IMG/VR virus record: IMGVR_UViG_3300007734_000454
Location: 1 to 21,059 of that record
Origin: a virus
Reading direction: 5' to 3' (one strand)
Length of the DNA: 21,059 nucleotides
Within the stretch, counting starts at the first letter, position 1; every line of letters starts with the position of its first letter. The notes below the pieces were generated by a model. That model searched no databases. It worked only from the letters and a program-made list of their open reading frames with translations, and was not told the origin of the DNA. Positions 1 through 21,059 of this stretch are shown here, in pieces. A program made the position numbers and the translations under genes.

Positions 1-7
1 TTTTCAT
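1..7 (-). CDS. 5' end of a left-arm gene, cut by window edge
   Basis: A minus-strand ATG at positions 7-5 is preceded by GGAGAAGCATC, the Shine-Dalgarno leader used by the other left-arm genes. Only the first two codons (Met-Lys) lie in the window, so the product cannot be described. It is the next gene in the leftward series, separated from the preceding gene by a 106-nt gap full of small inverted repeats. Its leader is the best match in the window (11 bases) to the anti-Shine-Dalgarno segment of the proposed small RNA at 4436-4577. Confidence 0.6.
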
Positions 8-38
8 GATGCTTCTCCAGGTGATTTTGATTTAGTTT

Positions 39-53
39 GTGTGTGAGACACAC
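39..53. repeat. Inverted repeat GTGTGT-GAG-ACACAC
   Basis: Perfect 6-bp arms surround a 3-nt centre. The design (dinucleotide-repeat arms, 3-nt loop) matches the GAGA palindrome 11 nt away. It lies in the 106-nt leader of the gene that runs off the left edge. A third small inverted repeat, CAGGA-7-TCCTG, lies at 93-109. No promoter or T-rich terminator was recognised in 8-113. Confidence 0.5.
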
Positions 54-64
54 GTCGATACAGC

Positions 65-83
65 GAGAGAGAAGTTCTCTCTC
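65..83. repeat. GAGA palindrome, copy A
   Basis: GAGAGAGAAGTTCTCTCTC has 8-bp arms and a 3-nt centre (9-bp arms around one base as DNA). It lies 30 nt beyond the stop of the gene at 114-386 and about 57 nt before the next start. No T tract follows on the minus strand, so it is not a classical terminator. It is identical to copy B. Confidence 0.85.
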
Positions 84-113
84 ACTTGTTGACAGGATGT
101 TTAGTCCTGCTTG

Positions 114-386
114 TTAGAGTGTGCATACCCAGCGTGTGTTGCTGAGTCTGCGGGTGAACAATTTTGTTTTCTTAGTGAACCTCATGTAGCAGTTGAACAT
201 CTTGACTGGCACACACTCATCAGCGCCAATCGACGTAACCCGTATCTCATTGGACTCGATGATGACAAAGCCTTGCGTCTCAAGGATGCGGTGCATTGCA
301 TCCCAGTCATATGTGACCACTGTCTTAGTTGGTATCGGCGTAGGTTCGGCATCCCACGCCGCTACGGGTATATCTCTGAACCTCAT
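114..386 (-). CDS. Hypothetical phage protein, 90 aa
   Basis: I do not recognise this protein. It is a mixed alpha/beta-looking polypeptide with a hydrophobic core segment (VVTYDWDAMHRILETQGFVII, about residues 23-43) and a basic, cysteine-containing C-terminus. There is no signal peptide or membrane segment. The ATG follows the stop of the upstream gene directly (TAAATG), and AAGGAGAAG just before it lies within the end of that gene, so translation is probably coupled. The competing plus-strand frames have no such ribosome site. It belongs to the left-arm operon of small proteins, which in phages often act early on the host, but no specific role can be assigned. Confidence 0.75.
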   Translation of the reverse strand: MRFRDIPVAAWDAEPTPIPTKTVVTYDWDAMHRILETQGFVIIESNEIRVTSIGADECVPVKMFNCYMRFTKKTKLFTRRLSNTRWVCTL

Positions 387-779
387 TTACTTCTCCTTCA
401 CTTCAAAGAACCCAAGCCACTGCGTTCCCTCGACTTGGGGTTGAAACATATTGATGTCGTATGGTGTGTCGTGTGGTACAGGTACTAAGTACAGGTTGTA
501 CGAGTTGCCATACTTCTCCATGATGTGCATCACCTCACGCAAGTCGCGTGTTGGTGTGGTCTGCGCCCAGTCAAACGCACTCGCTGCAAAGAAGTGCAGT
601 TTGTAAGGCTGGTTGTTGATCGGTTCTCCTCGCATTACTGAGTCGCGTTCTGCTTCAGAGGTGAACCACTCAACGTGTGTAACTTCATCTCCATCCTCAT
701 CGTTTGAATACTCAATACCCCACTTGTATGTGGCGTGTGCTAAGTCTTCGCACGGAAATTTATATTGCTCATCTTTCAT
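387..779 (-). CDS. Hypothetical phage protein, 130 aa
   Basis: Not recognised. It is an acidic soluble protein rich in aromatic residues, with an Asp/Glu-rich patch near residues 26-32 (NDEDGDE) and a central HFFAASAFDWAQ segment. No transmembrane helix or catalytic motif is evident. Its ATG overlaps the stop of the upstream 62-aa gene (ATGA), and AAAGGAGAAGCAAA precedes the start. That leader shares AGGAGAAGCA with several neighbours and would pair with the proposed small RNA at 4436-4577. It is followed without a gap by the gene at 114-386. Small acidic proteins in phage early regions sometimes inhibit host enzymes, but the sequence shows no evidence for that here. Confidence 0.8.
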   Translation of the reverse strand: MKDEQYKFPCEDLAHATYKWGIEYSNDEDGDEVTHVEWFTSEAERDSVMRGEPINNQPYKLHFFAASAFDWAQTTPTRDLREVMHIMEKYGNSYNLYLVPVPHDTPYDINMFQPQVEGTQWLGFFEVKEK

Positions 780-964
780 TTTGCTTCTCCTTTAAATGAC
801 AACACGCTACGGACTTGAAACCCAAGACCGAAGCAGCCCACTATCACGAACGCACAGTACAGCGGTGCTGTACCCCAGATGTCGATCTGGATGAACCCGA
901 ATGCGATCAGGTTGTACTGGCATATAGCCAGAAAGATGTGACTCAGTACTTGCATTGCTTTCAT
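776..964 (-). CDS. Small two-helix membrane protein, 62 aa
   Basis: The protein has two hydrophobic stretches, about residues 6-27 and 33-51, joined by a short IDIWGT turn, and a basic C-terminal tail (VRSVLSFKGEAK). It is therefore probably an inner-membrane hairpin protein. Both ends overlap neighbours by ATGA, and the last codons (KGEAK) encode the ribosome binding site of the next gene. The start at 964 is supported by GGGAGAA upstream. A methionine at codon 4 is an alternative. Possible roles include superinfection exclusion or membrane modification. A holin is also conceivable, but the gene is far from the virion cluster and no lysin is nearby. Confidence 0.75.
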   Translation of the reverse strand: MKAMQVLSHIFLAICQYNLIAFGFIQIDIWGTAPLYCAFVIVGCFGLGFQVRSVLSFKGEAK

Positions 965-1209
965 TGCATTTCTCCCAAGTCAATTTCATAGATGGGGTTG
1001 TTGAACTCGACAATGAAGTCGAGGTGCTCGCCAACGATGGACTCGCCCTCTTCAAAGATGAAGAAGATGTCGCCTATGTTGCGTGCTTCCTCCAGTATCT
1101 CGTCACGCATAGAATCGGTTGCACCCTTGGGCATGACCACGCATCGGCGCTCGATAGGTTTGTGGTTATCTTTCCAATAACCTTCAATGCAAATAATCTT
1201 TGCTTTCAT
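961..1209 (-). CDS. Hypothetical phage protein, 82 aa
   Basis: Not recognised. It is a small acidic protein. It starts with a hydrophobic strand (KAKIICIEGYW), has a basic linker (NHKPIERRCVVMPKG) and then an acidic helix (MRDEILEEARN). No membrane segment is seen. The start at 1209 overlaps the stop of the upstream gene (ATGA) and is preceded by AAAGGAGAAGCAAC, one of the clearest copies of the left-arm leader. Its own stop overlaps the next start. The arrangement marks it as a real gene; the function is unknown. Confidence 0.75.
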   Translation of the reverse strand: MKAKIICIEGYWKDNHKPIERRCVVMPKGATDSMRDEILEEARNIGDIFFIFEEGESIVGEHLDFIVEFNNPIYEIDLGEMQ

Positions 1210-1421
1210 GTTGCTTCTCCTTTGTTGTTAATCAAATCAAAGTCTTGGTCTAAAACATTCGCGTCTTGCAGCGCAACCTCAATGTTGAACAAAAAGTCAC
1301 TCAACATTTTTGGCATATCCATACCCCCATACGCCCCACGCAACGACTCGACCAGCCTTAAGGCATAGTCAGCGTCGCCCTTGTATGACAAACTTTTCTC
1401 TGATGCAGTTATTAAAATCAT
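1206..1421 (-). CDS. Hypothetical phage protein, 71 aa
   Basis: Not recognised. It is a soluble, mostly helical small protein (DYALRLVESLRG, KMLSDFLFNIEVALQDANVL). Its last codons (DLINNKGEAT) are encoded by a 24-bp sequence that is repeated upstream of its own start, so the gene is bracketed by direct repeats. The ATG is preceded by AACAACAAAGGAGAAAAGAA, a good ribosome site, and its stop overlaps the next ATG. The bracketing suggests it can be gained or lost as a cassette of about 212 bp. Confidence 0.75.
   Translation of the reverse strand: MILITASEKSLSYKGDADYALRLVESLRGAYGGMDMPKMLSDFLFNIEVALQDANVLDQDFDLINNKGEAT
1215..1238. repeat. 24-bp direct repeat, copy 1
   Basis: Read on the minus strand, this runs from GATTTGATTAAC to AAAGGAGAA. 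It encodes DLINNKGE at the 3' end of the 71-aa gene and also carries the ribosome site of the following gene. It is identical over 24 bp to 1427-1450. Confidence 0.85.
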
Positions 1422-1426
1422 TTCTT

Positions 1427-1450
1427 TTCTCCTTTGTTGTTAATCAAATC
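1427..1450. repeat. 24-bp direct repeat, copy 2
   Basis: It is identical to 1215-1238 but is read in another frame: here it holds the stop codon of the 114-aa gene (Trp-Ile-stop), the 22-nt gap and the ribosome site of the 71-aa gene. The same DNA ending two unrelated genes points to duplication or recombination at gene boundaries. Confidence 0.85.
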
Positions 1451-1788
1451 CAGAAATTGACGAAGTTCTTACCGAACAACTTGAAGGCAGCGTCTCTGCG
1501 GTGATGCAGATCAATCTTCTCGCCGAACCATTCGTAGTGTTCCCCGTTCGCAGTTACTTCCATCGCCCAAATGATTTCGTCTATCGTGGCTCGCCACTTT
1601 GCTTCACCATCGGGGTCTTCCTCGCCGTTGCCTTCATACGGGTAGCCCATCATGTTCTCTTTGAACTTACGCATCATGGGCAACAACAAGATACTCATGG
1701 TGCAGTCCATACTAATCACATCGTTGCGTTCGACTTCAATCTCAACGCGGCGGTTGTCTTCCAAAACATTTTCAATTAACGCTATCAT
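1444..1788 (-). CDS. Hypothetical phage protein, 114 aa
   Basis: Not recognised. It is an acidic soluble protein. It has a charged N-terminal region (ENVLEDNRRVEIEVERNDVISMD), a methionine-rich hydrophobic helix (CTMSILLLPMMRKFKENMMG, about 29-48), an acidic GNGEEDPDGEAKW stretch and a helical C-terminus (TIDEIIWAMEV). The ATG at 1788 has GAGGAGAAGATAA upstream, a strong site that shares TGAGGAGAAG with the complement of the proposed small RNA. A 103-nt gap precedes it, containing a GAGA palindrome and a second hairpin. It may therefore be the first gene of a processed mRNA running through 114-386. Confidence 0.8.
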   Translation of the reverse strand: MIALIENVLEDNRRVEIEVERNDVISMDCTMSILLLPMMRKFKENMMGYPYEGNGEEDPDGEAKWRATIDEIIWAMEVTANGEHYEWFGEKIDLHHRRDAAFKLFGKNFVNFWI

Positions 1789-1819
1789 TTATCTTCTCCT
1801 CATAGGCTAGGGTCGGGAT

Positions 1820-1850
1820 GGTCAGCGGCATAGCCCAAGCTCCGCCGACC
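1820..1850 (-). other. Leader hairpin with 9-bp arms
   Basis: On the minus strand GGTCGGCGG (1850-1842) can pair with CCGCTGACC (1828-1820) over 9 bp around a 13-nt loop. One pair is a G-U wobble that forms only in RNA from the minus strand, so the structure fits the leftward transcript. It lies between GAGA copy B and the ribosome site of the 114-aa gene. No T tract follows, so it is more likely a leader structure than a terminator. Confidence 0.45.
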
Positions 1851-1854
1851 AGTT

Positions 1855-1873
1855 GAGAGAGAAGTTCTCTCTC
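1855..1873. repeat. GAGA palindrome, copy B
   Basis: GAGAGAGAAGTTCTCTCTC is identical to copy A. It lies 18 nt beyond the stop of the 247-aa gene and 66 nt before the start of the 114-aa gene, with no T tract on either side. Confidence 0.85.
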
Positions 1874-1891
1874 GATGAATGTTCCTTTTGT

Positions 1892-2635
1892 TTATAGTAG
1901 TCCGTGCCATGTTGTTGGCACGGGTTCGTTCGGGTTGAGTCGCTCAATCTCAGCCAGTGCTCGCTTGAGTCGGACAACCTTGTCGTGTGTGTCTTGCGTT
2001 GGACTAATCGCATGGTCTTGGTTTGCGTGTAGCAGTTCCTTAGCCGTGCGGTTGAGCAGTCGTTGCTTACGCTTGGCGTGTATGTCATCGGGAACCAGTC
2101 GCTCAAAGGGAATCTTGCGCCTGGCCTTGGCTGTGTATGGCACGTCATCGAACACAGTGTTGACCCTCATCTTGATATGCGTGGGTACAAAGTCTGTCCA
2201 ATGCAAGCCGTGATTGGGTAAGTTCTTTTCCTTGGCATAGGTGGACGGCGTGTAGTCGCCCCGATTCTTGAGCTTGGTGATTCGGTTGTACAACTCAGCC
2301 AGCACCAGCTCGTATGCCCTGAATGCAAGCACCCGCATGTCGTTGTCATCATCCGCCTTGTACTTGAGGGACGCTCGCACACTACGGCGCTCAGCCTGTA
2401 ATGGTTTTATCAAGTCCCCCCATAAAATGTTCTGCTGTGCTTCGTGTATGCGGTGTCGGCGTAGCGTTTCTTTTTGGCTCAGAATGATGTCGCGCATCTC
2501 GTTGACCACAAGTCGGGGCGTACCTTTCTTGAGCAGCCCCGCTAAATGGTTTGCAAGCTCGCGCCGTTTGAGCTTCATCAGCGTGGGGTATTGGATGCGC
2601 TCAGGCGCTGAGTCATCGTGGGTTTCTGGGTTCAT
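1892..2635 (-). CDS. Basic helical hypothetical protein, 247 aa
   Basis: The largest left-arm gene, not recognised. The start at 2635 (MNPETHDD...) is chosen over an upstream ATG at 2782 for two reasons. AGAGGTGCAAC stands at the right spacing, and a near-consensus extended -10 lies at 2664-2672, inside the longer frame. The protein is rich in Lys/Arg and mostly helical. It has a basic stretch at about 20-45 (MKLKRRELANHLAGLLKKG), a QKETLRRHRIHEAQQ helix, a central AFRAYELVLAELYNRITKLKNRG helix and a basic C-terminal region (KRKQRLLNRTAKELL). Nucleic-acid binding is plausible from composition alone. No enzyme motif is visible. Its ribosome site lacks the GGAGAAGC form of its neighbours. Confidence 0.8.
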   Translation of the reverse strand: MNPETHDDSAPERIQYPTLMKLKRRELANHLAGLLKKGTPRLVVNEMRDIILSQKETLRRHRIHEAQQNILWGDLIKPLQAERRSVRASLKYKADDDNDMRVLAFRAYELVLAELYNRITKLKNRGDYTPSTYAKEKNLPNHGLHWTDFVPTHIKMRVNTVFDDVPYTAKARRKIPFERLVPDDIHAKRKQRLLNRTAKELLHANQDHAISPTQDTHDKVVRLKRALAEIERLNPNEPVPTTWHGLL

Positions 2636-2663
2636 GTTGCACCTCTGAGTTGTGGAAGGGTTC

Positions 2664-2672
2664 ATTATATCA
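2664..2672 (-). promoter_or_regulatory. Extended -10 promoter, leftward
   Basis: The minus strand reads TGATATAAT, a perfect TATAAT hexamer with a TG extension, 28 nt upstream of the ATG at 2635. There is no good -35 hexamer, as expected for the extended -10 class. A hairpin terminator lies immediately upstream, so transcription of the 247-aa gene and those beyond it would start afresh here. Confidence 0.6.
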
Positions 2673-2688
2673 GGGGTAGTGATAAAAG

Positions 2689-2712
2689 CACGGAACTGAA
2701 TCCGTGTTTTTT
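2689..2712. terminator. Probable bidirectional terminator
   Basis: CACGGA-6-TCCGTG forms a 6-bp stem. On the plus strand it is followed by TTTTTT; on the minus strand by CTTTTAT. It could stop leftward transcription coming from the genes at 3030-4099 and antisense transcription from the left. The stem is short, so strength is uncertain. Confidence 0.55.
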
Positions 2713-3009
2713 GTAAGTAGTGTGGTATGGCGGACGGGCGTTGAGCCTTATGCTGTAAGGGTTTGTTCAATTTCTGTACCAACCATCTATGTTTTTAGGG
2801 TACTGCACGCCTCAAAGTAAAAGAAACTTTTTCTTTGCGATTTGGCGGCAGAGTGCACGCACATAAACACACCCCTCTATATATAAAGATATATAGAATA
2901 TAGATTAGTAGTACCGAATTTGTCCAAAAGCCCGTGTTCATTGGGCAAAACGCTGTCCGCCTGCATGGATAGTTGTGAAAATCACGGAACCGAAGATTTT
3001 CACCTGTTT
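2713..3009. other. Intergenic region with palindromes
   Basis: About 300 bp with no supported gene. It holds a perfect AT-rich palindrome, CTATATAT-AAAG-ATATATAG (2877-2896), inside a region of strong AT bias (2876-2912). It also holds an inverted repeat with 9-bp arms, GTGAAAATC-11-GATTTTCAC (2975-3003), whose interior contains CGG-AA-CCG. The latter ends 6 nt from GAGA copy C. The AT-rich palindrome could be a binding site or an easily melted element; no iterons or DnaA boxes were seen, so an origin is not claimed. Confidence 0.5.
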
Positions 3010-3026
3010 AGAGAGAAATTCTCTCT
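3010..3026. repeat. GAGA palindrome, copy C
   Basis: AGAGAGAAATTCTCTCT is a 17-bp palindrome centred on a single A. It begins 3 nt after the stop of the gene at 3030-3266. The outermost pair of the 19-bp consensus is lost. Confidence 0.8.
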
Positions 3027-3029
3027 GGG

Positions 3030-3266
3030 TTAGTACGGCAAGGGTTGTTGCACTGGTGCGCCTTGTGCCTGAACCCATGTGTTGCGTGCTTCAGGTGTAG
3101 TGAAGGCGAGGCTTTCACCGCCGATGATGCCTGCGAGATGGATGACATACTCACGCCATCTTTTGCTACTGCCTTTGCTTGGGTAGTAGTCTTGAACCAC
3201 GAGCAAGCCTTTGGGTGTTGTGACTTGGGTGACTGTGAAAAAGGCACGATACTTGTTGTTACGCAT
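3030..3266 (-). CDS. Hypothetical phage protein, 78 aa
   Basis: Not recognised. It is a basic protein with likely beta strands at the N-terminus (YRAFFTVTQVTTPKGLLVVQDYY), then a Lys/Arg/Ser-rich turn (PSKGSSKRWREYVIHL), and a Pro/Gln-rich C-terminus. The ATG at 3266 follows GTAAGGAGAAACATC. A nearby alternative reading frame on the same strand starts at 3247 but lacks a ribosome site. A 66-nt gap with two hairpins separates it from the upstream gene. GAGA copy C follows its stop almost at once. It is probably co-transcribed with 3333-3551. Confidence 0.7.
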   Translation of the reverse strand: MRNNKYRAFFTVTQVTTPKGLLVVQDYYPSKGSSKRWREYVIHLAGIIGGESLAFTTPEARNTWVQAQGAPVQQPLPY

Positions 3267-3280
3267 GATGTTTCTCCTTA

Positions 3281-3323
3281 CGGGCAGGATTGCCCCGCAA
3301 ACCCACGCAGTGCATGAGTTTGC
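3281..3323 (-). other. Two hairpins in a leader
   Basis: CGGGCA-4-TGCCC(C)G (3281-3297) forms a hairpin just upstream of the ribosome site of the 78-aa gene. GCAAAC (3297-3302) pairs with GTTTGC (3318-3323). The former could affect access of ribosomes to AAGGAG. No T tract follows either. Confidence 0.35.
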
Positions 3324-3332
3324 AGAGTTTCC

Positions 3333-3551
3333 TTATTCGTTGTCTAAGTTAAGTTCTACGTAGTCAGGCGCATCTTCTCGTTCGAGCACAACCACATCGT
3401 TTCGCTTTGCTGCCAGTCCGATGTAGTTTTTTACCCCGTCAACAAGCACAGCAAATTCTTTGTCGTTCATGTGCCCATCAAGGTTGTTTAGTGTGGCAAC
3501 AAGCGTTAAGTCACCATCGTCACGCATAAAGCCTATTGATACAGTTTTCAT
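3333..3551 (-). CDS. Acidic hypothetical protein, 72 aa
   Basis: Not recognised. It is a small, strongly acidic protein: MKTVSIGFMRDDGDLTLVATLNN at the start looks like a beta hairpin, the middle contains KEFAVLVDGVKNYIGLAAKRN, and the end is EREDAPDYVELNLDNE. No membrane segment or cysteines. The ATG at 3551 has CGGAG eight bases upstream, a weaker site than those of its neighbours. It lies only about 30 nt beyond a strong leftward terminator, leaving no room for a separate promoter. Its expression therefore probably depends on read-through. Confidence 0.7.
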   Translation of the reverse strand: MKTVSIGFMRDDGDLTLVATLNNLDGHMNDKEFAVLVDGVKNYIGLAAKRNDVVVLEREDAPDYVELNLDNE

Positions 3552-3582
3552 GGATAAATCTCCGTTGGGTTTTGGTTGGACA

Positions 3583-3611
3583 GGGAAAGAAACAGCGGCA
3601 AGAAGCCGCTG
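3583..3611 (-). terminator. Intrinsic terminator, leftward
   Basis: On the minus strand CAGCGGC-TTCTT-GCCGCTG forms a 7-bp GC-rich stem and is followed at once by TTTCTTT. It lies 30 nt beyond the stop of the 152-aa gene, after GAGA copy D. The plus strand has no T tract. Because a gene begins 32 nt further on, it probably works as an attenuator between the first and second genes of the left arm. Confidence 0.7.
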
Positions 3612-3619
3612 TCAGAGAC

Positions 3620-3638
3620 GAGAGAGAAATTCTCTCTG
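3620..3638. repeat. GAGA palindrome, copy D
   Basis: GAGAGAGAAATTCTCTCTG has 8 paired positions each side and a mismatch at the outermost position. It lies 2 nt beyond the stop of the 152-aa gene and 8 nt before the arms of the terminator. Confidence 0.85.
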
Positions 3639-3640
3639 GA

Positions 3641-4099
3641 TTACTCAAAGGCGATAGAGTCACGCAGTTCAGCAATCAGGGCATCAAACTCTGCCTTGTT
3701 CATGCCAGACGCAATGACCTCGTTCAAGACAGCGTTAAACACTCTGCGTGGTGCAATGACTTTGACTTGACGACCGCTTGAATCAGGCAGTGTTTTCTTA
3801 GCCTTGATTTTCTTAATGTGATAGGCAAAGTCAGAGTAGGCGCGGTCAATGGCCTTGATGTGCTCACGCTTTGCAGTCTTGCCTTTGCCAGTGGCGATGA
3901 CATCCTCAGCGTTCTTGATGCCTTGCCCGATAAGATGGTTCAGCATCCAGCGAGCTTTCAAGTCCTTTTGTTGCTCAGGCGTAGCCTTTGCGTATGCGTC
4001 AGCAAGCGGCTTTGCAGACTCTTGCAACTGCTTGCCTACTTTACCGACAGACTTTGCGAACTCGTCGAATGACATGGTCGTGTTTGCTTTCAGTGACAT
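3641..4099 (-). CDS. Basic helical hypothetical protein, 152 aa
   Basis: Not recognised. The ATG at 4099 (MSLKANTTMSF...) is preferred to an in-frame start at 4162: AAGGAGAAGCACC precedes it, and the longer frame would run through GAGA copy E. The protein is lysine/alanine-rich and helical throughout (FAKSVGKVGKQLQESAKPLADAYAKA; DFAYHIKKIKAKK). Its acidic C-terminal helix is KAEFDALIAELRDSIAFE. There are no cysteines or membrane segments. Composition would suit a nucleoid or DNA-associated protein, but no domain is recognised. It is the first gene of the left arm, behind a candidate extended -10 promoter, so it is probably abundant early in transcription. Confidence 0.8.
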   Translation of the reverse strand: MSLKANTTMSFDEFAKSVGKVGKQLQESAKPLADAYAKATPEQQKDLKARWMLNHLIGQGIKNAEDVIATGKGKTAKREHIKAIDRAYSDFAYHIKKIKAKKTLPDSSGRQVKVIAPRRVFNAVLNEVIASGMNKAEFDALIAELRDSIAFE

Positions 4100-4116
4100 G
4101 GTGCTTCTCCTTGTGT

Positions 4117-4135
4117 GAGAGAGACTTTCTCTCTC
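4117..4135. repeat. GAGA palindrome, copy E
   Basis: GAGAGAGACTTTCTCTCTC has 8-bp arms around CTT. Unlike copies A-D it lies in the 5' leader of a gene, 17 nt upstream of the ATG at 4099 and close to its ribosome site. The centre differs from the other copies while the arms are kept. Confidence 0.85.
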
Positions 4136-4173
4136 GGGGTTATGCGGCTGAGACTTCCCCAACCGCTAAGGCT

Positions 4174-4182
4174 ATTTTACCA
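4174..4182 (-). promoter_or_regulatory. Candidate extended -10 promoter, leftward
   Basis: The minus strand reads TGGTAAAAT, an extended -10 resembling the one at 2664-2672, with no clear -35. It lies 75 nt upstream of the first left-arm gene, so transcripts would begin near 4167 and carry GAGA copy E in the leader. Confidence 0.4.
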
Positions 4183-4435
4183 CGAGGGGTAAGCAGATGG
4201 TTCGTATAGCCCTCTCATAGCGTGAATATCCGAGAACTTTAGACCCCACCCTAGGGGCATCCCCCATATATGTGTGAACGGGTGGCACTTAGCTTGAACA
4301 CTATTCCCCACCAATTCTCAGCACTTCTGTAATACTTAATACTCCAGACTACCCCCCTACAAAGATAATCACCCCCACCATAAAAATTTCTAAAAAATTT
4401 GGAAGAACCCTATGTCAAACGCTAGACATACAGCC
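4183..4435. other. Non-coding strand-switch region, left half
   Basis: About 250 bp without a supported gene between the two arms. It is marked by short C runs, an AAATTT-5-AAATTT repeat (4385-4400) and a perfect inverted repeat TATGTC-8-GACATA (4411-4430). The latter contains a leftward TTGACA (4418-4413), but the hexamer 17 nt on (TTTTAG) is a poor -10. I see no tRNA, origin iterons or attachment site. Confidence 0.5.
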
Positions 4436-4577
4436 ATAAAAAAATCCCCCGGCATTGCTGACGGGGGATTAAACAGTTGGAGCACAACTGAGGAGAAGCA
4501 TCTGAACAACAGTGGAGAGAAGATGGCCAAAGGCCATATTCAACAACAGGGCCAAGGCCCACGGTTGCGCAACTGCT
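4436..4577 (-). ncRNA. Candidate phage small RNA, about 142 nt
   Basis: A minus-strand unit with its own promoter (4585-4613) and terminator (4437-4470) but no convincing ORF. In order, the RNA contains GTTGCGCAAC, a GGGC-CTTG-GCCC hairpin (4549-4560), an ATGGCC-TTT-GGCCAT hairpin (4523-4537), a pyrimidine-rich linker, a CAGTTG-5-CAACTG hairpin (4474-4490) and the terminator hairpin. The linker reads ATCTTCTCTCC, then CTGTTGTT, then GATGCTTCTCCTCA. The last segment is complementary to GGAGAAGCATC before the gene at 1-7, to AGGAGAAGCA before 387-779, 961-1209 and 3641-4099, and to TGAGGAGAAG before 1444-1788. The leaders of the right-arm genes (for example AAGGAGT) match much less. The inference is a trans-acting RNA that blocks ribosome binding on left-arm mRNAs. 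The alternative is a plus-strand minigene using the same bases. Confidence 0.6.
4437..4470 (-). terminator. Strong intrinsic terminator, leftward
   Basis: On the minus strand AATCCCCCG-10-CGGGGGATT forms a 9-bp stem that runs into a tract of seven T. The plus strand reads TTAAAC after the stem, so the element works leftward. Since no leftward protein gene lies to its right, it most simply ends the small RNA. Confidence 0.8.
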
Positions 4578-4579
4578 GA
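4523..4579 (+). CDS. Possible 18-aa minigene (alternative to the RNA)
   Basis: A plus-strand ATG five bases after GTGGAG opens a short frame, MAKGHIQQQGQGPRLRNC. A second ribosome-site-like GAGGAGAAGC lies 31 nt upstream of the ATG. It is listed because the ribosome site is canonical. However, its ATG lies inside a perfect hairpin and no plus-strand promoter is evident upstream. I regard the minus-strand RNA reading as more likely. Confidence 0.15.
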   Translation: MAKGHIQQQGQGPRLRNC

Positions 4580-4592
4580 CAATTAGTATACA
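4565..4592 (+). promoter_or_regulatory. Candidate right-arm promoter
   Basis: TTGCGC and TATACA are separated by 16 nt, and transcription would begin near 4599, about 30 nt before the small terminase gene. The -35 is imperfect. The -10 shares GTATAC with the leftward promoter at 4585-4613, so both could not be occupied at once. Confidence 0.4.
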
Positions 4593-4613
4593 CTCCGCGC
4601 ATCGCAGGTACAA
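4585..4613 (-). promoter_or_regulatory. Small-RNA promoter, leftward sigma70 type
   Basis: The minus strand reads TTGTAC (4613-4608), exactly 17 nt, then TATACT (4590-4585). Transcription would start near 4577, giving an RNA that ends at the T tract around 4437. This is the best -35/-10 pair found in the window. Confidence 0.6.
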
Positions 4614-4628
4614 GGGACTTATGCGCCG

Positions 4629-5228
4629 ATGTTAGACCACCTTATTGATTTTGAACCGGAAGTGAGTGACCACTCTGGTAAACCTACGCCTCTTGAGAAA
4701 GAGCATCCGGCGGATGTGATCGACGCTAAAGTAAACACGGTCGAGTGGCTCAAGGGTCTGGGTGCGGCTGACACACAGACTGTGGTCAACCAAGCGGAAG
4801 TCCAAGCGGCACGCGCATCTTTTACAAATCTCATTTCGTCCGCGCCAAGCGAAATTACCCACGAACATCTTACCCAGATCAAAACGCCAGCCGCTGTTCA
4901 ACATTTGGTCGGTATGCTCACAGCCTACGACTGGGAGTTTGTGCATCAGGCCCGTGAACTCCGTGGCTACACCGTGGCCAAGCTCCTTGAAGAATGCGAG
5001 AACCCCAACGCCAACATCCGCCTGAAGGCGCTGGGCTTGCTGGGCAAGGTAACCGAAGTTGGGCTGTTCACCGACAAGATTGAAATCAAGAAGACCGACC
5101 TGACCGACGAAGAGATCGACCGCAAGCTCAAAGAGAAGCTGGCCAAGTTCATGGGTGTGACAGACGCTGAGCCAATAGAAGACATAGAAGTAAGCACTCC
5201 CTCACCGGCCACAACCGATGAATCTTGA
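4629..5228 (+). CDS. Terminase small subunit (probable), 199 aa
   Basis: It would recognise phage DNA and hand it to the large terminase for packaging. The middle and C-terminal helices (YDWEFVHQARELRGYTVAKLLEE, about 100-122; NIRLKALGLLGKVTEVGLFTDKIEIKK, 129-155) have the pattern found in small terminases of podovirus-like phages. The sequence then ends in an acidic helix (LTDEEIDRKLKEKLAKFM, 158-175) and a disordered tail. The gene sits directly before the large terminase, overlapping it by 11 nt. The start has only a weak AGGGA 11 nt upstream; no better in-frame start exists because a TAG lies at 4584. The assignment rests on position and helix pattern, not on a clear helix-turn-helix. Confidence 0.7.
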   Translation: MLDHLIDFEPEVSDHSGKPTPLEKEHPADVIDAKVNTVEWLKGLGAADTQTVVNQAEVQAARASFTNLISSAPSEITHEHLTQIKTPAAVQHLVGMLTAYDWEFVHQARELRGYTVAKLLEECENPNANIRLKALGLLGKVTEVGLFTDKIEIKKTDLTDEEIDRKLKEKLAKFMGVTDAEPIEDIEVSTPSPATTDES

Positions 5229-6756
5229 AAGTCTAACGTTAAACATTGGGGAAATACAAGCTATTCAGCGTGCTCTCCCCACCATGAGCCTCAAAGAAAA
5301 GATTGAACTCATGGACATGCTTGAGGAGCGCGAGAAGCGGCACACACTGGTGGCTGGGCGCACAGACATAATTAAGTTTGCCTTGCACGTCTACCCCGGA
5401 TTCAAGGTCGGGCCGCACCACAGGAAGCTAGCCAAGATATTTCAGGATGTGATTGCCGGTAAAAAGAAACGCGTCATCATCAATATTGCGCCACGGATGG
5501 GTAAGTCCGAGTTTTCCAGCTATCTGTTCCCCGCGTTCTTCCTAGGTAATTTCCCTGATAAGAAGATCATCATGGGAACGCACACCGCATCGCTGTCCGA
5601 GGACTTCGGACGCAGAGTCAGAAACTTACTGGACGATGAGCAATACCATGAACTCTTTCCTCAAACGCTTATTGCAGACGATCAAAAGGCTGCTGGCAAG
5701 TGGTCTACTGCTGCTGGTGGTCAGTATTATGCTGCCGGTGTTGGCGGTGCTCTGGCTGGTCGGGGAGCTGATCTTTTCGTTATCGACGACCCGCATTCTG
5801 AGCAAGATGTTAAAGCCAATAGCCGACTTGCCTTTGACACCGCGTGGTCGTGGTTCCAGACAGGCCCACTCCAACGACTGATGCCCAACGGGGCAATCAT
5901 TGTCATCATGACGCGCTGGGGGCCATTGGACTTAACAGGTCGCCTCATACAGTACCAAGTCAATAACCCGGACTCACCCCAGTGGGAGATTGTGGAGCTA
6001 CCGGCCATCCTGAACGAAGGCACGGAGAACGAGAAGTCGCTCTGGCCAGAGCAGTGGCCGCTGGCCTCCCTCCAGTCAGCCAAGTCCTCAATGGAGCCAC
6101 GTTACTGGAACGCGCAGTACATGCAGCAGCCGACCAGCGACACGGCGGCGATCATCTCCAGAAAGCACTGGCGCATCTGGCCAAGCGACACCCCCCCTGA
6201 CTGTGAGTACATAATCCAGAGTTGGGACACAGCGCACGAGACAAAGAGCACATCTGACTACAGTGCGTGCACAACTTGGGGCGTGTTTTACAACGAGGAA
6301 GAGAACAGCAAGGCGCAGGTGATACTGCTGGATGCGTTCAAGGACAGGATGCCGTTCCCTGAGTTAAAGCAGTCGGCCTACAAACACTGGCAGGAGTGGG
6401 AGCCGGATGCGTTTATTGTGGAGAAGAAAGCCGCTGGTGCGCCCCTGATACAAGAGCTTCGGGCGATGGGCATCCCGGTGCAGGAATTTACACCCAGCCG
6501 TGGAAACGATAAGATGGTGCGTGTCAACGCCGTGGCCGACATGTTTGCATCCGGCTTGGTGTGGGCACCTGACACACGCTGGGCACGCGAAGTGATTGAA
6601 GAAGTTGCGGCCTTCCCTGTGGGGGAGAACGATGACTATGTGGACACAACCACCCAAGCACTGCTGCGCGTCAGACAAGGCGGCTTCATCAGAATTGACA
6701 CAGATGAGCCAGACGAACCCCGATTTTTCAAGCGCCGTATGGCGGCGTACTACTGA
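5218..6756 (+). CDS. terL: Terminase large subunit, 512 aa
   Basis: The packaging motor ATPase and headful or site-specific nuclease. ATPase motifs: a Walker A-like APRMGKSE (91-98), a TH/S-rich strand (GTHTASLSEDF, 120-130), Walker B LFVIDDP (186-192) and the coupling motif MTRW (231-234). Nuclease domain of RNase H type: SWDTA (D337), FIVEKK (E402) and NDDYVDTTTQ (D472, D473, D476), the expected acidic triad. The length is normal for a complete protein. The first 40 residues form a charged helix typical of subunit contact. It overlaps the small subunit gene by 11 nt, and the portal start follows 6 nt after its stop. The Walker A lacks the first Gly of the classical motif, as is common in terminases. 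Confidence 0.95.
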   Translation: MNLESLTLNIGEIQAIQRALPTMSLKEKIELMDMLEEREKRHTLVAGRTDIIKFALHVYPGFKVGPHHRKLAKIFQDVIAGKKKRVIINIAPRMGKSEFSSYLFPAFFLGNFPDKKIIMGTHTASLSEDFGRRVRNLLDDEQYHELFPQTLIADDQKAAGKWSTAAGGQYYAAGVGGALAGRGADLFVIDDPHSEQDVKANSRLAFDTAWSWFQTGPLQRLMPNGAIIVIMTRWGPLDLTGRLIQYQVNNPDSPQWEIVELPAILNEGTENEKSLWPEQWPLASLQSAKSSMEPRYWNAQYMQQPTSDTAAIISRKHWRIWPSDTPPDCEYIIQSWDTAHETKSTSDYSACTTWGVFYNEEENSKAQVILLDAFKDRMPFPELKQSAYKHWQEWEPDAFIVEKKAAGAPLIQELRAMGIPVQEFTPSRGNDKMVRVNAVADMFASGLVWAPDTRWAREVIEEVAAFPVGENDDYVDTTTQALLRVRQGGFIRIDTDEPDEPRFFKRRMAAYY

Positions 6757-6762
6757 GGATAA

Positions 6763-9216
6763 ATGATGGCCACCAATATAGATAAAGCCCTGTTCCAGCA
6801 GCCCCAAGGCATAGAGTCGCTTGCCCAAGAGGAAGACCCGATTGAAATTGAAATCATTGATCCTGAAGAGGTGAACATCCACGCCGGGGACTTGGACATC
6901 AGTATTGGTAAAGGCGAAGACGACGAGTTTGACGAGAACTTGGCCGAGACCCTCTCCGAAGATGACATCATGTCGATGGCTTCCGATCTGGCTGGAGACA
7001 TTGAGAACGACAGGGATTCCCGCAAGGATTGGGAAAAGGCTTACACCGAGGGCTTGAAACTGCTGGGCTTGCAGTACGAAGAGCGCACGGAACCGTGGAA
7101 CGGAGCATCTGGTGTGTTCCACCCCATGATTACGGAAGCTGTGGTGCGCTTCCAGTCAGAGACCATCACCGAGACATTCCCAGCCCAAGGGCCAGTGCGT
7201 ACAAAGATTCTGGGCAAAGAAACCCCCGAGAAGAAAGAAGCGTCCGTGCGGGTTGAAGAAGACATGAACTACGAGCTGACAGAAGTCATGCGCGAGTTTC
7301 GCCCCGAGCATGAGCGCATGTTGTGGAGCTTGCCTGCTACCGGTTCAGCGTTCAAGAAGGTGTACTACGACCCCAACATTGGCCGTCAGATTTCAATATT
7401 TGTACCGGCTGAAGACATCATCTTGCCCTACGGCACGTCTGACTTGGACACCTGCTACCGCCTGACCCACGTCATGCGCAAGACAAAGAATGAGATTGTC
7501 AAATTGCAACAGGCAGGCTTTTACCGCGACATCGAGTTGCCTGACCCCAGCAAGGAGCAGGACAATATCAAGAAGGCCAAGGACAAAGAGACGGGCTTCT
7601 CTGACTTGAATGACAGTCGCTACACGCTGTATGAGTCACATGTGGACTTGGTGTTGCTTGGTGATGAAGACAAAGACGATGATGGCGAACCGACAGGAAT
7701 CACAAAGCCATACGTAGTTACCCTAATCAAAGGCTCGAACGATGTTCTGGCCATCCGTAGAAACTGGGAACAGAAAGACCCACTTGAACTCAAACGACAA
7801 CACTTCGTTCACTACCAATACATCCCGGGTTTTGGAGCTTACGGCTTCGGCCTTTTCCATCTCATTGGAGGCTATGCCAAATCAGCCACCAGCCTCATGC
7901 GCCAACTTGTTGATGCTGGCACGCTGTCTAACTTACCCGGAGGTCTTAAAACTCGCGGAATGCGCATCAAGGGCGACGACACCCCAATTGCACCCGGAGA
8001 ATGGCGTGACGTAGACATTGCTTCTGGTGCGCTACGAGACAGCATCTTGCCCCTACCCTACAAGGAGCCAAGCCAAGTTCTGATGGGTCTGCTTGGCCAG
8101 ATCGTAGAAGAAGGCCGCAGGTTTGCAGCCACTGCCGACATGAAGGTGTCGGACATGTCCGCCCAAGCACCGGTGGGCACCACACTGGCTCTGTTGGAGC
8201 GCCAGCTTAAAGTCATGAGCGCCGTGCAAGCGCGGCTGCACTACACGTTTAAGCAAGAGCTGCGTCTGCTGGCCGCGATCATCCGCGACTACACCGACCC
8301 AGACTATGACTACGATCCAATTGATGCCCCACGCAAGGCCAAGGCTTCTGATTACGACCACGTAGACATCATCCCCGTGAGCGATCCGAACGCAGCCACC
8401 ATGAGTCAACGGGTGGTTCAGTACCAAGCAGTCATACAAATGGCGCAAATGGCACCGGATATTTACGACTTGCCCCAGCTTCACAGGCAGATGCTGGCGG
8501 TGCTTGGTATCAAGGATGCCGACAAGCTTGTGCCCTTGCCGGACGACCAGAAGCCGAAAGACCCCGTGTCTGAGAACATGGCCGCACTGCGTCTGGAGCC
8601 ACTGAAGGCGTTCTTCTACCAAGACCATGAGTCCCACATCAAGGTGCACATGATGGCAATGCAAGACCCCATCGTCATGGAGTTGGTTGGCCAGAATCCG
8701 AAAGCTCCTCAAATTCAAGCAGCAATGATGGCCCACGTTGCCGAGCACGTTGGCTTTGCCTATCGCCAGAAGATTGAGCAGCAGATGGGCATGCCCCTGC
8801 CGCCCGAAGATGAGAAGCTGCCGCCTGAGATGGAGATCCAACTCTCCGGCATGATGGCCCAAGCTGCACAGCAAGTGCTCCAGCAGAGCCAAGCGATGGC
8901 TGCACAGAAGCAAGCTCAGCAACAACAGCAAGACCCACTGATCCAGATGCAGCAGCAGGAGTTGCAGATCAAGCAACAAGAACTTCAGATCAAACAACAA
9001 GACATGCAGCTTAAGCGACAAGAAGTGCAAGCTCGGTTGGAGTTGGACAACAAGCGTCTGGACATTGATGCCATGAACAAAGCCGGTCAACTGCAACAGC
9101 AGAAGTCAGCGGCAAACATCACTGCAATGGGTAAGGCTGGGGACATAAAGACCAAGCGTGAACAGATGCAGATGCAACACCAAGCCAACCAACAAAAGGA
9201 GACACCACCTAAATGA
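6763..9216 (+). CDS. Portal protein, P22-like, 817 aa
   Basis: Forms the dodecameric ring through which DNA enters the head and on which capsid assembly starts. After an acidic N-terminal 75 residues come portal signatures: a DWEKAYTEGLKLLG helix, WNGASGVFHPMITEAVVRFQ, a stem/wing region with YIPGFGAYGFGLFHLIGGY, and TTLALLERQLKVMSAVQARLH. The C-terminal 130 residues are glutamine-rich with coiled-coil repeats (QQELQIK twice, then QQDMQLK), like the long barrel of P22-type portals. At 817 aa it is larger than P22 portal. Two adjacent ATGs occur (6763, 6766); GAGGA upstream is better spaced for the second. Its stop overlaps the next start (ATGA). Confidence 0.9.
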   Translation: MMATNIDKALFQQPQGIESLAQEEDPIEIEIIDPEEVNIHAGDLDISIGKGEDDEFDENLAETLSEDDIMSMASDLAGDIENDRDSRKDWEKAYTEGLKLLGLQYEERTEPWNGASGVFHPMITEAVVRFQSETITETFPAQGPVRTKILGKETPEKKEASVRVEEDMNYELTEVMREFRPEHERMLWSLPATGSAFKKVYYDPNIGRQISIFVPAEDIILPYGTSDLDTCYRLTHVMRKTKNEIVKLQQAGFYRDIELPDPSKEQDNIKKAKDKETGFSDLNDSRYTLYESHVDLVLLGDEDKDDDGEPTGITKPYVVTLIKGSNDVLAIRRNWEQKDPLELKRQHFVHYQYIPGFGAYGFGLFHLIGGYAKSATSLMRQLVDAGTLSNLPGGLKTRGMRIKGDDTPIAPGEWRDVDIASGALRDSILPLPYKEPSQVLMGLLGQIVEEGRRFAATADMKVSDMSAQAPVGTTLALLERQLKVMSAVQARLHYTFKQELRLLAAIIRDYTDPDYDYDPIDAPRKAKASDYDHVDIIPVSDPNAATMSQRVVQYQAVIQMAQMAPDIYDLPQLHRQMLAVLGIKDADKLVPLPDDQKPKDPVSENMAALRLEPLKAFFYQDHESHIKVHMMAMQDPIVMELVGQNPKAPQIQAAMMAHVAEHVGFAYRQKIEQQMGMPLPPEDEKLPPEMEIQLSGMMAQAAQQVLQQSQAMAAQKQAQQQQQDPLIQMQQQELQIKQQELQIKQQDMQLKRQEVQARLELDNKRLDIDAMNKAGQLQQQKSAANITAMGKAGDIKTKREQMQMQHQANQQKETPPK

Positions 9217-9407
9217 TTTCCGAATTCGCACGCGTATTGCGCGAAAAATTACGCACCGACATGAACAACTACGCAGATGACTGCGCTGGTGGGGCATGCC
9301 GCAATTTCGACGAGTATCAAAAACTTTGCGGGACTATTCAGGGTCTAGCCATCGCAGAGCGCCATCTCCTTGACCTTGCTGAGAAAGTAGAAAAAGCCAA
9401 TGAGTGA
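9213..9407 (+). CDS. Conserved-looking hypothetical protein, 64 aa
   Basis: A small soluble helical protein: FARVLREKLRTDMNNYADD, a short GGACRNFDEY loop with Cys residues, then LCGTIQGLAIAERHLLDLAEKVEK. Proteins of this type follow the portal gene in related uncultured phages as far as I recall, but I know of no established role. It overlaps the portal stop by ATGA and the co-chaperonin start by 8 nt, so it is translated with them. A structural accessory or assembly role near the portal is an inference from position only. Confidence 0.75.
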   Translation: MISEFARVLREKLRTDMNNYADDCAGGACRNFDEYQKLCGTIQGLAIAERHLLDLAEKVEKANE

Positions 9408-9837
9408 AACCCTCCTTGAACCGGGGCAATATGCCCTGCCTGAAGTGATCCAACCCGTCGATGCTCCGGCAGAAGACGCAACAAATGAAGAGAAAGCCAC
9501 AATGCTTCCGACCCCCACGGGCTGGAAAATACTGTGTGCAGTGCCCGACATATCTGAAAAGATTGACGGTACTGAGCTTGATCTCATAAAAGCCACAGCC
9601 ACCTTGCGACAAGAAGAACACGCCACAACTGTTCTGTTTGTTGTTGATGTTGGCCCTGACGCGTACAAAGACCAGACCAAGTTTCCAGCAGGAGCATGGT
9701 GCCAGAAAGGTGACTTTGTGCTTGTTCGTACCTATTCTGGTACGCGATTCAAGATTTTTGGAAAAGAGTTCCGGCTCATCAATGATGACCAAGTGGACGC
9801 TGTTGTGCAAGACCCTCGCGGGCTTACCCGCGTTTGA
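9400..9837 (+). CDS. GroES-like co-chaperonin, 145 aa
   Basis: Probably caps host GroEL to fold the capsid protein, as T4 gp31 does. From residue 37 it follows the GroES plan: PTPTGWKILCAVPD (first strand), a loop at about 51-73 in the place of the GroEL-binding mobile loop, then TTVLFVVDVGPDAYKD (VVAVG-like strand). Next come FPAGAWCQKGDFVLVRTYSGTRFKIFGKEFRLINDDQVDAVV, matching the GroES pattern of GD-V-LF-Y-GT-VK-dG-EY-il-EDDILA-V. The N-terminal 36 residues are an acidic, low-complexity extension. The mobile-loop segment (IDGTELDLIKATATL) lacks the typical GGI(V/I)L, which may reflect a variant GroEL contact. It lies in the head cluster upstream of scaffold and capsid. The match is from motif reading only. 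Confidence 0.75.
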   Translation: MSETLLEPGQYALPEVIQPVDAPAEDATNEEKATMLPTPTGWKILCAVPDISEKIDGTELDLIKATATLRQEEHATTVLFVVDVGPDAYKDQTKFPAGAWCQKGDFVLVRTYSGTRFKIFGKEFRLINDDQVDAVVQDPRGLTRV

Positions 9838-9848
9838 AAGGAAAAACT

Positions 9849-10802
9849 ATGGCAGAAGCATACAAGTTCCCCGACGAACTTGAGGACAACAAAAATCAGA
9901 AGGTCAGTATTGAGACTGAAGATGATGTTGAAATTGAGATTGTCGATGACACACCTCCGAATGATCGGTTTCGTCCCACGCTTAATAAAGAAGTAGAAGA
10001 CCCAACCGAAGAAGAGATTGACTCGTACGGCAAAAAAGTTCAAGACCGACTTAAAGAACTGACCCATGCCCGTCATGATGAGCGCCGCGCCAAAGAAGCC
10101 CTTTTGCGGGAAAAGCAAGAGCTTGAGCGTCTTGCACAACACATGTCTGAAGAGAACAAGCGTCTCAAACAGTATGTAAGTAATGGCACCGAACAGTACG
10201 GCGCAATGGCCAAGACTGCTGCTGAAGCAGAGTTGGACAAAGCGCGGCGTGAATACAAGGCCGCACAAGAGTCGTTTGACTCGGACGCTATCCTTGCTGC
10301 GCAAGAAGCACTGTTTGATGCTAAAACAAAAGTACAAAATGCACAGAATTTTCGTCCACCCGCTTTACAAAACGAAAATTTTGATGTACAACCACGACAA
10401 CAACAACCAGAACCGGTTCGTGCTGACGAAAAGACCTTGCGCTGGCAAGCAAAAAACCAGTGGTTTGGCACAGACGGTTTTGAAGAAGTTACCAGCTTCG
10501 CACTAGGGCTGCATCAAAAACTAGTCAATAACGGGGTCGATCCCCGCAGCGATGATTATTTCGAGCAGATAGATGCTCGCGTGAAGTCTACGTTCCCCGA
10601 AGTTTTCGGTGGAAACGAAGAACGGCCTAGGTCAAATGAGACTCCAAGGCGTCCATCATCCGTGGTGGCCCCTGCATCACGTTCAACCGGGACAAGGAAG
10701 ATACAGTTAACGCCAACACAAGCGGCGTTAATTAAAAAGTACAACCTCGACCCGAAAAAATATGTTGCAGAAGTTTTAAAATTGGAGAATCAAAATGGCT
10801 GA
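9849..10802 (+). CDS. Probable scaffolding protein, 317 aa
   Basis: Likely guides procapsid assembly and is then expelled. It is highly charged and has no globular hydrophobic core: an acidic N-terminus (VEIEIVDDTPPND), a long coiled coil (about 55-110, with ERRAKEALLREKQELERLAQHMSEENKRL), a Glu/Ala/Gln helical middle and a proline-rich linker. It ends in a compact helical segment (PTQAALIKKYNLDPKKYVAEVLKLE), the usual site of capsid contact. It stands between portal and capsid genes, the usual scaffold position. The ATG at 9849 is chosen because AAAGGAAAAACT precedes it; a TTG at 9834 would add five residues. It overlaps the next gene by 8 nt. Confidence 0.75.
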   Translation: MAEAYKFPDELEDNKNQKVSIETEDDVEIEIVDDTPPNDRFRPTLNKEVEDPTEEEIDSYGKKVQDRLKELTHARHDERRAKEALLREKQELERLAQHMSEENKRLKQYVSNGTEQYGAMAKTAAEAELDKARREYKAAQESFDSDAILAAQEALFDAKTKVQNAQNFRPPALQNENFDVQPRQQQPEPVRADEKTLRWQAKNQWFGTDGFEEVTSFALGLHQKLVNNGVDPRSDDYFEQIDARVKSTFPEVFGGNEERPRSNETPRRPSSVVAPASRSTGTRKIQLTPTQAALIKKYNLDPKKYVAEVLKLENQNG

Positions 10803-11250
10803 AAACCGTACCCCTCGTGATAATGTTTCACGCGACAAGATACCTGCTCGTTACGTATATAAACCGTCGAGCGAGTTGCCCGATCCAACCCCTGAACCGG
10901 GATGGGAGTATCGCTGGATAGCGACTCACGTCTTAGGACAGGAAGTCCGAACCAATGTGTCTCGCAAGATGCGCGATGGTTGGGAACCGGTGAAGGCAGA
11001 AGACCATCCTGAGCTTATGCTTCAAGGTAGTGCCAATACAGGCAATGTGGAAATTGGTGGGTTGATGCTTTGCAAAATCCCAACTGAGAAACTCATGGCC
11101 ATGAAGGAATACTTTGATGGACAAGCGCAGAACCAGATGGAATCAGTGGACAACCACTTCATGCGAAACAATGATCCGCGTATGCCGTTGTTTTCTGATA
11201 GAAAATCATCAGTCAGCAAAGGAAGCGGCTTTGGTTCAGGTTCTAAATAA
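10795..11250 (+). CDS. Head-region protein of unknown role, 151 aa
   Basis: A basic soluble protein with a distinctive core, GWEYRWIATHVLGQEVRTNVSRKMRDGWEPVKAEDHPE in two parts (about residues 36-73), then an EIGGLMLCKIPTEKLMAMKEYFDGQAQNQMESVDNHFM region and a Ser/Gly/Lys-rich tail. Similar proteins lie between scaffold and capsid genes in uncultured aquatic phages as I recall, without a proven function. GGAGAATCAAA precedes the start, inside the scaffold gene. The tail is probably disordered. A role in capsid assembly is inferred from position. Confidence 0.75.
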   Translation: MAENRTPRDNVSRDKIPARYVYKPSSELPDPTPEPGWEYRWIATHVLGQEVRTNVSRKMRDGWEPVKAEDHPELMLQGSANTGNVEIGGLMLCKIPTEKLMAMKEYFDGQAQNQMESVDNHFMRNNDPRMPLFSDRKSSVSKGSGFGSGSK

Positions 11251-11265
11251 ACAAGGAGTCTTTAG

Positions 11266-12090
11266 ATGGCTTATCCAGTGGTCTCAGCCCCGTACGGGCT
11301 AAAACCAATCAACTTGATTGGTGGTCAGGTATTTGCGGGCTCAACCCGTGAACTGCCTATCACCTACGGCTACGCTACAAACATCTTTTATGGTGATTTT
11401 GTAACGTTGGTTCGTGGGAATTTGGAACGCATAAGCGTTACAACGGGTACTGTCGGTACGCTGATGGGGGTTTTCCTCGGATGTTCGTACACCAACCCTT
11501 TGACCGGACAAAAAACCTTTTCGCAATACTGGCCTGCGTCTACGCTTGCTGGCGATGCGGTGGCTATTGTCTGTGATGATCCTGATACAGTGTTTAAAGC
11601 TGTGATGGTTTCTGGTACTACAGTGGTGACTTCTGGTGCTCGCGCCATGATTGGTCAAAACTTAGCAGCAGTTAACAACACAGGTAGCACCTCAACAGGT
11701 AATTCAGCTAACGCTGTTTTGGCAGATACTTCCATAGCACTTACTGCGGCTCTGCCGATTCGTGTTGTTGGGTTGGTTACTGACACTGTGGTGGCACAAG
11801 GTACAGGTGTTTACTCCTCTATCTCTACCGCTACCGTTACGCTTGCTTCAGCTCTTTCGTTTACGCCAGTGGTTGGCTCTGACGTTGGCTCCATTGCTGC
11901 AAATGGTCAGTACATTGCCAGCGGTTCGTATGTTGCTTCCGTAACAAACTCTACAACGGTTGTGCTTAATGCAGCACCGCTAGTAGCATTTGCTGCGGCT
12001 TCAACAATTGTCTTTAACCAATACCCAGAAGTACTCGTGAAAATCAATTTTGGTTTGCACAAATACTATGCTGGTACGGCTGTTGCATAA
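11266..12090 (+). CDS. Probable head decoration/virion protein, 274 aa
   Basis: Likely a structural protein on the capsid. The N-terminus (MAYPVVSAPYGLKPINLIGG) leads into beta-rich sequence with a decoration-type GD-V segment (YGDFVTLVRGNLERI) and a VGTLMGVFLGCSY strand. The middle (about 140-240) is Thr/Ser/Val/Ala-rich, suggesting an inserted immunoglobulin-like or fibre-like surface domain. The end returns to a conserved-looking YPEVLVKINFGLHKYY. The ATG has AAGGAGTCTTT before it. It lies next to the major capsid gene, where decoration proteins usually are. No cysteine network or signal peptide is present. An alternative is a minor capsid protein. Confidence 0.7.
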   Translation: MAYPVVSAPYGLKPINLIGGQVFAGSTRELPITYGYATNIFYGDFVTLVRGNLERISVTTGTVGTLMGVFLGCSYTNPLTGQKTFSQYWPASTLAGDAVAIVCDDPDTVFKAVMVSGTTVVTSGARAMIGQNLAAVNNTGSTSTGNSANAVLADTSIALTAALPIRVVGLVTDTVVAQGTGVYSSISTATVTLASALSFTPVVGSDVGSIAANGQYIASGSYVASVTNSTTVVLNAAPLVAFAAASTIVFNQYPEVLVKINFGLHKYYAGTAVA

Positions 12091-12103
12091 GGAGTAACAT
12101 AAA

Positions 12104-13015
12104 ATGGCTATTTCACGTGCACAACTACTTAAAGAACTCTTGCCCGGCTTGAATGCTTTGTTTGGTATGGAATACTCCCGCTACGGCGAAGAGCACAAAG
12201 AAATCTACGACACAGAGAAATCTGAGCGTAGCTTTGAAGAAGAGACCAAGCTTGCTGGTTTCTCCGCTGCTCCCGTCAAGAACGAGGGTTCCGCCATTGC
12301 TTATGACAATGCACAGGAAGCTTTCACCGCACGCTACAACCACGAAACCATTGCTCTGGGTTTTTCAATCACTGAAGAAGCGATTGAAGATAACTTGTAC
12401 GACAGCTTGTCTGCTCGTTACACCAAAGCTCTGGCTCGTGCAATGTCGTACACCAAGCAGGTCAAAGCAGCGTCTGTTATCAACAACGGTTTCTCTGGCA
12501 GCTATGTTGGCGGCGATGGCGTTGCGTTGTTCAGCACTGCCCACCCGCTGGTTAACGGTGGCACCAACAGCAATCGTCCTTCTACCAACGCTGACTTGAA
12601 CGAGACTTCTCTTGAGAATGCCGTCATTCAAATCGCCGCTTGGACTGATGAGCGTGGTCTGTTGATTGCAGCCAAGCCCCGCAAGCTGATTATTCCGCCT
12701 GCTCTGCAATTCGTTGCAACTCGTTTGCTGGAAACCAACCTCCGCGTTGGCACTACAGACAACGACATCAACGCGTTGAAGAACAACGGTTCAATCCCTG
12801 AAGGCTATGCCATCAATCACTTCTTCACCGATGCAAACGGCTGGTATTTGACTACCGATGTGCCCAACGGTCTGAAGCACTTTGAGCGCATGCCTCTGGA
12901 AAACAAAATGGATGGTGATTTCGATACTGGTAACGTTCGTTACAAGGCTCGTGAGCGTTATTCATTCGGCTGGTCTGATCCTCTGGGAATCTTCGGTTCC
13001 CCCGGTTCGTCCTGA
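12104..13015 (+). CDS. Major capsid protein, Mu gpT-like HK97 fold, 303 aa
   Basis: The subunit of the icosahedral shell. Its sequence has the features of Mu-like major head proteins: an N-terminal amphipathic region (LLKELLPGLNALFG), SITEEAIEDNLYDSLSARYTKALARAMSYTKQVKAASVINN (backbone helix, about 89-129), a DGVALFSTAHPLVNGG loop, DERGLLIAAKPRKLIIPPALQFVATRLL (about 186-213) and a C-terminal KARERYSFGWSDPLGIFG. The length is standard. AAGGAGTAACATAAA precedes the ATG, the strongest ribosome site of the right arm, and a strong terminator follows. Both fit a highly expressed protein. No maturation protease gene is seen nearby, as in P22-type heads that rely on a scaffold. Confidence 0.9.
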   Translation: MAISRAQLLKELLPGLNALFGMEYSRYGEEHKEIYDTEKSERSFEEETKLAGFSAAPVKNEGSAIAYDNAQEAFTARYNHETIALGFSITEEAIEDNLYDSLSARYTKALARAMSYTKQVKAASVINNGFSGSYVGGDGVALFSTAHPLVNGGTNSNRPSTNADLNETSLENAVIQIAAWTDERGLLIAAKPRKLIIPPALQFVATRLLETNLRVGTTDNDINALKNNGSIPEGYAINHFFTDANGWYLTTDVPNGLKHFERMPLENKMDGDFDTGNVRYKARERYSFGWSDPLGIFGSPGSS

Positions 13016-13021
13016 TAAGTT

Positions 13022-13049
13022 AAGGGGGCCTTGTGCCCCCTTTTCTTTT
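13022..13049 (+). terminator. Intrinsic terminator after capsid gene
   Basis: AAGGGGGC-5-GCCCCCTT forms an 8-bp GC-rich stem followed by TTTTCTTTT. It starts 6 nt after the capsid stop codon. It would end or reduce transcription there, so that head genes are made in excess over the downstream genes. Confidence 0.85.
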
Positions 13050-13067
13050 GGTGTATATTGAAGGCAT

Positions 13068-13123
13068 TCCGGGAAACCCGGTGTATCAAACAGTCCCGGC
13101 TGACTGTCATGCAAGATTGATAC
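13068..13123 (+). other. Structured leader after the capsid terminator
   Basis: Between the terminator and the next gene are CCGGG-AAA-CCCGG (13069-13081) and a nested structure: an outer stem GTATCAA (13083-13089) with TTGATAC (13117-13123), enclosing ACAGTC (13090-13095) with GACTGT (13102-13107). A TATAAC follows at 13125-13130 as a possible -10 but has no convincing -35. The next ORF starts at 13148 with GGAG eight bases upstream. It may be a folded 5' leader or a processing site. Confidence 0.45.
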
Positions 13124-13147
13124 GCTATAACGCATGGAGATATTTTT

Positions 13148-13639
13148 ATGGGATTCGCAACTCACCTTGGCCCTTGGCTGCTCGGAACTGTTAAAAACAC
13201 CACCGGTACTACCGCAGGTACTATCCGCAATCTGGGCGCAACTGTGGTTTCGCAGTCTAAAGCCATTGTGTACACAGACACTACTGCTGGAACAACCGCT
13301 TTTACGATTCCAGCAGGCTCACAGATTCTGACCGCTTCGTTTAACACTACTGTTGCATACGCAACTACCACTCCTACATACGCGCTTTTTGTCAACGCTG
13401 TTGCAATCAATACAGCCGCAAACGGAAGTGTATTTACAAACACTGGCATCGTAAACATTTTGCTTGGCAATAACAATGCCGCTGGCGCTGTGTTGTGTAA
13501 CAACGTAGGTACAGGCGATGCAATCATCACGTTTACACAGGCTAACGTCACCGCCACTTCTGGCGCTGGTATATTGACCCTGACGTATGTTGTAAAAGAC
13601 AGCGACGGCTCTGCTAATCCAACCGCCACTCAACAGTGA
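13148..13639 (+). CDS. Probable virion beta-structure protein, 163 aa
   Basis: After MGFATHLGPWLLGTVKNTTG, a start I associate with structural proteins of uncultured aquatic phages, the sequence is Thr/Ala/Val/Asn-rich and nearly free of charged residues, as expected of a beta-sandwich surface protein. YDT-type strands alternate (AFTIPAGSQILTASFNTTV; TYALFVNAVAINT; VNILLGNNNAAGAVLCNN). No signal peptide is evident despite the hydrophobic start. The ATG at 13148 has GGAG upstream. It is the first gene after the capsid terminator. A head decoration or short spike role is possible; the exact role is unknown. Confidence 0.7.
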   Translation: MGFATHLGPWLLGTVKNTTGTTAGTIRNLGATVVSQSKAIVYTDTTAGTTAFTIPAGSQILTASFNTTVAYATTTPTYALFVNAVAINTAANGSVFTNTGIVNILLGNNNAAGAVLCNNVGTGDAIITFTQANVTATSGAGILTLTYVVKDSDGSANPTATQQ

Positions 13640-13651
13640 TAGGAGCGTAAA

Positions 13652-13993
13652 ATGCGCCCTGTCAGATTAACCGCAGCGGGAGTTGCTAACTCCAACGTCT
13701 ATCCGGTAGATACCTATGTTTCGCCTGCTAATTGGGGCTTGGCATTGGTAATTACTGGAACGGTGAATGCCTATGTCCAATACACGTTTGACAATGTGTT
13801 TGCTGCGGATTTTGCTCCGTCTTCAGCAACATGGTTCTTTCACCCATCAACACCAACTGGAGTTCCGGCAACGGCAAACTTTAACGGGAACATAGCATAT
13901 CCTTGCACGGGCATTCGTTTATCGTTGGCTGCTGGAACCACGGGTTCTGCAATATTGACAATTATTCAAGCAGGTGGCGGAGGATTAGCATGA
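13652..13993 (+). CDS. Small virion-type protein, 113 aa
   Basis: Not assigned a function. It begins MRPVRLTAAGVANSNVYPVD and is uncharged and beta-rich, with YVQYTFDNVFAADFAPSSATWFFHP, then a GIRLSLAAGTTGSAILTIIQAGGGG end. That pattern suits a small capsid-surface or head-completion protein. ATAGGAGCGTAAA precedes the ATG. Its stop overlaps the next start (ATGA). It lies between the 163-aa virion protein and the coiled-coil protein, so it probably belongs to the same accessory structural set. Confidence 0.7.
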   Translation: MRPVRLTAAGVANSNVYPVDTYVSPANWGLALVITGTVNAYVQYTFDNVFAADFAPSSATWFFHPSTPTGVPATANFNGNIAYPCTGIRLSLAAGTTGSAILTIIQAGGGGLA

Positions 13994-14556
13994 CAACATA
14001 TAACCAAGATGGAACACCTATGGGTGGTGGCGGTGGGTCAAATCAGTTACTGGATTTGCTTGCTGTCGTATCCAACCCAGATGCGTATAACTCCAAGATA
14101 CAAGCTTTGCAAGACGTTATCAATGAACATAAAAAAGTCATTGACGCTGTTGGCCCTGCAAAGGACATCTTGGGCTTGCGCGAGCAAACCAAATCCGCTA
14201 GGGACGAAGCAGTAGCAAAGATTAAAGATGCTCAAACCAAAGCTGATGAAATGCTGGCAGCGGCAAATGCTCAGGCAGCAGCTACGGTCAGTCGTACCAA
14301 TGAGGACATGGCTGCACTTGCTGCTGAAGCAAAAGCTGCCAAAGATGAAGCAAAAGTAGACGCTAAAGCAGTTAAACAGGCTTTAAAAGATGCCGAGCAA
14401 TCCAAGGCTAGTGCGGATGCTGTCGTTGCGGATTACACGGCTCGTAGCAAGACTCTTGCGGATTCTCAAGCGACACTTGATGCGGCTATTGCTGAAACAC
14501 AAGCAGTGAAAGATGCAATCATTGCCAAGCATCAAGCGCTTATAGCGAGTCTGTAA
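13990..14556 (+). CDS. Alanine-rich coiled-coil protein, 188 aa
   Basis: A long helical rod: after a Gly-rich N-terminus (PMGGGGGSNQLLDLLAVVSNP) nearly all of residues 35-188 is Ala/Lys/Asp/Glu/Gln with heptad-like spacing (AKIKDAQTKADEMLAAANAQ; MAALAAEAKAAKDEAKVDAK; VKQALKDAEQ). The ATG at 13990 is chosen because GGAGGATTAGC lies upstream and it overlaps the previous stop by ATGA. An in-frame upstream start at 13903 would lie within the preceding gene. It directly precedes and couples to the tail fibre gene. A fibre-connecting rod, chaperone or internal virion protein are possible roles. No homology is claimed. Confidence 0.75.
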   Translation: MTTYNQDGTPMGGGGGSNQLLDLLAVVSNPDAYNSKIQALQDVINEHKKVIDAVGPAKDILGLREQTKSARDEAVAKIKDAQTKADEMLAAANAQAAATVSRTNEDMAALAAEAKAAKDEAKVDAKAVKQALKDAEQSKASADAVVADYTARSKTLADSQATLDAAIAETQAVKDAIIAKHQALIASL

Positions 14557-16436
14557 TGTCTATTGCACCCCACCCGGGTATAGTAGATTTTGGAACCTTC
14601 GCCTCCCCCACAGCTTCAACTGATGGGGTTCAGGGCGAGGTTCCAATGCCTTTGGCTGGGCAAGAAAACCATGTTCTGAGCGCCAGCGGATGGATTCCCG
14701 GAGGCGGCGGTGGTTCAGGTACAGTTACGTCTGTCGCGGCTACGGGCGGCACAGGCATCAGTGTTACAGGAAGCCCGATAACCACTTCTGGCACACTGAA
14801 CATTACCAACACCGCGCCAGACCAAACGGTTGCGATCGCTTCTGGTACAGGCATCAACGCCACAGGCACTTACCCTAATTTCACAGTTACAAACACCGCA
14901 CCAGATCAAACTGTAGCGTTTACAAACGGCACTGGCATCAATGTCACAGGTACTTACCCGAACTTCACAGTCACAAACACTAGCCCTTCTAGCGGCGGAA
15001 CAGTTACAAGTGTTTCAGGTACAGGAACGGTCAGCGGATTAACATTATCAGGCACAGTCACCAACTCAGGCAATTTAACCCTTGGCGGCTCAATCACAGG
15101 ATTTGCAACAAGCGGGGCTAATACCAACCTGACATCTGTGGCTTTGACAACAGGCACAATTTCCACCGCCCCCAGTTCAAGCAATGATATTGTCAACAAG
15201 TCCTATGCCGACTCAATTGCGTCTGGCGTTAACTTTCATGCTGCGGCGCAATACGCAACGACAGCGGCCTTACCAGCAAACACTTACAACAATGGTTCAA
15301 GCGGTGTTGGCGCAACATTAACGGCTGTGGCGGTTGGTACGCTGACCATTGACAGCTACACATTGGTCATTGGCGATGTGGGTAAGCGTTTACTGATAAA
15401 AAATGAGGCAACCCAAGCTAACAATGGCGTATACATATTAACTCAAGCAGGAACGGCGTTATTGCCGTATATCCTGACAAGGGCGACAGACTACGACACA
15501 AGCGGTGCAGGCACAAATGAAGTAGATCAGGGCGACTTGATTTTGGTGATTAACGGCACGACAAACGCAAATACCTCATGGGTACAGCAGACACCACTAC
15601 CAATCACGATTGGCACAACGGCAATTGTGTTTATCCAGTTTGCGGCGATCCAGACGTACACAGCAGGCACTGGCTTAACCTTAACAACCAACCAGTTTTC
15701 AATTACCAACACTGGAACGGCGGGTACATATGGCACTTCTACGCAAATTCCTGTATTCGTTACCAACGCACAAGGACAGGTTACAAGTGTTACTAATACT
15801 GCAATAGGAACGCTGAATCAAAACACAACAGGAACGGCAACATTAGCCAAAAGCACTTCAGCGTTTACAACTGGCACAGCACAAACCTATACCGCACCAT
15901 CAAACACTCAGTGGGTTAAGGTTACGGTGGTTGGACCAGGCGGGAACGGCGGGGCGGCAACTGGACAAAGGGCAACAGGCGGCGGTGGTGGTGGTGTAGC
16001 AATTAAATGGCTATCCATGACCGCAGGACAAACCTTAACGTATACCGTTGGCACAGCATCAGGAACGGCATCCACCGTGGCATCTGGCACACTGACCATT
16101 ACCACAATAACGGCAAACTCAGGCACAAACGGCGCAGGCACGGCATATGCGGCATCCATCACCGCAGGCGGCGCAAGTGGCACAGCAACCAACGGCGATG
16201 TCAACATCACTGGTGGGCAAGGTGGCTATTCGTTTGGTTCTGGTACAACCATTACAACTAATTTTAGTGGCAAAGGCGGGGATTGTCCGGGCTTTGGTTC
16301 TGGTGGCGCTGCCGTGGCAATTGTGGCAACCGCAGGGGTACAGGGTAACGGCTTTGGTGCTGGCGGCGGCGGTGCTCACGGCAACGCAACAGCCGCCAAC
16401 GGTCGTGGTGGAATCATCATTTTTGAGGCATACTAA
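14556..16436 (+). CDS. Tail fibre / receptor-binding protein, 626 aa
   Basis: Likely the host-recognition fibre. Region 1 (about 50-215) is a Gly/Thr/Ser-rich beta shaft with internal repeats (NTAPDQTVA and GTGIN.TGTYPNFTVTNT, each seen twice, residues 85-142). Region 2 (about 222-375) has the fibre module ending in LTIDSYTLVIGDVGKRLLIKNEATQ-type and NNGVYILTQ, ILTRATDYDT, VINGTTNANTSWVQQT, common in phage tail fibres. Region 3 (about 436-626) is a glycine-rich tip (VKVTVVGPGGNGGAATGQ; GGGGGG; FGAGGGGAHGN; GRGGIIIFEAY), like glycine-rich adhesin domains. No collagen triplets or chaperone domain are seen. The TAATG overlap couples it to the coiled-coil gene. The tip is probably fast evolving. 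Confidence 0.85.
   Translation: MSIAPHPGIVDFGTFASPTASTDGVQGEVPMPLAGQENHVLSASGWIPGGGGGSGTVTSVAATGGTGISVTGSPITTSGTLNITNTAPDQTVAIASGTGINATGTYPNFTVTNTAPDQTVAFTNGTGINVTGTYPNFTVTNTSPSSGGTVTSVSGTGTVSGLTLSGTVTNSGNLTLGGSITGFATSGANTNLTSVALTTGTISTAPSSSNDIVNKSYADSIASGVNFHAAAQYATTAALPANTYNNGSSGVGATLTAVAVGTLTIDSYTLVIGDVGKRLLIKNEATQANNGVYILTQAGTALLPYILTRATDYDTSGAGTNEVDQGDLILVINGTTNANTSWVQQTPLPITIGTTAIVFIQFAAIQTYTAGTGLTLTTNQFSITNTGTAGTYGTSTQIPVFVTNAQGQVTSVTNTAIGTLNQNTTGTATLAKSTSAFTTGTAQTYTAPSNTQWVKVTVVGPGGNGGAATGQRATGGGGGGVAIKWLSMTAGQTLTYTVGTASGTASTVASGTLTITTITANSGTNGAGTAYAASITAGGASGTATNGDVNITGGQGGYSFGSGTTITTNFSGKGGDCPGFGSGGAAVAIVATAGVQGNGFGAGGGGAHGNATAANGRGGIIIFEAY
14808..14981 (+). repeat. Intragenic repeats in the fibre shaft
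   Basis: Two adjacent units of about 87 bp encode NTAPDQTVA followed by GTGIN and TGTYPNFTVTNT. They differ at several silent sites, so they are an older duplication rather than a recent one. They encode shaft units of the tail fibre. Confidence 0.75.
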
Positions 16437-16479
16437 AACGTTTGCTTAAAACACAGAAACGCAGTAAAGTCAACATATC

Positions 16480-16725
16480 ATGGCAAAATCAGCAGCATGG
16501 ACACGCAAAGAAGGCAAGAACCCAAACGGGGGCTTGAACGCCAAAGGTCGGGCCTCCGCGAAGAAGCAGGGCATGAATCTGAAGCCTCCTCAACCAGAGG
16601 GCGGCAAACGCCGCGACTCTTTTTGCGCCCGTATGGAAGGCATGAAGAAGAAGCTGACAAGTACAAAGACCGCAAAAGACCCCGATTCGAGGATTAACAA
16701 AAGTTTGAAAGCATGGAAATGTTGA
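16480..16725 (+). CDS. Small Lys/Arg-rich protein, 81 aa
   Basis: The start MAKSAAWTRKEGKNPNGGLNAKGRA is a signature of small basic proteins found in marine and freshwater phages; I recall it as a domain of unknown function (possibly DUF6321), but could not check. It ends PDSRINKSLKAWKC. Highly basic and probably flexible, so it may bind DNA or RNA. It follows the fibre gene after a 43-nt gap. No good ribosome site is seen; TTGCTT and TAAAGT, 17 nt apart before the start, are a weak promoter candidate. One cysteine is near the middle and one is the last residue. Confidence 0.75.
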   Translation: MAKSAAWTRKEGKNPNGGLNAKGRASAKKQGMNLKPPQPEGGKRRDSFCARMEGMKKKLTSTKTAKDPDSRINKSLKAWKC

Positions 16726-16726
16726 T

Positions 16727-16924
16727 ATGACTGACCACGATCACGAAACACTAAAGCACATCCTTGATGGTGCATCCATTATCACTGTCATAGGAACGCT
16801 TGTGGAATTCTTACCTGCTGTCTCAGCACTGCTCAGTATTGTCTGGGTGGCAATCCGCATCTATGAAACCGAGACCATGAAGAAATTGTTGAATCGTAAG
16901 AAAGACGATGCCGAGCACAAGTAA
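16727..16924 (+). CDS. Holin-like small membrane protein, 65 aa
   Basis: A charged N-terminus (MTDHDHETLKHILDG) is followed by one long or two short hydrophobic segments (about residues 17-44, ASIITVIGTLVEFLPAVSALLSIVWVAI). A basic cytoplasmic-type tail comes next (MKKLLNRKKDDAEHK). The size and layout resemble small phage holins of the type found in T7-like phages, which form membrane holes at lysis, and the middle resembles small proteins of other aquatic phages. No endolysin or spanin lies in the window, so the call is cautious. It starts 1 nt after the previous stop and overlaps the next gene by 17 nt. Confidence 0.6.
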   Translation: MTDHDHETLKHILDGASIITVIGTLVEFLPAVSALLSIVWVAIRIYETETMKKLLNRKKDDAEHK

Positions 16925-17237
16925 GAAGCAGCACAATTTCATGGAAGCGGTGGCCCACAATCCAGCGTTTGCCAAGAAAGCCGGAGTCCCACAGTCTGTG
17001 GGCAAGGATTTTTCAACTGCCGACAAAGGCAAAACTTTTAAAAGAGGTGGTGATATGGCTAAAGCAAACCCGTTCATGGAAATGATTGCCAAGAAAAAAG
17101 CAATGGCAGCAGGCAAGAAAGAAATGCCAATGAAGAAGATGGCTGCTGGTGGTTACACCAGTGCTGCTGATGGCGTTGCTACCAAAGGCAAAACCAAAGC
17201 CAAGCAAATCGTCATGAAAAAAGGCGGGAAGTGCTGA
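16908..17237 (+). CDS. Lys-rich protein, apparent fusion, 109 aa
   Basis: The first 49 residues (MPSTSKKQHNFMEAVAHNPAFAKK...) and the rest (MAKANPFMEMIAKKKAMAAGKKEMPMKK...) look like two small basic proteins that I recall as separate in related phages, joined here. A good ribosome site (AGAGGTGG, 17043-17050) precedes an internal ATG at 17055, so the second may also be made alone. The end carries the ADGVATKGKTKAK motif (87-99) and KKGGKC. The function is unknown; high basicity suggests DNA binding or a disordered virion protein. The start overlaps the membrane gene by 17 nt, without a clear ribosome site of its own. Confidence 0.65.
   Translation: MPSTSKKQHNFMEAVAHNPAFAKKAGVPQSVGKDFSTADKGKTFKRGGDMAKANPFMEMIAKKKAMAAGKKEMPMKKMAAGGYTSAADGVATKGKTKAKQIVMKKGGKC
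17055..17237 (+). CDS. Possible internal gene within the fusion, 60 aa
   Basis: An in-frame start with AGAGGTGGTGAT before it would give MAKANPFMEMIAKKKAMAAGKKE... This resembles small KKGG-ending proteins from other phages and could be an independent product. It is not distinguishable from an internal methionine without proteomics. Confidence 0.35.
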   Translation: MAKANPFMEMIAKKKAMAAGKKEMPMKKMAAGGYTSAADGVATKGKTKAKQIVMKKGGKC

Positions 17238-17238
17238 G

Positions 17239-17487
17239 ATGAGACCTTCACGCGGCATGGGCGACATCAACCCGTCAAAAATGCCGGGTAGAAAGACGAT
17301 CAAACGCAAGGATGATCCGAACAAGGTCGCCATGTACGCAGAGGGTGGAGAGGTTTGGGATAAACCCAACCCCGCCAAGAAGCACACAAAGCTGTCACCA
17401 GAGAAGAAAGCCAAAGCTAAGGCTGCGGCAAAAGCTGCTGGCAGACCTTACCCAAACTTAATCGACAACATGCGGATGTCTAAATAA
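17239..17487 (+). CDS. Lys-rich hypothetical protein, 82 aa
   Basis: Starts MRPSRGMGDINPSKMPGRKTIKRKDDPNKVAMYAEGGEVWDKPNP in part, followed by an Ala/Lys helix (KAKAKAAAKAAGRPYPNLIDNMRMSK). It is very basic, with no membrane segment and no cysteine. Such proteins accompany connector genes in related uncultured phages as I recall. Its GEVWDKPNPAKK segment and RPYPNLIDNMR end are the distinctive parts. It starts one base after the previous stop and its stop overlaps the connector start (TAATGG). The role is unknown: possibly a neck or packaged-DNA component. Confidence 0.7.
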   Translation: MRPSRGMGDINPSKMPGRKTIKRKDDPNKVAMYAEGGEVWDKPNPAKKHTKLSPEKKAKAKAAAKAAGRPYPNLIDNMRMSK

Positions 17488-18413
17488 TGGCGAACACCTC
17501 TGGGTCAGCAGGCTTCAATTTAGACCTCACCGAACTGGTAGAGGAAGCGTTTGAGCGTGCTGGTTCAGAAATGCGCACGGGTTATGACCTAAGAACTGCA
17601 CGGCGATCATTGAACCTATTGTTTGCTGACTGGGCAAACCGTGGCATCAACATGTGGACGTTTGAGCAGGGCACCATTACCTTTGAGCAGGGGTTGAATA
17701 CCTACGCCATCCCCAACGATACGGTGGATTTGTTGGATCATGTGATCCGAACCAACTCAAACGTGGCTTCCACCCAGTCAGATTTGACAATCACACGCAT
17801 TAGCGTGTCCACCTACGCGACCATCCCCAATAAGTTGACCCAAGCCAGACCAATTCAGGTCTGGTATCAGCGTCTGGACGGCCAGAACGCCCCTGCGGGC
17901 GTGACTTTGGCAACCACCATAACGTCAACAGCCACCACAATTACTCTCTCCAGCACTGTTGGTCTGGCCACATCAGGCTACATCACGATGGACAGTGAAA
18001 CAATCTACTACACATACGTGGATGGCAACGACTTGGGTGACTGTTTCCGTGCCCAGAACAACACGACTGCCGCAGCCCACACCAGTGGTGCGGCTGTCTA
18101 CGTCCCCAACCTCCCCCGAATCACTGTTTGGCCTACTCCTGATGGCTCCCAGACCTATCAGTTCGTGTACTGGCGCATGCGTCGGGTGCAAGATGCCGGT
18201 AGCGGTGTGAACGTCATGGATGTGCCCTTCCGATTTGTGCCTTGCATGGTGGCTGGACTGGCCTACTACATCGCTTTAAAAGTGCCGGGTGGTTTGGAAC
18301 GCATACAGTTGCTAAAAGCACAGTATGACGAGGCTTGGATGTCGGCGGCAGACGAGGATCAGGAGCGTGCAGCCTTGCGTTTAGTCCCGCGTCAAATGTT
18401 CATTGGGGGGTAA
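17487..18413 (+). CDS. Head-tail adaptor, P22 gp4-like, 308 aa
   Basis: Likely joins portal to tail and closes the packed head, as P22 gp4 does. The N-terminal domain (LVEEAFERAGSEMRTGYDLRTARRSLNLLFADWANRGINMWTF, about 17-58) has the pattern of gp4 family proteins, in which A....L.....W...GIN.W is shared. A beta domain is inserted at about 138-206 (VTLATTITSTATTITLSSTVGLATSGYITM, ETIYYTYVDGNDLGDCFRAQNNTTAAAHTSGAAV), a surface domain seen in fibre-like phage proteins. The C-terminus is a helical adaptor end (FVPCMVAGLAYYIALKV, LKAQYDEAWMSAADEDQERA). It is longer than P22 gp4, chiefly through the insertion. It overlaps the previous gene by one base. Confidence 0.75.
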   Translation: MANTSGSAGFNLDLTELVEEAFERAGSEMRTGYDLRTARRSLNLLFADWANRGINMWTFEQGTITFEQGLNTYAIPNDTVDLLDHVIRTNSNVASTQSDLTITRISVSTYATIPNKLTQARPIQVWYQRLDGQNAPAGVTLATTITSTATTITLSSTVGLATSGYITMDSETIYYTYVDGNDLGDCFRAQNNTTAAAHTSGAAVYVPNLPRITVWPTPDGSQTYQFVYWRMRRVQDAGSGVNVMDVPFRFVPCMVAGLAYYIALKVPGGLERIQLLKAQYDEAWMSAADEDQERAALRLVPRQMFIGG

Positions 18414-18416
18414 GAC

Positions 18417-18764
18417 ATGCCAAAACCAGATTTAGATATAGCCAGCGCAATGCCGATGGTTAGGCTGGCAAGAACTGCGGGTCAAGGGGCAATCCTTGGT
18501 GCAAAAAATCAACTTAATGCGCTTCGGGCAGAAAACCCACAAGCGTACGACAAGTCCATGCAGGAAGAAAATGCCTTTAATGCTGCGGCTAGCCGTGCTG
18601 GCCCTGCATTGCGTGCTCAAGCTAATGAACCAATGCAAGAACTTGCAACCAAAGACTACCAAAAGCCTGAAGGAATGCTTTTAAAAAAAGGTGGCAAGGT
18701 TACCGCTTCTTCCCGCGCAGACGGTATAGCCCAGCGTGGTAAAACCAGAGGGAGAGTGGTTTAA
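18417..18764 (+). CDS. Small basic protein with GKT motif, 115 aa
   Basis: Not recognised. It has an Ala/Gln-rich helical body (residues 10-80, LARTAGQGAILGAKNQLNALRAENPQAYDKS; ENAFNAAASRAGPALRAQANEP) and a basic end with KKGGK, ADGIAQRGKTRGR (101-113) and VV. That end matches the motif of the gene at 16908-17237. GGGGGGTAAGAC precedes the start, and the stop overlaps the next start (TAATGG). It may be a small head-completion or DNA-binding protein. The recurring basic tag suggests a shared targeting or binding function. Confidence 0.7.
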   Translation: MPKPDLDIASAMPMVRLARTAGQGAILGAKNQLNALRAENPQAYDKSMQEENAFNAAASRAGPALRAQANEPMQELATKDYQKPEGMLLKKGGKVTASSRADGIAQRGKTRGRVV

Positions 18765-19153
18765 TGGGAAATCGGTTTGCCAGTGGCAAAAACTCAATTG
18801 CCGAGTGCGACCGGTGCGGTTTTCGGTACAAACTGACTGAGCTTAAAAAGCTGGTTGTCAAAACCAAGACATACGACTTGAAGGTGTGTCCTCAGTGCTG
18901 GGAACCGGATCAGCCGCAGTTGTTGCTGGGCATGTACCCAGTGGACGACCCGCAAGGAGTGCGTGATCCGCGTCCTGACCTAAGTTACCAAGTCTCTGGC
19001 TTGCTGGCAGATGGTTACAGCGGTGGTGGTAGCCGAGTATTTCAGTGGGGATGGAACCCAGTTGGGGGTGCATCCAGTTTTGATGCTGTTCTGACCCCAA
19101 ATAATTTGGCAATGGCAGTAGAAATTGGTACAGTTACAGTTGCAACGACATAA
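18764..19153 (+). CDS. Zinc-ribbon-like protein, 129 aa
   Basis: Two CxxC pairs, C15-DR-C18-GF and C42-PQ-C45-WEPDQPQLLLGMYPVDDP, make a likely zinc site with about 24 residues between them. KLVVKTKTYDLKVCPQC runs into the second. The C-terminal part (RVFQWGWNPVGGASSFDAVLTPNNLAMAVEIGTVTV) is beta-rich and may be a separate virion-type domain. The N-terminal CDRCGF...CPQCWEPDQPQ region resembles proteins of other aquatic phages by recall. It lies in the neck cluster, overlapping the previous stop. A structural role with metal-stabilised fold is more likely than regulation. Confidence 0.75.
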   Translation: MGNRFASGKNSIAECDRCGFRYKLTELKKLVVKTKTYDLKVCPQCWEPDQPQLLLGMYPVDDPQGVRDPRPDLSYQVSGLLADGYSGGGSRVFQWGWNPVGGASSFDAVLTPNNLAMAVEIGTVTVATT

Positions 19154-19163
19154 GGAGTCGATC

Positions 19164-19364
19164 ATGGCAAAAATGGAATCAGGCGCAGCAGATAAAAAGC
19201 AAGATGTTGCTTTAATCAAAAAAGCGTTTAAACAACACGACACCCAAGAACATAAGGGTGGCAAGGGCACATCGTTGAAGCTGGCCAAAGGCGGCAAGAC
19301 CAATGAGATGATGCTGAGCATGGGTCGTGGTATGGCTAAAGTTGCAAATCAGCGAGGCAAATAA
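19164..19364 (+). CDS. Small Lys-rich protein, 66 aa
   Basis: Begins MAKMESGAADKKQDVALIKKAFKQH, then DTQEHKGGKGTSLKLAKGGKTNEMM and a Met/Gly-rich end, LSMGRGMAKVANQRGK. The ATG at 19164 is chosen because AAGGAGTCGATC lies just upstream; an in-frame start at 19125 would add 13 residues encoded inside the previous gene. The acidic and basic parts suggest an amphipathic helix followed by a disordered tail. The function is unknown. Its stop overlaps the next start (TAATGG). Confidence 0.75.
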   Translation: MAKMESGAADKKQDVALIKKAFKQHDTQEHKGGKGTSLKLAKGGKTNEMMLSMGRGMAKVANQRGK

Positions 19365-19630
19365 TGGCTAAATTCAGCAAAAAACAAGGCGGCAAAGAAG
19401 TTGGCGGTGCCAGCGTCTACGCACAACCACACACCATGTCTGGCAAGGCAGTTGGTATCTCTTCTACCCCCGGTAAAGAACCCAACCGTAGCAAGCTTGA
19501 CAGTCTTGATGTCAGCATTGGAAACATCAGTAAATCAGCAGGTAATGAATCTGTTAAGACTGATGGCATCAAAATGCGCGGCACTGGGGCAGCTACCAAA
19601 GGCTTAATGTCTAGAGGCCCGATGGCATGA
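19364..19630 (+). CDS. Small Lys/Gly-rich protein, 88 aa
   Basis: Begins MAKFSKKQGGKEVGGASVYAQPHTMSGKAVG, contains a polar middle (LDSLDVSIGNISKSAGNESVK), and ends TDGIKMRGTGAATKGLMSRGPMA, a variant of the ADG..A..GKT motif (66-80). It is basic, low in hydrophobic residues and probably disordered. It overlaps its neighbours on both sides (TAATGG at the start, the adaptor ATG at the end by 4 nt), so expression is coupled to the SU10-type adaptor. The function is unknown. Confidence 0.7.
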   Translation: MAKFSKKQGGKEVGGASVYAQPHTMSGKAVGISSTPGKEPNRSKLDSLDVSIGNISKSAGNESVKTDGIKMRGTGAATKGLMSRGPMA

Positions 19631-20322
19631 CGTACACTGAGCTTGTAGCCGCAATTCAAACCTACACGGAAAATACTTTTCCGACGATTACGCTTGCGGA
19701 TTCGTCTACGGTTTCGTCTACAACTCAGATAAATCGGTTCATTGAGCAAGCTGAACAACGCATTTACAACTCGGTTCAGTTTCCGTCAATTCGCAAAAAC
19801 GTAACAGGAACGGTAACAGCAAGCAATAAGTATTTGGCTTGCCCCGATGACTTTCTTGCTGTGTATTCGCTGGCTGTTATTGATGCTACGGGCGCGTACG
19901 AGTACTTATTAAACAAAGATGTGAACTTCATCCGTCAGGCATACCCAACTCCAACAGACACATCTATCCCTAAGTATTACGCTTTGTTTGGCCCAACGGT
20001 AGCGGCAAGTGTTATTTCCAACGAACTGTCGTTTATTCTTGGCCCAACACCAGATGCAGGGTATACCGTTGAGCTTCACTATTACTACTACCCAGAATCC
20101 ATCACTACGGCAGTTACAACTTGGCTTGGTGACAATTTCGACACCGTTCTGCTCTACGGCTCCTTGGTGGAAGCGTATACCTTTATGAAGGGCGAAGTGG
20201 ACATCATTACCGGATACGATGCCAAGTACAAAGAAGCCTTGGCTTTGGCTAAACGCCTTGGCGATGGCATGGAGCGTCAGGATGCTTACCGGTCTGGACA
20301 ATTCAGACAGGCGGTGACGTAA
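19627..20322 (+). CDS. Head-tail adaptor, SU10-type, 231 aa
   Basis: Probably forms a ring below the portal. The helix FIEQAEQRIYNSVQFPSIRKN (about 38-58) is followed by a beta segment with YLACPDDFLAVYSLAVIDATGAYEYL (73-98). The C-terminal region contains LGDNFDTVLLYGSLVEAYTFMKGEVDIITGYDAKYKEALALAKRLG (170-215), all features I associate with adaptor proteins of the SU10 kind, where PDDFL and a late Tyr-rich helical bundle are typical. It follows the small basic genes and overlaps the gene before by ATGA. With the P22 gp4-like protein upstream, the window may encode two stacked neck proteins. Confidence 0.7.
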   Translation: MTYTELVAAIQTYTENTFPTITLADSSTVSSTTQINRFIEQAEQRIYNSVQFPSIRKNVTGTVTASNKYLACPDDFLAVYSLAVIDATGAYEYLLNKDVNFIRQAYPTPTDTSIPKYYALFGPTVAASVISNELSFILGPTPDAGYTVELHYYYYPESITTAVTTWLGDNFDTVLLYGSLVEAYTFMKGEVDIITGYDAKYKEALALAKRLGDGMERQDAYRSGQFRQAVT

Positions 20323-20738
20323 TGGCTTTTACAGGAAACTTTGCTTGCAACACATTCAAAACAGGACTGATGGACGCAACGTTCGATTTTGTGAACGACA
20401 CGTTCTACATGGCTTTGTACACCAATGCAGCCACGCTTGATGCCTCTACCACGGCTTATACGGCTACGGGCGAAGTTGTGGCTTCTGGGTACACGGCTGG
20501 TGGTCTTGCTCTTACGATTGCACAGACTCCAACGGTAGGTAACTCAGGCAGCGTGGCGTACATTTCATTTGACAATGCAATCTGGACATCTGCCCTGACA
20601 GCCCGTGGTGCGTTGATATACACAGCTAGTGGCTCTGTTTGCGTTTTAGATTTTGGAGCAGACAAAACTTCATCCACAACATTTACGGTGCAGTTCCCCG
20701 TAGTATCAAACACTTCAGCAATCATAAGGATCGCGTAA
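20322..20738 (+). CDS. Probable virion beta protein, 138 aa
   Basis: Begins MAFTGNFACNTFKTGLMDATFDF, then FYMALYTNAATLDASTTAYTATGEVVASGYTAGG, a mostly beta, uncharged sequence ending VQFPVVSNTSAIIRIA. This layout occurs in structural proteins of uncultured phages. The next truncated gene at 20946 begins with a related pattern, suggesting paralogues. It overlaps the adaptor stop (TAATGG) and the following start. It may be a tail-needle, stopper or head-fibre component, but the sequence does not tell which. Confidence 0.7.
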   Translation: MAFTGNFACNTFKTGLMDATFDFVNDTFYMALYTNAATLDASTTAYTATGEVVASGYTAGGLALTIAQTPTVGNSGSVAYISFDNAIWTSALTARGALIYTASGSVCVLDFGADKTSSTTFTVQFPVVSNTSAIIRIA

Positions 20739-20935
20739 TGGCAATCGTAACCACAACCAAAGGCGACATGGATGACTCATTGCTGGAGAAGCGTGAGGGT
20801 ACTGTGGAAAACGATAACGAAATGACCACATGGGTTGAGTACTGGCTGGAGGGTGAGCTTGTCCACCGTTCTGCGCATGTGACACTGAAAAAGATGCCCG
20901 TCTTTGGCGGTGGCGAAGCAGCATCAATAGGTTAA
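20738..20935 (+). CDS. Small hypothetical protein, 65 aa
   Basis: Starts MAIVTTTKGDMDDSLLEKREGTVENDNEM and continues TTWVEYWLEGELVHRSAHVTLKKMPVFGGGEAASIG. It is acidic with a beta-strand-rich centre. The ATG overlaps the previous stop (TAATGG) and has AAGGATCGCG before it. A longer in-frame ORF begins at 20639 but would run in the previous gene and lacks a ribosome site. It lies between two related virion-type proteins, so it may belong to the same complex. Confidence 0.7.
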   Translation: MAIVTTTKGDMDDSLLEKREGTVENDNEMTTWVEYWLEGELVHRSAHVTLKKMPVFGGGEAASIG

Positions 20936-20945
20936 AGGATAAATC

Positions 20946-21059
20946 GTGGCAAATACTCAATCAATGTGTACCTCGTTCATGAGCGAGCTTATGCTCGGTC
21001 AGCATCAGCTTGGCACTTCAACCATTGTGTCCCGTACAAGTTTGACTGCGCCAACGACA
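20946..21059 (+). CDS. Virion-type protein, 5' end, cut by window edge
   Basis: A GTG start, with AAAGGATAAATC before it, opens a frame MANTQSMCTSFMSELMLGQHQLGTSTIVSRTSLTAPTT (in two readable parts) running off the right edge. Its MCTSFMSELM pattern resembles CNTFKTGLMD of the gene at 20322, so it is probably a paralogue in the same structural family. Only 38 codons are available. The start is GTG rather than ATG. A methionine at codon 7 is possible but has no ribosome site. Confidence 0.65.
   Translation, partial: MANTQSMCTSFMSELMLGQHQLGTSTIVSRTSLTAPTT

Follow-up and report, generated by a model that had tools for sequence, protein, structure and literature searches.

The leftward gene block of this phage carries dispersed palindromes that are probably double-stranded DNA operators for a dimer of the protein of gene 1, the first gene of this early block, and that would shut the leftward operon down in the manner of stoperators. 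The gene 1 protein is on the best reading a dimeric DNA-binding regulator of a new type. The positions of the sites, the concerted change of their arms, and the covariation of the arms with both the N-terminal domain and individual residues in a predicted helix are seen in the sequences themselves. Because the arms change in step with an adjacent, fast-evolving small protein, the palindromes are most likely its binding sites.

Palindromes of the leftward block

The window, by which the whole analyzed phage fragment of 21,059 nt is meant, contains five palindromes, all within the leftward (minus-strand) gene block. Copy 1 (4117–4135; GAGAGAGA-CTT-TCTCTCTC) lies in the gene 1 leader and ends 17 nt before the ATG at 4099, and copy 2 (3620–3638; GAGAGAGAA-A-TTCTCTCTG) lies 2 nt past the stop of this gene (3641–4099, minus strand, 152 aa), which encodes the candidate palindrome-binding regulator. 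Copy 3 (3009–3027) is found 2 nt past the stop of the minus-strand gene 3266–3030, copy 4 (1855–1873; GAGAGAGAA-G-TTCTCTCTC) 18 nt past that of 2632–1892, and copy 5 (65–83; again GAGAGAGAA-G-TTCTCTCTC) 30 nt past that of 386–114. "Past the stop" holds in the leftward sense because all genes of the block are on the minus strand. The five positions given in an earlier note made from the sequence alone are confirmed, as are its four gaps of 2–30 nt after stop codons and its single leader copy; only the third copy is longer than described there, extending to 3009–3027 around a perfect core (AGAGAGAA-A-TTCTCTCT) at 3010–3026. The note had seen no copy in the right arm, and indeed a scan permitting up to three mismatches gave eight overlapping matches, all at the five places and none elsewhere in the window, at a chance level from shuffles of 0.05 (sd 0.26, maximum 2). 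The five palindromes are real and not due to chance. In four of the five copies a single central base is the point of symmetry (AANTT centre). Similarity among the five stretches ends at about 19–23 nt. That they are not ordinary terminators, as also proposed, is borne out: in the sequence no T tract comes after any of the five, and none was picked up by a terminator scan for GC-rich hairpins with a T tract. A search of the window for RNA families gave no match.

A separate element, a terminator-like hairpin (3592–3612, minus strand; ACAGCGGC-TTCTT-GCCGCTGT) with a T-rich tail in the minus-strand sense, is located directly downstream of copy 2, and a hairpin at the matching position is present in many relatives. 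There follow, all leftward and with no assigned function, genes for proteins of 72 aa (3333–3551), 78 aa (3030–3266; then copy 3) and 246 aa (1892–2632; then copy 4), the last being conserved, with 48 found in relatives. The divergent intergenic region (4136–4628) between gene 1 and the rightward packaging genes presumably holds the early leftward promoter; no match to the sigma-70 consensus was found in it.

Palindrome families in related phages

The relatives comprise 78 uncultivated IMG/VR phages with distinct first-gene proteins; the search for more gene 1 relatives made use of the terS-position gene. Nearly all of the 78 have a palindrome of their own, in 2–7 copies and in the same leftward block. 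The arms, inverted repeats of 6–12 nt, fall into approximately 33 distinct sequences, for example GAGAGAGA, GTGGGACA, GCAGACA, GGGGTAG, and TTCCTAC. Related records that were checked whole and that have a repeated palindrome family contain one family each, in the leftward block, and in whole records of 50–67 kb the sites, 3–7 in number, are found only there. Copies stand directly past the stops of orthologous genes or otherwise inside or close to the start of gene 1: a palindrome is present at the end of gene 1 in 73 of the 78 phages, in its leader in 29 and within it in 28, and at the end of the 246-aa gene family in 36 of 44 relatives. The association with gene ends, which the earlier note had proposed to check in relatives, is there: 184 of 301 sites lie within −6 to +20 nt of an ORF end, as compared with 10.9% for random positions. 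It should be noted, however, that 64 of the 301 sites belong to none of the three position classes, which counts against the operator reading.

Within one phage the arms are alike and the loops vary; between phages the whole set of arms is exchanged together. For example, when the first palindrome after the stop of gene 1 and the first after the stop of the distant 246-aa gene are located independently, they share arms of at least 6 nt in 33 of 37 phages, versus 3.6% in the same comparison across phages whose gene 1 is unrelated (none of 2000 permutations attains the observed value). Spacer length differs by 1 bp inside a few phages (2 or 3 in the TTCCTAC family; 4 in one GAGA copy), which is unusual for a rigid dimer and likewise counts against operators. 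Among related gene 1 variants there are exceptions, L051 retaining the GAGA site and L060 being without any palindrome family. Some records, e.g., L214 and L060, are mosaic, indicating recombination in the block.

Covariation of the arms with gene 1

The sequence of the arms follows the N-terminal domain of the gene 1 protein, but neither its C-terminal domain nor six other left-arm gene families. Among the 78 phages the Mantel correlation of the arms with the N-terminus is 0.54 (p = 0.0005, the floor of 2000 permutations), and it is 0.49 with the neighboring terS-position protein controlled for, although the selection of arm families by shared k-mers biases this test; the two-site comparison (33/37) is free of such bias. 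For the C-terminus given the N-terminus the correlation is 0.03 (p = 0.09; 78 phages), and partial r is −0.08 to 0.22 for the six other families as compared with 0.35–0.55 for the gene 1 N-terminus. The conserved 246-aa protein was also weighed as a candidate for the binding protein. It was dismissed: with gene 1 accounted for, it shows no tracking of the arms, and G003 has other arms with a 74% identical copy, whereas L006 has the same arms with one of 37%.

At the level of residues, substitutions in the predicted helix of one gene 1 subfamily (ARK, ATK, ARM) correspond to changes of single bases in the arms: RND.ARKSW goes with GTGGGACA (four phages), RHHAATKSW with GTGAGACA (two phages), RNSPARMSW with GTGGAACA (two phages), and RNNAARMSW with GTGGCACA (one phage). 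In a second subfamily RKAL.R is found with GGGACA, KT.VR with GGGTCA, and RKAVTN with GGGGAA. The protein of L148 is otherwise like that of the GGGACA group, yet has KTAVR together with GGGGTCA.

The gene 1 protein consists of an alpha-helical N-terminal domain, a flexible linker at approximately 100–113, and a C-terminal two-helix unit (AlphaFold2, mean pLDDT 74). It matches no Pfam or PHROG family and no known DNA-binding family, a helix-turn-helix (HTH) is not recognizable, and homologues are absent from 50,697 GenBank phage records. Two gene 1 models found no match among solved folds; this, like the absence of a match to a known DNA-binding family, speaks against the operator reading. Structure searches with the models returned weak resemblances only (MarR-like, KH-like, helical bundles), of which no use was made. 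The best match in a viral structure library is an uncharacterized protein of 147 aa from an uncultured phage.

Mode of action

In the mechanism that we favor, the N-terminal domain of the gene 1 protein would read one half-site, which in the window is GAGAGAGA, and the two arms, about 3 bp apart, would each be occupied by one of two copies of the protein. The palindrome beside or inside gene 1 would make the protein a regulator of its own transcription. The palindromes that immediately follow stop codons, and frequently precede a terminator-like hairpin, would serve as roadblocks or termination aids by which the leftward operon is closed down one gene after another, in the way of mycobacteriophage stoperators. 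We infer the binding of the sites by the gene 1 protein, its dimeric state, and an effect of repression or roadblock, as opposed to activation or antitermination.

The covariation would be identical if the sites were operators at which the gene 1 protein acts as activator, or anchoring or partition sites, and some of them, about 60–70 nt or less from the next start codon, would suit an upstream activator. This is nevertheless unlikely, since several sites are only about 20–26 nt from the next ATG, which leaves no room for an intervening promoter, and since only a single promoter-like sequence is found in the block, below shuffled expectation.

The earlier note had left open whether the palindromes are operators for a phage regulator or RNA hairpins that process or stabilize a transcript. 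The first of these gains support from the arms being common inside a phage, differing between phages and covarying with the gene 1 N-terminal domain, and from the pattern of conservation; the second is not supported, although the RNA could fold. Of the 27 GCAGACA sites, 21 retain AACT flanking the core on each side, even though in 19 the base separating AACT from the core is unpaired. Judged from the sites, what is conserved is the half-site rather than the pairing of bases, and this favors DNA operators over RNA hairpins. Imperfect copies number only four, all of them A.C and not G.U in the leftward transcript, and compensatory changes between copies inside one phage were not found. RNA hairpins placed at early mRNA 3′ ends, where they stabilize or process the transcript or assist termination, with the DNA symmetry as by-product, would fit the position after stop codons, often with a second hairpin following, the predicted RNA folds of −7.7 to −17 kcal/mol, the loops of 3–4 nt, and the spacer length, which is not fixed. 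They are improbable because pairing alone would permit each copy to drift, whereas arms are constant per phage while loops vary and the copies change jointly between phages; because imperfect copies are A.C and the outer AACT is conserved past a mismatched base; because many copies lie before or inside gene 1; because there is no T tract, with a separate terminator next to the site; and because covariation with a protein is not expected.

This last objection does not apply to RNA operators, i.e., to hairpins in the nascent transcript bound by the gene 1 protein as antiterminator or translational regulator (as by lambda N at boxB), which would also explain the position just upstream of terminator-like hairpins. 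We consider them just as improbable: it is the arms rather than the loop that carry specificity, the outer half-site is kept across an unpaired base, and in many lineages the symmetry extends to a centre of 0–1 nt, as is usual for DNA sites bound by dimers. Palindromes that are selfish or recombinogenic and propagate by gene conversion, in the way of T4-type regulatory cassettes or REP elements, and that have no dedicated binding protein would account for the same arms at many gene ends and for recombination in the block as in the mosaic records L214 and L060, but are very improbable, as no flanking sequence travels with the copies, loops differ, and arms match gene 1 residues in independent lineages.

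Life cycle and distribution

Neither a tyrosine integrase (15 records) nor a serine recombinase (14 other records) was found, many of the records being fragments. In phages that are without a detectable integrase and not known to lysogenize, a repressor would be of doubtful benefit, which is a point against the operator reading. The GenBank phages with portal relatives, Pelagibacter HTVC027P, phage DSL-LC04, and 023Pt_psg01, have no gene 1 and no terS-position protein, nor comparable repeated palindromes in the stretches read. In a host search terL matched two MAG contigs, both without the palindrome system.

In temperate phages, fast and concerted change of regulator and operator is the signature of immunity groups. 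Its appearance in phages without detectable integrase raises the question why a repressor should diversify in phages that are not known to lysogenize. We suggest only tentatively that gene 1 represents a new superfamily of small phage DNA-binding proteins with a fast-evolving specificity domain, and that close lytic phages may hold mutually incompatible regulator-operator sets replaced in concert at every gene end. If true, there would be immunity-group-like competition in non-lysogenizing phages, with a readable residue-to-base recognition code. A function is predicted for a phage gene family that has no name and is absent from the databases searched, and the approximately 33 putative operator sequences with their 78 matching proteins form a natural set of sufficient size for working out how a new domain recognizes DNA.

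Comparison with known systems

The stoperators of Cluster A mycobacteriophages (L5, Bxb1) are dispersed in short intergenic gaps of early genes, and their motif varies by phage lineage in correlation with repressor divergence; some are operators near a promoter, and others are thought to stop elongation (PMC6550527, PMC9283540). They are 13-bp asymmetric sites, 20–30 per genome, oriented with transcription and read by a monomer with an HTH and a second domain (PMC6550527, PMC9283540). Common to both systems are dispersed sites in short gaps between early genes and a lineage-specific motif that tracks the regulator, here its N-terminal domain. By contrast, the sites described here are palindromic with arms of 6–12 nt, and they number 3–7 per phage and are confined to about 8 kb rather than spread genome-wide. 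No HTH is recognizable in gene 1 by Pfam, PHROG or fold matches, and an integrase was not found in the records searched, many of them fragments.

The conserved inverted repeats (CIRs) of phiC31, a temperate Streptomyces siphovirus, are palindromic, nearly all intergenic, dispersed in the genome, and bound by one phage repressor. They resemble the palindromic gene-end sites observed here also in length; we know of no comparable swapping of arm sequences among CIRs.

The SAS/ESAS repeats of Cluster K mycobacteriophages are short, phage-specific and tied to gene boundaries, where they sit at start codons and sites of translation initiation; the ESAS are inverted repeats whose spacer varies and whose consensus depends on the lineage, and no binding protein is known (PMC3203893). 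Here, in contrast, the sites follow stops, only the gene 1 leader copy being just before a start, and there is a protein that covaries with them.

T4-type mobile regulatory cassettes, which contain promoters and terminator stem-loops, are likewise regulatory elements that recur between the genes of a lytic phage. They differ from the palindromes of the leftward block, whose arms covary with a protein and with which no promoter travels.

Palindromes at the gene ends of the left block

The five palindromes that the earlier note had described are present, at 4117–4135, 3620–3638, 3009–3027, 1855–1873 and 65–83 of the window, and no similar sequence occurs elsewhere in it (chance mean of 0.05 matches). 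Their siting was also as described: every gene in the left block is read leftward and, in this direction, four palindromes lie 2, 2, 18 and 30 nt past stop codons and the fifth precedes by 17 nt the start of the first leftward gene, gene 1 (4099–3641, minus strand, 152 aa). The window is a linear 21-kb IMG/VR virus record, the rightward half of which encodes the terminase large subunit, portal, capsid, a GroES-like protein and tail proteins. Among GenBank phages its portal has only distant relatives (27–45% identity), the nearest being in Pelagibacter phage HTVC027P, phage 023Pt_psg01 and phage DSL-LC04. The 199-aa product of 4629–5228, in the terS position across the divergent region from gene 1, is well conserved in IMG/VR; it matched no PHROG family and no homologue among GenBank phages.

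Searching IMG/VR with the portal and terS-position proteins yielded about 150 loci (whole records were retrieved for 16). Gene 1 was extractable at 117 loci, giving 81 distinct proteins and a final set of 78 with assigned palindrome arms; gene calls were mechanical and many records are fragments. A first survey of perfect palindromes showed that relatives have repeated palindromes in the same block with different arms, and about 33 different cores occur among the 78 phages. In whole records the repeated family is confined to the leftward block, about 0.5–8 kb from the terminase gene; G011, a whole record with an unrelated left arm, has no such family. Copies are located at orthologous gene ends, and the link to gene ends holds beyond the window: 184 of 301 sites fall between −6 and +20 nt relative to the end of an ORF on the transcribed strand, as against 10.9% of random positions, the other sites being in the gene 1 leader (26), within gene 1 (27) or elsewhere (64). 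A site is found at the gene 1 stop in 73 of the 78 phages, usually 2–3 nt past it, and after the 246-aa gene (1892–2632, minus strand) in 36 of 44. A terminator-like hairpin with a tail resembling TTTCTTTTCCTGTCNAAC recurs past the gene-1-end palindrome across lineages, its stem varying in sequence.

Replacement of the arms as a set

Within one phage the spacers differ between copies and the arms are constant. Because arm families were originally defined by shared k-mers, so that some positive counts were picked by the criterion they illustrate, the comparison was repeated in unbiased form without k-mers, the first perfect palindromes past the stops of gene 1 and of the 246-aa gene being found independently. 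They share at least 6 nt in 33 of 37 phages, as against 3.6% between phages with unrelated gene 1, and 33 was reached in none of 2000 permutations. The phages that depart from the general pattern (L051, L060, L077 and L214) look like recent recombinants. In the mosaic record L214/L050/G015 the gene 1 sites are GTGGCACA and the 246-aa gene is followed by a site with the L213 arm type, GAGATAGAA. A recombinant gene 1 is common to L051, L060 and L077, which are apparent intermediates of an exchange: the GAGA palindrome (the arm type of the window) is retained past the gene 1 stop in L051 and lost in the other two, and two other palindrome families persist in L060 as single leftover copies.

Covariation of the arms with the gene 1 protein

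The gene 1 protein is predicted to have a helical domain at its N-terminus, joined by a disordered linker to a small helical unit at its C-terminus (window model, pLDDT 74); the model of its G007 relative (pLDDT 82) shows a beta hairpin and places the helix that covaries with the arms at residues 85–94. Fold and family searches gave no match, and no homologue was found among 50,697 GenBank phages.

With the caveat that the phages do not count as independent data points, those whose gene 1 N-terminal parts are alike also tend to have similar arms (Mantel r = 0.54, p = 0.0005, the lowest value that 2000 permutations allow), and the correlation is still 0.49 when controlled for the protein across the divergent region. 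Gene 1 was divided at a constant distance from its end, and once the N-terminal part is accounted for the last 40 residues contribute no further correlation (0.03, p = 0.09). Between phages with near-identical terS-position proteins mean arm similarity is 0.48 when the gene 1 N-termini are unrelated versus 0.85 when they are similar. Partial correlations are 0.35–0.55 for gene 1 and background-like (−0.08 to 0.22) for six other left-arm families; the comparison covered left-block genes and the terS-position protein, and a gene from outside the block might in principle show covariation too. C-terminal units have been swapped between N-terminal types, which would follow if DNA is read by the N-terminal domain; the window and L156, for example, have this unit in common and not the arms.

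In a first subfamily of nine phages (LG-x-TPC-x...STR-x-x-R-x-x-x-A-x-x-SW-x-RN), arms and residues correspond exactly: GTGGGACA with GTPCP and RND.ARK, GTGAGACA with ETPCP and RHHAATK, GTGGAACA with GTPCS and RNSPARM, and GTGGCACA with GTPCA and RNNAARM. Arg drops out when a G of the arm is replaced by A, and Lys when the following G is replaced by A or C, as major-groove contacts to guanine would predict. In a second subfamily GGGACA goes with RKAL.R, GGGTCA with KT.VR and GGGGAA with RKAVTN. L148 is informative in that its protein is of the RKAL.R/GGGACA kind, yet it has KTAVR and GGGGTCA arms. Since counts are small and lineages related, this possible recognition code is a strong lead rather than proof.

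Proposed mechanism and known systems

Sites at the gene 1 start would allow autoregulation by its protein, and those that lie past a stop codon and ahead of a terminator-like hairpin would permit a roadblock or enhanced termination, as we infer from mycobacteriophage stoperators (PMC6550527, PMC9283540). The palindromes may instead serve activation, or antitermination acting on RNA. The transcribed palindromes are able to fold, but three features of the sequences favour DNA over RNA. The arms are conserved at the sequence level, beyond pairing alone; in GCAGACA phages 21 of 27 sites retain an outer AACT on each flank, although in 19 of 27 an unpaired base separates it from the core; and the only four single-mismatch copies give A.C in the transcript, none G.U. 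Some sites in G016 and L084 join a TGAGACA half to a TGGGACA half, as independent half-sites would give.

Dispersed operators read by a single phage repressor are already known from L5-type stoperators and the phiC31 inverted repeats. What appears to be new is the gene 1 protein family, the siting of the palindromes at stop codons within a short early block, how many interchangeable specificities close relatives have among them, the apparent match of residues to bases, and the lack of a detectable integrase (searches found no tyrosine integrase in 15 records and no serine recombinase in 14 others, many records being fragments).

Two further observations concern the left arm. Between two leftward genes of the window is a gap of about 370 nt (2640–3009), where a second hairpin, GTGAAAATC-loop-GATTTTCAC in the minus sense, directly follows the palindrome at 3009–3027; the gap had no match in Rfam, is conserved in part among relatives and may represent a structured RNA or a regulatory region. 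In L052, whose left arm is of another kind, GCCCCGC-nn-GCGGGGC palindromes recur 2003–2710 nt to the left of the terL start; they may be a further version of this system.

Follow-up and report, generated by a model that had tools for sequence, protein, structure and literature searches.

What is encoded in the short region that separates the two oppositely oriented gene arms of the viral contig IMGVR_UViG_3300007734_000454, and what might it do to the genes on either side? The whole contig of 21,059 bp, in which a search for end repeats found none, is referred to here as the window. Its right arm (TerS, TerL, portal and major head protein) runs rightward and its left arm leftward; a genome-length relative carries replication enzymes (DNA polymerase, helicase, primase and exonuclease) in the left arm, which also encodes numerous small proteins. 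A first-pass annotation had placed between the arms a self-contained phage small RNA with its own promoter and terminator, and had given it no function. On comparative evidence we identify the unit as a conserved small RNA (sRNA). We further consider it quite likely, in the absence of expression data, that this is a phage-encoded trans-acting antisense sRNA, which acts as a collective translational damper on the left-arm (early) genes.

All elements of the unit lie on the minus strand. The promoter, comprising TTGTAC (-35, positions 4608-4613) and TATACT (-10, 4585-4590) with a spacer of 17 nt, and the GC-rich terminator hairpin followed by seven T were confirmed where they had been reported (4613-4608, 4590-4585 and 4470-4438, respectively). 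With the 5' end inferred about 7 nt past the -10 element, the RNA spans 4438-4578 (~140 nt) and is matched by our covariance model R1 with 55.6 bits (E 1e-9). Its closing stem P1, whose 5' strand AGCA (4574-4577) pairs with UGCU at 4500-4497, encloses two hairpins, GGGCCTTGGCCC (4549-4560) and ATGGCCTTTGGCCAT (4523-4537). These are followed by the targeting motif UGCUUCUCCU (4491-4500), whose UCUCCU is unpaired in the predicted fold, by the hairpin P2 (CAGUUG-UGCUC-CAACUG, 4474-4490), and by the intrinsic terminator P3 (AATCCCCCG-N10-CGGGGGATT plus seven T/U, 4438-4470). The fold is more stable than those of shuffled sequences, with z -3.35 for 154 nt against dinucleotide shuffles and z -4.15 for 4578-4438. 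A generic promoter and terminator scan of the window detected neither the promoter nor the terminator of the sRNA, because TTGTAC agrees with the consensus at only 3 of 6 positions and the terminator loop is 10 nt long, and the case for both elements therefore rests on their conservation.

That conservation was assessed with the TerS protein as the query in three scans of IMG/VR, which yielded 166 loci with a readable region upstream of TerS, reduced to 99 distinct sequences. The unit is kept in nearly all 166 loci, on the strand opposite to the TerS gene and in a constant order: a -35 element TTGnnn, exactly 17 nt, a -10 element, then a 5' stem in two parts, the linker UUCUCC(U) left unpaired, another hairpin and the intrinsic terminator. 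About 93 of the 99 distinct sequences have TTGnnn 17 nt before TA[TCA]AC[TC], with the terminator following; the -10 variants are TACACT (51), TATACT (42), TACACC/TATACC (4) and TAAACT (2). The CU-rich motif, in the form CUUCUCC, CUUUCUCC or a close variant, is present in 96 of 99. An independent scan with a DNA pattern retrieved 64 stretches, and all 59 new ones adjoin the same TerS gene, while the covariance model detects one copy apiece in six genome-length contigs (E<=2e-5) and one in the window. Own promoter and intrinsic terminator, which are expected of a trans-acting sRNA, are thus present, by sequence conservation only. One clade (L131, L133, L137, L142, L143, L145 and L146) has lost the unit, and the covariance model finds no sRNA in G009, which belongs to it. 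In these phages the promoter has decayed (GTGTAA, TACACC) and neither motif nor terminator is left, which makes them natural loss mutants for comparison.

No cultured relative was identified: none of 50,697 phage records matches the window in DNA or in TerS. The nearest TerL proteins, at 46-52% identity, are those of DSL-LC04 and of pelagiphages of the HTVC023P type, and the covariance model found no copy of the sRNA in the parts of DSL-LC04, HTVC023P and MinM2 that were retrieved. Neither the sRNA pattern nor TerS turned up in the collection of bacterial and archaeal species genomes that was searched, with no prophage or host carrier. The term "switch region" that had been applied to this locus, if taken in the sense of lysogeny, has not been substantiated, as bacterial genomes yielded no relative.

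The compensatory changes that the first-pass annotation had suggested looking for were found in the relatives, and together with the conserved unit they support its proposal of a self-contained phage small RNA. The consensus consists of P1 (an outer stem closed by UUGC and an inner stem GGCAA/UUGCC), the free UUCUCC(U), P2 and the terminator P3. In 36 sequences of the 3' half the covariation score is 0.297, compared with 0.156±0.016 after shuffling (0 of 500 reaching it) and at most 0.163 when slid; changes on both sides are seen at all six pairs of P2 and at seven of the nine pairs counted in the terminator. Over the whole consensus 12 of 21 pairs exhibit such changes, and the inner P1 stem covaries only slightly (2 of 5 pairs). 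Kinship among the sequences inflates such counts; the compensatory changes support the hairpins. In 94 RNAs the core of the linker has a mean unpaired probability of 0.78, compared with 0.40 over entire transcripts. The claim of three perfect hairpins needs amendment: GGGCCTTGGCCC, ATGGCCTTTGGCCAT and CAGTTG-TGCTC-CAACTG are all present in the window, but the first two, which had been counted as core, are variable inserts, the second being absent from L001 and both from L006. The conserved core comprises instead the 5' stem, the CU linker, the hairpin 4490-4474 and the terminator. Palindromes of the type GGCC-N-GGCC (TTGGCCTTTGGCCAA and variants, some with paired changes) come and go inside P1, at 4523-4560 in the window; such inserts occur in 28 of 99 sRNAs, with two in the window, whose transcript is ~140 nt long, ~90 nt being typical of the relatives.

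What the first-pass annotation had missed is that the CU linker, read as its reverse complement, corresponds to the Shine-Dalgarno (SD) region of the leftward (replication) genes. Outside the locus itself the window contains five complementary sites of at least 10 nt, at 4111, 1802, 1221, 791 and 18, and all of them are ribosome-binding sites (RBSs) of left-arm genes on the minus strand. These predicted targets are AGGAGAAGCA before left-arm gene 1 (4102-4111, 10 nt complementary; ATG at 4099, 152 aa), TGAGGAGAAG before the CDS 1444-1788 (1793-1802), AGGAGAAGCA again before the CDS 961-1209 (1212-1221; cofold energy -17.7 kcal/mol) and before the CDS 387-779 (782-791; -15.2 kcal/mol), and the 11-nt GGAGAAGCATC before a gene that runs off the window (8-18). 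In the window, gene starts of the left arm are predicted to pair more strongly (-10.4 kcal/mol) than those of the right arm (-4.8 kcal/mol; p 8e-4), a few starts being uncertain. Duplex and cofold energies are relative guides only, and a genome-wide ranking by duplex energy with loose gene calls proved too noisy, so exact complements were counted instead.

Across 91 loci, matches of at least 12 nt to the CU motif number 85 in the left arms (428 kb), 84 of them at RBSs, and four in the right arms (487 kb), with none on the opposite strands of either arm; the longest extend to 19 nt, from the SD sequence through the AUG. After removal of duplicate contexts 73 remain on the left and three on the right, and seeds with shuffled flanks that retain the SD core give only 0-3 long matches. 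The same preference is visible in the RBSs: among 853 distinct left-arm sites the commonest 5-mers after GGAG are AAAGC (116) and AAGCA (45), which are the complements of the two types of sRNA motif, and both fall outside the top 15 in 344 right-arm sites. The unit hence has an accessible, conserved seed complementary to several unlinked mRNAs, as a trans-acting sRNA should, and it does not fit the pattern of a cis-antisense RNA of the c4, sar or OOP type, since its predicted targets are separate RBSs spread across the left arm.

At the level of sequence, then, the conserved unit, its structure, its exposed motif and the arm-specific complementarity can be regarded as shown, while transcription, the early nature of the left arm, binding, repression, timing and help from the host Hfq (Hfq/ProQ binding) are inferred. 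In the mechanism that we propose, a sigma-70-type promoter pointing away from the TerS gene would produce an RNA of 90-140 nt with P1, P2 and the terminator P3, in which UUCUCC(U) would be exposed between P1 and P2, and the P1-closing UUGC could open to permit a longer contact. At the RBSs of numerous left-arm genes the exposed stretch would pair with GGAGAA(A)GCA(A)-(AUG), covering the SD sequence and often the start codon; it would thus compete with ribosomes and lower left-arm translation. Synthesis of early proteins would fall as the sRNA accumulates, and the right-arm (packaging and structural) mRNAs, devoid of the complementary word, would escape. Early control would then probably be exerted by RNA rather than by a protein repressor, and the sRNA would be an analogue of the T4 protein RegA.

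Some degree of pairing with SD sequences is common to all CU-rich RNAs, and the main targets could lie among the mRNAs of the host. It has to be considered, though we regard it as unlikely, that the anti-SD linker serves to dampen translation or metabolism in the host, and that it matches the early RBSs of the phage merely because these are strong SD sequences. The sRNA resembles, below threshold (26.3 bits, E ~0.001), the Rfam family RF02278 of Burkholderia double-hairpin RNAs, whose unpaired CU-rich stretches are predicted to lie over host RBSs and one of which, ncS27, slows growth when overexpressed (PMC5688073). Moreover, similar RBS words survive in some members of the clade without the sRNA (5/17 in L143, 3/25 in G009, 0/12 in L133), and the words are therefore independent of the sRNA. 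Against an exclusive role in the host, the complementarity exceeds the SD sequence, as the SD-preserving shuffles and the scarcity of right-arm matches indicate, and the long matches run through the AUG of phage genes.

The trans-acting reading has a limit of its own. Motif type and RBS word are associated (Fisher 3e-7, uncorrected for relatedness, with L088, L125 and L130 as exceptions). In phages with CUUCUCC, the type found in the window, there are ~51 long matches to the other form of the motif and only ~5-12 to their own; pairing thus fails to follow the targets of the individual phage, and in this type it would have to involve ~10 nt or require a one-base bulge. We had considered co-evolution of the motif with the RBSs; it is unsupported by the swap between motif forms and by the loss clade.

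Less probable still is that the sRNA is the antisense counterpart of a late terminase leader and regulates the late transcript or is sponged by it. Only 15 nt lie between the start of the sRNA promoter and the TerS start codon, which leaves no room for a TerS promoter between them, and any rightward transcript that reaches TerS from further left would cross the sRNA gene, making the two RNAs fully complementary. However, no conserved rightward promoter has been identified, and cis-antisense pairing needs neither a conserved unpaired CU linker nor matches to distant genes. The two readings are not mutually exclusive: it may be inferred that the TerS transcript could sponge the trans-acting sRNA late in infection.

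There is very little to recommend the view that the conserved element is a plus-strand leader peptide or an RBS directed toward TerS (GAGGAGAAGCAAATG...), with the hairpins incidental. In some subclades the plus-strand complement of the motif is followed by an ATG (e.g. MPCGNCP... or MSIFADWP...), but 47 of 96 sequences lack a start codon there, the frames of different clades show no relationship and range from 4 to more than 100 codons, and the promoter and the T-run of the terminator are both on the minus strand. The T/C changes in L094, L103 and L114 preserve minus-strand pairing (UGCC-GCAA-GGCA or UGUC-GCAA-GACA) and alter the peptide. A plus-strand frame of 18 or more codons was thus rejected as a conserved feature, and the outcome that would have refuted the RNA, a frame kept while the hairpins decay, is not observed. 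Its position upstream of the left arm, on the same strand, also suggests that the unit might be a leader or attenuator which controls the left-arm operon by regulated read-through at the terminator. This is just as hard to sustain, since a TTGACA and a palindromic operator belonging to the left arm itself lie past the terminator, variable tRNA-like inserts separate terminator and operator in some relatives, and no conserved anti-terminator alternative was found.

The palindromic operator-like site, TGTCAAACGCTAGACA (4413-4428), is near-perfect (TGTCTAACGTTAGACA) in many relatives and overlaps the minus-strand TTGACA (4418-4413), downstream of the sRNA terminator. Together they are the probable start of the left-arm operon, and the palindrome is a probable operator of a phage regulator that has not been identified. 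Between it and left-arm gene 1 extends a conserved non-coding block (~4240-4400; GTATTAAGTATTAC...GGTGGGGAATAGTGTTC with G-rich runs on the minus strand), which is possibly a replication origin or a promoter region. Elements of ~75-150 nt occupy the same site between terminator and operator in L002, L005, L009, L016, L023, L053, L059, L062, L066, L107 and L119. Their ends are conserved (GTTGGTGG...CCACCAAC), whereas their interiors differ greatly; they look like degenerate or unusual tRNAs, of which ARAGORN recognized only a tRNA-Met in L023, besides an odd tRNA (anticodon caag) in L099. In L126 an array of six tRNAs (Pro, Tyr, Asn, Thr, Ser, Ser; 2615-3222) adjoins the sRNA locus, and the junction therefore accepts tRNA genes in these phages.

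In a widespread group of uncultured phages, a single conserved RNA matches many start sites of the replication arm and hardly any structural genes. If the trans-acting reading is correct, it would be a simple RNA switch for a whole class of phage genes, would form a new Rfam family and would offer a natural template for controlling the translation of several genes at once. A testable question is raised as well, namely why the early genes of these phages share an extended ribosome-binding word. The literature that we searched, mostly without subscription papers, describes no RNA that does this for the early arm of a phage.

The absence of a named family, as claimed initially, is borne out by a scan of the window against Rfam, in which no family reached its gathering score. 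The closest in kind is RF02278 (Betaproteobacteria toxic small RNA, including ncS03, ncS05, ncS27 and ncS62 of Burkholderia cenocepacia), likewise short and independently transcribed, and the 3' half of the phage sRNA reproduces its order of a CU-rich unpaired 5' stretch, a hairpin and a terminator hairpin. Its gathering score of 50 bits is so clearly missed that the phage sRNA was not filed there. RF02278 RNAs are encoded in betaproteobacterial chromosomes, and the phage sRNA is not found in the species genomes; it has the extra stem P1, adjoins the terminase gene, occurs as a single copy per phage and also complements the phage-specific extension GCAA(AUG). The anti-hemB RNA (RF02837; 20.5 to 22.3 bits against 49.5) shares CUUCUCCUC and a terminator with it, but is chromosomal and carries the motif in a hairpin loop, while the suhB/mmgR RNA (RF00519; 28.6 bits for the best relative against 41) has a similar CU-rich linker between hairpins and a terminator. 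Phage antisense RNAs known to date mostly have one phage gene, or host genes, as their targets. The c4 RNA of P1/P7, the sar RNA of P22 and the OOP RNA of lambda likewise block the translation or stability of phage mRNAs, c4 by binding around the ant RBS, yet each has a single target (PMC12197685) and they belong to temperate phages, whereas here many left-arm RBSs fit one RNA and there is no sign of lysogeny. In function the closest parallel is the RegA protein of T4, which occupies the translation initiation regions of ~30 mRNAs, early and middle ones included, and blocks initiation on them (PMC3014915), and is likewise one regulator for many start sites, but acts as a protein and not as a base-pairing RNA. 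We suggest tentatively, with the balance tipped slightly against it, that these phages may have replaced a RegA-type protein with one sRNA that mimics the ribosomal anti-SD sequence, tailored to SD-GCAA-AUG, the sequence at which the phage's early genes are initiated, which would collectively turn off the early regulon and spare the late genes.

Follow-up and report, generated by a model that had tools for sequence, protein, structure and literature searches.

Genome context of the predicted small RNA gene

The 21-kb window (the whole stretch of DNA analysed, 21,059 nt) is a piece of an uncultured tailed phage. Its left arm is made up of small leftward genes (minus strand), and its right arm carries, in rightward orientation, a TerS-like gene, TerL, the portal gene and head genes. 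Between the two arms lies, on the minus strand, a predicted small RNA gene, which starts about 50 nt before TerS on the opposite strand. The features of this region are:

5218..6756, plus strand: large terminase subunit
4629..5228, plus strand: putative small terminase subunit (TerS), so named for its position; constant neighbour of the small RNA gene in relatives
4608..4613, minus strand: -35 element TTGTAC of the small RNA promoter, identified from sequence (TTGTAC or TTGAAC in most relatives)
4585..4590, minus strand: -10 element TATACT, with a 17-bp spacer (TATACT or TACACT in most relatives)
4438..4578, minus strand: small RNA of about 141 nt, with its start inferred from the -10 element and its end placed at the T-run
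4505..4541, minus strand: insertion particular to this phage that contains the GGCCTTTGGCC hairpin plus a second CU segment, ATCTTCTCTCC; missing in relatives L002 and L005
4492..4502, minus strand: seed GAUGCUUCUCC (also written GATGCTTCTCC), anti-Shine-Dalgarno, CU-rich, predicted to be mostly unpaired
4474..4490, minus strand: hairpin CAGUUG-UGCUC-CAACUG directly 3' of the seed; lineages differ in stem sequence
4438..4472, minus strand: strong intrinsic terminator made up of AAUCCCCCG...CGGGGGAUU and a run of 7 U

The promoter is sigma-70-like (TTGTAC-17-TATACT, minus strand 4613-4585), and the region 4430-4576 is predicted to fold more stably than shuffled sequences (z = -3.3). The poly-U terminator is compatible with an Hfq-dependent small RNA and indicates nothing more, there being no Hfq binding data. 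The gene in the TerS place had no PHROG match of its own, and an Rfam search of the window at gathering scores gave no match.

A sequence-only reading had proposed that the minus-strand RNA carries an anti-Shine-Dalgarno segment, and this held (GATGCTTCTCC, plus-strand coordinates 4492-4502). It had also pointed to a second segment beside the seed and to a CTGTTGTT complementary to AACAAC of two leaders; for neither is a role supported. The second segment, ATCTTCTCTCC, is indeed present (plus-strand coordinates 4514-4524), but it lies inside the insertion of about 37 nt that is absent from the nearest relatives, L002 and L005, and CTGTTGTT is confined to the close subgroup of the window.

The insertion (4505-4541, 37 nt), which contains the GGCCTTTGGCC hairpin, is flanked by AACAAC repeats. 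Comparable hairpin inserts occur at varying positions of the 5' part in the RNAs of other relatives and resemble a small mobile repeat. Just past the terminator is an operator-like palindrome, TGTCTAGCGTTTGACA (4413-4428), with TGTCnAACGTTnGACA-like counterparts in many relatives; it might be a repressor site for the left arm.

Conservation of the RNA unit in related phages

Searches of IMG/VR with TerS and TerL returned some 300 contigs as relatives. About 260 of the related IMG/VR contigs have the RNA unit upstream of TerS; they contribute 160 distinct RNA sequences. A regular expression matched 258 of 402 loci (one match being spurious); many of the others were short, were truncated before the site, or were without the unit. 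The phages carrying the RNA form a large, uncultured, mostly freshwater group. The order of the unit in relatives is promoter, a variable 5' part (often with GGCC-hairpin inserts), UUGCUUCUCCU, hairpin, and terminator. A trans-acting base-pairing small RNA is expected to have its own promoter and intrinsic terminator, and both are predicted in all 160 distinct sequences.

The hairpins and the terminator vary across relatives while the anti-Shine-Dalgarno core is mostly constant: in 29 diverse sequences the seed core is invariant or nearly so, with variable flanks. Over 159 predicted folds, the unpaired fraction is 0.61 for the seed (0.72 for its last 7 nt) versus 0.39 for the whole RNA. The hairpin that follows the seed folds better than shuffles (mean z of -1.49), with 29 different stem strands. 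Its conservation was scored sequence by sequence instead of by alignment; MAFFT with RNAalifold gave no consensus pairs for the 3' module because neither the sequence nor the offset of the stems is constant, and the model derived from that alignment is one of sequence only. The seed extends to CAU in 75 of the 160 sequences (e.g., GGAGAAGCAAAUG) and therefore mirrors the Shine-Dalgarno sequence through the start codon.

Zero-gap matches to the B-seed pattern (L204, L208, L220, and similar; seed classes are defined below) were excluded, being without promoter or terminator and seemingly part of protein-coding sequence of other phages. A similar scan of 9-kb stretches did not detect the unit in the deposited relatives DSL-LC04, HTVC027P, HTVC023P, 023Pt_psg01, or Pag-Yong1.

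Complementarity between seed and leaders in the window

Each of the 11 left-arm leaders was compared with the complement of GATGCTTCTCC, the longest exact match being taken as the measure. The predicted target leaders with the longest matches are:

7..18, minus strand: GGAGAAGCATC, gene whose start codon (ATG) is at 4-6, 11 nt
780..792, minus strand: AGGAGAAGCA, gene 387-779, 10 nt
1210..1222, minus strand: AGGAGAAGCA, gene 961-1209, 10 nt
1789..1803, minus strand: TGAGGAGAAG, gene 1444-1788, 10 nt
4100..4112, minus strand: AGGAGAAGCA, gene 3641-4099, 10 nt; kept in the orthologues of L002, L021, and L036

The match is 8 nt for gene 114-386, 7 nt for genes 1206-1421 and 3030-3266, and 4-6 nt for genes 776-964, 1892-2635, and 3333-3551. 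Thus, the matches claimed in the sequence-only reading all held, namely 11 bases for the leader at 8-18 (GGAGAAGCATC), 10 bases for the same four genes as listed above, and 7-8 bases for 114-386, 1206-1421, and 3030-3266. Its statement that right-arm leaders match less held as well: the mean match is 8.0 nt in the left arm versus 4.3 nt in the right arm, and duplexes with the seed average -14.8 kcal/mol for left-arm leaders (-7.6 for shuffles) versus -8.7 kcal/mol for right-arm leaders (-7.3 for shuffles).

A match of at least 10 nt is found in five of the 11 left-arm leaders. When the GGAG core (the Shine-Dalgarno core) was kept fixed and the remainder of the leaders shuffled, none of 2000 shuffles reached five (mean 0.017), so that the match exceeds what a shared Shine-Dalgarno sequence provides. 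An exposed seed complementary to targets encoded elsewhere, as required of a trans-acting small RNA, is thus present. Assignment as a cis-antisense phage RNA of the OOP/sar type was considered and rejected, since the predicted left-arm targets lie elsewhere and on the same strand as the RNA.

Covariation of seed and leaders

Two main seeds occur, A (GCUUCUCC) and B (GCUUUCUCC, with one extra U). In a tree built on TerS from 149 phages, the seed class has changed at least three times, with B forming three clades. Across some 30 phages, each compared with its own RNA, the 1024 possible 5-mers following GGAG were ranked by frequency. The 5-mer complementary to the RNA comes first in the left-arm leaders of both seed classes (AAGCA, 46/402; AAAGC, 64/283) and only 26th and 20th in right-arm leaders.

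The leader words differ between the classes. Left-arm leaders of seed-A phages have 111 GGAGAAGC to 69 GGAGAAAGC, those of seed-B phages 15 to 133. The fraction of GGAGAAAGC, the B-type word, is 0.88-0.94 in four B lineages and does not exceed 0.67 in any of 10 A lineages (p = 0.001 by permutation; p = 0.003 by the Mann-Whitney test); the four B lineages include a sister pair for which one seed change is common to both. The same shift is seen within orthologous families: for six gene families with informative leaders in both seed classes, counts by lineage are 18:2 (A) versus 1:13 (B), with a stratified exact p = 7e-6. Control words that are not complementary to the seed (GGAGAAAC, GGAGAAGA) show no shift with seed class, and in the right arm GGAGAAAGC and GGAGAAGC are both uncommon.

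The covariation expected between a trans-acting small RNA and its targets is thus met, within the limit set by three independent seed changes. On average 1.9 of three pairs agreed in a pairs test and almost none disagreed; with only three independent seed changes, this strict test cannot reach significance. The B-type leader is still frequent in seed-A phages (69 vs. 111), which may mean that a bulge is tolerated in the pairing or that some of these leaders are not targets. Full 10-nt matches are few in many seed-A genomes. With the rarer seeds GCUCUCUCC and GCUUCUCUCC, leaders are mostly still A-type and can pair only with a bulge of 1-2 nt, and the UUACUUCUCC group has almost no matching leaders in the sequence examined. 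That the rarest seeds are not clearly tracked by leader changes is the main gap in the covariation evidence.

A separate case is a right-arm gene of relatives coding for 64 aa (e.g., G002 46253-46447), whose leader GGAGAAGCC is common to seed-A and seed-B phages and independent of the seed.

Predicted target genes across the family

The most consistent target families code for a protein of 134-152 aa with weak similarity to Mu Gam, a 519-aa SNF2/DEAD helicase, and a protein of about 100 aa. These three core families sit in a replication module together with DNA polymerase A, a PD-(D/E)XK exonuclease, and a primase-helicase-like protein. Retention of the pairing in relatives, a check proposed in the sequence-only reading, is confirmed for the gene set and for these core families. 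Individual small left-arm genes, such as those of the window, acquire and lose the seed match, and most of the window's own predicted targets have no match in their orthologues.

Comparison with known systems

The weak Rfam match is to RF02278 ("Betaproteobacteria toxic small RNA"), considered here together with S17 of Bordetella pertussis. The score is 26.3 bits in the window and 24.4-27 bits in relatives; since this is about half of the gathering cut-off of 50 bits, the phage RNA is not assigned to RF02278. The likeness is one of layout only (a short single-stranded CU-rich site, a hairpin, and an intrinsic terminator), and the seeds differ. In the absence of S17, which is cellular and Hfq-dependent, 70 genes with complementarity to it in or close to the ribosome site are raised, and S17 represses translation of the fusions tested (PMC11722255). 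The targets of RF02278/S17 are bacterial, e.g., transporters and regulators, whereas the predicted targets of the phage RNA are its own covarying genes.

T4 RegA, a 122-aa protein, represses about 30 phage mRNAs at AU-rich sites in the translation start region (PMC3014915). By analogy of function only, it resembles the phage RNA as a phage product occupying the translation starts of many phage mRNAs; however, RegA is a protein repressor, whereas the phage RNA would repress by base pairing. The phage small RNAs VpdS, PreS, 24B_1, OOP, and sas are also phage-encoded, some acting on phage mRNAs, and they are either cis-antisense or act on no more than a few targets, in phage or host (reviewed in PMC12197685). 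In the passages of that review considered here, we found none that matches a large set of its own phage's ribosome sites with family-wide covariation.

Proposed function

The sequence comparisons above show a conserved RNA unit, exposure of its seed (in predicted folds), the complementarity, the left-arm bias, and the seed-leader covariation. We consider it very likely that this RNA is a trans-acting small RNA which represses translation of many replication-side phage genes. The proposal of the sequence-only reading that a trans-acting RNA is aimed with its anti-Shine-Dalgarno segment at left-arm genes is thus supported by unit conservation, left-arm specificity, and covariation in three clades. 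That it "shuts off" these genes remains an inference: there are no expression data, and it is only inferred that the RNA is transcribed, that the outcome is repression, when it would act, and that help of the Hfq type is involved.

According to the proposed mechanism, leftward transcription of the RNA would start at its own promoter, located where the two arms meet. Its exposed UUGCUUCUCCU would pair with the Shine-Dalgarno region of a group of left-arm mRNAs, and in many lineages this pairing would reach through the start codon; it would keep the 30S ribosome off and lower their translation. The regulon would consist of a few core genes from the replication and recombination side (for the SNF2-type helicase, the Mu Gam-like DNA-end protein, and the protein of about 100 aa) plus fast-changing small early-type genes. 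Either a damping of early genes or an early-to-late switch may result.

A bolder reading, which we consider likely, is that one small RNA serves as a global translational repressor of replication-side genes throughout a phage family, as an RNA analogue of T4 RegA, its regulon being rewritten upon seed mutation. If true, a widespread group of uncultured phages would possess a post-transcriptional switch acting on a whole regulon, whereas most phage small RNAs known so far have one or few targets. The seed variants would be a natural record of a pairing regulator evolving together with many targets.

Alternative explanations

The alternative that survives best is that the RNA mainly blocks host translation via the ribosome sites of host mRNAs, the left-arm leaders being a mere resemblance or a sponge. 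In its favour, any AGGAG leader pairs over 5-7 nt, the weak Rfam match is to a family (RF02278) whose overexpression slows growth, and a sponge alone would also yield seed-leader covariation. However, it predicts neither that left-arm leaders track the extra seed U, which lies outside the Shine-Dalgarno core, in three clades, nor that right-arm leaders fail to follow the seed. We regard it as unlikely, but it cannot be fully excluded.

Less plausible still is the absence of any regulation: left-arm leaders would owe a shared stock ribosome site to common descent or to copying, and the RNA gene would merely carry an old inverted copy. Leaders do resemble each other within a genome, and independent seed changes are few. 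Against this stand the family-wide retention of promoter, hairpin, and terminator while stem sequences change, the shift of the leaders of unrelated genes in step with the seed, and the position of AAGCA/AAAGC outside the ribosome-pairing core.

Another origin of the match, a ribosome site on the plus strand that serves a minigene or leader peptide before TerS, would have refuted the sequence-only reading but is very unlikely. The complement does read like GGAGAAGCAAATG (plus-strand Shine-Dalgarno sequence and ATG) in about half of the relatives, but the other half have no ATG there; the plus-strand peptides are mostly short (median 15.5 aa; six of 80 ORFs run to 210-226 aa), with no relationship from lineage to lineage; the promoter and the terminator are minus-strand elements; and the covariation with left-arm leaders would be unexplained.

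Additional observations

The spaces between left-arm genes contain five nearly identical palindromes, AGAGAGAA-N-TTCTCTCT (62-86, 1855-1873, 3010-3026, 3621-3637, and 4117-4135), one of them immediately upstream of the leader of 3641-4099. A role in mRNA processing or stability is possible, though this is a guess.

The host search found a related TerL in just two MAG contigs, and phage matches point to mixed hosts. One of the two, L156, belongs to a Chitinophagales MAG and has, besides the TerL relative, a distant variant of the RNA (seed GCGUUUCUCC); it is likely a phage contig that was binned with this MAG.
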